This document shows positions 1 through 57,261 of a DNA stretch of 57,261 bases, piece after piece (positions within the stretch are counted from its first letter, which is position 1; each line of letters opens with the position of its first letter). Both the position numbers and the translations under genes were made by a program. The stretch is from positions 1-57,261 of the forward strand of contig JAUXYM010000087.1 in NCBI GenBank assembly GCA_030694365.1, read 5' to 3'. The stretch is from Nevskia sp. (GTDB lineage Bacteria > Pseudomonadota > Gammaproteobacteria > Nevskiales > Nevskiaceae). Under the pieces are notes generated by a model, which saw nothing but the letters and a program-made list of their open reading frames with translations, had not been told where the DNA came from and did no database searches.

Positions 1-410
1 TGCATGTAATCGAAGGCATCGGCCAGGGTTTCGCCGTGCAGGATCACTTCACCGCCGAGGTCGCGGGTATTGCGGACCTTGGTGAACGGCGTGTTCACCG
101 GCATCACGATGACGCTGCGGATGCCCAGCCGCGTGGCGTGATGGGCGACTGCCTGGGCATGGTTGCCGGCCGACATCGCGGCAACACCGGCCTCGCGTTC
201 AATCTGGGTGAGCCGCGCCAGCTTGTTGATCGCGCCGCGTTCCTTGAACGAGGCGGTGAACTGGAAGTTCTCGAACTTCAGCCAGACTTCGGCACCGGTC
301 AGCTTCGACAACACCAGCGACGGCGCGCAAGGCGTGCGCAGCACTTGCCCGGCAATGACGCTCGCCGCATCGCGGACATCATCGGCAGTGATCGCGAGGG
401 GCTCGCTCAT
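1..410 (-). CDS. ilvA: Threonine ammonia-lyase (threonine dehydratase), N-terminal part
   Basis: PLP enzyme that deaminates threonine to 2-oxobutanoate, the first step toward isoleucine. The first 136 codons are visible, starting at ATG 408-410 (MSEPLAITADD); the gene continues off the left edge. The PLP-lysine motif SFKERGAINKL and the following AMSAGNHAQAVA loop are those of fold-type II threonine ammonia-lyases. The product may be the biosynthetic (IlvA) or the catabolic (TdcB) type; the C-terminal regulatory domain that would decide lies outside the window, so the symbol is tentative. It is divergent from ettA, with 125 bp between the two start codons. Confidence 0.85.
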   Translation of the reverse strand, partial: MSEPLAITADDVRDAASVIAGQVLRTPCAPSLVLSKLTGAEVWLKFENFQFTASFKERGAINKLARLTQIEREAGVAAMSAGNHAQAVAHHATRLGIRSVIVMPVNTPFTKVRNTRDLGGEVILHGETLADAFDYM

Positions 411-535
411 GGTTGTCGCAGCTCAAGAAACAGTGGCTGATTATAGGTAGGCGACTGATCCCGGCTCCGCGCATGACAGTTTCCCCGCCAGTCGCTGATA
501 ATCCGCGCCCTGAATTCCAAAGCAGCGCAGAACCC

Positions 536-2200
536 ATGAGCCAATACGTCTACACGATGAACCGGGTCGGCAAGACCGTGCCGCCGAAGCGGGAAATCCT
601 GCGTAACATTTCCTTGAGCTTTTTCCCCGGCGCGAAGATCGGCGTGCTCGGCTACAACGGCTCGGGAAAATCGACCCTGCTGAAGATCATGGCTGGCGTC
701 GACAAGGAATTCTCCGGCGAAGCGCGGCCGATGCCGGGGCTGAAGGTCGGCTATCTGCCGCAGGAGCCGCAGCTCGATCCGGCCAAGGACGTGCGCGGCA
801 ACGTCGAAGAAGCGCTGTCGGAAATCACCGACACGCAGGCGCAGCTCGACGCCGTCTACGCGGCCTACGCCGACGAGAACGCGGATTTCGACAAGCTGTC
901 GGCGAAGCAGCAGGAACTCGAAGGCAAGCTCGAAGCGCTGGATGGTCACAACCTCAACGTGATCATGGACAAGGCTGCCGAGGCGCTGAATCTGCCGCCG
1001 TGGGATGCCGACGTCACCAAGCTGTCCGGTGGTGAACGCCGTCGCGTGGCGCTGTGCCGCTTGCTGCTCAGCAAGCCGGACATGATCCTGCTCGACGAAC
1101 CGACCAACCATCTCGACGCCGAATCGGTCGCCTGGCTGGAGAAATTCCTCAAGGATTTCCCGGGCACGATCATCGCCGTCACCCATGACCGCTACTTCCT
1201 CGACAACGTCGCCGGCTGGATTCTGGAACTCGATCGCGGCCACGGCATTCCCTGGCAGGGCAATTATTCCAGCTGGCTGGAGCAGAAGACCAACCGCCTG
1301 AAAGCCGAAGAGAAATCCGAGGACGCGCGCCAGAAGGCGTTGTCCGAAGAGCTTGAATGGGTGCGCAAGAACCCGAAGGGTCGGCAGTCGAAATCGAAGG
1401 CGCGCATCAAGGCTTACGAAGAGCTGGCCTCGCAGGAATTCCAGGCTCGTGCCGAAACCCAGGAGCTGTACATCCCGCCTGGCCCGCGCCTTGGCGACAT
1501 GGTTCTCGAGGTTCAGGACGTCGGCAAGAAGTACGGCGATCGCTGGCTCTACAAGGGGCTGAATTTCACGGTGCCGAAGGGCGCGATCGTCGGCATCATC
1601 GGTGCCAACGGCCGCGGCAAGACCACCCTTTTCCGCATGCTGCTCGATCAGGAAAAGCCGGACGGTGGTTCGATCCGCATCGGCGAAACGGTGAAATTCG
1701 CCTATGTCGACCAGAGCCGCGATGCGCTCGAAGGCGATCAGACCGTGTTCGAGGCCATCAGCCAGGGCCAGGACATCATTCGCGCCGGGTCGTTCGAAAT
1801 GCCGTCACGCGCTTACATCGGTCGCTTCAACTTCAAGGGCGAAGCGCAGGGCAAGCGGCTCAAGGATTTGTCCGGCGGCGAGCGCAATCGCGTCCATCTG
1901 GCGAAGATGCTGCTGACCGGCGGCAACGTGCTGCTGCTCGACGAACCAACCAACGATCTCGACGTTGAAACTCTGCGCGCACTCGAAGAAGCGATCCTGA
2001 ATTTCGCCGGCTGCGCGCTGGTTATCTCCCATGATCGCTGGTTCCTCGACCGCGTTGCCACCCACATCCTGGCGTTCGAGGATTCCGGCGAAATCGTGTT
2101 TCTGGAAGGCAACTACGGCGAATATGAAGCCGATTTCCGACGCCGCACCGGCTCGGAACCCGGCGTCAATCGCCGCTCGCGGCACAAGAAGCTGGCCTGA
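536..2200 (+). CDS. ettA: Energy-dependent translational throttle protein EttA (ABC-F ATPase)
   Basis: ABC-F protein that binds the ribosomal E site and gates entry into elongation according to the ATP/ADP ratio. The product is 554 aa, the usual length. The start at 536 gives [19 protein letters not shown], which matches the family N-terminus; the frame is open upstream to 413 but that part has no family similarity. Two ABC modules are visible: Walker [10 protein letters not shown] near residue 40 and GANGRGKTT near 358, signature motifs LSGGERRR and LSGGERNR, and Walker B regions followed by DEPTNHLD and DEPTNDLD. Between them lies the charged P-site tRNA interaction linker. There are no membrane segments. 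A strong terminator follows, so it looks monocistronic. Confidence 0.96.
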
Positions 2201-2246
2201 GTCTTTTCGCTTCCAATGGGCTTCGAATGAGCTTCCCAGCCCAGCC

Positions 2247-2284
2247 AAGCCCGCCGCAGATCGCTTCGATCTGCGGCGGGCTTT
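2247..2284 (+). terminator. Intrinsic terminator of ettA
   Basis: A perfect 17-bp stem (2247-2263 with 2267-2283) with a 3-nt loop is followed by TTTT. It lies 47 nt after the ettA stop codon. The T-run is short but the stem is very stable. Confidence 0.8.
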
Positions 2285-2314
2285 TCATTGGCCGCTTCGA
2301 AAAAGCAGCACGCA

Positions 2315-2344
2315 CAAAAAAACCCGGCGGTTACCCGTCGGGTT
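2315..2344 (-). terminator. Intrinsic terminator of the tRNA-Ser/tRNA-Arg operon
   Basis: A 10-bp stem with one G-T pair (2321-2330 with 2335-2344) and a 4-nt loop. On the minus strand it is followed by a run of T (A-run 2316-2322 on the plus strand). It begins 14 nt beyond the 3' CCA of tRNA-Arg. Confidence 0.75.
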
Positions 2345-2357
2345 TGTTCGTTGCTGC

Positions 2358-2434
2358 TGGTGCGCCCGGAAGGATTCGAACCTCCGACCCCTTAGTTCGT
2401 AGCCAAGTGCTCTATCCATCTGAGCGCCGGGCGC
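2358..2434 (-). tRNA. tRNA-Arg (anticodon ACG)
   Basis: Full cloverleaf: acceptor stem GCGCCCG/CGGGCGC, D arm GCTC/GAGC, anticodon loop CTACGAA giving anticodon ACG, T loop TTCGAAT, discriminator A and an encoded CCA. It follows tRNA-Ser by 26 nt and is probably cotranscribed with it. The pair downstream of csrA is a known gammaproteobacterial arrangement. Confidence 0.97.
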
Positions 2435-2460
2435 ATTGACTGGTACAGATATCAGCTCGA

Positions 2461-2555
2461 TGGCGGAGAGAGAGGGATTCGAACCCTCGATAAGGTTTTT
2501 AAGACCCTATACTCCCTTAGCAGGGGAGCGCCTTCGGCCACTCGGCCATCTCTCC
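2461..2555 (-). tRNA. tRNA-Ser (anticodon GCT)
   Basis: A class II tRNA of 95 nt. Acceptor stem GGAGAGA/TCTCTCC, anticodon loop reading CTGCTAA with anticodon GCT, long variable arm, T loop TTCGAAT, discriminator G and encoded CCA. First gene of the tRNA operon downstream of csrA. Confidence 0.97.
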
Positions 2556-2593
2556 TAGTGATGCAGAGAGCAACACTGCGATATCACTCAAAT

Positions 2594-2622
2594 ATTATAG
2601 CGTTGACAGCCTTCACCGTAAA
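2594..2622 (-). promoter_or_regulatory. Probable sigma-70 promoter of tRNA-Ser/tRNA-Arg
   Basis: On the minus strand a perfect -10 TATAAT (2594-2599) lies 17 bp downstream of TTTACG (2617-2622), a 4 of 6 match to the -35 consensus. A start near 2587 would give a leader of about 30 nt before tRNA-Ser. It sits between the csrA stop and the tRNA, so the tRNAs need not depend on csrA transcription. Confidence 0.65.
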
Positions 2623-2652
2623 GCAATTTATCGCAAAACGGCTCGATAAGGC

Positions 2653-2844
2653 TCAACTCTGGATCGTCGTATCTTCGCCGCGTTCGATCCGAATCCGCTC
2701 GAAGATTTCCTCGCGATGCACCGAAATATCCTTCGGTGCTTTAACTCCGATGCGCACCTGATTGCCCTTGATCCCCAGCACGGTGACCGTCACGTCGTCA
2801 CCAATGACCAAGGTCTCCCCGACCCTGCGCGTCAAAATCAGCAT
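2653..2844 (-). CDS. csrA: Carbon storage regulator CsrA
   Basis: Small dimeric RNA-binding protein that recognises GGA motifs in mRNA leaders and controls translation and stability. The product is 63 aa, beginning [18 protein letters not shown], which matches the family start; an upstream in-frame extension of 15 codons is unconserved. A GGAG Shine-Dalgarno sequence lies about 8 nt before this ATG. The N-terminal LTRR and the C-terminal region with [10 protein letters not shown] carry the usual RNA-contact residues. It lies downstream of lysC with a 240-bp gap that could hold its own promoter; no clear -35/-10 pair was found there. Product certain. Confidence 0.97.
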
Positions 2845-3084
2845 CACTGTTCTCCATTCCCTGATCCTGCAGTGGCGTAATACGCTCACCGAGCCCGGAC
2901 CCGTTGATCGGGCCTCTGTCCGCCCGAATGATAGCCCCGTCAGGTTGGCAAAGCCTGATGGAAGAAACAGAAAATTAATATTTCCGACAGAAGGCTGAGG
3001 CGCCTGCGGCGGTCCAGGTCAACGTCCGTGAAACGCCAGTCCTTGAAGCGCAGCCATCAACTGCGACTCAAGGAATCGCGAACT

Positions 3085-4317
3085 TCAGGCCGACTGTTCG
3101 AGATCGAAAGCCTTGTGCAGCGAGCGCACGGCCAGTTCCAGATACTTGTCTTCGACGACCACGGATATCTTGATTTCCGAAGTCGAAATCATCCGGATGT
3201 TGATGCTCTCCGCTGCCAGCGTCTTGAACATCTTCGCGGCGATGCCGGCGTGCGAGCGCATGCCGACGCCGACCAGTGAGACCTTGCAGATGTCGGTCGC
3301 GGTGCGGATGCCCTTGGCGCCCAGTGATTCAGCCACCTTCTTCGATACTTCCGCAGCCCGTTCCAGCTCGCCGCGCGACACCGTGAAGGTGAAATCGGTC
3401 ATGCCGTCAGCGCCGACGTTCTGCACGATCATGTCGACTTCGATAATCGCGTCACCACACGGCCCCAGAATCGCAGCGGCGATGCCAGGGCGATCCGGCA
3501 CGCCGGCGACGGTCAGCTGCGCTTCGTCCCGGCTGAACGCGATGCCGGCAATCAACGGATCTTCCACTTTGCTTCCCCCAAGGTTTTCATCCAGCGTGAT
3601 CAGCGTGCCCGGGCCATCGACGAAGGTCGACAGCACCCGCAGCGGTACCTTGTACTTGCCTGCAAATTCGACCGAGCGGATCTGCAGCACTTTCGAGCCG
3701 AGACTCGCGAGTTCGAGCATTTCCTCGAAGGTGATCTTGCTCAGGCGCCGGGCCTTCGGCTCAACTCTCGGATCGGTCGTGTAAACACCATCGACATCGG
3801 TGTAGATCTGACATTCATCGGCTTTCAGCGCCGCCGCAAGCGCGACACCGGTGGTGTCCGAACCGCCGCGGCCGAGTGTGGTGATATTGCCGTCGCAGTC
3901 GACACCCTGGAAGCCGGCCACTACCGGCACGATCCCAGCCTTGCAATCGGCCATCAGCCGTTCGGTGTCGATGTGCTGGATGCGCGCCTTGTTGTAGGCC
4001 TTGTCGGTACGGATCGACACCTGAGCACCGGTATACGAACGCGCGGCCACGCCCATCTTGTCGAGCGCGATCGCCAGCATCGCGATCGTTACCTGCTCGC
4101 CGGTCGCGATCATCTGATCGAGTTCGCGCGCCAGCGGCCGGGGATTGATCGCTTTCGCAAGCTTGATCAGGCGATCGGTTTCGCCGGACATCGCCGACAC
4201 CACGACCACCACCTGATCACCGCGCGCCCGAGCGGCGGCGACCTTCGAGGCGACATGCTCGATGCGCTCGACCGAGCCCATCGAGGTGCCGCCGTACTTC
4301 TGCACTAGCAAAGCCAT
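3085..4317 (-). CDS. lysC: Aspartate kinase
   Basis: Phosphorylates aspartate, the committed step of lysine, threonine and methionine synthesis. The product is 410 aa, normal for the monofunctional class. The N-terminal kinase motif VQKYGGTSMGS is visible, with the nucleotide region GRGGSDTTGVALAAAL near residue 150. The C-terminal third holds two ACT domains (around 265-335 and 345-405), the feedback sensors. The start at 4317 (MALLVQKYGG) fits the family; five further codons upstream are open. The likely leader is occupied by a heptad repeat element, so no lysine riboswitch is seen. The alaS-lysC-csrA order is conserved in Gammaproteobacteria. Confidence 0.96.
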   Translation of the reverse strand: MALLVQKYGGTSMGSVERIEHVASKVAAARARGDQVVVVVSAMSGETDRLIKLAKAINPRPLARELDQMIATGEQVTIAMLAIALDKMGVAARSYTGAQVSIRTDKAYNKARIQHIDTERLMADCKAGIVPVVAGFQGVDCDGNITTLGRGGSDTTGVALAAALKADECQIYTDVDGVYTTDPRVEPKARRLSKITFEEMLELASLGSKVLQIRSVEFAGKYKVPLRVLSTFVDGPGTLITLDENLGGSKVEDPLIAGIAFSRDEAQLTVAGVPDRPGIAAAILGPCGDAIIEVDMIVQNVGADGMTDFTFTVSRGELERAAEVSKKVAESLGAKGIRTATDICKVSLVGVGMRSHAGIAAKMFKTLAAESINIRMISTSEIKISVVVEDKYLELAVRSLHKAFDLEQSA

Positions 4318-4342
4318 TGAAGCGGTTTCCAATTGGTAGAAA

Positions 4343-4435
4343 GCAGTGGTCGGTGGCTAGTGGCCAGTGGCCAGTCGAAACGGTGGTCCCCACCTGTTTT
4401 TCGACTCACCACTAGGCACTGACCACTAGCACTGC
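4343..4435. repeat. Heptad inverted-repeat element, copy 1 (alaS-lysC gap)
   Basis: The left arm is four to five tandem 7-bp units of type AGTGGYY (AGTGGTC GGTGGCT AGTGGCC AGTGG). The right arm holds their inverted copies (ACTCACC ACTAGGC ACTGACC). Inner segments AGTCGAAA and TTTTTCGACT extend the stem. It ends 2 nt from the alaS stop codon and begins 25 nt before the lysC start. Four similar elements occur at 20472, 31423, 43171 and 51027. Confidence 0.85.
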
Positions 4436-4437
4436 CG

Positions 4438-7059
4438 TCAGAGTTTCTTTTCGATCCATTCAAGCGCCGAGGCCAGGGCCGCCGGCAGGTTTTCCGGCTG
4501 CGTGCCGCCGCCCTGCGCCATGTCGGGACGACCACCGCCCTTGCCGCCGACTTGCGCCGCGACAAACGCCAGCAGTTCACCGGCTTTGAGCTTCGCGGTC
4601 AGGTCCGCCGTCACGCCGGCGATCAGATTGACCTTGTCACCGCTGACGACGCCGAGCAGCACGACAGCCGAGCCGAGCTTGTTCTTCAGCTGATCGAGCA
4701 GGTTGCGAAGCTCGCTGCTATCGACACCGTCCACCGCCGTCACTAGCACCTTCACGCCGTTGACCAGCTTGGCTTGTCCGGCGAGTTCATCACCCGCGCT
4801 GGCCGCCAGCTTGCCCTTGAGCTGGGCAAGCTCCTTTTCGAGCTGCTTCTGCGCTTCTAGCATCGCCGTGATGCGCGCGCCAAGCTCGGCAGGTGAAGAC
4901 TTCAGCATCGCCGCCGCGCCGCTCAGACGAGCCTGCAAGTCGTTGACGAACGCCAGCGCGTTATCGCCGGTCACCGCTTCGATTCGACGCACGCCAGCCG
5001 CCACACCACCTTCAGACAGAATCTTGAACAGCCCGATGTCACCGGTGCGGCTGACATGGGTGCCACCGCAAAGCTCGCGCGAACTGCCGATATCGAGCAC
5101 GCGCACTTCGTCGCCGTACTTTTCGCCGAACAGCATCATCGCGCCGGTCTTTTTCGCTTCCTCGATCGGCAGCACGCGCGCCTGCGTCGCGACGTTGGCG
5201 AGGATTTCGGCATTGACCAGACGCTCGACTTCGGCCAGTTCCGCTGCTGTCATCGGCCCAGTGTGGGCGAAGTCGAAGCGGGTCTTGTCGGCATCGACCA
5301 GAGAACCCTTCTGCTGCACATGGCCGCCGAGCACATCGCGCAGCGCCTTGTGCATCAGATGGGTCGCGGAATGGTTGCGCATCGTCGCGCGGCGCTGGCT
5401 GGTTGCCACCGTCGCCGTGACCGTGTCACCAAGCTTCAGCGCGCCGGTTTCAAGCTTGCCGACATGGGCAAACGCACCGCCCTTGATCTTCTGGGTGTCG
5501 GCGACTGCGAAGCCGCCGACGGTGCCGGCGTCGCCGGCCTGACCACCGCTTTCGGCATAGAACGGCGTGCGATCGAGCACCACCCCGCCTTCGTCGCCTG
5601 CTTCCAGCGTGTCGACCGAGACACTGCCGCGATAGAGGCCAACGACCTTCGCGTCGTCGATGATCGTCTGCTCGTAACCAATAAAGATCGTCGCCGACCC
5701 TTCGTACTTGAGCCCTTCGCCAGCAGTGAACTTGCTGGCTGCGCGCGCACGGGTGCGCTGCGCTTCCATCTCGCGGTCGTAGCCTGCTTCGTCGAGCTTG
5801 AGGTTGCGCTCGCGAGCAATGTCGGCGGTCAGATCGAACGGGAAGCCGTAGGTGTCGTACAACTTGAACACCACTTCGCCCGGCACCACGTCGCTCTTGA
5901 GGTTGCCGATCGCGTCTTCGAGCAGCTTCATGCCCTTGTCGAGCGTGGTCGCGAAGCTGTCTTCTTCGCTGCGAATCACCTGCTCGATGCGGGCACGCTG
6001 TTCGACGAGCTCGGGATAAGCCTCGCCCATCGCTTCGGCCAGCGGTGCGACCAGCTTCCAGAAGAAGGCTTCGCTCAGACCCAGCTTGTAGCCATGGCGA
6101 ATCGCGCGGCGCATGACCCGGCGCAGCACGTAGCCACGGCCTTCGTTGCCCGGCGTGATGCCGTCGATGATCAGGAACGCGGCCGAACGGATGTGGTCGG
6201 CCACCACTTTCTGAGACGCGCTCGAATACGGCGCGGTGTTCGACAGCTTCGCGATCGCGTTGACCAGCACCTTGAAGGTGTCGATCTGATAGTTGTCGTT
6301 GCTGCCCTGCATCAAGGCACTGATGCGCTCCAGGCCCATGCCGGTATCGACGCTCGGCGCTGGCAGCTTGCTCAGCTCGCCGCTCTTCGAGCGCTCGAAC
6401 TGCATGAACACCACGTTCCAGATTTCGATCCAGCGATCGCCGTCTTCTTCCGGCGAACCCGGAGGGCCACCGTAGATGCCCTTCGAGCCGTCCGGATCGT
6501 GGTCGTAAAAGATTTCGGTACACGGGCCGCAGGGACCGGTGTCGCCCATCGCCCAGAAGTTGTCCGAAGCGTAAGGCGCGCCCTTGTTGTCACCGATGCG
6601 GACGATGCGCTCGGCCGGAATGCCCATCTGGCGATGCCAGATGTCGTAGGCCTCGTCATCGCTGTGATAAACGGTGACCAGCAGGCGACTCTTGTCGATC
6701 GCCAGCCATTCGGCGCTGGTGATGAACTCCCAGGAGAAGCGGATCGCGTCCTGTTTGAAGTAATCGCCGAACGAGAAATTGCCCAGCATCTCGAAGAAAG
6801 TGTGATGCCGCGCCGTGTATCCGACGTTTTCGAGATCGTTGTGCTTGCCGCCGGCGCGCACGCAGCGCTGGCTCGACGTGGCGCGGGTGTACGGCCGCTT
6901 GTCCTGGCCGGTAAACACATCCTTGAACTGCACCATGCCGGAGTTGGTGAACAGCAGGGTTGGATCGTTGCTCGGCACCAGCGACGACGACGGCACCACC
7001 GCATGGCCTTGCCGACGGAAGTACTCGAGGAAGCGTGCGCGCAGTTCGTTGCTGTTCAT
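4438..7059 (-). CDS. alaS: Alanine--tRNA ligase
   Basis: Charges tRNA-Ala and edits mischarged Ser and Gly. The product is 873 aa, as expected. The start [14 protein letters not shown] at 7059 matches the family; 35 upstream codons in frame are spurious. Domains in order: class II catalytic core (about 1-440, with [12 protein letters not shown]), editing domain with the zinc/active-site motifs [11 protein letters not shown] and [13 protein letters not shown] (about 560-700), and the C-terminal C-Ala domain rich in glycine ([14 protein letters not shown]). It lies downstream of recX behind a probable terminator and upstream of lysC. No irregularities. Confidence 0.97.
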
Positions 7060-7087
7060 ATCGTGCTTAGGCCAGGCGGCCCGGGCG

Positions 7088-7112
7088 AAAAAAGTCGCGC
7101 ATGGTAGCGCGC
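7088..7112 (-). terminator. Probable terminator between recX and alaS
   Basis: On the minus strand a short GC-only stem (7096-7100 with 7107-7111, 6-nt loop) is followed, after AC, by six T (plus-strand A-run 7088-7093). The stem is only 5 bp, so confidence is moderate. Confidence 0.5.
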
Positions 7113-7183
7113 AAGACCCTGTAGCCGCTAGGTTTTGGCGGGTTTTCCGGCCGGCTTGGAACAACGCTCGAACGCGATCAGGC

Positions 7184-7681
7184 TCATTCCTCGGGTTCGC
7201 AATCAGCGTCGATCGCGTCGCGCATCACCGAGCGGATCTGCGCCGACGTGAAACCCCGGCTGGCGAGGAAGCGATATCGGCTGGCGGAATCCTTGGCGTC
7301 AACCGGTGCTGCACGGTAGCGACGTTGGTAGACACGGCCGATGACCGCAAGCCAGTCTGGATCGGCTTCGTCGATGGCGGCGACGATCAGTGCGTCGGCA
7401 ACACCGCGCGCCGATAGCTCGGCACGAATCCGCAACGGACCATGGCCTTGGGCGATCCGCGAACGGGCCAGCAAACCGGCATAACGCTCATCGCTTTGCC
7501 AGCCGGATTCGCCGAGTTCGCCAACCACTTCGCTGGCCACAGCCCGATCTAGACCGTCATGGGCCAGCTTGGTGGTCAGTTCGCGCGCGCTGTGCTCGCG
7601 CCGGCTCAAGGCCCGAAGCGCGCGCTCACGCGCCGCTTCGGGTGCCAAAGGCACAGGCGGCTTGCGCCCGCGCCCGGCCAC
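7184..7681 (-). CDS. recX: Regulatory protein RecX
   Basis: Small inhibitor that caps RecA filaments. The product is 165 aa, all-helical, with RecX helix repeats: [23 protein letters not shown] near the N-terminus (residues about 17-40) and the later segments [16 protein letters not shown] and [14 protein letters not shown]. The N-terminus is basic (MAGRGRKPP). It starts 4 nt after the recA stop codon, so recA and recX are cotranscribed, as in most Proteobacteria. It is intact although recA is interrupted. Confidence 0.93.
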
Positions 7682-7685
7682 GGAA

Positions 7686-8741
7686 CTACTCGGCTGCCGG
7701 CGTGCGCGTCTTCACCGGCAACAGCTTCGCTCGCAGCGACACTTCGATGGCGTTGGCGATCTCCGGATGCTCCTTGAGATAGTTCCGCGAGTTGTCCTTG
7801 CCCTGGCCGATCTTTTCGCCCTTGTAGGCGTACCAGGCACCGGACTTCTCAACGAAGCCATGCTCGACACCGAGGTCGATCAGCTCGCCCAGTTTCGAAA
7901 TGCCCTCGTTGTACAGAATCTCGAAATGCGCTTCGCGGAACGGTGGCGCCATCTTGTTCTTGACCACCTTGACTCGCGTCTCGTTGCCGACCACTTCCTC
8001 GCCCTTCTTGATCGCGCCAGTGCGGCGGATGTCCAGGCGCACCGAGGCGTAGAACTTCAGCGCATTGCCGCCGGTGGTGGTTTCCGGCGAGCCCTACATC
8101 ACGCCGATCTTCATGCGGATCTGGTTGATGAAGATGACCAGCGTGTTCGAGCGCTTGATGTTGGACGTCAGCTTGCGCAGCGCCTGCGACATCAAACGGG
8201 CCTGCAGGCCAACGTGGCTGTCGCCCATCTCGCCTTCGATTTCAGCCTTCGGCACCAGGGCGGCAACCGAGTCGACGACGATGCAGTCAACGCTGTTCGA
8301 ACGCACCAGCATGTCGGCGATTTCCAGACCTTGCTCGCCGGTATCCGGCTGCGAGATCAACATGTCGCCAACCACCACGCCCAAGCGCTCCGCATACTGC
8401 GGATCGAGTGCATTTTCGGCATCGATGTAGGCAGCGGTGCCGCCGTGCTTCTGGATCTCGGCAACCACCTGCAGACACAGCGTGGTCTTGCCCGAAGACT
8501 CCGGACCATAGATTTCGACCACGCGGCCGCGCGGCAAACCGCCGATGCCAAGGGCAACGTCCAGCGCAAGCGAACCCGTCGACACGACCTCGACATCGCG
8601 GGCCGGATCGTCAGCACCCATGCGCATGACCGCACCCTTGCCAAACTGCTTCTCGATCTGGCTGAGAGCAGCTTCCAATGCCTTCTTGCGATTGTCGTCC
8701 ATGGTCTGGGTTCCGGTCGCTGCTGCGCTAGGTTTTGCCAT
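7686..8741 (-). pseudogene. recA: Recombinase RecA, interrupted by an in-frame amber codon
   Basis: RecA forms filaments on ssDNA for strand exchange and triggers LexA self-cleavage. The full frame is 351 aa, normal length, but TAG at 8094-8096 interrupts codon 216. The frame resumes at once with [18 protein letters not shown], so no sequence is inserted or missing. Visible parts: Walker [10 protein letters not shown], Walker B VDCIVVDS, and loop L2 ([11 protein letters not shown] then stop then [10 protein letters not shown]). Aligned by eye with E. coli RecA, the stop replaces Phe203 of L2; TAC (Tyr) to TAG would be a single base change. The truncated product would lack half of L2 and the whole C-terminal domain. 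The natural stop is also TAG. It lies 29 nt after efp and just before recX. This could be a true mutation, a strain variant or a sequencing or assembly error. Confidence 0.9.
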
Positions 8742-8770
8742 CGTCTTCGGTGTCTTTAATCCTGCTCGGC

Positions 8771-9340
8771 CTACTTGCCTGCGCGGGCGAGGTATTCGCC
8801 AGTGCGTGTATCAACCTTGACCAACTCATCCTGCTGCACGAACAGCGGTACGCGAACCATGGCACCGGTTTCGAGCTTCGCGGGCTTGCCACCACCGCCC
8901 GAGGTATCGCCGCGCAGACCGGGATCGGTTTCGATGATCTTGAGGATGACCATATTCGGCGCCGCGACACTCAGCGGCACGCCATTCCACAGCAGCAGCG
9001 TGCAAAGTTCCTCGCCCTTGAGCCAGACCTTGGCTTCGCTCATCGCGGCGTCGTTGGCCTGAATCTGCTCGAAGCTGACCGGATCCATGAAGGTCCAGAA
9101 CTCGCCATCGTTGTACAGGTACTGCATTTCCGTCTGTTCGACGTCCGCCAATTCCCAGGTATCGCCGGACTTCAGCGTGCGCTCAAGCACGCGGCCGGTC
9201 TTCAGCGCACGGATCTTGATGTTGTTCGTCGCCTGACCCTTGCCGGGCTTGCGGTACTCATTGTCGAGAATCGCGTACGGTTCGCCGTCAATGAGAACCT
9301 TGACGCCCGATTTCATTTCGTTGGTGCTGACCGATGCCAT
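8771..9340 (-). CDS. efp: Elongation factor P
   Basis: Relieves ribosome stalling at polyproline stretches. The product is 189 aa with the three beta-barrel domains of the family. The modification loop [11 protein letters not shown] near residue 34 has the Lys that EpmA beta-lysylates in enterobacteria; whether that pathway exists here is not shown in the window. The start [15 protein letters not shown] at 9340 matches the family; the frame stays open far upstream, antisense to the acyl-CoA synthetase, which is an artefact. recA follows after 29 nt, an unusual neighbour. Confidence 0.96.
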
Positions 9341-9478
9341 GGGAATATCGTCTTTGTTGATCTGTTGATAGGAGTGCGCTGAGCGAGTCCAGCACGGTTC
9401 TGCAGGCTGAAAAACGTCTCGCAGTCTAATAGATCGCAGGTTCCCCGGACATGTCTGCAAATTTCCTCGCGAAAGTAC

Positions 9479-9508
9479 TTGAGTCCCTACCTCGGTAGGC
9501 CCTATACT
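9479..9508 (+). promoter_or_regulatory. Probable sigma-70 promoter of tRNA-Ala/tRNA-Glu
   Basis: TTGAGT (9479-9484) and TATACT (9503-9508) are 18 bp apart, each one or two bases from consensus. A GC-rich stretch after the -10 resembles a stringent discriminator. tRNA-Ala begins 16 nt after the -10. Confidence 0.65.
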
Positions 9509-9523
9509 TTCGCTCCGCTGTAC

Positions 9524-9599
<76 letters not shown>

Positions 9600-9631
9600 C
9601 GTTTTTGATGCACTCGCGACACCGCCTCGTT

Positions 9632-9707
9632 GTCCCTATCGTCTAGAGGCCTAGGACACCACCCTTTCACGGTGAGAACCGGGGTTCGAATCCCCGTAGG
9701 GACGCCA
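9632..9707 (+). tRNA. tRNA-Glu (anticodon TTC)
   Basis: 76 nt with encoded CCA. Acceptor stem GTCCCTA/TAGGGAC, anticodon loop CTTTCAC (anticodon TTC), T loop TTCGAAT, discriminator G. It lies 32 nt after tRNA-Ala and is probably in the same transcript. The 263 bp that follow, up to the acyl-CoA synthetase, contain no gene that I can support. Confidence 0.97.
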
Positions 9708-9970
9708 TGTCGGGCCATAGCTGCCTGATATAGTTTCAAACTTACAGACTGTTCCGCAGCCGGATTTTCGTCACCATGATGACGATAAGCTCGGCTCAAT
9801 CTCGCGTGCGCGCAGTAATGCCAGCGACCTTCTGATTCGAGCGCCATTACTCGTGCGCCTCGGGCTTGTACCAATACCCATCGAGCAGTACTCCCGCTAC
9901 CCTTCGACGAGCGAAACTTCGACGTTTCGTGATCGATCGTTGTCAGAATTACAACCGAGGAGTGTCGCCC

Positions 9971-11542
9971 GTGGAGACCCCGCTGAGCCCGCTGGAATTT
10001 GCCCGCCGCGCCCGCAAGCTCTATCCCGACCGCGAAGCCGTGGTCGATGGCGATCGTCGCTACACCTACAGACAGTTTCTTGATCGCTGCGACCGCGCCT
10101 CGTCCGCGTTCCAGGCGCTGGGCGTGAGCAAAGGCGACCGCGTTGCGCTGATCTCGCCGAATACCCACACGAACCTGGAGACGTACTACTCGATCCCGCA
10201 GTTCGGTGGCGTGATCGTGCCGATCAACTATCGGCTGACGGCCGATGATTTCGTTTACCTGATCAATCACAGCGGCGCGAAGATTGTCTGCGCGCATCCG
10301 GACTACTTCGATGCCATCGACAGCATTCGCAGCCAATTGCCGAACGTCGAGCATTACGTTGCGTTCGAAGGCTCGCGCAACGCTTGGCTCGAGTACGAGA
10401 CTCTGGTTGAACAGGCGTCGCCGGATTTTCAACGGACAGAGGTTGCCGAGACCGATCTGCTGTCCGTGAACTACACCAGCGGAACCACGTCGCGTCCGAA
10501 GGGCGTGATGATCACCCATCGCAATGCCTGGATGAATTCGGTCGGCGTACTGGTGCACATGCACATGACGCCGTCCGACCGTTATCTGTGGACACTGCCG
10601 ATGTTCCACGCCAATGGCTGGACCTTTGTCTGGACCATCACCGCAGTCGGTGCCAAGCACGTCTGTCTGCGCAAGGTCGAGCCACTGGCGATCTACGACC
10701 ACATCAACCGCGAAGCCGTGACCTTGCTGTGCGCCGCGCCAACCGTGCTGATCGGCATTGCCAACGGCCCGGAAGCGCAGCGTCGTGCTGTGCGGCCAGG
10801 CGTTCGTGTGATCACGGCGGGTGCGCCACCGGCACCGGCGACGATCGAGCGAGTCGAAGGCGAACTCGGCTGGACCATCACTCAGGCTTACGGGCTGACC
10901 GAAACCTCGCCGTTCATCACCATCTGCGAGCCGCTTCCGGCCCACGATGAACTGAGCACCGAACAACGCGCGCGGATCAAGGCACGTCAAGGCGTGGAAC
11001 TGGTGACCTCCGGCGAAACCGCCGTGTTCGACGACCAGGATCAACCGGTGCCGGCTGATGGCACGACGCTCGGCGAGATCGTGGCACGCGGCAACACGGT
11101 GATGCGCGGCTACTACAACGATCCGGAAGCGAGCGCAAAAGCGTTGAAGGGTGGCTGGTTTCGTACCGGCGACGCGGCCGTCGTGCATCCGGACGGCTAC
11201 ATCGAGATTCGCGACCGCTTGAAAGACGTGATCATTTCCGGTGGCGAAAACATTTCGTCGATCGAGGTCGAGGGAATCTTGTTGCGGCACCCGGCGATCA
11301 TCGAAGTCGCGGTGGTCGGCATGCCGCACGAGAAATGGGGCGAATCTCCGGAGGCCTTCGTCGTGCTGCGTCCAGGACACAGCCTTGCCGACGGCGAACT
11401 GAAGACCTTCTGCCGCGTAAGCCTCGCCCACTTCAAAGTGCCGACGGCGTTTCATGTCGTCACCGAACTGCCGAAGACCGCGACCGGCAAGATCCAGAAG
11501 TTCGTGCTGCGCGGCAAGCGCGCGGCGATCGCTACGCAGTAG
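9971..11542 (+). CDS. Fatty acyl-CoA synthetase (AMP-forming ligase family)
   Basis: ATP-dependent ligase that adenylates a carboxylic acid and transfers it to CoA. The product is 523 aa from GTG 9971, chosen because GAGGAG at 9957-9962 is at the right distance and [19 protein letters not shown] is where the family starts; an upstream ATG at 9866 would add 35 unconserved residues. Core motifs: [13 protein letters not shown] (P-loop), [47 protein letters not shown], and KTATGKIQK with the catalytic Lys near the C-terminus. The closest architecture is the medium/long-chain AlkK/FadD-like group; the substrate cannot be told. It stands alone on the plus strand between tRNAs and lexA. Confidence 0.9.
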
Positions 11543-11798
11543 TGATGCCGAACTGCTGCCGGGCGCTGCTTTGTTCAGGCCCGGCATGCGTCTGAGCCAG
11601 TAGAGGACGGGTGCCTGCTGCTGTACGACTCCAGAGCGGACCTGGCTTCAAGCAAGGGTTCGACTCTTGCCCGCAGCAGATCCGGCAGCGCCGACCAGCA
11701 GGAGTTGTAATCAGATGCCGTGCTCGTGATTGCCGAGAGCCTGGCGTCCTGCTGACTCCCGCGACCGGTCTGTCCGTTCTGCGTCAGCATGGCCGGAC

Positions 11799-12107
11799 TC
11801 AACCGATCAGGCCGGACGGCAGCAGCGACAGCATGCCCTGCAGCAACGCCGCCTGATGCTGGATCAGCAGGCCCACCATCAGCGCGACGATGCCGAGCTT
11901 CAGCGCAAAGGTGATCAACGGGCTGTCGATGATCAGATCGCTCTGATCTGCGACTGAGGCAAGGCGTGGGGTGTTGCGGCGAACCGTACCGGCATTGCTG
12001 ACCACGCCGCGACGGGCATCGTCGAAATACAGCTGACGATGCTGGGCGACATTGCGATTGATCAGACGACGACGGCGGGCTTCTTCGCGCTGCTGTTGCT
12101 GGTTCAT
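11799..12107 (-). CDS. Small single-pass membrane protein cotranscribed with lexA
   Basis: No family recognised. The product is 102 aa: a charged, Gln/Arg-rich N-terminal half (MNQQQQREEARRRR) and one hydrophobic helix at about residues 67-86 (FALKLGIVALMVGLLI), then a short tail. The positive charge before the helix suggests an N-in orientation. Its ATG overlaps the lexA TGA (ATGA at 12104-12107), so translation is likely coupled and the gene would be SOS-induced from the lexA box. In Pseudomonas the gene in this position is sulA, and several unrelated SOS division inhibitors (SidA, YneA) are small single-pass membrane proteins; a similar role here is only inference. Confidence 0.7.
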   Translation of the reverse strand: MNQQQQREEARRRRLINRNVAQHRQLYFDDARRGVVSNAGTVRRNTPRLASVADQSDLIIDSPLITFALKLGIVALMVGLLIQHQAALLQGMLSLLPSGLIG

Positions 12108-12727
12108 CGACGTACTCCAATGACGCCCAGAGCCAGTCCTTCGATCACCAGTTCCTGCTCGCGCAGGTCGAGGATGATTGGCTGGTAGGCCGGGTCGGTG
12201 TTTTCAGGAATCAGGCTGACGATGTGGCCCTCGCGCTTGAAGCGCTTGACCGTCGCTTCATCGCCGATGCGGGCGACAACGATCTGGCCGTTCATCGCGT
12301 TCTGGGCGCGCTTCACGGCCAGCAGATCACCATCGAGAATGCCGGCGTCGCGCATCGACTGGCCCTTCACTCTCAGCAGGAAATCCGGTGCCGGCTCGAA
12401 CAGGTTTGCAGCCAGATCGCGATGATCGTCGAGGTTCTCGACCGCGAGGATCGGCAGACCGGCCGCAACGCGACCGACGACCGGAATCTTCAGCATCTCG
12501 ACCCGGCGTTCACGATGCTGGACCGCCAGGCGAATCCCGCGCGCCTGACCAGTCACTTCCAGATGGCCTTTCTCGGCCAGCGTGCGCAGATACTGTTCGG
12601 CGGAATTCGCGGAGCGCAGGCCGAAAGCGGCGGCGATTTCAGCGCGCGTCGGCGCACCGCCGTTATCGGCGATGTGCTTGCAAATGAAATCGAGTACCTG
12701 GGTCTGTCTTGCAGTAAGATCGGTCAT
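12104..12727 (-). CDS. lexA: SOS repressor LexA
   Basis: Represses SOS genes and cleaves itself when RecA filaments form. The product is 207 aa. The start MTDLTARQTQVLDFI at 12727 has AAGGA about 9 nt upstream; 13 further codons in frame would overlap the operator. N-terminal winged helix with recognition region RSANSAEQYL, where E. coli LexA has RSPNAAEEHL, so two contact positions differ (Ala42 to Ser, Glu45 to Gln by eye). Cleavage site RVAAGLPI (Ala-Gly), catalytic Ser in GQSMRDAG and Lys in ATVKRF. It has its own LexA box and lies at the 3' side of imuA-imuB-dnaE2. Confidence 0.96.
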   Translation of the reverse strand: MTDLTARQTQVLDFICKHIADNGGAPTRAEIAAAFGLRSANSAEQYLRTLAEKGHLEVTGQARGIRLAVQHRERRVEMLKIPVVGRVAAGLPILAVENLDDHRDLAANLFEPAPDFLLRVKGQSMRDAGILDGDLLAVKRAQNAMNGQIVVARIGDEATVKRFKREGHIVSLIPENTDPAYQPIILDLREQELVIEGLALGVIGVRR

Positions 12728-12743
12728 TGCTGAGGCGTCCTTG

Positions 12744-12761
12744 ATATGTATATTTATACAA
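12744..12761 (-). promoter_or_regulatory. LexA-type operator of lexA
   Basis: Plus-strand sequence ATATGTATATTTATACAA. Read on the minus strand the core is TTGT-N8-ACAT, the E. coli SOS-box layout (CTGT-N8-ACAG) with outer bases changed. It ends 16 bp before the lexA ATG. The same 18 bases occur upstream of imuA at 18195-18212, which strongly supports a shared operator. Confidence 0.85.
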
Positions 12762-12777
12762 GTCACCGCCTGAGCCT

Positions 12778-12839
12778 GTAAAGTGCCGTTCGTCGGCGCT
12801 TTACAAATTCACACCAGCGCCGTTCGTCGGCGCTTTTTT
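12778..12839. repeat. Tandem hairpins between dnaE2 and lexA
   Basis: Two copies of the 18-mer GCCGTTCGTCGGCGCTTT type lie about 34 bp apart. The first (12778-12804) makes an 11-bp stem with one G-T pair and a TTCGT loop. The second (12816-12834) makes a 7-bp stem followed by six T on the plus strand, an intrinsic terminator pointing away from lexA with no plus-strand gene to serve. On the minus strand neither is followed by T, so they may act as folded spacers that separate dnaE2 mRNA from lexA. Confidence 0.6.
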
Positions 12840-12875
12840 GTGGGCGACCGCTTTTGCTGCTCGCTCAACGCGCCG

Positions 12876-15800
12876 TCAGTGGAAGTTGCGCGATACGACC
12901 GGCATATCGGCGATCCAGTCGCTGACATCGCGGAAGCGCTCGGCGACAACATGGGTAACGCCATCGACCTTCTGCAGTTCGCCAGCGACGATCAGCAGGC
13001 GGCTGCCAAGCAACACGGCGCGCTGCGCATCGAAACTCTTTTTCCAGACCACCAGGTTGTGGCAGCCGGTCTCGTCTTCCAGGGTCATGAACATCACGCC
13101 TTTGGCGGTCTGCGGACGCTGACGATTCAACACCAGGCCGGCGATTCGCACGCTTTGCCGGTGTGCAAGCGTCGCCATGTCGGCCGATGTCCGCACGCCA
13201 AGTTTTGCGAGCCTGGGCCGCAGCAGGGCCAGCGGATGACGGCGCAAGCTCAGGCCGGTGCTCTGGTAGTCGGCCAGCACCTCTTCCGCTTCATGCGGCA
13301 CTCGCAGGACGACATCGCTTTCAAGCGACGCATGACCCGCCAGCATCGCCGGCAGGTCTTCGATGCCCTGCACTTGCCAGTGCACAGCATGACGATGGCC
13401 GCCCAAAGTGCGCAGCGCATCGGCCTTGGCCAGCAAGCGACGCGTGGCAACATCAAGCGCGGCACGGCGCACCAGGTCCTCGATGTCGACGAACGACGCA
13501 TCGCGGCGCGCAGCCACAATGCTGTTCGCCACGTCCTCGTTCAGGCCATCGACCAGACGCAGGCCCAGCCGGATAGCTGGATTGCCGTCGCGTGCCTTGG
13601 GAACCGTGCAGTCCCAGTCGCTGTTCCTGACATCGACCGGCCGCACTTCCACCCCTGCCCGCTTCGCTTCGCGGATCAGCTGCGCCGGCCCGTAGAAGCC
13701 CATCGGCTGGCTGTTGATCAGCGCGGCGAAGAAGGCGGCCGGATGGTGGCGCTTGATCCAGGAAGAGACATAGGCAAGCAGCGCAAAGCTCGCCGAATGC
13801 GACTCCGGAAAACCGTAGCTGCCGAAGCCCTTGATCATCTCGAAGATCTGTTCGGCGAAGGCTGCCTCGTAAAGGTTCTTCTGCATGCCGTCGAGCAGAC
13901 GCTGGCGCAACGGCATCAGGCTGCCGTCCTTGCCCCAGGCGGCCATCGAACGACGCAGCTGATCGGCTTCGCCCTGAGAAAAATCGGCGGCAACTACCGC
14001 GATCTCGATGACCTGCTCCTGGAATAGCGGCACGCCCAGGGTGCGACTCAGCACGTCTTCGAGTTCCGGGCTTGGATAAGTCACGGAATCCGGATATTTC
14101 CGCCGCTTCAGATAGGGATGGACCATGCCGCCCTGGATCGGCCCCGGCCGGACGATCGCGATCTGGATCACCAGATCGTAGAAATTCTTGGGCCGCAAAC
14201 GCGGCAGCATGCTCATCTGCGCCCGCGATTCGATCTGGAACACGCCCACCGTGTCGGCCGCCTGGATCATCTCGTAGGTGGGTTTATCGTCACGCGGGAT
14301 GCTGACGATCGAATGCCGCACACCGGTCTGCCGTTCGATGAATTCGAACATCCGCCGGATCGCGCTGAGCATGCCCAGCGCCAGACAATCGACCTTCAGC
14401 AGGCCCAGCGCTTCGAGATCGTCCTTCTCCCACTGGATGATCGTGCGATCCGGCATCGCCGCGTTTTCGACCGGCACCAGTTCGTGCAGCGGATGCTCGG
14501 AAATGACGAAGCCGCCGACGTGCTGGGACAGATGGCGCGGTGTGCCGACCAGCGCCCGCACCAGCTTGAGCCAGCGCGCGACGATCGGCGCTTCCGGATC
14601 GAAACCCTGCTCGCGCAGGCGATCCGGCAAGGTTTCGGGTTCGTCCCACCAGGCCAGCGAGCCCGACAGGCGATCGATCTCGTCGGCACCGATGCCGAGC
14701 GCCTTGCCCACATCGCGGATCGCCGAACGACGGCGATAGCGGATCACCGTCGCCGCCAGCGCGGCACGTTCGCGGCCGTACTTGTTGTAGATGTACTGCA
14801 TCACCAACTCGCGGCGCTGATGCTCGAAATCGACATCGATGTCCGGCGGCTCATTGCGCTCCCTCGACAGGAAACGGCCGAACAGCAGGCGCTGCTCGGC
14901 CGGATTGACGCTGGTGATGCCGAGCGCGTAGCAGACCGCCGAATTCGCCGCCGATCCCCGGCCCTGACAAAGGATTTCCGGTGTCTGCGCACGCGCCCAG
15001 CGGACGATGTCGTGCACGGTCAGGAAAAAGGCTTCGTAACGAAGCTCGATGATCAGCTCCAGCTCCAGCTCGATGGTCTTGCGCACTGCGGCAGGTTCGC
15101 CCTCCGGCCAACGGTCGCGCAGGCCCTGTTCGGTGAGCACGCGCAACCAGCTGCTGCGCGTGTGGCCGGCCGGCACCAGCTCATGCGGGTATTCGTAGTT
15201 CAGTCCAGCCATCGAAAAGCTGCAGCGCTCGGCGATCGCGGTGGCCTCGGCCAGCAAGGCGTCCGGATACAGCGTCCGCAGTTCGGCAATCGGTCGCAGA
15301 TGCCGCTCGCCGTTCGGAAACAGCCGCGTGCCGCAGTCCGCAAGCTGCAGGCCGTGGCGGATTGCGGTCACGGTGTCCTGCAAGGCTCGCGCTTCGCGGA
15401 CATGTATATGGACATCACCAGCCGCCACGCAGCGCAGATGCAATTGCCGACCGAGGCTCAGCAGACGGTTCAGCCGGGCGCGATCATCACCGGACCGATG
15501 TAGTTCCACGGCGACCCAGGCCCGTTCACCAAACTTCGATGCGATGAAGCGGCCTTCGCTTTCCGCAAGCGCGTCGTCATCCGGCGGCAGCCACAGCACC
15601 AGTACCTGAGCGAGGCCGGTCAGATCTTCGCGAGTCAGGAAGTACTCGCCCTTGTCCGCCGCGCGGCGGCCGATGGTGATCAGCCGGCAAATCTGGCTGT
15701 AGGCCGCATGATCGGGTGCCAGCAGCACGAAGCGCAGGCCGTCATCGAGCCGAAACTCGGCACCGACGATCAGCTTGAAGCCAAGCGCCTTTGCCGCGAC

Positions 15801-15959
15801 ATGCGTGCGAACCATGCCAGCCATCGAGCATTCGTCGGTGAGCGCCAGTGCTGCGTAGCCTTGCGTCTGTGCGGCTTCGATCAGTTGCGCGGGCGATGAC
15901 GCCCCGCGCAGGAAGCTGTAGTGCGACAGACAATGCAGCTCGGCGTATCCGCTCGTCAC
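12876..15959 (-). CDS. dnaE2: Error-prone DNA polymerase DnaE2 (ImuC)
   Basis: C-family polymerase that performs SOS translesion synthesis with ImuA and ImuB. The product is 1027 aa, within the usual range. It starts with GTG 15959 (MTSGYAELHCLSHYSFLRG), 9 nt after imuB. An N-terminal PHP domain (about 1-270) is followed by the polymerase core with the catalytic motif PPDIDVDFEHQRR near residue 370 and GRGSAANSAVCYALGIT. There is a helix-hairpin-helix region around 830-900 and a C-terminal OB-fold (RIAGLVLNRQRPQTAKGVMF). It lacks the long tau-binding tail of DnaE1. Cotranscribed with imuA-imuB under LexA control. Confidence 0.95.
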   Translation of the reverse strand: MTSGYAELHCLSHYSFLRGASSPAQLIEAAQTQGYAALALTDECSMAGMVRTHVAAKALGFKLIVGAEFRLDDGLRFVLLAPDHAAYSQICRLITIGRRAADKGEYFLTREDLTGLAQVLVLWLPPDDDALAESEGRFIASKFGERAWVAVELHRSGDDRARLNRLLSLGRQLHLRCVAAGDVHIHVREARALQDTVTAIRHGLQLADCGTRLFPNGERHLRPIAELRTLYPDALLAEATAIAERCSFSMAGLNYEYPHELVPAGHTRSSWLRVLTEQGLRDRWPEGEPAAVRKTIELELELIIELRYEAFFLTVHDIVRWARAQTPEILCQGRGSAANSAVCYALGITSVNPAEQRLLFGRFLSRERNEPPDIDVDFEHQRRELVMQYIYNKYGRERAALAATVIRYRRRSAIRDVGKALGIGADEIDRLSGSLAWWDEPETLPDRLREQGFDPEAPIVARWLKLVRALVGTPRHLSQHVGGFVISEHPLHELVPVENAAMPDRTIIQWEKDDLEALGLLKVDCLALGMLSAIRRMFEFIERQTGVRHSIVSIPRDDKPTYEMIQAADTVGVFQIESRAQMSMLPRLRPKNFYDLVIQIAIVRPGPIQGGMVHPYLKRRKYPDSVTYPSPELEDVLSRTLGVPLFQEQVIEIAVVAADFSQGEADQLRRSMAAWGKDGSLMPLRQRLLDGMQKNLYEAAFAEQIFEMIKGFGSYGFPESHSASFALLAYVSSWIKRHHPAAFFAALINSQPMGFYGPAQLIREAKRAGVEVRPVDVRNSDWDCTVPKARDGNPAIRLGLRLVDGLNEDVANSIVAARRDASFVDIEDLVRRAALDVATRRLLAKADALRTLGGHRHAVHWQVQGIEDLPAMLAGHASLESDVVLRVPHEAEEVLADYQSTGLSLRRHPLALLRPRLAKLGVRTSADMATLAHRQSVRIAGLVLNRQRPQTAKGVMFMTLEDETGCHNLVVWKKSFDAQRAVLLGSRLLIVAGELQKVDGVTHVVAERFRDVSDWIADMPVVSRNFH

Positions 15960-15968
15960 TGTGACGGC

Positions 15969-17444
15969 TCAGGCCCAGACACCGTGCAGGAACCAGCCCT
16001 CGCTGCGGCGATCGCGGAACACCCAGAGGCCGCTGCCCTGCACATCGCTGCGGTAGTAGTCGCGCTGCACGTCGTCACCGTCCCACCAGCCGCCTTCCAG
16101 GCGTTCGAATCCGGCGATCCGGGCAGGAGCAGATGAAAGCGGCTTCGGCGGGTCGATCAGCCAGATCGGCCGTGGCGGCAGTTCGGACAACGATGGCAGC
16201 GCGGCGGGTGACGGCGGCGGCGCATCGCAGGCGCGCAGGTGCCAGCTGCGCTCGGGCCGGTGATCGGCGATCAGGCCAAGCGCAGTCACTGCTTCGGCAC
16301 CGAGCCGGGCGATCAGCTTTTCGATCAGCTGGCTCCAGGCTTCATCGTCACCGGCACGGCTTTCGAACAGGTCGCCCTGCCCGGTTGGCGGTTCGATGAA
16401 ATGCTCGGCGCTCAGCTTCAGGCTGCGCACCGGTGCCGGCAGCGGCATGCGGCTCAGGCGTTCGCGCAGCACGCGCAGCAGGCGTTCGGCGTCACGCGCC
16501 GGGCTGGCCAGACGCAGGTCGAGCACGGTGTCGGGCTGCGGCTTGCCGCCGCTGGCGCGGCCGTGGTTCAGGGTCAGCCGGAAGGCTTGCAGACCGGTGT
16601 CGCGGGCTTTCAGGAAATGGCCGAGTTCGCGGGTCATCCGCTGCAGCGGAAACAGCAGGCCTTCCGTGTGCTCGACATCACCCATCAGGTCGAAACGCCG
16701 CTGGTACTTCGGCGGCAGCCGGAAGCGCGGCCGCACATCCGGACGGCGGCCGAGCAGGCGGTCGAGATACAAGGTGAACGCGAGACCATGGCGTTTGGCC
16801 AGCGGTGCGGCCGGAAGTTTGAGCAGTTCGCCGATGCCGCTCAGGCCGACAGCTTTCAGCGCGTCCTGAACCTTCGGTTCCAGCGGCAGCGCGGCCAGCG
16901 GCAGGCCATCGAGCACGGCGGGCAGTTCGGCAGCAGCGCAGACCGGCTGCGACAACCCGAGCCGCGCCAGCAGTGCCGCCGCTTCCAGGGTCGGTGCCAG
17001 GCCACGATTGCCGACATGGCCGCTGTCGGCAAAGCCGGCATCGAAATCGGCCAGCAGGGCATCCAGCCCGCCGAACAACTTGAGGCTGGCACCGATATCG
17101 ACCCAGAGCAGTGCGCAGGGCAAGCCGTAATCCAGCTCGCTTTCGGTGATCTCCCAGACCAGTTCGGAACCGTAGCGATACGCCCAGGCGGCCAGTGCCT
17201 GCATGGCTTCGCGTTCGGAGCGCGGCTTGCGTTCGACGGCGCGAATGTCCGGATGCAGCGTCTGCACGGTGCCCCAGTCGGTGCCCGGCATGACGCGATC
17301 GGAAGCACCCGCAAGCACCCAGCGGCGTGCGCCCCGACGCCCGGTGACGACCTGCAGGCCGGCCTGAGAGGCAGGTTCCATCCCGGCAGTCGTACCGAGC
17401 GCTTCCAGCGAAAACTGCGGCAGATGCAGGCAAAGCCAGAGCAT
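15969..17444 (-). CDS. imuB: DNA repair protein ImuB (inactive Y-family polymerase homologue)
   Basis: Adaptor of the ImuA-ImuB-DnaE2 mutasome; it links the beta clamp to DnaE2. The product is 491 aa. The N-terminus MLWLCLHLPQFSLEAL replaces the acidic catalytic motif of active Y-family polymerases, as expected for ImuB. QGDLF near residue 365 is a good clamp-binding motif. The conserved C-terminal block runs from RDYYRSDVQG to GWFLHGVWA. The start lies 5 nt after the imuA stop, so the two are translationally close. Family assignment is firm. Confidence 0.93.
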   Translation of the reverse strand: MLWLCLHLPQFSLEALGTTAGMEPASQAGLQVVTGRRGARRWVLAGASDRVMPGTDWGTVQTLHPDIRAVERKPRSEREAMQALAAWAYRYGSELVWEITESELDYGLPCALLWVDIGASLKLFGGLDALLADFDAGFADSGHVGNRGLAPTLEAAALLARLGLSQPVCAAAELPAVLDGLPLAALPLEPKVQDALKAVGLSGIGELLKLPAAPLAKRHGLAFTLYLDRLLGRRPDVRPRFRLPPKYQRRFDLMGDVEHTEGLLFPLQRMTRELGHFLKARDTGLQAFRLTLNHGRASGGKPQPDTVLDLRLASPARDAERLLRVLRERLSRMPLPAPVRSLKLSAEHFIEPPTGQGDLFESRAGDDEAWSQLIEKLIARLGAEAVTALGLIADHRPERSWHLRACDAPPPSPAALPSLSELPPRPIWLIDPPKPLSSAPARIAGFERLEGGWWDGDDVQRDYYRSDVQGSGLWVFRDRRSEGWFLHGVWA

Positions 17445-17449
17445 GGCGA

Positions 17450-18085
17450 TCAGCCGTTCGCAGCCAGTGCCGGCAGCAGTACATCAACCGCTGCCGGCGT
17501 GCCGCCGCGACTTTTGAAAATGTCGACCCGCACCCCGCCCGGCCGCGCGGTGAGCTTCAGTCTCAATGCGGCCGGCGAGAACTCGGCCGCCGCGCGCGGC
17601 TCGCGGAACAGCAGGGCGGTGGTCTTGCCGGTTTCGGCGGCGAGCTGGAAGCGTTTCAGTTCCACCACACCGAGCCGCCCCGGCCAGGCCAGCACCGCGC
17701 CACAAGGCCCGGCACGCAAGATCTGCTCGGTCGCCCACAGGCCGCCGTCCTCGGACTGCGGCCGTACCAGCAGCAGGCGGGCCAGCACGATGCCGGCCTG
17801 GGCCAGCGCCGGTGCGAACGGCAGATGCGGTGGATCGACCAGCGCCACCCGGCCGCCGGCCTGGGTCAGCCGGGCGATCCACGGCAGCACCAACTGCATC
17901 TCGCCGATGCCCTGAGTGTCCGGAAACAGTTCGGTCAGCGCACCCACCGGCCAGCCGCCACCCGGTAATCTGCGATCCAGTTCGGCATGGCCGCTGGGTT
18001 CGGCGGTGACCCGGGCGAAGTCGCCACCGCGCCAGATATCAGGCCGGGCCAGTACCTCGCTCAGGGACGGCACCAGGGCGGTCAC
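17450..18085 (-). CDS. imuA: SOS translesion cofactor ImuA
   Basis: RecA-like accessory protein of the ImuB/DnaE2 mutasome. The product is 211 aa. The N-terminal region has LDRRLPGGGWPVGALTELF, the conserved ImuA block, followed by GGRVALVDPPHLPFAPAL; a true Walker A is absent, as in many ImuA proteins. First gene of the imuA-imuB-dnaE2 unit. The start codon lies 109 bp downstream of a LexA-type box, leaving a leader of about 100 nt. Confidence 0.9.
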   Translation of the reverse strand: MTALVPSLSEVLARPDIWRGGDFARVTAEPSGHAELDRRLPGGGWPVGALTELFPDTQGIGEMQLVLPWIARLTQAGGRVALVDPPHLPFAPALAQAGIVLARLLLVRPQSEDGGLWATEQILRAGPCGAVLAWPGRLGVVELKRFQLAAETGKTTALLFREPRAAAEFSPAALRLKLTARPGGVRVDIFKSRGGTPAAVDVLLPALAANG

Positions 18086-18194
18086 GAACCACTCCGGCAG
18101 GCACTGAGAGCTGGCATTGGAAAATGCAAGCCTTTGATTTCAGGTGATATGGAGTGATTGCGGAAGGACATCGGAATCTGCCAGAGATGATTGT

Positions 18195-18212
18195 ATATGT
18201 ATATTTATACAA
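18195..18212 (-). promoter_or_regulatory. LexA-type operator of imuA-imuB-dnaE2
   Basis: The same 18 bases as the box at lexA (ATATGTATATTTATACAA on the plus strand). Here the flanks extend it: TTGTAT just to the left makes a second, overlapping half-site, so 18191-18212 reads as a 22-bp imperfect palindrome with arms TTGTATA and TATACAA. The rest of the 18086-18411 intergenic stretch shows no gene; panE diverges to the right. Confidence 0.85.
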
Positions 18213-18411
18213 TTTCTTTGACGAATTCGCACCTGCCGTTCGGCATCTCGTCGATCGCAGGCGAACGGCCTGGCCAAAACGGCAGCGGCCGCATTGAGCG
18301 ATCATCCGGCGCACCATTTCGGCACAGCCCTTGCTGAACAAGACTGCAGATTCGTCATCGTCAGCACCGTTTCAAAACCCAGAACCCCTCTCAGGAATGA
18401 CCCTCAAGAAC

Positions 18412-19350
18412 ATGAAAGTGCTGATGCTCGGCGCCGGTGCCACCGGTGGTTATTTCGGCGGACGGATGCTGGAAGCAGGACGCAATGTCAGTTTCCTGGT
18501 CCGCGAACACCGCGCGGCACAGCTACGCGGCAATGGTCTGGTGGTACGCAGTCCGCAGGGCGATCTGCGCCTGAAGCCGCGGGTGCTGCTCAGTGGCCAC
18601 ATCCACGAAACCTTCGATCTGGTGATCCTCGCCTGCAAGGCCTATGACCTCGAAGCGGCGATGACCGCGATCGCGCCAGCCGTCGGGCCGGAAACGGCGG
18701 TGCTGCCGCTGCTCAACGGCCTGCGGCATTTCGAATTGCTCGATGAGCGTTTCGGCGCCGAGAAAGTGCTGCGCGGTCTGTGTTCGATTGCCGTGCGGCT
18801 CGACAACGATGGCGCGATCGAACACATGTCAGAGATGCACGCGCTGCGCTTCGGCGAAGCCGATGACCAGCGCACGCCACGCATCGACGCGATCGAAGCG
18901 CTGATGCAGGGCTGCAAGTTCGATGGCCGCGCCAGCTACAGCATCCAGCAGGCGGTCTGGGAAAAATGGGTGATGCTGGCCAGCCTCGCCGGCATGACCT
19001 GCCTGCTGCGCGCCAATGTCGGCGAAATTGTTGCCGCGCCGGAAGGCCGGGCGCTGATGCTGGCGACAATCGACGAATGCGCAGCGATCGCCGGCGCACA
19101 TAGCCATGCGCCGCGTGCGCATGTGCTCGATGGCACCCGCGCCATCCTGACCGAGCCCGGTTCGCGGGCGAAGGCTTCGATGCTTCGCGACCTCGAACAG
19201 GGCGGCAAGGTCGAGGCCGATCACATCCTCGGTGATCTGATCGCCCGCGGTGCTGCGCATGGCATCGCAGCACCGCTGCTCAAGGCCGCGCATGCCAGCC
19301 TGAAAATCCACGAAGCCAAGCTGAAGAAGCCGGTGCGGCAGAAAGTCTGA
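18412..19350 (+). CDS. panE: 2-dehydropantoate 2-reductase (ketopantoate reductase)
   Basis: NADPH-dependent reduction of ketopantoate to pantoate in CoA synthesis. The product is 312 aa from ATG 18412 (MKVLMLGAGATGGYFGGRM), the family N-terminus; ATG 18397 would add five residues. The Rossmann motif GAGATGGYFGG is at residues 7-17. The catalytic Lys is in QAVWEKWVML, and the C-terminal helical domain has SMLRDLEQGGKVEADHILG with the conserved substrate-binding Ser and Glu. Other members of the ApbA/PanE family act on related 2-oxo acids, so the substrate is inferred. It converges on alr with 33 bp between. Confidence 0.88.
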   Translation: MKVLMLGAGATGGYFGGRMLEAGRNVSFLVREHRAAQLRGNGLVVRSPQGDLRLKPRVLLSGHIHETFDLVILACKAYDLEAAMTAIAPAVGPETAVLPLLNGLRHFELLDERFGAEKVLRGLCSIAVRLDNDGAIEHMSEMHALRFGEADDQRTPRIDAIEALMQGCKFDGRASYSIQQAVWEKWVMLASLAGMTCLLRANVGEIVAAPEGRALMLATIDECAAIAGAHSHAPRAHVLDGTRAILTEPGSRAKASMLRDLEQGGKVEADHILGDLIARGAAHGIAAPLLKAAHASLKIHEAKLKKPVRQKV

Positions 19351-19383
19351 ACGGATCAGCTTGCCGGCTCGGACGTAGCGCCC

Positions 19384-20466
19384 TCAGACGTAGTGGTAGT
19401 GCACCCGGTTGGTCAGCCCGCAAAACAGTTCGTAGGACAAGGTGCCGGCCCAGGTCGCGACTTCTTCGGCCGGCAGGCCCGGCCCCCACAGGGTCACGGC
19501 ATCGCCAACCGCCGCCTGCGGCAGGCTGCGCAGATCGACGGTGATCATGTCCATCGACACCCGGCCGATGATCGGCACGCGCTGCTCGTGGATCAGCACC
19601 GGCGCGCCGGCCGGCAGGATGCGGTGCACGCCATCGGCATAGCCGACCGCGACGACGCCGACCCGCATCGCTTCCGGACAGGTGAACGTGGCACCGTAAC
19701 CTACCGTGTCGCCGGCCGGCACTGGGTGGACGGCGATCAAGCGGCTGGTGACGGTCATCGCAGGCTTGAGGCCCAGATCGCTGCCGACCGTGCCCGGCAT
19801 CGGGCTGGCGCCATACAACATCAGGCCCGGCCGCACCCAGTCGACCCGCGCCTGTGGCCAGGCGATCAGGCCGGCGGAATTGGCGATTGAGCGCGGCCCG
19901 GGGATGTCCGCCATCGCCGCCTCGAAGGCGGCGATCTGCGCTGCGGTCATCGCGCTGTCGCGATCATCGGCGCAGGCCAGATGGGTGATCCAGCCTTGCA
20001 GATGCCAGTTCGGCCGAGTCAGCAGCTCGGCCTGCAGCGCCGGCGCTTCGGCCAGCGGAAAACCAAGCCGGTGCATGCCGCTGTCGAGCTTGAACCAGAC
20101 GCTGAGCACGGTCGTCGGCGGCAGCGAAGCCAGCAGTTCCAGCTGCCAGCGATCGTGGATGACGATCTCCAGATCCAGCCGCGCCGCTTCCTCGGCTTCC
20201 TCGGCCGACAGCACGCCTTCCAGCAACGCGATGCGGGTGGCGATGCCGGCATCACGCAGGCTCACCGCTTCTTCGAGACAGGCGACGGCAAAAGCATCGA
20301 CGCCGGCATCGGCCAAGGCACGGGCCACCGGCACCGCACCATGGCCATAGGCATCGGCCTTGATCGCGGCCATCACTTTCGACTGCGGCGCGAACGCGCG
20401 AACGCGCTGCAGGTTGTGGCGAACGGCCGACAGATCGACCGTCGCAGTGACACGAGGAATAGACAT
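19384..20466 (-). CDS. alr: Alanine racemase
   Basis: PLP enzyme giving D-alanine for peptidoglycan. The product is 360 aa, normal length. PLP-binding Lys is in AAIKADAYGHG near residue 35, and the C-terminal domain has TVGYGATFTCPEAMRVGVV with the catalytic Tyr. It sits downstream of dnaB, as in E. coli, but the gap is filled by a heptad repeat whose end is 5 nt from the ATG; no clear Shine-Dalgarno sequence remains. Confidence 0.95.
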   Translation of the reverse strand: MSIPRVTATVDLSAVRHNLQRVRAFAPQSKVMAAIKADAYGHGAVPVARALADAGVDAFAVACLEEAVSLRDAGIATRIALLEGVLSAEEAEEAARLDLEIVIHDRWQLELLASLPPTTVLSVWFKLDSGMHRLGFPLAEAPALQAELLTRPNWHLQGWITHLACADDRDSAMTAAQIAAFEAAMADIPGPRSIANSAGLIAWPQARVDWVRPGLMLYGASPMPGTVGSDLGLKPAMTVTSRLIAVHPVPAGDTVGYGATFTCPEAMRVGVVAVGYADGVHRILPAGAPVLIHEQRVPIIGRVSMDMITVDLRSLPQAAVGDAVTLWGPGLPAEEVATWAGTLSYELFCGLTNRVHYHYV

Positions 20467-20471
20467 GTGAA

Positions 20472-20561
20472 GCAGTGGTTCGTGGTCAGTGGCTAGTGGT
20501 CAGCAATCGGTGGCTGGCATACGGTTTATCGGGCCACTGAACACTGGCCACTAGCCACTGC
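20472..20561. repeat. Heptad inverted-repeat element, copy 2 (dnaB-alr gap)
   Basis: Left arm units AGTGGTT CGTGGTC AGTGGCT AGTGGTC; right arm ACTGAAC ACTGGCC ACTAGCC ACTGC. The element fills the gap completely, from 5 nt before the alr start to 1 nt before the dnaB stop. Same build as the copies at 4343, 31423, 43171 and 51027. Confidence 0.85.
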
Positions 20562-20562
20562 C

Positions 20563-21966
20563 TCACCCCCCGTACATGTACTCGGGTGCCAGATTGTCGA
20601 AGCGCGTGTACTTGCCGAGGAACGCGGTCTTGACCTTGCCGGTAGGGCCGGAGCGCTGCTTGGCGATGATGATTTCGGCGGTGCCCTGATTCGGCGAATC
20701 CTTGTTGTGGTAGTCGTCGCGGTAGACGAACAGCACCATGTCGGCGTCCTGTTCGATCGAGCCGGATTCGCGAAGATCGGACATGATCGGCCGCTTGTCC
20801 TGACGCGCTTCGAGGCTGCGCGACAGCTGCGACAGCGCGATGATCGGCACTTTCAATTCCTTGGCCAGCGCCTTCAGCGAGCGGGAAATTTCCGAGATCT
20901 CGTTGGTGCGATTCTCTCGATTCGACGGCACCTGCATCAGCTGGATGTAATCGACCACGATCAACGACAGCGGATGCTTGGCAGCCATGCGTCGCGCCCG
21001 GCCGGCCAGTTCCTGCGGCGACAGCGAACCGGTTTCATCGATGAACAGCGGCGCTTCGCGGAGCAGGCCGCTGGCCGAGACCAGACGGCTCCAGTCGTGG
21101 TCTTCCATCTGGCCGCTCTTCAGCGCCTGCTGGTCGATGCGGCCAAACGAGGACAGCACGCGCAGCGCCAGTTGCTCGGCGGACATTTCCATCGAGAACA
21201 CCGCTGTCGCCAGCTTGTTCTCGATCGCCACATGCTCGGCGATGTTCATCGCGAAGCTGGTCTTGCCCATGCCAGGACGGCCGCCGACGATGATCAGATC
21301 ACCCGGGTGCATGCCCTGGGTCATCTTGTCGAGTTCGGTGAAACCGGTCGGCGTGCCGGCGAGGCTGGATGGATTGTTGCGCAGCCGTTCGAGGCGATCC
21401 TCGATCGCGTCCATCAAGGTCGGCATGTCCTTGGCCTGGCTGGCCGCCTTGGAACCGCGCGCCCGGATCGCAAACACCTGCTTTTCGGCGACGTCGATCA
21501 GCATGCCCGGCGTGCGGCCATCGGGCTGGTAGCCGAGTTCGGCGATGTCCTGGCCGGCGGCAATCAGGCTGCGCAGCACCGAGCGTTCGCGAACAATCTC
21601 CGCATAGGCCTTGATGTTGGCGGCCGACGGCGTATCGGCGGCCAGGGTGCCGAGATAGCTGATACCGCCGGCATCCTCGAGCTTGCCCTGATGGCGCAGA
21701 TGCTCGGACAGGGTGACGAAATCACAGGGCCGGCCGGCGTTCAGCAGTTCGCCGATCGCCTTGAAGATCTGCCGGTGGTCCTGGGTGTAGAAATCTTCTT
21801 CGGCGACCTGATCGACCAGCTCGTACCAGGCGCGGTTGTTCAGCAGCAGACCGCCGAGTACCGACTGCTCGGCTTCCAGCGAATACGGCGGATGCTTGGG
21901 ACTGGCGGCCAGCCGCGCGCCGGGCTGGGAGCCGCCAGGAGTTGCGTTCGGAAAAGGCGTGGCCAT
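20563..21966 (-). CDS. dnaB: Replicative DNA helicase DnaB
   Basis: Hexameric 5'-3' helicase of the replication fork. The product is 467 aa from MATPFPNATPGG at 21966; the frame is open 66 codons further upstream but without family similarity. N-terminal domain from YSLEAEQSVLGGLLL; RecA-like motor with Walker A GGRPGMGKTSFAMN near residue 230 and the Walker B region LIVVDYIQLMQ. DLRESGSIEQDADMVLF and the C-terminal FDNLAPEY are typical. It follows rplI with a terminator-like hairpin between, so it probably has its own promoter. Confidence 0.97.
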   Translation of the reverse strand: MATPFPNATPGGSQPGARLAASPKHPPYSLEAEQSVLGGLLLNNRAWYELVDQVAEEDFYTQDHRQIFKAIGELLNAGRPCDFVTLSEHLRHQGKLEDAGGISYLGTLAADTPSAANIKAYAEIVRERSVLRSLIAAGQDIAELGYQPDGRTPGMLIDVAEKQVFAIRARGSKAASQAKDMPTLMDAIEDRLERLRNNPSSLAGTPTGFTELDKMTQGMHPGDLIIVGGRPGMGKTSFAMNIAEHVAIENKLATAVFSMEMSAEQLALRVLSSFGRIDQQALKSGQMEDHDWSRLVSASGLLREAPLFIDETGSLSPQELAGRARRMAAKHPLSLIVVDYIQLMQVPSNRENRTNEISEISRSLKALAKELKVPIIALSQLSRSLEARQDKRPIMSDLRESGSIEQDADMVLFVYRDDYHNKDSPNQGTAEIIIAKQRSGPTGKVKTAFLGKYTRFDNLAPEYMYGG

Positions 21967-22085
21967 GGTCGGTTCTCGGTGGATCATCAAGCTTGCGCGT
22001 TCAGGCTTGCGCCCGCCACGGAACAAGCTGTGGACAGTTTGTGCATCACTCTGTACATGACTGGCCGCAAGCGCCAAACAAGCGC

Positions 22086-22119
22086 CAGAAACGAATCGGC
22101 CCGCGCGAGGCGGGCCGAT
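22086..22119 (-). terminator. Probable terminator of rpsF-rpsR-rplI
   Basis: A perfect 10-bp stem (22095-22104 with 22110-22119) with a 5-nt loop lies 22 nt after the rplI stop. On the minus strand it is followed by TCGTTTCT, a weak T-tract. It separates the ribosomal protein operon from dnaB. Confidence 0.55.
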
Positions 22120-22141
22120 CGTTGCCACGAAACGAAAGGCT

Positions 22142-22594
22142 TTAGCCCTTGGTTTCTTCAACAACCACGATCAGCGTGGTTTCGACTTCCGAGTGCAGAC
22201 GGACGGCAACCGTGTAGGTGCCGACCACGCGGATCGCGCCTTCCGGCATGTCGATTTCGCTCTTTTCGAGCACGAAAGCGGTATTGGTGGTGGCACGCGC
22301 GACTTCTGCCGGGCCGACCGAACCGTACAGCTTGCCTTCTTCGGCGGCGAGCGCCTTGATGGTCACGTGCTTGCCGGCCAGTGCCGCCGCACGCATCTTC
22401 GCGGCTGTCAGCGTCTCGGCGTACTTCTTCATCAGTTCGGCCTTGCGGACTTCGAACACTTCCTTGTTGCCGGCGGTGGCGGTCAGCGCCTTGCCCTTCG
22501 GCAGCAGGTAGTTGCGGCCGTAGCCGGACTTCACCTTGACGACATCACCGAGGTCGCCGAGGTTGGTCACTTTTTCGAGCAGGATCAGTTCCAT
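22142..22594 (-). CDS. rplI: 50S ribosomal protein L9
   Basis: Large-subunit protein that binds domain V of 23S rRNA. The product is 150 aa: N-terminal RNA-binding domain MELILLEKVTNLGDLGDVV with GYGRNYLLPKGKA, a long connecting helix, and the C-terminal domain ending in LIVVVEETKG. It lies 12 nt after rpsR in the rpsF-rpsR-rplI operon. Confidence 0.97.
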   Translation of the reverse strand: MELILLEKVTNLGDLGDVVKVKSGYGRNYLLPKGKALTATAGNKEVFEVRKAELMKKYAETLTAAKMRAAALAGKHVTIKALAAEEGKLYGSVGPAEVARATTNTAFVLEKSEIDMPEGAIRVVGTYTVAVRLHSEVETTLIVVVEETKG

Positions 22595-22606
22595 GAGTTC
22601 TTCTCC

Positions 22607-22834
22607 TTATTCGTGGGCGTCGGTGTACGGCAGCAGCGCGAGGTAGCGCGCGTTCTTGATCGCCGAACCGAGCTGGCGCTGGTAGCGCGCCTTGGTGCCG
22701 GTGATGCGGCTCGGCACGATCTTGCCGTTCTCGGAGACGTACTGCTTCAGCGTCGCCAGATCCTTGTAGTCGATCCGGATGGTGCCTTCGGCAGTGAACT
22801 TGCAGCTCTTCTTCTTGCGGAAAAAACGGGACAT
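22607..22834 (-). CDS. rpsR: 30S ribosomal protein S18
   Basis: Small-subunit protein that pairs with S6 on the platform. The product is 75 aa with basic N-terminus [13 protein letters not shown] and the core [19 protein letters not shown], then [13 protein letters not shown]. It starts 3 nt after rpsF. The priB gene found between rpsF and rpsR in enterobacteria is absent. Confidence 0.97.
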
Positions 22835-22837
22835 GGC

Positions 22838-23260
22838 TTAGACGGCCTCTTCGGTCGTGGTGGCGGCAGCGGCATCGGCGGCGTCGGCAGCAGCGGCCTC
22901 GCCCTCGGCATTGCGCTTGTATTCCGGCTTCTTGTCTTCTTCCGGAACCTTGAACAGCGGCGACTGCTCGGTCTCCGCCTTGTCCATGCGGATGACCAGC
23001 TTGCGGATCACGGCGTCGTTGAAACGGAAGGCGCTTTCCAGCTCCTTCAGCACGGCGTCGGAGCACTCGACGTTCATCAGCACGTAATGCGCCTTGTGCA
23101 GCTTGGCGACCGGATAGGCGAGCTGGCGGCGGCCCCAGTCTTCCATGCGGTGCACAGCGCCGCCGTCGGACTCGACCATGTTCTTGTAGCGTTCGATCAT
23201 GGCCGGAACCTGATCGCTCTGGTCCGGATGGACCATGACAACAACTTCGTAATGACGCAT
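22838..23260 (-). CDS. rpsF: 30S ribosomal protein S6
   Basis: Binds S18 and helix 22-23 of 16S rRNA. The product is 140 aa from [18 protein letters not shown] at 23260, preceded by AAGGAG at the right distance; an open extension of 40 codons upstream is spurious. The S6 fold ends near residue 105, after which comes a tail rich in Ala and acidic residues ([15 protein letters not shown]), comparable to the acidic tail that RimK extends in E. coli. First gene of the operon. Confidence 0.96.
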
Positions 23261-23280
23261 GGATGCTCCTTGTGGATGCA

Positions 23281-23300
23281 GGCTGGCAGCGAAGCCAGCC
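23281..23300 (-). promoter_or_regulatory. Hairpin in the rpsF leader, candidate S6:S18 control element
   Basis: A perfect 7-bp stem GGCTGGC/GCCAGCC with a 6-nt loop lies about 20 nt upstream of the rpsF ATG, just before AAGGAG. S6:S18 leader RNAs that bind their own products are known upstream of rpsF in many bacteria, and a CCG-rich strand precedes this stem. The match to that motif was not tested. Confidence 0.35.
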
Positions 23301-23458
23301 CGGGCAGTCCCCCGCAAATCTAACGACAGGCGCAACGGGCGGTGGGACAAGGTTTCCCGGTCGAACCAACAACGGCCCAACAGCGGTCTGGCCGGAAAGG
23401 TCGCGGAGTGTACGTTTTCAGGCCGTTCCGGGCAAGCCGCAAGCCCAATCAGACCCCA

Positions 23459-24412
23459 TCAGGGCGTGATCACGCAGCAGTTCGGATTCGACAGCAGTTC
23501 GCGAGCTCTCGCCTCGCCGGCCTCGATGTCGACGGCACGCAGCTTCTTCTTCATGCCGGCCAGCAGCTTGCCGAACCGCTGCGGTTGCTTGCTCGCGGCG
23601 TTGACCTGATCGAGCGCCCGGAAGTGTGCATAGGCCTCGATATCGTTCTGTGGCAGCACCTCGCCGCCGGAATACCAGGCGGCGAAGGTCCACAGCGCCG
23701 ATACCGATCCGGCTTCGCGAGCCCGCGTTGTGTAATCGATGGCTTCCGCCTGCAGCGCTTCCTGCCGGGCCCGCTGCTCGGCGGAGCATTCGGCCAGGAA
23801 CTGGCAGTAATCATCCGGCGGCAGCTTCAGTGGCAGGTTCAGCTGGGCTTCGATGATGCCGGCATCGGCGGCCTGCTTGATCCAGTCGCGGAAACCACTG
23901 CGCGCCTCGGCCGGAATGCCGTCGCACTCGGCGTACAGATGACGCAGCGTGGCTTCCTCGGCTTTCGGTGCATCGACGGTCCAGCGCCCGTGCCGGCGTG
24001 TCTGGTGGATCGTTTCGACTTCCCGCTCCAGCGCGGCGTCATCGGCCGGAATCTCGCGGCACTCGAACAGCAGGCTGCCGAGCCGGTACTGGGACAAACG
24101 ATTGCCGCTCTGAGCTTCAGGCAGCAGCTTCGCGTAGCCATCGGCGAGCCGGCCTGCGGGCGGCGACAGCCTGGCGCGACGGACCAGGCGGATGCTGAGG
24201 CCGGAATCGACCACCGCGCGCTCGACTGTCTGCCGGGCGACCGATGACGCTGCCGGTGGCGCCGGCGCTGCTTCAACAGCCGCCGGCGGCGACTCGCTGA
24301 TCACTGCGTCCGGCACCACTTCAGGCGCTTCGTCCTGACCTCGCCACCACTGCGCCAGCAGCATGGCGACCAGCACCGCGAGCACCGACAGCAGCAGGCG
24401 CGAGCGCCCCAT
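23459..24412 (-). CDS. Membrane-anchored protein with helical repeats, function unknown
   Basis: The product is 317 aa. An N-terminal hydrophobic segment at about residues 6-22 (LLLSVLAVLVAMLLAQ) is a signal anchor, followed by a Pro/Ala-rich spacer to residue 60. The rest is helical with features of Sel1/TPR-like repeats: LSQYRLGSLLFE, GSVSALWTFAAWYSGGEV and similar. Four or more Cys are spread through the exported part, and the protein ends NCCVITP. Its ATG overlaps the rlmB stop (TGATG), so the two are coupled. No specific family recognised; the repeat assignment is by eye. Confidence 0.75.
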   Translation of the reverse strand: MGRSRLLLSVLAVLVAMLLAQWWRGQDEAPEVVPDAVISESPPAAVEAAPAPPAASSVARQTVERAVVDSGLSIRLVRRARLSPPAGRLADGYAKLLPEAQSGNRLSQYRLGSLLFECREIPADDAALEREVETIHQTRRHGRWTVDAPKAEEATLRHLYAECDGIPAEARSGFRDWIKQAADAGIIEAQLNLPLKLPPDDYCQFLAECSAEQRARQEALQAEAIDYTTRAREAGSVSALWTFAAWYSGGEVLPQNDIEAYAHFRALDQVNAASKQPQRFGKLLAGMKKKLRAVDIEAGEARARELLSNPNCCVITP

Positions 24413-25176
24413 CACTTCTTCCGCGCGGCAGCCTTGGCCGGCTTGTGATTGCGCTGTCGATAAGCCTCGTACAGGCAGACTGCTGCGGCCACCGAGACGT
24501 TGAGGCTTTCGATCCTCTCACCCTTCATCGGAATGCGCACCACGCGGTCGCAGCACTCGCGGGTCAGCCGGCGCAGGCCTTCGGACTCGCCGCCCATGAC
24601 CAGCACCAGCGGCCCGGTCAGATCGACATCGAACAGGGATTCATCGCCCTCGCCGGCCAGGCCGACGACCCAGTAACCGAGCTGCTTGAGCTGTTCGAGC
24701 TTGCGTACCAGGTTGGTCACCGCGACCACCGGCACCCGCTCGGCGGAACCGGCGGCAGCCGAACGCACGGCCGGCGTGACGCCGACGGCGCGATCCTTGG
24801 GGATGATCACGGCATCGACACCGGTGGCTTCCGAGGTCCGCAGGCAGGCACCGAGGTTGTGCGGGTCCTGCACGCCATCGAGCGCCAGGATCAGCCGCTC
24901 TGGCGTCGCCGGCAGATCGATCAATTCTTCGCCGCCAAGATCGGCAGCATTGATCGCCGCCAGCACGCCCTGATGGCGCAGGCCGGGTGCGCGGATATCG
25001 AGCACATCGCGAGCAACCTTGCGGACCGTGATGTTGCGCTTGGCAGCCAGCTCCAGCAGTTTTTCGGCGCGGGCATCACGACGGGTTTCGGCGAGCAGGA
25101 TCTCGCGCGGCTTGGATTCGCCGTCTTCGATCGCCGCGATGACGGCGTGGAAGCCGCCGATGTAAGTCTCTGCCAT
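24412..25176 (-). CDS. rlmB: 23S rRNA (guanosine-2'-O-)-methyltransferase RlmB
   Basis: SPOUT methyltransferase for Gm2251 in the ribosomal P loop. The product is 254 aa from MAETYIGGFHAVIAAIED at 25176. N-terminal substrate-binding domain, then motif 1 LDGVQDPHNLGACLRTSE, motif 2 VLVMGGESEGLRRLTREC and motif 3 ESLNVSVAAAVCLYEAYR forming the trefoil knot. In E. coli it directly follows rnr; here two genes and a repeat element lie between. Confidence 0.94.
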   Translation of the reverse strand: MAETYIGGFHAVIAAIEDGESKPREILLAETRRDARAEKLLELAAKRNITVRKVARDVLDIRAPGLRHQGVLAAINAADLGGEELIDLPATPERLILALDGVQDPHNLGACLRTSEATGVDAVIIPKDRAVGVTPAVRSAAAGSAERVPVVAVTNLVRKLEQLKQLGYWVVGLAGEGDESLFDVDLTGPLVLVMGGESEGLRRLTRECCDRVVRIPMKGERIESLNVSVAAAVCLYEAYRQRNHKPAKAAARKK

Positions 25177-25240
25177 GGTCTGCTGCCGGTTGGATGCGGC
25201 GCGCAGTTTACTGCTGTCGCTGGGCGCGCGAGACGCGGAA

Positions 25241-25400
25241 GCGAAAAACGATCTCACGCGGAGACCGCAGAGGACGCGGAGAACAGCGACAACGGGGAAG
25301 ATGGAATCGTGAAAGGCAACTTGCCGGCTATGCTTTTCACCTCGCTTATGGCTTGGCTTTTCTCTGCAGTCTCCGCGCGCTCTGCGTGAGACCGCTTTTG
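25241..25400. mobile_element. Empty MITE-like element with 9-bp-unit inverted ends
   Basis: Inverted arms at 25252-25282 and 25361-25391 agree at 23 of 31 positions by my count and both begin TCTCACGC. They are made of about three units of type ACGCRGAGA. Flanks GCGAAAAACGA and CCGCTTTTGC extend the similarity. The 78-bp centre codes for nothing evident. The arms resemble those of the GxxExxY cassette at 32815-33232, so this may be a non-autonomous or decayed relative. It lies between rlmB and the DUF2339 gene. Confidence 0.75.
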
Positions 25401-25403
25401 CTG

Positions 25404-27785
25404 TCATGTCGAACGTCGGACGCTCCCAGGCAGCGGTGCGAAATAGCCCGCTGCCAGCAGGATCACGCCGACTGACAGGAACGCGGCAATGCGCGCCAGG
25501 GTGCCGGTGCCGGCGGTATCGACGGCGAACAACTTGATCGCGACGATCACCATCAGCACCGCACCGGCCAGCCACAGGCCACGATTGATCCGCCGCGCCG
25601 CCAGCCACATCGCGCCGAAGCCGAGCACGCTCCAGACCACCGACCAGGTCGCCTGCAGCAAGGCCGAATCGAGCATGCCCTGGAAGCCCAGCGGCGTGCC
25701 GAGGCCGTAGTGCAGGCCGCGTGCGATCGCGCCGTTCAGCCAGACGAAGGCGGTTGCAGCCACCGGCATCAGCCAAGGCTTGTGCAACTTGGTCAGCCAC
25801 TGCCAGTCCTCGATACGGCGCTGACGCCAGAACAGCAGCAGCGCTGCGGCGATCGCCAGCACACTGAGATCCAGCGGATCGAGCAGCGGCAGGGTCATCA
25901 GCGGTGCGGCGCTGCCACGGCTTTCAAGGCTGGTCGCCAGTACCCAGGCCAGCAGCCAGATCGCCAGCGGCAGCGATACGCCCAGCGAATACAGGCGGCG
26001 ATCGCGCGCCACCGGCCAGCGTGCCGCGAACACCGTGAACAGGCCCAGTGCGAACGCCGGCACCAGACCCCAGGCCAGCACCGGCCAGTCGCCACCGAAC
26101 TGGCTGCGCAGATGCCAGGCCAGTTCCAAGCTGACCAACCAGGTCTTCAGCAGCGCCGGGATGATGTGCGCCGGCCATTCCCCCATAGGCACCGGGGCCG
26201 GTGCCGGTGTCGCCTGCGCGTGGCGCTCGCTGCGCCAGAGCAGGACGTAGTGCGTGCTCAGCAAGGCGAACCAGCCGAACACGCCGCCCTGACCCGAAGG
26301 CCGCTCGACGAGCGCGGCGATCAGGCCGATGCCGGCGAACAGCAGAAAGCTCAGCTGCGACAGACGCGCAAGCCATGGCCAGATCAAGCGCTGCGCAAGT
26401 ACCGCGAGCGCCGCGGCGCTCAGCGCACCCGCTGCCAGCGCGATACCGATGCAGTAGTCATCGGCTGCGTGGTCGACCTGTGCGAACAGCGCGTACAGCC
26501 ACCAGCCCAGCGCCCAGACCGCCGCAAGATCGGCGACTCGCTGTTCGCTGCGCGATGCAGCGCCGGACAAGCGCAGCCAATGGCCGCTGGCGATGGCCGA
26601 AACCGCCAGCAGGACTGCGCCCGGTACCCCGACTTCGAACCAGCCGCTGCTGGCCGGGCTGTCGACAATGCCGATCGCCAGCGATCCGCCGGCCAGCAAT
26701 TGCACGATCACGCCAAAGGCCCGCGCGCGGAACTGTTGCTGGCGCAGACCGAGCCAGACCGCGCCGGCACCCTCGAGCGCCCAGGTCGCCGAGGTGGCCT
26801 GCTCGTCGAAATACAGCGGCACCGCCAGACTCAGCAGCACCACGCCGATCGCGATGAACGCCTGCGCGGTGATTCGCCAGTAGTCGCGCCGCGCGCTGAA
26901 CAGCGCTGCGGCAACGAGCAGATAGAACAAACCGAAGCCGGCGGCACTGGCGGCCAGGCCGTGCTCGATGTCGGCGACCAGGCTCGCCTGCAGCGACAGC
27001 ACCACTGACGGCAGGCCAAACGTCAGCGTGCCGGAGACCAGGCCCGCGCGACGCTCGCTGCGCGCCGACAGCACGGTGACCAACACGTAGAGCACGAAGA
27101 ACAGCAGCAGAAAGAACTCGACACTGGCAAACCATTCGGCGCGGTAGGTCGTGACTCGCCACAAGGACGTGATCACGAAGGTGAACACGAAGCCGAGCAG
27201 GTTCAGAACATTCCAGCCTCGGAACGCGGCGATCGCGAACACGCCGAGATTGAGCACCGTGTAATAGCCGAACAGGCTGATGTGGCTGCCGTCGCCACCG
27301 AGCAGCAGGGGTGCTGCGAAGCCGCCGGCGAAACCGATGACTGCCAGTGGCAGCGCGTTCTGACGCACCGCCAGCAGCGCCGAACTGGCCGCGACCAGCA
27401 CCAGCAGCGCGAACGCCGGCGTCGGCACCAGCAGGTGATACAGCCGCAGCGCGGCGAGCACCGTCAGGTACAACAGCGCCAGACCGCCGCCTTGCAAGGT
27501 CAGCGCGTAGCCAGCAACCCGCTCATGCAGGCGCCAGCCGACCCCGACCATCGCCAGCGCCGCCAGCGACAGGCCCGCGAGCCGCAGTTCGACCGGCAGA
27601 TAACCGGTTTCCGCCGCATAGCGAATCAGGTAGACCGCACCGACGAAGGTGATCAGCACGCCGAGCCGGGCCAGCGGATTGCCGCCTCGGGCCCAGTCCG
27701 AAACTATTTCGATCAGGCGATTGAAGGTCGATGGCGCTGCTGGTGCCGACACTGACGATGGCATGGCTATCACTGCCGTCGACAA
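25404..27785 (-). CDS. DUF2339-type polytopic membrane protein, main body
   Basis: Predicted inner-membrane protein with more than 20 hydrophobic segments; function unknown. The frame codes for 793 aa from TTG 27785. The conserved region begins RLIEIVSDWARGGNPLARL near residue 24 and the protein ends with the family signature GTGTLARIAAFLSVGV...GYFAPLPG. The start codon and first about 20 residues are doubtful: family members carry an extra N-terminal membrane segment and coiled coil, and exactly such a segment is encoded just upstream in another frame (27523-28077). The gene is probably frameshifted in the linker near 27730-27840. It follows the OmpA-like lipoprotein gene by 12 nt. Confidence 0.8.
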   Translation of the reverse strand: MSTAVIAMPSSVSAPAAPSTFNRLIEIVSDWARGGNPLARLGVLITFVGAVYLIRYAAETGYLPVELRLAGLSLAALAMVGVGWRLHERVAGYALTLQGGGLALLYLTVLAALRLYHLLVPTPAFALLVLVAASSALLAVRQNALPLAVIGFAGGFAAPLLLGGDGSHISLFGYYTVLNLGVFAIAAFRGWNVLNLLGFVFTFVITSLWRVTTYRAEWFASVEFFLLLFFVLYVLVTVLSARSERRAGLVSGTLTFGLPSVVLSLQASLVADIEHGLAASAAGFGLFYLLVAAALFSARRDYWRITAQAFIAIGVVLLSLAVPLYFDEQATSATWALEGAGAVWLGLRQQQFRARAFGVIVQLLAGGSLAIGIVDSPASSGWFEVGVPGAVLLAVSAIASGHWLRLSGAASRSEQRVADLAAVWALGWWLYALFAQVDHAADDYCIGIALAAGALSAAALAVLAQRLIWPWLARLSQLSFLLFAGIGLIAALVERPSGQGGVFGWFALLSTHYVLLWRSERHAQATPAPAPVPMGEWPAHIIPALLKTWLVSLELAWHLRSQFGGDWPVLAWGLVPAFALGLFTVFAARWPVARDRRLYSLGVSLPLAIWLLAWVLATSLESRGSAAPLMTLPLLDPLDLSVLAIAAALLLFWRQRRIEDWQWLTKLHKPWLMPVAATAFVWLNGAIARGLHYGLGTPLGFQGMLDSALLQATWSVVWSVLGFGAMWLAARRINRGLWLAGAVLMVIVAIKLFAVDTAGTGTLARIAAFLSVGVILLAAGYFAPLPGSVRRST

Positions 27786-28077
27786 GGCCGATGGCGTCTC
27801 GCTCCAGCCCGGCGATTCGCGCCGGCAAGGGCGTTTCCTCTACGAGCGGCTCGGCCTCTGCTGCTGGGGTTGCCGATGGAACAACGCCCGTCGTAACTCT
27901 CGCACTCAGCTCACGCAGTTCCTGCTGCACCTCGCGCAGACGGCCGAACAGATAGCCGCTGAACGCACCGAGCCAGAAGCCGCCGATGTTGTCGAGCACA
28001 TAGGCGGCGATGGTGCCGAACAGCAGCACCCAGACGATCGTGAGATTCGAACGCGACGCGGCGGCTGGCAGGTTCAA
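27523..28077 (-). pseudogene. N-terminal fragment of the DUF2339 protein, out of frame with the main body
   Basis: The ORF codes for 184 aa. Residues 1-115 look real: a membrane segment IVWVLLFGTIAAYVLDNI, a glycine-rich turn, then GRLREVQQELRELSARV, the short coiled coil typical of DUF2339 N-termini, and an acidic/Pro linker. After about residue 115 the translation becomes an Arg-rich shadow of the main body. The main-body frame is closed by a stop near 27840, so the shift must lie between there and about 27730. It could be a real mutation or a sequencing error in a GC-rich linker. Confidence 0.65.
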
Positions 28078-28089
28078 GGGCCGTCGCGA

Positions 28090-28752
28090 TCAGCGGCTGG
28101 CGGCGACGGTCCCGGGCGGCATCCAGGCGCGCAACTCGCGGCCTTCGACGATCGCCGCGAACACCAGCTCGATGCGATGACCAGCACCGTTCTTCTCGCT
28201 GCGCGTTTCGGCACGCAGGCGGCCACCGGGCACCCCCTGCTCGGCGAGATAGGCCGCGATCGCCGTGGCACGACGCTCGGTCAGGCTCGTATCTTCCGCG
28301 CGTTCGGCATGGCCGATCACGTGGATGACCCAGGCGCCAGCACTGGCACCAGCCCCTGCACCACTGCCACCACGAGTCGCCGTGGCGATCTCCGACAACG
28401 GCAGCAGCAGCTCGGGCCGCAACTGCGCGCTGCCGGTTTCGAAGGCGCGCTCGGCATCGAGCACGACCCGCGTCGGCCGATCCCGCTCGGGCTGCAAGCG
28501 CCAGATGCCGGACGCCTCGCCGAGCGTCGTCTTCACCGCGCCATTGAATGCCGCCAGCACCGCCGGCAACTGCGCCTGCGGCAAGGCACCGGCCACCGCA
28601 TAAGCCTCTGGCGGTGCCTCGGCGCCTGCCAGTGGTACCGGCGCGCCATCTTGCGCAGGCACGATCGGCGCGGACTCCGGTGGCGAGCCCGCGCAGGCCG
28701 CTAGCCCCAGCAGCAGCGCTGCGAGGCTTGCCCGAATGAGCCTTCGCTTCAC
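28090..28752 (-). CDS. OmpA-family lipoprotein
   Basis: Predicted outer-membrane lipoprotein with a peptidoglycan-binding OmpA C-terminal domain. The product is 220 aa. The signal peptide ends in the lipobox LAAC, with lipidated Cys at residue 20. A Pro/Ala-rich spacer follows, then the OmpA-like domain from about 110 to 205: FETGSAQLRP, HVIGHAERAEDTSLTERRA and GHRIELVF. The usual GHTD is GHAE here, so the diaminopimelate-binding Asp may be missing. It starts with GTG 28752, overlapping the rnr stop (GTGA). Confidence 0.85.
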   Translation of the reverse strand: MKRRLIRASLAALLLGLAACAGSPPESAPIVPAQDGAPVPLAGAEAPPEAYAVAGALPQAQLPAVLAAFNGAVKTTLGEASGIWRLQPERDRPTRVVLDAERAFETGSAQLRPELLLPLSEIATATRGGSGAGAGASAGAWVIHVIGHAERAEDTSLTERRATAIAAYLAEQGVPGGRLRAETRSEKNGAGHRIELVFAAIVEGRELRAWMPPGTVAASR

Positions 28753-31223
28753 CGACGCTTTCTCCCGCGGCCGCCGCTGTTGCGACCGCCCTCGCGATCA
28801 GCACCACGACCATTGTCACGGCCGCCGTCCTGTCCACCATCCTTCTGGCCGCCCGCCTTGCCGCCCTGCTCGACGATCTCGAGATCGATCTTGCGTTCGT
28901 CGAGGCTGACCCGGACCACCTTGACGCGGATCTTCTGACCGAGCGCGTAGACGGTCTTCGAGCGGCTGCCGACCAGGCGCTGATGCTTAGGCTCGAACTC
29001 GTAGAAATCGCCCTTCAGCTGCGACACATGGAGCATGCCTTCGATGTACAGGCCGGTCAGTTCGACGAACAGGCCGAACGGCGCGACGCTGGCGACGATG
29101 CCGTCGAAGTCCTCACCAACCCGATGGCGCATGAACTCGCACTTGAGCCAGGTGTTGACGTCGCGGGTGGCGTCGTCGGCACGGCGCTCGGCCATCGAGC
29201 AATGCGCGCCCAGCGCTTCCATCTGCTGCACCGAGTAGGTGAAGGTCTTCGGCTTGCCCTTGGCGATCACGTGCTTGATCGCCCGGTGCAGCAGCAGATC
29301 GGGATAGCGGCGGATCGGGCTGGTGAAGTGCGCGTAGTGGCTCAGCGCCAGGCCGAAGTGGCCGTCGTTGGCCGGCTGGTAGCGGGCCTGCATCAGCGAC
29401 CGCAGCATCACCGTCTGGATCAGGCTGGCATCCTCGCGGCCCTTGACGCTGGCGAGCAGGGTTGCGTAATCCTTGGCGACCGGCGAATCACCACCGCCCA
29501 GCCGCAGTGCGCGGCCGGCCAGGAACTCGCGCAGGATCGCCACCTTGTCGCCATCCGGCGGCGCGTGAACGCGGAACAGCGACGGCATCTTGTGCTTGTC
29601 GACCAACAGCGCGCCCTGCACGTTCGCCGCGATCATGCATTCCTCGATCAGGCGATGCGCCACGTTGCGCTGCACCGGCACGATCTTTTCGATCTTGCGG
29701 CCTTCGCCGAAGACGATCTTGGTTTCGGTACCTTCGAAGTCGATCGCGCCCCGCGCCTCGCGCGCCGCGAACAGCGCTTCGAACACTTCCCGCAGGGTGT
29801 TCAGCGGCGTCAGCAATTCCGGCTGCGCCTTCGCCTGCTCGCATTCCGGGTCGGCCAGCATCGCGGCGACATCGTCATAGATCAGCCGTGCCTTCGAGCG
29901 CATCACCGCCGGATAGAACCTGGATTTCGAGACTTCGCCGTCCTTGGCGACGCGCATCTCGCAGACCATGCACAGGCGATCGACCTTCGGATTCAGCGAG
30001 CAGAGGCCGTTCGACAGCGCTTCCGGCAGCATCGGGATGACGTTGTTCGGGAAGTACACCGAGGTGCCGCGTTCGGTCGCTTCGGCATCGAGCGCCGAGC
30101 CCACGGTGACGTAGGACGACACGTCTGCGATCGCTACCCAGAGCTTCCAGCCGCCGCCGCGCCAGCCCTTGACCGCTTCCGCATAGACCGCGTCATCGAA
30201 GTCGCGGGCATCGGCGCCATCGATGGTCATCAGGCCGAGTTCGCGCAGGTCTTCGCGATCGCCCCATTGCGCCGGGGTCACCACCGGGCCATAGGCTTCG
30301 GCTTCCGCCTCGACGCCCGGCGGCCATTCGAACGGCAGCTTGTGGGCGCGGATCGCCGCGGCGATCTCCATGCCCGGCGCCATATGGTCGCCGAGAATCT
30401 CGACGATGCGGCCGACCGGCATGGTCCGGTCGCCCGGAGGTGCGGTCAGCTCGGCCACCACCATCTGGCCCGGCTTGGCGCCGCCCAGATCGGTGGATGG
30501 CACGACCAGTTCCGGATGCTTCGGATTGCTCGGGATCACCGTGAAGATGCCGCCACCGCCGATGCTCGAGGCATGCAGACGGCCGACGACCTGCGAAGTG
30601 CCGCGTTCGAGGACATCGACCAGCGAGCCTTCGCGGCGACCGCGGGCATCGGTGCCGGTGACCCGCACTCTCACCCGGTCGCCATTCATCAGGCTGTTCA
30701 TCTGGCGCGGCGACAGGAACACGTCGCCGGACTTGTCGCCGTGGGCGCTGCCATCAGGCTGGACGAAGCCGTAGCCATCGCGATGGGCGAGCACCTTGCC
30801 GTCGACGAGAATGCCGGAGCGCGGCACCGCTTCGATGGTCTGGCCGTTCTCGGTCAGCACCGGGCGATAGGCACCGCGACGATCCGCTGGCTCCAACTGG
30901 CCTTCGCGGGCCATCGCCACCAGACGTTTGGCGAAAGCTTCCTGCTCGTTGAGCTTCTTCAGGCCGAAATGGGCGATCAGCTCATCGAGCGTCATCGGAT
31001 CGGCCGATTCGACCAGCGTCTTCAGCACGTGGTTGCGGCTGGGCAGCGGGCTGGCGTAGCGGGTGGACTCGGCCGCGAAGTCGGCATCCGCCGTCTTCCA
31101 GTCAGCCTTGTCGGCCGTCTTGCGGCCCCAGCTGAAACCTCCGGCCTTGGCCTTCTTCGGCAGCTCGGGCGTCTTGTCATCGGCCAACTCGCGACGGCCG
31201 TTATTATTTTTGGACTTCTTCAT
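28749..31223 (-). CDS. rnr: Ribonuclease R
   Basis: Processive 3'-5' exoribonuclease that degrades structured RNA. The product is 824 aa. Basic N-terminus and helix-turn-helix region (VLKTLVESADPMTLDELIAHFG near 70), two cold-shock domains (about 135-290), RNB catalytic domain with TIDGADARDFDDAVYA near residue 340, and an S1 domain near 730-800 (GEDFDGIVASVAPFGLFVEL). The tail is Gly/Arg/Asp-rich. ATG 31221-31223 is preceded by a G-run inside a hairpin (31227-31243), which could limit initiation. Divergent from tRNA-Leu. Confidence 0.96.
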   Translation of the reverse strand: MKKSKNNNGRRELADDKTPELPKKAKAGGFSWGRKTADKADWKTADADFAAESTRYASPLPSRNHVLKTLVESADPMTLDELIAHFGLKKLNEQEAFAKRLVAMAREGQLEPADRRGAYRPVLTENGQTIEAVPRSGILVDGKVLAHRDGYGFVQPDGSAHGDKSGDVFLSPRQMNSLMNGDRVRVRVTGTDARGRREGSLVDVLERGTSQVVGRLHASSIGGGGIFTVIPSNPKHPELVVPSTDLGGAKPGQMVVAELTAPPGDRTMPVGRIVEILGDHMAPGMEIAAAIRAHKLPFEWPPGVEAEAEAYGPVVTPAQWGDREDLRELGLMTIDGADARDFDDAVYAEAVKGWRGGGWKLWVAIADVSSYVTVGSALDAEATERGTSVYFPNNVIPMLPEALSNGLCSLNPKVDRLCMVCEMRVAKDGEVSKSRFYPAVMRSKARLIYDDVAAMLADPECEQAKAQPELLTPLNTLREVFEALFAAREARGAIDFEGTETKIVFGEGRKIEKIVPVQRNVAHRLIEECMIAANVQGALLVDKHKMPSLFRVHAPPDGDKVAILREFLAGRALRLGGGDSPVAKDYATLLASVKGREDASLIQTVMLRSLMQARYQPANDGHFGLALSHYAHFTSPIRRYPDLLLHRAIKHVIAKGKPKTFTYSVQQMEALGAHCSMAERRADDATRDVNTWLKCEFMRHRVGEDFDGIVASVAPFGLFVELTGLYIEGMLHVSQLKGDFYEFEPKHQRLVGSRSKTVYALGQKIRVKVVRVSLDERKIDLEIVEQGGKAGGQKDGGQDGGRDNGRGADREGGRNSGGRGRKRR

Positions 31224-31250
31224 TGACAGACCCCCCGGGTCTGATTAATC
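31223..31250 (+). promoter_or_regulatory. Probable tRNA-Leu promoter with a central palindrome
   Basis: A perfect -35 TTGACA (31223-31228) overlaps the rnr start codon. A weak -10, TTAATC (31245-31250), follows after 16 bp, then a GC-rich discriminator. Between them CAGACCC-CCC-GGGTCTG (31227-31243) is a perfect 7-bp inverted repeat. In rnr mRNA the same repeat folds just before the ATG. Confidence 0.5.
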
Positions 31251-31262
31251 TGCGCGCCCTGA

Positions 31263-31347
<85 letters not shown>

Positions 31348-31372
31348 TCTTATAAAGCTGTCGTTTCATCTC

Positions 31373-31403
31373 AAGGCCACCCTCGCGGTGGCCTTTTTCT
31401 TTT
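31373..31403 (+). terminator. Intrinsic terminator of tRNA-Leu
   Basis: A perfect 9-bp stem AAGGCCACC/GGTGGCCTT with a 5-nt loop is followed by TTTCTTTT. It starts 26 nt after the tRNA. Confidence 0.85.
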
Positions 31404-31422
31404 GTCACTTCGTTCATTACCT

Positions 31423-31514
31423 CAGTGGTTAGTGGATGGTGGATGGTGGTCAGTGACAACGAACGGCCAGCAAAGCTTTTTGCTGGCCACGGGTCACTGA
31501 CCACTCGCCACTGC
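31423..31514. repeat. Heptad inverted-repeat element, copy 3 (3' of purA)
   Basis: Left arm AGTGGTT AGTGGAT GGTGGAT GGTGGTC; right arm GGTC ACTGACC ACTCGCC ACTGC. The centre holds a separate perfect hairpin, GGCCAGCAAA/TTTGCTGGCC around GCTT. The element ends 1 nt from the purA stop codon; the other side faces the tRNA-Leu terminator, so purA transcription ends near it. Confidence 0.85.
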
Positions 31515-31515
31515 T

Positions 31516-33232
<1,717 letters not shown>

Positions 33233-34207
33233 CTAGCTTTTCCCGCCAAGCCGCAGCAGCTCGTTGACATCGGCCGAGAACCCGGTCGCCGGCCGCGCCG
33301 ATCCTGCACCGTCGAAGCGTCCACCGCGCGCCACTTCGCGACCGTGGCCGGGCACGAAGGCGGCGAACACCAGGCCGGTCTGGTAGCGATAGCCGCGCAG
33401 TTCGGCGAGGTCGATGTGCAGCGGTGCCGGGTTATCGAGCTTCGATAGGTAGTCAGCCGCCTCTTCCAGCGCGGCCAGCGCTTCGGCAACCGCCGGCTCG
33501 CTGACATCGAGTGTCTGCCGCGCGCGTTGCAGCACGCTGACATCACCGTTCAGCTCCATCAGTGCCGACAGACCGCTCGCAGCTTTCTTCGGCAGCGCTC
33601 GGGCTGAGGAGAAATCACGCAGATCCGGTTGGGACTTGCGCTGCAGGATGTCGAACACGGCGGTTTCGTCGTCGGCGTCCAGCTGCAGCGTTGCCGCCAG
33701 CGCGCGGTAGATGCCGACATGGCCGAGGTCGATGTGGGCATCGCGAATGCCGGCGAGGCGCAAGGTATCGAGCATCAGCTTGAGGATTTCGAGATCCGCG
33801 CTCAAGCGAAGCTCGCCAAACACTTCGCAGCCCACCTGGCGCGGCGCACGCGAGCCACCCAGGCTGTCCGGCCGGGTGCGCAGCACGGTACCGAGATAGC
33901 AGAGGCGCACCACCGGCACATCGGCGAAGTGGCGCGCGGCGATTCGCGTGGCCTGCGGCGTCATGTCGGCACGCAGGCCAAGCAGACGGCCACCGACCGG
34001 ATCGGTCAGCTTGAAGGTCTGGTCTTCGAGATCGCTGCCGGCACCGCTGAGCAGGGTGTCGAGATGCTCGATCAGCGGCGGCAGGATCAGCTCGTAGGAC
34101 TGCGAGCGATAATGATCGAGCAGCGCACGGCGCAGGCTTTCAACCCGCCACGCGGTATTGGGCAGCGCTTCTTCGACGCCGTCCGGCAACATCCAGAGTC
34201 TGGTCAC
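33233..34207 (-). CDS. hisZ: ATP phosphoribosyltransferase regulatory subunit HisZ
   Basis: Histidyl-tRNA synthetase paralogue that assembles with short-form HisG to give active, histidine-sensitive ATP phosphoribosyltransferase. The product is 324 aa, at the short end for the family. Class II synthetase core: TFKLTDPVGGRLLGLRADMT, then PRQVGCEVFGE. The anticodon-binding domain is absent, as expected. C-terminal YRYQTGLVFAAFVPGHG and ARGGRFD match the catalytic fold remnants. The stop TAG is immediately followed by the GxxExxY cassette. It follows hflC after 110 bp with a small hairpin. Confidence 0.93.
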   Translation of the reverse strand: MTRLWMLPDGVEEALPNTAWRVESLRRALLDHYRSQSYELILPPLIEHLDTLLSGAGSDLEDQTFKLTDPVGGRLLGLRADMTPQATRIAARHFADVPVVRLCYLGTVLRTRPDSLGGSRAPRQVGCEVFGELRLSADLEILKLMLDTLRLAGIRDAHIDLGHVGIYRALAATLQLDADDETAVFDILQRKSQPDLRDFSSARALPKKAASGLSALMELNGDVSVLQRARQTLDVSEPAVAEALAALEEAADYLSKLDNPAPLHIDLAELRGYRYQTGLVFAAFVPGHGREVARGGRFDGAGSARPATGFSADVNELLRLGGKS

Positions 34208-34232
34208 GACAGGGTCACGCCAAGAGTAGTGG

Positions 34233-34252
34233 GGAAAACGCCATCAGGCGTT
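34233..34252 (-). terminator. Weak terminator-like hairpin after hflC
   Basis: Minus-strand stem AACGCC/GGCGTT with a TGAT loop followed by TTCCCC. Short stem and poor T-tract; it may only attenuate transcription into hisZ. Confidence 0.35.
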
Positions 34253-34317
34253 CCCGTGAATCAATGGCAGGGACTGCCACCATCACACACTGAGGCAGGC
34301 GCTTTGGCAGGCTGCAA

Positions 34318-35187
34318 TCACTTGCCTTCGCTCTGCTTCAGGTACTTGAAGAACTCGCCCTTGGGCTCGATGACCATGACGTCCTTCTGATCGCGGAAAG
34401 CGTCGCGATAGGCGTTCAGCGCCCGGTAGAACGCGTAGAACTCCTGGTCCGAGCCGTAGGCCTTGGCCGAAATGTCGGCGGTCTTGGCATCGCCTTCGCC
34501 TCTGAGCTTTTCGGCGTCGCGGTAGGCATCGGCGATCGTGGTCAGCGCGCTGCGATCAGCTTCGGCGCGAATCTTTTCGGACTCTTCGAAACCGCGGGCG
34601 CGCAGATCGGAAGCCACCCGGGTGCGCTCGGCGCGCATCCGCTCGTAGACCGAATCGCTGACCGCGCGTGGCAGGTTGATGCTCTTGATGCGCACATCGA
34701 CCAGCTCGATACCGAGTTCCTTGACCCGCGTTGACGCGGTCTTCGCCAGCGCCGCCATGATCTCGCCGCGCTCGCCGGAGATCGCCTGCTGGATGGTGCG
34801 GCTGCCGAACTCGGCACGCAGGCCGGGGTTGATGATGGTCGCCAGACGGTTCTCGGCGACCAGATCCTGGCCACCGGTGGCGCGGTAGTAATTGCCGATG
34901 TCGGCGATCCGCCACTTGACGTAGAAATCGACCTCGACGTTCTTCTTCTCGACGGTCAGGAAGGTTTCGGTCTGGTTGTCCAGGGTCAGCACGCGGCTGT
35001 CGAACTTCTTGACCGATTCGATCATCGGCAGCTTGAAATGCAGGCCGGGCTGGTAGTCCGAACCCTGCACTTCGCCGAACTTGAACAGCAGTGCTTTTTC
35101 GCGCTGGTCGACGATGAAGATGCTGTTCAGCAGCAGCAGCATGGCGACGAAGATGCCCGCCAGAATCAGGGATTGCCGGTTGCTCAT
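34318..35187 (-). CDS. hflC: Protease modulator HflC
   Basis: SPFH/band 7 protein that forms a cage with HflK around FtsH. The product is 289 aa. N-terminal membrane segment at residues 7-26 (LILAGIFVAMLLLLNSIFIV), SPFH domain about 22-190 (VDQREKALLFKFGEV), then a long helix rich in Glu/Arg/Ala (AERTRVASDLRARGFEESEK). C-terminal segment FYRALNAYRDAFRDQKDVMV is typical. It lies 23 nt after hflK. Confidence 0.95.
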   Translation of the reverse strand: MSNRQSLILAGIFVAMLLLLNSIFIVDQREKALLFKFGEVQGSDYQPGLHFKLPMIESVKKFDSRVLTLDNQTETFLTVEKKNVEVDFYVKWRIADIGNYYRATGGQDLVAENRLATIINPGLRAEFGSRTIQQAISGERGEIMAALAKTASTRVKELGIELVDVRIKSINLPRAVSDSVYERMRAERTRVASDLRARGFEESEKIRAEADRSALTTIADAYRDAEKLRGEGDAKTADISAKAYGSDQEFYAFYRALNAYRDAFRDQKDVMVIEPKGEFFKYLKQSEGK

Positions 35188-35210
35188 GGTGATCGGTGTC
35201 CTGGCGGGTA

Positions 35211-36362
35211 TCAGCGCGCGCGGTCGCGCGAGCGCGCGGCGTCGTCAGCGCTGTTGCGGGTCGGCGAACTGCGTGACGAAGCGCCGGAGTTGAATTCGGA
35301 AGGCAGCGCGTCGGCGTTCTTCTGGGCGTTCTTCAGCAACTGTTCCAGCGGCAGATAGAACGCCGGGTTGCCCTTGTCGATATCGATCAGCACCTTGCTG
35401 CTGCCGGCATAGACCTCGGACATGGCATCGAAGTACATGCGCTTGCGGGTGATCTGCGGCGCCTTCTGATACTCCGCGACCAGGGCCGAGAAACGGGCTG
35501 CGTCACCCTGGGCTCGGGCCACGGTCTGATCTCGGTAGGCGGTCGCTTCGGCGATCCGGCGAGCCGCTTCACCGCGGGCACGCGGCAGGCGATCGTTGGC
35601 GTAAGCCTCGGCCTCGTTCTGCAGACGTTCCTTGTCTTCACGCGCCTTGATCGCATCGGCGAACGCGGCCTGCACCTGCTCTGGCGGCTGCGCCTGCTGC
35701 AGATTGACTTCGGTGACGATCAGGCCGGTCTTGTAATCATTCAGACGTTCCTGCAGGCCGATCTTGATCTGGTCAGCCACCGCCTGGCGGCCATCGGTGA
35801 GGATGAAGTCCATCGTCGACCGGCCGACCACTTCCCGCGAGGCGGCCTTGGTCGCCTGCTGCAGGGTCTTGTCTGGTGCGGCAACGTTGAACAGGTATTC
35901 CTCGGCCGACGACACCCGGTACTGCACCGATAGTTCGAGATCGACGATGTTCTCATCCTGGGTCAGCATCGTCGCCCGGTCGGTGACCTGGCGGACCTGG
36001 GTGAACGGCAGCTTCTCGATCCGCTCGAACGGCCAGTAGGCCCAGTGCGGACCTGGCTCGGTGGTGCCGGCATAGGCACCGAAGCGGGTGATCACTGCGC
36101 GCTCCTGCTCCTCGACCGTGTAGAAGCTCTGGTAAGCGACGAACAGCAGCACCAGGATGACGACGATGCCGGCAGCACCCGGCGGCATCTGCGTCGGCGC
36201 GCCACTGCCGGGCGTCCGGCCAGCACCGCTGCGGCCAAACCACTTGGCCTTGATTCGCTTCAGCAGCGCGTCCAGATCGGGTGGGCCTTCGTTGCCGCGC
36301 TTGCCGCCGGAATTCGAATTCCACGGATCGCGACCGCCGGGTCCCGGCTCATTCCAAGCCAT
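35211..36362 (-). CDS. hflK: FtsH protease activity modulator HflK
   Basis: Partner of HflC in the FtsH-regulating membrane complex. The product is 383 aa from MAWNEPGPGGRDPWNS at 36362, preceded by GGAG; 17 further in-frame codons upstream are not conserved. The Gly-rich N-terminus with DLDALLKRIKAKWFG is a family mark. One membrane segment at about 75-94 (GIVVILVLLFVAYQSFYTV), then the SPFH domain and a helical region YANDRLPRARGEAARRIAEA. The extreme C-terminus is Ser/Arg-rich and unconserved. Confidence 0.95.
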   Translation of the reverse strand: MAWNEPGPGGRDPWNSNSGGKRGNEGPPDLDALLKRIKAKWFGRSGAGRTPGSGAPTQMPPGAAGIVVILVLLFVAYQSFYTVEEQERAVITRFGAYAGTTEPGPHWAYWPFERIEKLPFTQVRQVTDRATMLTQDENIVDLELSVQYRVSSAEEYLFNVAAPDKTLQQATKAASREVVGRSTMDFILTDGRQAVADQIKIGLQERLNDYKTGLIVTEVNLQQAQPPEQVQAAFADAIKAREDKERLQNEAEAYANDRLPRARGEAARRIAEATAYRDQTVARAQGDAARFSALVAEYQKAPQITRKRMYFDAMSEVYAGSSKVLIDIDKGNPAFYLPLEQLLKNAQKNADALPSEFNSGASSRSSPTRNSADDAARSRDRAR

Positions 36363-36457
36363 CAGGTGAAGCTCCAGTGAGGCGGGCTGGTGGCCTTGGA
36401 GGCCGCCCGTCATTTGATAAGAAGATGTCGGTCGAAACTACGATCGATACCGGGATT

Positions 36458-37798
36458 TTAGTGCACTGCCGGGTCTTGGCGTGGCGGCAGCTCGATACCG
36501 CCTTCCCGACACAGACGCTGCAGGCGCGAGTACGGCAGGCGCACGACGAGATGCGAACTGCCTTCCTCGTCGATGGTTTCCGAAAGCACGCAATGAAGCT
36601 GGAACAACTGGGCGCGAAACTTCGCCGCATTGACCGGCAGCACCAGGGCTTCGTCGCCGAGATCCGGATACAGCCGCGCGGCGATCGCGGTACGCAGCAG
36701 ATCGATGCCTTCACCGCTGCGCGCCGACAGGAACACCCGCTGCGGAATGCCTTCGGCGTCGCATTCGATACGCGCCTCCTCGCCTACCCGCAGATCGATC
36801 TTGTTGAACACCTGCAGGCGCGGCACTTCGTCGGCACCGATCTCGGTCAGCACCGCTTCGACCTGCTCGATGCGCGCGCCGCGCTCGGCATCGCCGGCGT
36901 CGATGACATGCACCAGCAGTTCGGCTTCGCGCGATTCTTCGAGCGTGGCGCGGAACGCGGCGATCAGGTCATGGGGCAGGTCGCGGATGAAGCCGACGGT
37001 ATCGGCCAGCACCGCGGTCTCGCCGCTCGGCAACGCGACCTTGCGCATCGTCGTGTCGAGCGTCGCGAACAACTGGTTCGAGGCGAACGCGGCGTCGCCG
37101 GTCAGCACGTTGAACAGGGTCGATTTGCCGGCATTGGTGTAGCCGACCAGCGACACCGTCGGAATCTCCGACTTGGCGCGGCCCTGACGGTTCTGGGCGC
37201 GGCGGCTCTTCACCGTTTCCAGCTGCTTCTTCAGCGTATCCATGCGGCCACGCAGCAGGCGACGATCGATTTCCAGCTGGGTTTCGCCGGGACCGCCGCG
37301 CAGGCCGATGCCGCCCTTCTGGCGTTCAAGATGAGACCAGCCACGCACCAGGCGGGTCGCCATGTGATTCAGACGCGCCAGTTCGACCTGCAGCTTGCCT
37401 TCATGCGAGCGAGCACGGCGGGCGAAGATGTCGAGGATCAAACCGGCACGATTGATCACCCGGCACTCGAAGCGCTTTTCCAGATTGCGCTCCTGGCTCG
37501 GGGACAGATCGTGATTGAAGATGATCAGTTCGGCACCGGCGACCTTGGCGGTCACCGCGATCTCGTCGACCTTTCCGCTGCCGGCGTAGGTGCCAGCATC
37601 GGGACGATCCCGCTTGCCGCCAATCACGCCGACGACATCGAGGCCAGCCGAACGCGCGAGTTCGATGAACTCGGCACGGTCGGCGTCAAAGTCGGTGCCC
37701 GAAAACTCCAGATGCACCAGGATGGTTTTCTGGGGCTTGGGTACCGCGCCCGCCGCCGTCTGGTCGGCAGTCGCGTACGGCGGCGGATTGTTGGTCAA
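36458..37798 (-). CDS. hflX: GTPase HflX
   Basis: Ribosome-associated GTPase that splits stalled or heat-damaged 70S ribosomes. The product is 446 aa. N-terminal glycine-rich nucleotide-binding-like domain ([13 protein letters not shown]), a coiled region with [19 protein letters not shown], then the G domain: G1 [13 protein letters not shown]3 DTVGFI, G4 NKID, G5 SARSGEG. The apparent start is TTG 37798, which overlaps the hfq TGA (TTGA); no in-frame ATG follows before the conserved domain, so coupling to hfq is likely. Confidence 0.94.
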
Positions 37799-38046
37799 AC
37801 GCCGGCCGGTTGGGTGTCGTCGCCGTCACCGTTGGGGAGGCGCACCGAGCGCGCCGGCACGATCGTCGAAATCGCGTGCTTGTAGACCATCTGGCTGACC
37901 GTGTTCTTCAGCAGCACCACGAATTGATCGAAGGATTCGATCTGACCCTGAAGCTTGATGCCGTTGACGAGGTAAATCGAAACCGGAATTCGCTCCTTGC
38001 GCAGTTCATTGAGAAATGGCTCCTGCAGAGTCTGTCCTTTTGACAT
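37795..38046 (-). CDS. hfq: RNA chaperone Hfq
   Basis: Sm-like hexamer that pairs small RNAs with mRNAs. The product is 83 aa: Sm1 motif [20 protein letters not shown], Sm2 with [12 protein letters not shown] containing the conserved Tyr-Lys-His, and a short acidic/polar tail. The N-terminus [20 protein letters not shown] matches the family. It lies between miaA and hflX as in most Gammaproteobacteria; 112 bp separate it from miaA. Confidence 0.98.
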
Positions 38047-38158
38047 GTCAGCTACCTTTTTTAAATTTTTTGGACGGCGCCCGGCAACACGCCATTAGAC
38101 GAAAGTTTAACACCGAACCCCGACTCAATACCCTGAACGCTCAGCAAGCCACGACAAT

Positions 38159-39154
38159 TCAATGCTTCTCCAGTGTTTGGCTCGATCCGACTGCATTCAA
38201 GACCCCGGCCAGCGCCACAGGTTCCTGTTCATCTTCGTCAATCTCGAGCCAGGTCCAGCTGTGATCGCTGCGCAGCCAGGTCATCTGTCGCTTGGCGAAC
38301 TGCCGGGTCGCGATCACGCCACGCTTGACGGCTTCGGCGAGGCTGTAGTCGCCGTCGAGATGACTCCATATCTGCCGATAGCCGACCGCCCGCATCGACG
38401 GCAGATCGAGATGCAGATCGCCGCGTGCTCGCAGACGCGCCACCTCGTCGACCAGGCCGGCGGCGATCATCTGCTGGAAGCGCACCGCAATGCGCGCATC
38501 GAAGGCCGCCTTCTCCGGCGGCTTCACCGCAAATCGCAGCACCGCGCCAGGCACCCCAGCGCCGGCCGTGGGCTCGGCATGCCAGGCCGAGGCCGTGCGA
38601 CCGCTGAGCGCGTGGATCTCCAGCGCCCGCTGCACCCGCTGACTGTCGTTCGGATGCAGACGTGCCGCAGTCACCGGATCGACCTCGGCCAAGCGCGCGT
38701 GCTGGGCATCGGTGCCGATGCGCAAGCGCTCGGCCACCAGTTCCAGACGCAGCGCTGCATCGGCCGGCGGCAGATCATTCAGGCCTTCGAACAAGGCCCG
38801 GTGATAGAGCAAGGTGCCGCCGACCAGCACCGGCACCCGGCCTCGATGGCGGATATCGGCAATGGCCGCCGCTGCGTCCACGGCGAAACGTGCCGCCGAG
38901 TACGGCTCGGCGGGATCGAGGATGTCGATCAGGTGATGCCGGACCAGCGCCTGCGCCTGAAGGTCCGGCTTGGCACTGCCAATGTCCATGCCGCGATAGA
39001 TCTGCGCGGAATCGACGCTGACGATCTCGCCGCCCTGCGGCAGGGCCTGGCACAGCGCCATCGCCAAGCCGCTTTTGCCGGCCGCCGTCGGCCCGCTGAT
39101 GGCAACGACCGGCAAGCGGGCAAACATTTCGGAGGATTCGGCAGGCTCGATCAC
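38159..39154 (-). CDS. miaA: tRNA dimethylallyltransferase MiaA
   Basis: Adds the dimethylallyl group to A37 of tRNAs reading UNN codons. The product is 331 aa. P-loop SGPTAAGKSGLA at residues 20-31, DSAQIYRGMDIGSAKP (substrate tRNA contact), VGGTLLYHRAL and the C-terminal MRAVGYRQIW and RQFAKRQMTWLR motifs are all present. mutL, the usual upstream neighbour, is missing; a broken outer-membrane protein gene lies there instead. Confidence 0.95.
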   Translation of the reverse strand: MIEPAESSEMFARLPVVAISGPTAAGKSGLAMALCQALPQGGEIVSVDSAQIYRGMDIGSAKPDLQAQALVRHHLIDILDPAEPYSAARFAVDAAAAIADIRHRGRVPVLVGGTLLYHRALFEGLNDLPPADAALRLELVAERLRIGTDAQHARLAEVDPVTAARLHPNDSQRVQRALEIHALSGRTASAWHAEPTAGAGVPGAVLRFAVKPPEKAAFDARIAVRFQQMIAAGLVDEVARLRARGDLHLDLPSMRAVGYRQIWSHLDGDYSLAEAVKRGVIATRQFAKRQMTWLRSDHSWTWLEIDEDEQEPVALAGVLNAVGSSQTLEKH

Positions 39155-39199
39155 GCGGCGGAGTCTAGCGGCTCAACTCCGTCGCGTGATGCCGCCGCT

Positions 39200-40061
39200 T
39201 CAGAAGCGCCAGCCAAGATTGATCTGCACCACCGGATAGAACTTGAAGTCCTTGACGTCGTCGGCGAGGTTCACCGTTTCGTCGTTCAGCGCGTTCTGCA
39301 CTTCGGCGTCGGTCGCCAGATCGACATTGGTGCGCGTGGTGCCTTCGGCGTCGGTCACGTCGGCCGTGCCGGAGGCGCGCAGGCTTGGCTTCGGTCGGCC
39401 TTGGAACAGCACGCCGACATCGAAGCCGATGTAGAACGGCAGGCCACCCATCGGATTGGTGAAGCCGAGACCGAGATACGGCGAGAAATTCTTGAAGCCG
39501 AGATCGCCGTTGACCCGGGCCTGATCGCCGGTGATCTGCAGGTCGCCGACCTCGCAGGTATCCGGGCAGTTCGCCTTCAGCTTGACCTGGTTGCCATTGC
39601 CGACCAGGCCGGCCGACAGGCGCGGGCCCTTGGTGAACGGATAGAACGTTTTTAAATTAAATGAACACATAGAATTCCGTCATGCCCGCGCAGGCGGGCA
39701 TCCAGTTTTCGCCGTAGCGCACCGCATCAGAACTGGATTCCCGCCTGCGCGGGAATGACGAGTGTTTGTAAGGATTTGAAGGAAAAATGCTCTAGACATC
39801 GAGGAAGGCACCGGCCGTGAACAGCTTGAGCTTGCCGTTGTAGTCGACGCCATCCTTGTCGAAAGAATGCGAGAACGTCAGGCCCTGCACCTGGGCGCGA
39901 ACATTCAGGAACGGGATGATCGACGTGGTGACCTGAGCACCGATGCCGGCCGTGCCACCGGTGACACCGACGGCAACGTCGGACAGCAGAGGCAGTGCCT
40001 GGACGCTGAACGACGACATGGCCAGCAAACCAGCAAGCGCGGCGGGAACGAGCTTCTTCAT
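39200..40061 (-). pseudogene. Outer-membrane beta-barrel protein gene split by a palindromic insertion
   Basis: The 5' part starts MKKLVPAALAGLLAMSSFSV with a signal peptide ending near QAL, followed by beta-strand-like repeats up to LFTAGAFLDV, where a stop enters. The 3' part resumes with YPFTKGPRLSAGLVGNGNQV and ends VVQINLGWRF, a typical barrel C-terminus with terminal Phe. Deleting the 151 bp from one TAGA copy to the other joins the codons as DVYPFT with no frame error and gives 236 aa. It resembles a proteobacterial family of small barrels of unknown role with the YPVV-NLG ending. The insertion is not a multiple of three and contains stops. Confidence 0.85.
39646..39792. mobile_element. 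147-bp palindromic MITE/REP-like element inserted in an outer-membrane protein gene
   Basis: Flanked by a 4-bp direct repeat TAGA (39642-39645 and 39793-39796) that accounts for a target duplication. The core has two inverted 30-bp arms (39678-39707 and 39731-39760) differing at two compensating positions, each itself a palindrome of the GCCCGCGCAGGCGGGC type. The arms recall the dRS3-like ATTCCCGC...GCGGGAAT repeats common in Proteobacteria. The outer ends are AT-rich and only loosely inverted. No coding capacity. Confidence 0.8.
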
Positions 40062-40526
40062 GGCGGTTTTCCCGGTTGCTTCGAGTAGTGATGCGAATGG
40101 GATCGCCTTGATCACGATCCTTGCTACGGCCTGATGCTGCTCGGTGTTGAGGCTCCAGTCCTCACGGATTTGTAACGAATTCATCACCGATTGCGATTTC
40201 CGCCGAGCCGAACGCGATTCAGGTTCGACTGACGCAGTATTCAGCATGAGTCGCACCGGATTGCGGTCATAGGCCCGGGTTCATCAAGCCAATGTGCGTC
40301 AAGTCACATTGGCAATGACCATTGGTCGTCAGGCACCGGACGTCTATGCGGTCTCGGCGCCTCTGAAGCTCGGCTTCACGAGCTGGTACTTCGCGCGTTG
40401 GCACGCAGACCGGAGATCGAGCCGCCCGAGTACCAGGATTGGATCGGAAATCAGCCTGTGCGGAACGCAGGCGCGCGCGCCCTCGGCGAAGAGCGGAACG
40501 CCGTCAGGACCCGTTGGGACGACGCC
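40062..40526. other. Intergenic stretch between ftsB and the broken barrel gene
   Basis: No gene can be supported in these 465 bp; open frames here are antisense or lack any family features. One clear 8-bp hairpin, CCAATGTG/CACATTGG, lies at 40289-40312, without a T-run on either strand. The ispD and ispF genes that follow ftsB in many relatives are absent from this place. Confidence 0.6.
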
Positions 40527-42217
<1,691 letters not shown>

Positions 42218-42232
42218 TCACAGATTGATCTC

Positions 42233-42270
42233 CAAAAAGCAGAAAGCCGGGCATCGAGCCCGGCTTTCTG
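42233..42270 (-). terminator. Intrinsic terminator of kdsA
   Basis: A perfect 13-bp stem (42240-42252 with 42258-42270) with a 5-nt loop; on the minus strand it is followed by CTTTTTGG. It lies 18 nt after the kdsA stop. The U-tract is one base removed from the stem. Confidence 0.75.
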
Positions 42271-42288
42271 GTGACCGCACAAGCTCCC

Positions 42289-43158
42289 TCAGCTACTGCT
42301 CAGGCGCGACTCCAGCAGCGGCTTGCGCTTGACCAGGCGATCGAGCTCGACCAGCGTTTCCAGCAGATCGGCCATTTCCGACAGCGGCAGCGAATTCGGG
42401 CCATCGCACAGTGCTTCATCTGGCTTCGGATGGGTTTCCATGAACACCCCGGAAACACCGGCACCGACCGCAGCGCGCGCCAGCCCCGGAATCATTTCAC
42501 GCATGCCGCCGCTGGCCGTGCCCTGGCCGCCCGGCAACTGCACGGTGTGGGTGGCATCGAAGACCACCGGCGCGAACTTGCGCATGATCGCCAGGCCACG
42601 CATGTCGGCAACCAGATTGTTGTAGCCGAACGAGAAGCCGCGCTCGCACAGCAAGAAGCGATCGTTACCGGGTGCCAAGGCACCCGGCGGATGCGTCGCC
42701 ACATCGGTCATCTTGTCGATGACGTTGCCCATTTCCCAGGGCGACATGAACTGGCCTTGCTTGACGTTGATCGGCCGGCCGGGCTTGGCGACGCTCTGCA
42801 GGACGTTGGTCTGCCGGCACAGGAAGGCCGGCGTCTGGATCACGTCGATGACGGAAGCCACTTCGCCCAGCGGCGTGTCTTCGTGGACATCGGTCAGCAC
42901 CGGCACGCCGATCTTGGCCTTCACGGTCTCCATGATCTTCAGGCCTTCGGCAATGCCCGGACCGCGATAGCTGCGGCCGGAGCTGCGGTTGGCCTTGTCG
43001 AACGAGCCCTTGAACACGTACAGGATGCCGAGGCGATCGGTGATCGCCTTGATCGTCGAGGCCACTTCCAGCGCCAGATCCAGCGATTCCAGCGTATCCG
43101 GGCCAGCGATCAGGAACAGCGGTTGATCGATGCCGATGTCGCGGCCGCAAAGTTTCAT
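42289..43158 (-). CDS. kdsA: 3-deoxy-8-phosphooctulonate synthase
   Basis: Condenses PEP with arabinose 5-phosphate to make KDO 8-phosphate for LPS. The product is 289 aa. [39 protein letters not shown] and [12 protein letters not shown] are the family active-site motifs. Metal-dependent members have IAGPC and metal-independent ones GGMN at the N-terminal metal site; here it reads IAGPDTLES, with Asp in place of Cys or Asn. The other putative ligands (His in DATHT, Glu in FMETHP, Asp in ALCDGPN) are present. The sequence otherwise resembles the xanthomonad metal-dependent type. The start codon is 13 nt from a heptad repeat. Confidence 0.95.
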
Positions 43159-43170
43159 GAAAGCCGTGTC

Positions 43171-44955
<1,785 letters not shown>

Positions 44956-46305
44956 TTACGGGCAATCGTGCTTGAACGGCGTGCCATCGAGCGCCAGCGG
45001 ACTGCGCAGGCCGGCAAAATCGTGCCGCCAGAAACCCTGCCAGCCTTGTGCAACAAGGCTTTCCCGCCACTCGCGCGTCGCTCCGATTCCGGGCATGCAA
45101 AGTGCACCGCTTGGTCCCTCGATCACCGGAATGCGCGCACGCAGCCACGGCGCCACGCCCAGTTCCTGAAACCGGTTGCGCAAGGTCCGTGCATGCGGCG
45201 CGCCATCAGCACGGAACGCTTCGCCCGGCTGCGCGCTTCTGAGCTTGAGTGGAACCGGCGGCGGCCGGCTGGCTACCAGCATGCCGGCGTCACCCGGCAG
45301 CAGGAAATGCGTGTCTGTCGACCACAGGCCCCAGTCGCCCGCCGCCGGTGCCGCCGCCAACGGCGTCATCGCATGCAGCTGATCGCGGTAGCGGCGCAAC
45401 TCGCAGCCGGGCCAGGCATGACGCGGTGTGGCCTCCGGACCGGGCCTGAGCAACTGCTCGTCGATCAGATCGAGATGATCGGCGAACGGCGCGCGAAAAC
45501 CTTGGCTGTGCAGCCACCAGCGGATCAGGTTGTGACGCCGGGCTGTGCTCAGCATCAGCAGTTGCGATACCGACAACGCCGCGCCCTGTGCGGCCAGCAG
45601 ATGATCTTCTGCCGCCCGCTCGTCGAGCAGGTCCGCCGCTTCGGCAGCGAGCCTCGCGGCGCGAGCCAGACTCGGATCGGTCTGTGCAAAGCGTGTGCGC
45701 AGGCGGGGCATCACCTCGTGCCGCAGCCAGCTGCGGGCGTAGCGCGGATCATCGTTATGCGGATCGTCGATCCAGCGCAGGCCGTGCTGATCGGCATAGC
45801 CTCGCAAGGCAGCCTGTGGCTGATCCAGCAGCGGCCGCCACAACTGACCGGGCGCGAACATCGTCAGCGGCCGCATCGCCGCGAGGCCGTGAACGCCGGC
45901 TCCGCGCAGCAGGCGCAGCAGCACTGTCTCGGCCTGGTCGTCGCGATGATGCGCCGTGACCAGCAGATCGCCGGACTGCATCTGCGCGCGCAGCAGCGCA
46001 TAGCGCGCTTCACGGGCGGCGCCTTCGGGACCGGCGGCATCGTCACCGGCAATCGCGGCACGACACAGAATCATCGGCACGCCGAGCGACTCGCAGAAAG
46101 CAGCGCAGTCACGCGCCCAGCCATCCGCGGCTGCCTGCAGGCCGTGGTGGACGTGCACCGCGACCAACTCCTGCAGGCCGTGCTGCGCCAGCGCGTGCAG
46201 CAGCACGGTCGAATCGAGTCCGCCGCTGCAGGCGACCAGCACCCGCGCACCGGCGGCCCGTTCAGGCAGCGGCGGGATCAGGTCGGGGGTGGGTCTGGAC
46301 GGCAT
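44956..46305 (-). CDS. tilS: tRNA(Ile)-lysidine synthase TilS
   Basis: Converts C34 of tRNA-Ile(CAU) to lysidine so that it reads AUA. The product is 449 aa. PP-loop motif ACSGGLDSTVLLHAL at residues 24-38, HVHHGLQAAADGWARDC, TAHHRDDQAETVLLRLLRGA and the C-terminal tRNA-binding domain (RTLRNRFQELGVAPWLRARI). It lies 99 bp after accA with a terminator between, and just before pyrG. Confidence 0.94.
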   Translation of the reverse strand: MPSRPTPDLIPPLPERAAGARVLVACSGGLDSTVLLHALAQHGLQELVAVHVHHGLQAAADGWARDCAAFCESLGVPMILCRAAIAGDDAAGPEGAAREARYALLRAQMQSGDLLVTAHHRDDQAETVLLRLLRGAGVHGLAAMRPLTMFAPGQLWRPLLDQPQAALRGYADQHGLRWIDDPHNDDPRYARSWLRHEVMPRLRTRFAQTDPSLARAARLAAEAADLLDERAAEDHLLAAQGAALSVSQLLMLSTARRHNLIRWWLHSQGFRAPFADHLDLIDEQLLRPGPEATPRHAWPGCELRRYRDQLHAMTPLAAAPAAGDWGLWSTDTHFLLPGDAGMLVASRPPPVPLKLRSAQPGEAFRADGAPHARTLRNRFQELGVAPWLRARIPVIEGPSGALCMPGIGATREWRESLVAQGWQGFWRHDFAGLRSPLALDGTPFKHDCP

Positions 46306-46339
46306 GCAGGCAGTTTACGGATGCAGGCGCTGCAGAAAC

Positions 46340-46373
46340 GGCCAGAAACAACAAGGCCCGCCGTAGCGGGCCT
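46340..46373 (-). terminator. Probable terminator of accA
   Basis: Perfect 8-bp stem AGGCCCGC/GCGGGCCT (46354-46361 with 46366-46373), 4-nt loop, followed on the minus strand by TGTTGTTTC. It lies about 30 nt after the accA stop codon. Confidence 0.6.
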
Positions 46374-46404
46374 CGAAGGGCGACAAGCTGCGGAGACTCT
46401 GCGA

Positions 46405-47391
<987 letters not shown>

Positions 47392-47392
47392 G

Positions 47393-50300
47393 TTATTCGC
47401 CATCGTCGTATTCTGCCCTAGACCTCTGGTTGCTTGAAACCGGGGCGACCCAGCGTCGATATTCGGCTTTCACGCTTTCCGCGCCGAGCAGGCGTTTCAG
47501 CTCCGTCTCGGCAGCCGTTTCAAACTTCAAACGCCAGGCCGTGCCCCAATCGAGCACGGCCCGCGCCGTGCCGTTCCAGTATTCCACGGAAACCGCCGCA
47601 CCATTCGGGCCACGCCACGGCGCCAGGCGCTGCGGCAGTGCCGCGACCGCTATCGACGGCTTTTTCCAGGTCAAAGTCACGCGCTCGGTGCGCTCGCGCA
47701 GCAGCGAGTCGAGATCGTAGAAGCTCTTCGCCGACAGCCGATATTCGAGTTCGCGGCCTTCACGCTGCGAAGCGCTGATCGAGCCGGTGGCGAAGATCAG
47801 CGTGTCCGGCTTGAGCAGGGTTTGAAAGCGCTGCCAGTCCTGGAAATCGAGCCAGCAGACCAGCTGCGCGGTGCGGTCATCGAGAATCAGGATCTTGCCC
47901 GGCCGGTCACCCATGATTGTGCGGATATCGGTCAGCCAGCCGGCCAGCATCACCTGCTTGCGATAGCCGCGACGGCGCGGCGCAGGGGCACCCTCTTCGT
48001 CATCGCCACCGCCACCCGTGTTGCTGCCGAAATCGGGCGGCGGACCCGCCTCGTCGATCAGCGTCTTGATGTTGCCCGAACAGACCTGCTCGATCAGCGC
48101 GCGATAGGCCTCGACCGGATGGCCGGACAGGTACAGGCCAAGCACTTTCTTTTCGACCGACAGTCGCTCGTTTGGCTCCCAGTCGGTTTCCAGTTCGGCG
48201 GCGACGGTGCCGGTGTTCGAGGCGTCGGCTGGCGCGCCGAGCCCGAACAGATCGGCGATGCCGGCACCGGCCGAGGCGGCGGTCTGCTCGGCCAGTTGCA
48301 GCGCCTTCGGCAAGGTCTTCATCAGGCTCGGGCGATTGAGCTGGAAGCCGTCCATGGCACCGGCGCCGATCAAGGCTTCGAGCACCCGGCGATTGGCTTT
48401 GCGGGTGTCGATGCGGCGGCAGAAATCGAACAAATCGAGGAAGACGCCCTGGCTGCGGCGCTCGTTGATGATGCCGTCGATCGCGCCCTCGCCCGCGCCC
48501 TTGACTGCGCCGAGGCCGTAGACGATGGTGCCGGCAAGATTGACGGTGAACTTGTACTCGGACGAGTTGACGTCCGGCGGCAGCACCGTCAGCTTCATGC
48601 GCCGGCATTCTTCGAGCATGACCACGACAGTGTCGGTGTGGCTCATTTCCGCCGACATCACCGCGGCCATGAATTGCGCCGGGTAATGGGCTTTGAGCCA
48701 GGCGGTCTGGTAGGAGACCAGGGCGTAAGCGGCGGCATGCGACTTGTTGAAGCCGTAGCCGGCGAACTTTTCCATCAGGTCGAAGACCTTCGACGCGGTA
48801 TCGGCGTCGATGCCGCGTTCAGCCGCGCCCTGCTCGAAGATGCTGCGCTGCTGCGCCATCTCCTCGGGCTTTTTCTTGCCCATTGCCCGACGCAGCATGT
48901 CGGCGCCGCCGAGCGTATAGCCCGCCAGCACCTGCGCCATCTGCATCACCTGTTCCTGGTAGACGAAGTTGCCGTAGGTGGGCTTCAGCACGCCCTCCAT
49001 GTCCGGGTGCAGGTAGGTGACCGGCTCCACGCCGTGCTTGCGCCGGCAGTACTGCGGAATCAGATCCATCGGGCCGGGGCGATACAGCGAGATCAGCGCG
49101 ATGATGTCCTCGAAGCAATCCGGCTTGAGGTCCACCGAAGCGCGCTGCATGCCCTGCGATTCCATCTGGAACACCGCCGTGGTCTGGCCTTCGGCGTACA
49201 GCTTGTAAGCCTCGCGATCGGTCAGCGGCAGGCTCAGGATGTCGAGCTTCTTGTCCGGCCAGCGCGCGTTGATCTGCTGCACGGCAGATTCGATGATGGT
49301 CAGAGTGCGCAGGCCGAGGAAGTCGAACTTGACCAGGCCGACGGTTTCGCAGTCCTTCATGTCGAACTGGGTGCGCAGGCCGGCACCGCCGGCTTCGCAG
49401 AACATCGGCGTGTACTCGGTCAGCGGCAGCGGCGCGATGACCACACCGCCGGCATGGATGCCGACGCCGCGGGTCAGGTCTTCCAGCGCCATGCCGAGAT
49501 CGATGATCTCGCGCAGGTCTTCTTCGGCGTCGTAAGCGGCCTTCAGCTCCGGCACTTCGACCAGCGCATGCTCCAGCGACGAGCGTCCGGCCTTTTCGGC
49601 ATCGGCCTTGAACGCCGGCGCGCCGGGAATGAGTTTGGCGATCCGGTCGCCGAGGCCATAGGGCAGGCCCATGACCCGGGTCACATCGCGGACCACAGCG
49701 CGCGCCGCCATCGAGCCGTAGGTGATGATCTGGCTGACCCGCTCGCGGCCGTATTTCTCGGCGACATAGGCGATCACCCGGTCGCGGCCTTCGATGCAGA
49801 AGTCGACATCGAAATCCGGCAGCGACACGCGCTCCGGATTCAGGAAGCGCTCGAACAGCAGGTTGTAGGGCAGCGGGTCGAGATCGGTGATGCCGATCGC
49901 GTAGGCGACCAGCGAGCCGGCACCCGAGCCGCGACCGGGGCCGACCGGCACGCCATTGCTCTTGCCCCAGCGAATGAAATCGGCCACCACCAGGAAGTAA
50001 CCGACGAAGCCCATGCGCTCGATCACGCCCAGCTCGAAATCGAGTCGCTGCTGGTATTCCTCGACCGGCTTGAACGCTCCCTGATGCGCGAAGCGATGCT
50101 CCAAGCCTTCCTGCGCAGTCTTGCGCAGGTATCCCGGCACCGTGAAGCCTTCCGGCACCGGATAGTCCGGCAGATGGTTGATGCCGAAACTGAGGCTCAA
50201 GGTGCAGCGGCGAGCAATCTCCAGCGTGTTCTCGACCGCTTCGGGCAGATCGGCGAACAGCGCGCACATCTCCTCGGCCGACTTCAGGTACTGCTCCGCC

Positions 50301-51025
50301 GTGTATTCCCGGGGCCGGCGATCGTCGTTGATGACCCGGCCCTGATTGATGCAGACACGCGCCTCGTGGGCGTCGAAATCGCCGCGTTCGAGAAAACGCA
50401 CCTCGTTGCTGGCGACCACCGGCAAGCCGGTATCGCGGGCGAAGGCGACGGCGGCGCGCAGATGGGCGTCGTCGTCGCGCCGGCCGCAGCGGGTGATCTC
50501 CAGGTACAGGCGATCCGGGAAATGGCGGCCCCACCAGTCGGTCAGGCCGCGGGCGTGATCGAGACGCCCGGCCAGCAGAGCCCGGCCGATCTCGCCATCG
50601 CGACCGCTGAGCGCGATCAGACCGTCGTTGGCCGCTGCCAGCCAGGCTCGATGGATGCGCGGCCGGCCACGGCCCTGGCCTTCGTTGTAGGCGCGCGACA
50701 GCAGGCGGGTGAGATTCCGGTAGCCGGTATCGTTCTGCACCAGCAGGGTGACGCTTTCAACCTGCTCGCCGTCACCGGATTCCGGCAGCGCGATGTCGGC
50801 ACCGATGATCGGCTTGACCCCCGCCGCTTCCGCCATCTTGTAGAACTTGACCATCGCGAACAGGTTGTCCTGATCGGTGACGGCGATCGCTGGCACGCCC
50901 AGTTTCACGGCGCAGCCGGTCAAGGTCTGCACGTTGGCGCCCGCACTTTTCCTGGCCGGTGCCTCGATGCGGATCAGGCCGTCGACCAGCGAGAACTCGG
51001 TGTGCAGATGCAGGTGGGCGAACAC
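47393..51025 (-). CDS. dnaE: DNA polymerase III subunit alpha
   Basis: Replicative C-family polymerase. The product is 1210 aa. PHP domain ([14 protein letters not shown]), polymerase core with [19 protein letters not shown] and catalytic [15 protein letters not shown] near residue 415, helix-hairpin-helix near 830-880, the internal clamp region [11 protein letters not shown], an OB-fold ([20 protein letters not shown]) and the tau-binding C-terminus. The clamp motif lacks the usual Gln at its first position (E. coli QADMF). GTG 51025 is the start; a heptad repeat ends 1 nt before it and no Shine-Dalgarno sequence is visible. Confidence 0.97.
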
Positions 51026-51026
51026 G

Positions 51027-51145
51027 GCAGTGGCTAGTGGCTAGTGATTGGTGGCTGGTAAAAGCGGATGCGGAGCAGCGGCGGCAGATTCTACGTGGCA
51101 ACGCCTCGCTTATCTGGCCACGGACCACTGACCACTAGCCACTGC
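51027..51145. repeat. Heptad inverted-repeat element, copy 5 (rnhB-dnaE gap, overlapping the rnhB end)
   Basis: Left arm AGTGGCT AGTGGCT AGTGATT GGTGGCT; right arm GGCC ACGGACC ACTGACC ACTAGCC ACTGC. The centre is about 50 bp and unrelated to the other copies. The right arm encodes the last residues and the TAG stop of rnhB (51135-51137), and the left end touches the dnaE start. Confidence 0.85.
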
Positions 51146-51704
51146 TTCCCCGGCACGGCGCAAAGCTCATCCGGTGCACAGCGCAGGCACCGAGTGCGCG
51201 CAAGGCGGCCAGATGCACCGGCGTGCCATAACCCTTGTGCCGGGCCAGGCCGTAGCCAGGAAACTGTGCATCGAGCCGGTTCATCTCGGCATCGCGGGCG
51301 ACCTTGGCGATGATCGCCGCCGCCATGATCGCGTCCTCGCTGCGATCGCCGCCGACGACCATGCGGATCGGCATCGGCAGCCGGGGCCGCTGGCTGCCGT
51401 CGATCAGGCATAGCGTCGGCACCGTCTTCAGCGCTGCGACCGCGCGCTGCATGGCCAGGAAGGTCGCCTGAAGGATATTGACCGCGTCGATCTCCTCGGC
51501 GCTGGCGATGCCGATTGCCCAGTCCAGCGCAACGGCTGCGATCTGCGGTGCCAGGCGCTCGCGCTGCAGCGCGCTGAGCGCCTTGGAATCCTTCAAGCCG
51601 ATCAGGCCGTGACCCTCCGGCAGCACCACCGCCGCTGCATAGACCGGCCCGGCCAGACAGCCACGGCCAACTTCGTCGATGCCGGCGATGCGGGCACTGC
51701 TCAC
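51135..51704 (-). CDS. rnhB: Ribonuclease HII
   Basis: Removes ribonucleotides from DNA and RNA from RNA-DNA hybrids. The product is 189 aa. Catalytic residues lie in AGIDEVGRGCLAGPVYAAAV (Asp, Glu), LIDGSQRP (Asp) and GGDRSEDAIMAAAIIAKVAR (Asp); the GxGxP-type end reads HKGYGTPVH. It starts with GTG 51704, overlapping the lpxB stop (GTGA). The final SSG and stop codon are supplied by the heptad repeat; the conserved MSFAP lies just before. Confidence 0.95.
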   Translation of the reverse strand: MSSARIAGIDEVGRGCLAGPVYAAAVVLPEGHGLIGLKDSKALSALQRERLAPQIAAVALDWAIGIASAEEIDAVNILQATFLAMQRAVAALKTVPTLCLIDGSQRPRLPMPIRMVVGGDRSEDAIMAAAIIAKVARDAEMNRLDAQFPGYGLARHKGYGTPVHLAALRALGACAVHRMSFAPCRGSSG

Positions 51705-52843
51705 GGTCCGGTGATCAGCTCGGCAATCGCGGCAGCCGAGGCCTGCGCGGCATTGCGGCGCAGCTCATCGCGCACCGCGCCGAACTGGGCGAGCTGCCGA
51801 TCGCGGGCCTGGCCATCTTCGATCAGCGCGCGCAGGGCTTCCGCCATCACCGCCGGCTGGGCGGCGTCCTGCAGGTATTCGGGCACCACCGGCTCGGCCG
51901 CCAGCAAGTTCGGCAGGCTGATGTACTTCGTTTTCAGCATGCCCAAGGTCGACAGCAGGAAATAGGTCAGCAGCGAACCGCGATAGGCGACGACCATCGG
52001 CCGATCGAGCAGCAGGCATTCCAGGGTGGCGGTGCCGGACGCCAGCAGCACGGCATCGGCCGCGCGCATCGCTGCACGGGACTGGCCATCGACGAGCTGC
52101 CAGTTCACCAAGGGCGCATGGGCTGCTATCGCCAGCTCCATCACCGGCCTCAAGGAAGGCTTGGCGATCGGCGTGACGATGCTCAGACCCGGCAGCTTTT
52201 CAGCCAGCCGCGCGGCGGTCTGCGCAAACGGCACCGCCAGCCGCGCCAGTTCGCCACCACGACTTCCCGGCAGCACGGCGAGCATCGGCCCTTCGGCCGT
52301 CAGACTTAGAGTCTGACGCGCCTCGGCTCTGGATAGCGGATTGGCCAGTTCCTCGGCCAGCGGGTGGCCGATGTAGACCGCTTTGACGCCGTGGCCGGCG
52401 TAGAACTTCGGCTCGAACGGAAACAGACAGAGCACCAGGTCGACGGCCTTGGCGATCGTTTTCACTCGCCCCTGCCGCCAGGCCCAGACCGTCGGGCTGA
52501 CCATCTGCACGGTCTTCATGCCGCGTTCGCGCAAGCGACGTTCGAGGCCGAGATTGAAATCCGGCGCGTCGATGCCGATGACCACGTCCGGGCGATCGGC
52601 ACTGAGCTTCTCGATCAGCTCGGCCCGCAACCGGAACAGGTCCGGCAGCTTGGGCAGCACTTCGGCGATGCCCATCACCGACAGCCGGTCGATGGTCGCG
52701 ATCGACTCGCAGCCCGCTTCGCGCATCCGCGGGCCGGTGACGCCACTGAATCTCGCGTCGGGAAATCGCGCTCGCAGTGCCGGGATCAGCGCACCGCCGA
52801 GCAGGTCGCCAGAAGCTTCACCGGCGATCAGCGCGAAGTGCAT
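51701..52843 (-). CDS. lpxB: Lipid-A-disaccharide synthase
   Basis: GT-B glycosyltransferase (family GT19) joining lipid X and UDP-2,3-diacylglucosamine. The product is 380 aa from MHFALIAGEASGDLLGGALI at 52843. Motifs VVIGIDAPDFNLGLE, VSPTVWAWRQGR, VLPGSRGGELARL and ASGTATLECLLLDRPMVVAY are typical. It follows lpxA by 26 nt in the lipid A cluster. Confidence 0.96.
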   Translation of the reverse strand: MHFALIAGEASGDLLGGALIPALRARFPDARFSGVTGPRMREAGCESIATIDRLSVMGIAEVLPKLPDLFRLRAELIEKLSADRPDVVIGIDAPDFNLGLERRLRERGMKTVQMVSPTVWAWRQGRVKTIAKAVDLVLCLFPFEPKFYAGHGVKAVYIGHPLAEELANPLSRAEARQTLSLTAEGPMLAVLPGSRGGELARLAVPFAQTAARLAEKLPGLSIVTPIAKPSLRPVMELAIAAHAPLVNWQLVDGQSRAAMRAADAVLLASGTATLECLLLDRPMVVAYRGSLLTYFLLSTLGMLKTKYISLPNLLAAEPVVPEYLQDAAQPAVMAEALRALIEDGQARDRQLAQFGAVRDELRRNAAQASAAAIAELITGP

Positions 52844-52869
52844 GGATCGTGGCGGCGGCGCGTCGCGGC

Positions 52870-53679
52870 TCAGCGGACGATCGACCGCGTCGAGCTTTCG
52901 ATGAACGCCAGCAGGCGCGCGCAATGGATCGAGGTCGCAGCCATTTCGGCGAGCTTCACTTTGACATCGGCCATCAGCAGGTCCGACAGGTAGATCAGCT
53001 TGTAGGCGTCCTTGATCGCGGCGATTTCCTCGACCGAGAAGCCGCGCCGCTTCAGGCCTTCGCTGTTGATGCCGCGGGCCTTGGCCGGCTGGCCTTCGAT
53101 CATCGTGAACGGCGGCACGTCCTTGAGAATGACGCTGCCGCCGCCGGTGAACGAGTGGCCGCCGATGCGGCAGTACTGGTGGACCAGCGTATAGCCGCCG
53201 AGGCCGGCGCAATCCTCGATGGTCACGTGGCCGGCCAAGGTCGTGCCGTTGGCCAGGATGTTGTCGTTGCCGACGATGCAGTCGTGGGCAATATGGGCGT
53301 TGGCCATGATCCAGTTGCGATCGCCGACCTTGGTCAGTCCTTCGGCCGTCTTCAGGGTGCCGCGCTGGATGGTCACGTACTCGCGGATGGTGTTGCCGTC
53401 GCCGATCTCGACGCGGGTCGCGTCTTCGTAGCGGGCCGTCTTGTCCTGGGAGATTTCACCGAGGCTGGCGAACTGGAAGATGGTGTTATTGGCACCGATC
53501 CGCATCGGGCCTTTCAGCACCACATGCGGGCCGATCGTGGTGCCCTCGCCGATCTCGACCTGCGCGCCGATGATCGAATAGGGGCCGACCGACACGCTGG
53601 CGTGCAGCCGCGCGCCGCCGTCGATGATCGCCGTCGGATGGATCAGCCCGGTTTCAAACGTCGCCATACTGCCGCTCAT
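52870..53679 (-). CDS. lpxA: UDP-N-acetylglucosamine acyltransferase LpxA
   Basis: First step of lipid A synthesis, transferring a hydroxyacyl chain to UDP-GlcNAc. The product is 269 aa from [19 protein letters not shown] at 53679, whose ATG overlaps the fabZ stop (ATGA); MATF at 53667 is an alternative. Left-handed beta-helix of hexapeptide repeats, with the catalytic His in MANAHIAHDCIVG and EYVTIQRGT. The C-terminal helical part has GLKRRGFSVEEIAAIKDAYK. Confidence 0.96.
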   Translation of the reverse strand: MSGSMATFETGLIHPTAIIDGGARLHASVSVGPYSIIGAQVEIGEGTTIGPHVVLKGPMRIGANNTIFQFASLGEISQDKTARYEDATRVEIGDGNTIREYVTIQRGTLKTAEGLTKVGDRNWIMANAHIAHDCIVGNDNILANGTTLAGHVTIEDCAGLGGYTLVHQYCRIGGHSFTGGGSVILKDVPPFTMIEGQPAKARGINSEGLKRRGFSVEEIAAIKDAYKLIYLSDLLMADVKVKLAEMAATSIHCARLLAFIESSTRSIVR

Positions 53680-54158
53680 TCCGCTGTTGCGGAGTTGGGC
53701 GCAGAACGCGACGTATCCTTCATCACGCACATCAGCGTCGCTTCGCAGGCCAATTCAGTGCCGACCATGGCGCGCGTCTTGAACCGACGTAGATGGCGCT
53801 TGGCCTTGTCGAGACTGACTTCGAAGCGCAGCTGGTCACCCGGTTCGACGATGCGCTTGAAACGCGCGTCCTCGATGCCGGCGAAGTAGAAGATCATTCC
53901 GGAGTCAGGCCTGATGCCGGTATCGATCGCGATCAGCAAGCCGCAAGCCTGGGCCAGCGCTTCGATGATCAGCACGCCGGGCATCGTCGGCACCTGCGGG
54001 AAATGGCCGGTGAAGAACGGCTCGTTGTAGGTGACGTTCTTGATCGCCACCAGAGACTCGCCGGGAACGTAGTCGATGACTCTGTCGACCAGCAGGAACG
54101 GCTGGCGGTGCGGCAGCATCGCCATGATGTCGCGGATATCAAACGTCGTCTTGCTCAC
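53676..54158 (-). CDS. fabZ: 3-hydroxyacyl-[acyl-carrier-protein] dehydratase FabZ
   Basis: Dehydrates hydroxyacyl-ACP in fatty-acid synthesis and shares its substrate pool with LpxA and LpxD. The product is 160 aa. Hot-dog fold with [16 protein letters not shown], catalytic His in [16 protein letters not shown] and Glu in [10 protein letters not shown]. The C-terminus has about ten extra residues ([11 protein letters not shown]). It overlaps lpxD by 20 nt. Confidence 0.96.
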
Positions 54159-55209
54159 CTTGCCCCTCTCCCGTTGCCGGAGTCATGTTCAGTAATTGTT
54201 CGATCGCCGCCAGTCGTTCGTCGACTCGCGACAGCCGGCGAATCCGGGCCACTTCACGTCGCCACTCGCGCGCTGGCTGCGCCGGAATGCCCGAGCCGTA
54301 CTGGCCCGGTGCGGTGATCGACTTGGTGACCATCGCATAACCGAACACCATCACGTTGTCGGCGATCTGAATATGACCACCGATCACCGATGCGCCACCA
54401 ATCATGCAATTGCGGCCGATGGTGGTCGATCCGGCAACGCCGGTGCAGGCAGCAATTGCCGTACCGGTGCCGATCCGGCAGTTGTGGGCGATCTGAATCT
54501 GATTGTCGAGCTTGACGCCGTCCTCGATCACCGTGTCGTCGAGTGCGCCGCGATCGATGGTGGTGTTGGCGCCGATCTCGACATCGTCGCCGATGACCAC
54601 TCTGCCAAGCTGCGGCACTTCAATCCAGCCCGCCGGGCTCGGCACCAGCCCGAAACCCCGGCCACCGATCACCGCGCCCGGCAGCAGCCGGGCACGGGCA
54701 CCGAGCACGCAGTCCGGACCGACATAGACATTGGCTTCGAGCCGCGAACCGACGCCGATGACGGCACCTCGTCGAACGATGCAGTTCGGGCCGACATAGC
54801 TGCCGGCACCGATCACCGCGCCGGCTTCGATCACCGCGCCGGGGCCGATTCCGCAAGCCTCGCCGATCACCGCCGTAGCATCGATCGTCGCAGCCGGGTG
54901 ATGGCCGACGACGAATTCCTCGGCGCGATCGAATTCGCGAGCGATGCGGGCGAATGCGATCGCCGGATGAGGACTGATCAGGGCATTGCCGTGAACGCTG
55001 GCCGCGTCCCGGGCCGCGACGATGACCGCCGCAGCCCGGGTATCGGCCAGTTGCTTGCGAAGCTTCGGATCAGCACAGAAACCGATCCGTCCGGCCTGCC
55101 CCGGCAGCAGCGCGCAAACGCCTTCGATCACCAGCGTACCGTCACCGCGCAGCTCCAGACCGTGACGCTCGGCCAGAGAGGCCAAGGTCGTCGCCGGGCG
55201 TGGGCTCAT
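54139..55209 (-). CDS. lpxD: UDP-3-O-(3-hydroxymyristoyl)glucosamine N-acyltransferase LpxD
   Basis: Third step of lipid A synthesis. The product is 356 aa. N-terminal uridine-binding domain ([17 protein letters not shown]), then hexapeptide-repeat beta-helix from about 105 to 290 with [24 protein letters not shown] region and catalytic His in [13 protein letters not shown]. The C-terminal helix is Arg-rich ([13 protein letters not shown]). It lies 26 nt after skp. Confidence 0.95.
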
Positions 55210-55235
55210 CGGTGCCGGAGACTCGGGATGCGTCC

Positions 55236-55754
55236 TTACTTCGCGGTGCCGCCGAGCTTCTTGACCACGTCGTCGGTGATGTCGAACGAGGTGTTGGCGA
55301 ACACCGGATCGGCGACGACGATGTCGACGCCCTTTTCCTTGGCCACGGCGACCACGGCATCACGAACCTTGCCGACCACTTCGTTGGTCAGCTCGCGCTG
55401 ACGGGTCTGGGCGTCTTCCTGGAACTTGCGGCCGGCCTGGGTCAGGTCAACCTGACGGGCGGACAGATCCTTCTCGGTCTTGGCGGCGGCGTCCGGGCTG
55501 ACCGTCACGCGGTCACGCTTGAATTTTTCGATATCGGACTCGAACTGCTTCGACTGCGCTTCCAAATCCGCCTTCCGCTTCTGGAATTCGGTGGTCATCT
55601 TCTGGTCGGCAACCTTGTATTGCGGCGACGCGCGCACGGCGTCGTCGAAGCGGACCACGGCGACCTTGGCGTCGGCGGCCAGTGCGGTCGTCGGTGCAGC
55701 GAACACGGCCATCGCGACAACAGCGGCGGCGGCAAGAATGCGGGGCTGAATCAT
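55236..55754 (-). CDS. skp: Periplasmic chaperone Skp (OmpH family)
   Basis: Trimeric holdase that carries unfolded outer-membrane proteins to BamA. The product is 172 aa. Signal peptide [20 protein letters not shown] with likely cleavage after ALA (near residue 26). Short beta segment [17 protein letters not shown], long charged helical arms (about 50-130), and a C-terminal [19 protein letters not shown] strand region. It sits between bamA and lpxD, the conserved place. Confidence 0.95.
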
Positions 55755-55806
55755 GTCGGTCTCTCGTTGAAAGTGAAAAGTGCAGCGGGGTTTGCGGAAT
55801 GAAACA

Positions 55807-55826
55807 GATCCGGCAATGGCCGGATC
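55807..55826 (-). terminator. Terminator-like hairpin between bamA and skp
   Basis: Perfect 8-bp stem GATCCGGC/GCCGGATC with a 4-nt loop, followed on the minus strand by TGTTTCATT. The T-tract is poor, so it may only attenuate read-through from bamA to skp. Confidence 0.45.
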
Positions 55827-55842
55827 ACAGTCAGGATGATGC

Positions 55843-57261
55843 TCAGAAGCCGGTGCCGAAGTTGATCTGGAAGCTGTCGGTGAAATCGCCTGGCTTGTCG
55901 TTCACCGGGAACGCATAGCTCAAGGACAGCAGGCCGAGGATCGGCGTGAAGAAGCTGAAGCTCAGGCCGTAGGCCTGACGCAGGCTCGATACGCTGAAAT
56001 CGCCCGGCTTGGCGTAGACGTTGCCGAAGTCGTAGAACAAGCTGGCACGGGTCGTCTTGTTGTCGCTGACCACCGGGATCGGAAACACCAGGTCGGTCTG
56101 GCTGGTGGCACGCAGCTCGCCACCGAACGGGTTGTTGTTCGGGAAATCGCGCGGCCCGAGCGAGCCGTCGCGATAACCGCGCACCGTGTTTGCGCCACCG
56201 GCGAAATACAGCTCGTACGGCGGTACGTCCTTGCTCGAACCATAGCCGTGGACGTAGCCCACCGTTGCACTGACCTTGGTGAAGAACTTGAATGGCAGCT
56301 GGAAGTACTGCTCGTGCGAAATGCTGGTGTTGTAATACGACAGATCGCTGATACCGGGCAGCGTGATGTCGAGGTTCAGACGGGTCAGCGTGCCGCTGGT
56401 CGCGAAGAACGTGCGGTTACGGGTATCGCGGGCGATACCCGTGCGCAGCTGGAAGGCAGTGAATTCGGTTCCGTTGTTGATCACGAAATTGAGGATTTCG
56501 TTGCTCGACGCGCCCGGGAAGGTTTTCACCGCGGTCTGGCTGACGCCACCGCCGAGCCGCAGGGACGCGAATTCAGACAGCGGAATGCCGTAGGTCAGAT
56601 CGCCGCCGACGACGTTGGTATCGAAACCCGAGCTGAACCGGATGACCGACTGCGACTTGCGGAAGTAGGTCGATACCGTCTGGCTGATGCCGTCCTGAGT
56701 GAAGTACGGATCGGTCAGGCTCAAGGACACCGATCGGTTGAAGGTGCTGGTATCGGCGGACAACTGCACCCTGTTGCCGGTGCCGAGGAAGTTGGTGTTG
56801 GTGATGCTGGCGTTGATCAGGAAGCCCTGGGCGCCCGAATAGCCGACGCCGAACTGGATCGAGCCCGGGGCGCGCTCCTTGACCTTGAATTCGATATCGA
56901 CAAGATCGTCAGTGCCAGGCACCGGCTTGGTCTCGACTTCCGCTTCCTCGATGAACGGCAGACGCGCCAGACGCTGGCGCGAACGCTCGACCGCGCTCTT
57001 CGAGAACGGTGCGGCTTCCAGCTGGCGCATTTCGCGGCGCAGCGTTTCGTCGTTGGTGCCGGTGTGGCCCTGGAAGTTGATGCGCCGGATGTAGGCGCGC
57101 TTGCCGGGTTCGATGAAGAAATTGATGCTGACTTCGCGGTTCGGCTCGTCCACTTCCGGCAGCGGCGTGACCTTGGCGAAGGCATAGCCGATGTCGGACA
57201 GCGCGCCTTCGATGCGGGTGGCGGTCTCGGTGGCTTCCTTGCGGGAAAAGACCGCGCCGTT
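55843..57261 (-). CDS. bamA: Outer membrane protein assembly factor BamA, C-terminal part
   Basis: Central barrel of the BAM complex that inserts outer-membrane proteins. 472 codons are visible and the frame runs off the right edge, so the signal peptide and the first POTRA domains are missing. Visible: the end of one POTRA, the last POTRA (AYIRRINFQGHTGTNDETLR), then the 16-strand barrel with the loop-6 motif ANTVRGYRDGSLGPRD (usual VRGF is VRGY) and the C-terminal signature QINFGTGF ending in Phe. Followed by skp. Confidence 0.96.
   Translation of the reverse strand, partial: NGAVFSRKEATETATRIEGALSDIGYAFAKVTPLPEVDEPNREVSINFFIEPGKRAYIRRINFQGHTGTNDETLRREMRQLEAAPFSKSAVERSRQRLARLPFIEEAEVETKPVPGTDDLVDIEFKVKERAPGSIQFGVGYSGAQGFLINASITNTNFLGTGNRVQLSADTSTFNRSVSLSLTDPYFTQDGISQTVSTYFRKSQSVIRFSSGFDTNVVGGDLTYGIPLSEFASLRLGGGVSQTAVKTFPGASSNEILNFVINNGTEFTAFQLRTGIARDTRNRTFFATSGTLTRLNLDITLPGISDLSYYNTSISHEQYFQLPFKFFTKVSATVGYVHGYGSSKDVPPYELYFAGGANTVRGYRDGSLGPRDFPNNNPFGGELRATSQTDLVFPIPVVSDNKTTRASLFYDFGNVYAKPGDFSVSSLRQAYGLSFSFFTPILGLLSLSYAFPVNDKPGDFTDSFQINFGTGF

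Follow-up and report, generated by a model that had tools for sequence, protein, structure and literature searches.

In Borrelia recurrentis, recA carries an in-frame stop codon, according to the available text of the genome report (PMC2525819), and in the symbionts of Calyptogena clams the gene is described, in the accessible part of the study, as degenerating (PMC3202245). At the level of the protein, the available portion of a review states that Phe203 stabilises kinks in double-stranded DNA (PMC10573387), and the E. coli RecA F203A variant, in the part of the report at hand, retains its ATPase activity and about one fifth of the initial rate of D-loop formation (PMC10954442). Here we describe a recA gene of a Nevskia sp. 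genome (G000; its relatives are numbered in the same way) that is interrupted by one in-frame amber codon. The window, 57,261 nucleotides long, makes up all of contig C45 in this genome. The draft, which is probably a metagenome-assembled genome, comprises 3,084,992 bases on 124 contigs and is 89.44% complete with 0.08% contamination.

The initial annotation had reported the amber at codon 216, and this reading is confirmed by the plus strand, where the letters at 8094-8096 are CTA, that is, TAG on the minus strand (Table 1). Apart from this codon, the frame is open throughout; the disabling lesion is the TAG, and no frameshift was found in the gene. The profile searches also bear out that the frame is complete at 351 codons and that the match to the family continues directly after the stop. 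The two halves of the protein cover positions 1-195 and 197-262 of the Pfam RecA profile, with one column skipped and no insertion, and the RecA_C domain is matched after the second segment, in the half beyond the stop. Both halves are thus recognised (TIGR02012, or PF00154 and PF21096) and are collinear, but a stop lies between them, and the N-terminal piece alone passes the NCBIfam TIGR02012 cut-off. In the alignment with the relatives, the stop stands at the F/Y column of the stretch ...MKIGVM[F/Y]GSPETTTGG..., where most sequences have Phe or Tyr. A promoter scan upstream of recA found none, and the E. coli-type SOS box pattern gave 7 matches versus 13.5 expected by chance, from which we draw no conclusion.

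Table 1. Coordinates of recA, its parts and its neighbours in the window.
Feature	Positions	Strand	Remarks
recA frame	7686..8741	minus	351 codons followed by a TAG terminator (7686-7688); amber at codon 216
In-frame amber TAG, codon 216 of recA	8094..8096	minus	all 49 relatives read have a sense codon here
N-terminal open frame, 215 codons up to the amber	8094..8741	minus	RecA ATP-binding core; lacks the rest of L2 and the C-terminal domain
recA part beyond the amber, 135 codons	7689..8093	minus	purifying selection in pairwise comparison
recX, open	7184..7681	minus	three Pfam RecX domains above cut-offs; NCBIfam RecX models best but below cut-offs
alaS, open	4438..7041	minus	TIGR00344, 999.8 bits, no stop; Pfam
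lexA, open	12104..12727	minus	TIGR00498, 206.8 bits, no stop
Error-prone DNA polymerase (DnaE2 type), open	12876..15968	minus	NCBIfam NF004225, 1390.5 bits
Putative imuB, open frame between imuA and dnaE2	15969..17483	minus	named by position only
imuA, open	17450..18100	minus	NCBIfam NF033429, 207.8 bits

Codon 216 corresponds to Phe203 of E. coli RecA. This correspondence is consistent with the available part of the review, which describes Phe203 in loop L2 (PMC10573387). The initial annotation had considered the coincidence with a DNA-contact residue worth a check, and on checking it carries little weight. With loop limits that we presume for L1 and L2, only 6 of the 109 single-base routes to a stop in recA fall within these two loops (23 codons), and 2 lie at codon 216; furthermore, the F203A protein still forms D-loops. 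A stop at this codon would remove 136 residues, among them those of the C-terminal domain and the remainder of L2, and which residue was hit therefore hardly matters.

Two of the four explanations that accompanied the first description of the amber remain, an error in the base and a loss of RecA, the latter very recent; the other two fared worse, since a second recA was not found in the assembly and general read-through of the amber is disfavoured. We regard it as about an even call, and as the likeliest explanation, that the TAG is a wrong consensus base, with recA intact in the cell, presumably because of a fault in sequencing or assembly or the collapse of strain variants. Somewhat short of even is the probability that the base is real, in which case the TAG would be a very recent nonsense mutation and the sampled population would carry a recA null allele. 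Such an allele would encode a predicted-inactive N-terminal piece of 215 residues, recombination would be lost and LexA cleavage would end; the loss of recA would then be very young.

A full-length RecA match was found in 56 of the 60 relatives searched, and no internal stop occurs in any of these 56; G033 and G059 gave partial matches, and G016 and G022 gave none beyond weak ones. Codon 216 was read in 49 of the 56 relatives, as Tyr in 19 and Phe in 27, with no aromatic residue aligned there in 3 (G006, G013 and G017), and in none as a stop. The consistent presence of a sense codon, together with the lack of internal stops, speaks for a wrong base in G000, and leaves no sign of a conserved recoding stop among these relatives. 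Within the genus, Tyr occupies the site in 13 of the 16 genomes with recA, in agreement with the Tyr codon that had been proposed as ancestral. The nearest relatives, G002, G010 and G014, share about 88-90% nucleotide identity with G000 around recA and, as judged from their sequences, probably represent other species. G002 and the G010/G014 pair use different Tyr codons, so the site was evolving as an ordinary Tyr codon. Across the class, a RecA match was obtained in 342 of 369 genomes, with no stop among the best-scoring matches listed; as this set holds only best-scoring matches, and that of G000 itself lies outside it, it gives no rate of recA stops. We also considered whether loss of recA is a habit of the genus, given that G016 has no recA, and rejected this idea because G016 also has no full alaS match, the region being probably missing from its assembly. 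In the RecA proteins of G006, G013 and G017 (L039, L046 and L049), L2 is two residues longer and has no aromatic residue aligned to Phe203.

A constraint on the age of the stop comes from the substitution pattern of recA. Compared with G002, G014 and G010, the gene shows 51, 58 and 66 synonymous codon differences, respectively, spread on both sides of the stop, and 2, 1 and 1 amino-acid differences besides the stop itself. The part beyond the stop accounts for 22, 29 and 24 of the synonymous differences and for 1-2 amino-acid differences. Polarisation of the changes, for which up to eight outgroups served, assigned 27 synonymous changes to the G000 branch and 0 amino-acid changes; D330N, which the polarisation rule skipped, can be added as one amino-acid change. 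The neutral expectation alongside 27 synonymous changes is 63-80 amino-acid changes, and recA can have been neutral for at most 3.7-7.6% of the branch (95%), that is, about 4-8%. Relaxed selection on recA was looked for and not seen on this branch, with its 27 synonymous and 0-1 amino-acid changes. The stop is thus at most an event at the tip, and constraint on recA extended over about 92-96% of the branch or more, which favours a base error and weighs against a null allele.

The surroundings of recA point in the same direction. The order alaS-recX-recA is present, and for about 17-19 kb the region is colinear with its counterparts in G002 and G014, to which it is 88-89% identical. The initial annotation had called recX, lexA and the SOS mutasome neighbours intact, which holds, as their frames are open and match their families, imuB being assigned by position only (for the putative imuB frame, neither NCBIfam at E<=1e-20 nor Pfam at E<=1e-5 gave a match). 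No decay is seen in the genes that depend on RecA: the frames of RecX, LexA, ImuA and the DnaE2-type polymerase are all open. For nine neighbouring genes, the amino-acid to synonymous changes amount to 34:244 on the G000 branch, 26:239 on that of G002 and 64:240 on that of G014, and the pooled ratio on the G000 branch is ordinary, not relaxed. A raised rate of amino-acid change on the G000 branch, which the raw pN/pS values of alaS, lexA and imuA seemed to indicate, was discarded after polarisation, 34:244 lying between the values of the two sisters. Both the open genes and the ordinary ratio of the neighbours are as expected if recA is intact in the cell, and they argue against a null allele. 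As a separate observation, the N-terminal part of the G000 LexA protein (window 12104-12727) carries the change R16C; Arg occupies this position in the six relatives of the alignment.

We then asked for the same stop in other proteins, through searches that each scored about 8000 candidates, the best 120 being considered. With the 215-residue piece as the query, no protein ending at this place was found among the best 120 of the 8000 hits, which again favours a base error; one 216-residue match among these 120 (P0254), 84% identical, continues with other residues. The top match among those listed for the 118-residue downstream piece is 93% identical. For the read-through protein, the nearest matches listed, P0002 (4 contigs) and P0011 (6 contigs, the longest of 4,838,428 bases), are both intact with Tyr at 216. 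Both differ at residue 330, so neither gives the base error reading an independent intact copy from within the species. Among the listed protein matches, no further assembly of the species of G000 appears; the stop is therefore without independent support, and a same-species intact copy is likewise lacking.

Other lesions in the draft bear on both readings. The comparison with G002 drew on a sampled quarter of G000, in which 147 G002 genes have a counterpart (58,402 codons), and a coding-score filter was applied against shadow frames, which occurred in both directions. An internal stop in G000 was found for 4 of the 147 genes. One candidate, L267, has three stops among its first 50 codons (of 700) and was rejected, an over-long start being the probable cause, and three were kept: recA, a dioxygenase gene (L183) and a DUF5938 gene (L191). 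The dioxygenase gene (DIOX_N / 2OG-Fe(II)) has an isolated TAG at L183:10529-10531 (G000:C22:50529-50531), where G002 has a Lys codon. The DUF5938 gene (L191:4808-5940, G000:C119) differs from the intact G002 gene by a -1, a +7 and an internal TGA, and from its sequence it looks like a multi-lesion pseudogene in true decay; frameshift flags, which were common in both directions and mostly near gene starts or compensated, were used for this gene only. In the reverse direction, an internal stop in G002 was found for 0 of 166 G000 genes.

The two isolated TAGs, in recA and in the dioxygenase gene, could be either stray bases or real decay. The second one fits a background of stray bases in a draft that is incomplete and divided into 124 contigs, as a base error would have it. 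However, that reading is an argument from rarity, and two isolated nonsense codons in 58,402 codons would need a substitution error rate near 3e-4, which is high for a good short-read assembly. Moreover, G000 does not have significantly more broken genes than its sister (3/147 versus 0/166, p = 0.10; p = 0.22 with the two isolated stops alone), and the DUF5938 pseudogene indicates that real gene decay occurs in G000. The same pseudogene, the TAG in the dioxygenase gene and the private R16C of LexA are points in favour of a null allele.

A reference-free scan for in-frame stops over 829,638 bases returned 2239 candidates, with recA ranking 5th; the candidates printed in full were, as judged by eye, mostly antisense shadows or gene boundaries. 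The candidate at 3794 of L193 looks like part of a decayed gene, and L184:5136-5138 (G000:C52) is a possible in-frame TAA in a weakly conserved gene, for which G002 has a sense codon at 70% identity.

The null allele has natural precedents in the in-frame stop of Borrelia recurrentis and the recA point mutations of the clam symbionts, as given in the available texts (PMC2525819; PMC3202245), but both published losses concern host-bound bacteria with shrunken genomes, and we see no sign of such a life here. If the base is real, the SOS switch could no longer be thrown and the mutasome would be locked off. We consider it rather doubtful that the base is real and that the lineage has just lost RecA with LexA, RecX, ImuA and the DnaE2-type polymerase intact, which would represent the first step of such a loss in a genome of ordinary size.

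Read-through of the amber by a suppressor tRNA or local recoding, with full-length RecA being made, would account for a conserved frame that runs on without a gap beyond the stop, and yet we hold it to be very improbable. RF1 is intact in G000 (518.3 bits, no stop), and TAG terminates 97 of the 527 open frames of at least 200 codons, so that TAG is a working stop. No tRNA with a CUA anticodon was found among the 32 tRNA matches of G000, an incomplete set: tRNA-Tyr, -Phe, -Trp, -Cys and -Ile are absent from the scans, and a suppressor could be among these five missing types. A weak tRNA-like match on C113 was examined as a suppressor and rejected, as its alignment shows a UCU rather than a CUA anticodon. 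On the same evidence (RF1, the ordinary use of TAG as terminator and the anticodons found), we rejected reassignment of the amber codon, and general read-through, as proposed at the outset, is disfavoured. In addition, the lack of a stop in the 56 full-length relatives argues against a conserved recoding site, and the two isolated TAGs replace Tyr and Lys codons, which one suppressor would not both restore.

The least probable explanation, that this recA is dead and that the tenth of the genome missing from the assembly contains an intact second recA, can draw on the completeness of 89.44% and on the two full-length RecA-family genes present in 2 of the 60 relatives (G019 and G050), but the other 54 relatives with full-length recA show one, and the copy described here sits in the alaS-recX-recA order and stayed under constraint up to the tip, unlike a redundant copy. 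The PF00154 search of the G000 assembly found one RecA, and the strict limit left one match; the other matches were ImuA (25.9 bits) and a protein on contig C66 (21.1 bits), which we take to be RadA from its length and family. The second RecA-family genes, at 412-416 bits, lie at C2:29863-30648 in G019 and C14:15759-16538 in G050.

A further repair gene attracted our attention. G002 has a gene that we presume to be AddA-like, its recB family match falling below the cut-off, and no counterpart was found in the G000 assembly. Among 18 genomes of the genus, 12 have the gene, and G006, G013 and G017, the three with the longer L2, have only a distant relative of it. Neither the gene nor a distant relative was found in G000, G011 and G016, which are 88-91% complete; G001 and G003, at 86% and 84%, have the gene itself. 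Co-loss of the AddAB nuclease with recA was considered and not used as evidence, as the absence may reflect incompleteness. At the flank of this gene, contig C27 of G000 (L198:1-3200) joins stretches that lie about 220 kb apart in G002 (L268 and L257). In G014, the AddA-like gene (L309, G014:C224:3869-7318) has one in-frame TAG, and it is open in G002 and G010.

The two leading readings differ in what they would mean. Should the TAG be an error, as we hold to be an even call, the case is a caution, since an annotation pipeline would score the species as RecA-deficient from one base. Should it be real, the stop would give a date to the earliest step in the loss of recA, prior to decay of the SOS regulon and in a lineage for which no host-bound life is known, and the order in which RecA, LexA and the mutasome are lost would become directly testable.

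To conclude, the locus can be set beside three known systems. The F203A change of E. coli RecA affects the same L2 residue as the amber of G000; however, F203A is a missense change that keeps the ATPase and slows D-loop formation, whereas the stop costs 136 residues, so its effect is not readable from F203A. The recA loss of the Calyptogena symbionts resembles the present case in starting with point mutations and small indels in a gene that is otherwise present; as far as the available text goes, these symbionts are obligate, have genomes of about 1 Mb, show later, larger deletions and come from several host species (PMC3202245), whereas in G000 a single base is concerned, in one draft of about 3.1 Mb. 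A further parallel is found in Borrelia recurrentis, where, in the available part of the report, a single in-frame stop likewise interrupts a recognisable recA that is intact in a close relative, and where the authors similarly could not rule out that expression is kept (PMC2525819). That organism is a louse-borne pathogen in which mutS and smf are also impaired and whose genome is a shrunken subset of that of its sister, according to the same text (PMC2525819). G000 differs from Borrelia recurrentis in having open frames for LexA, ImuA, RecX and the polymerase, and in that the interrupting base stands without independent support.
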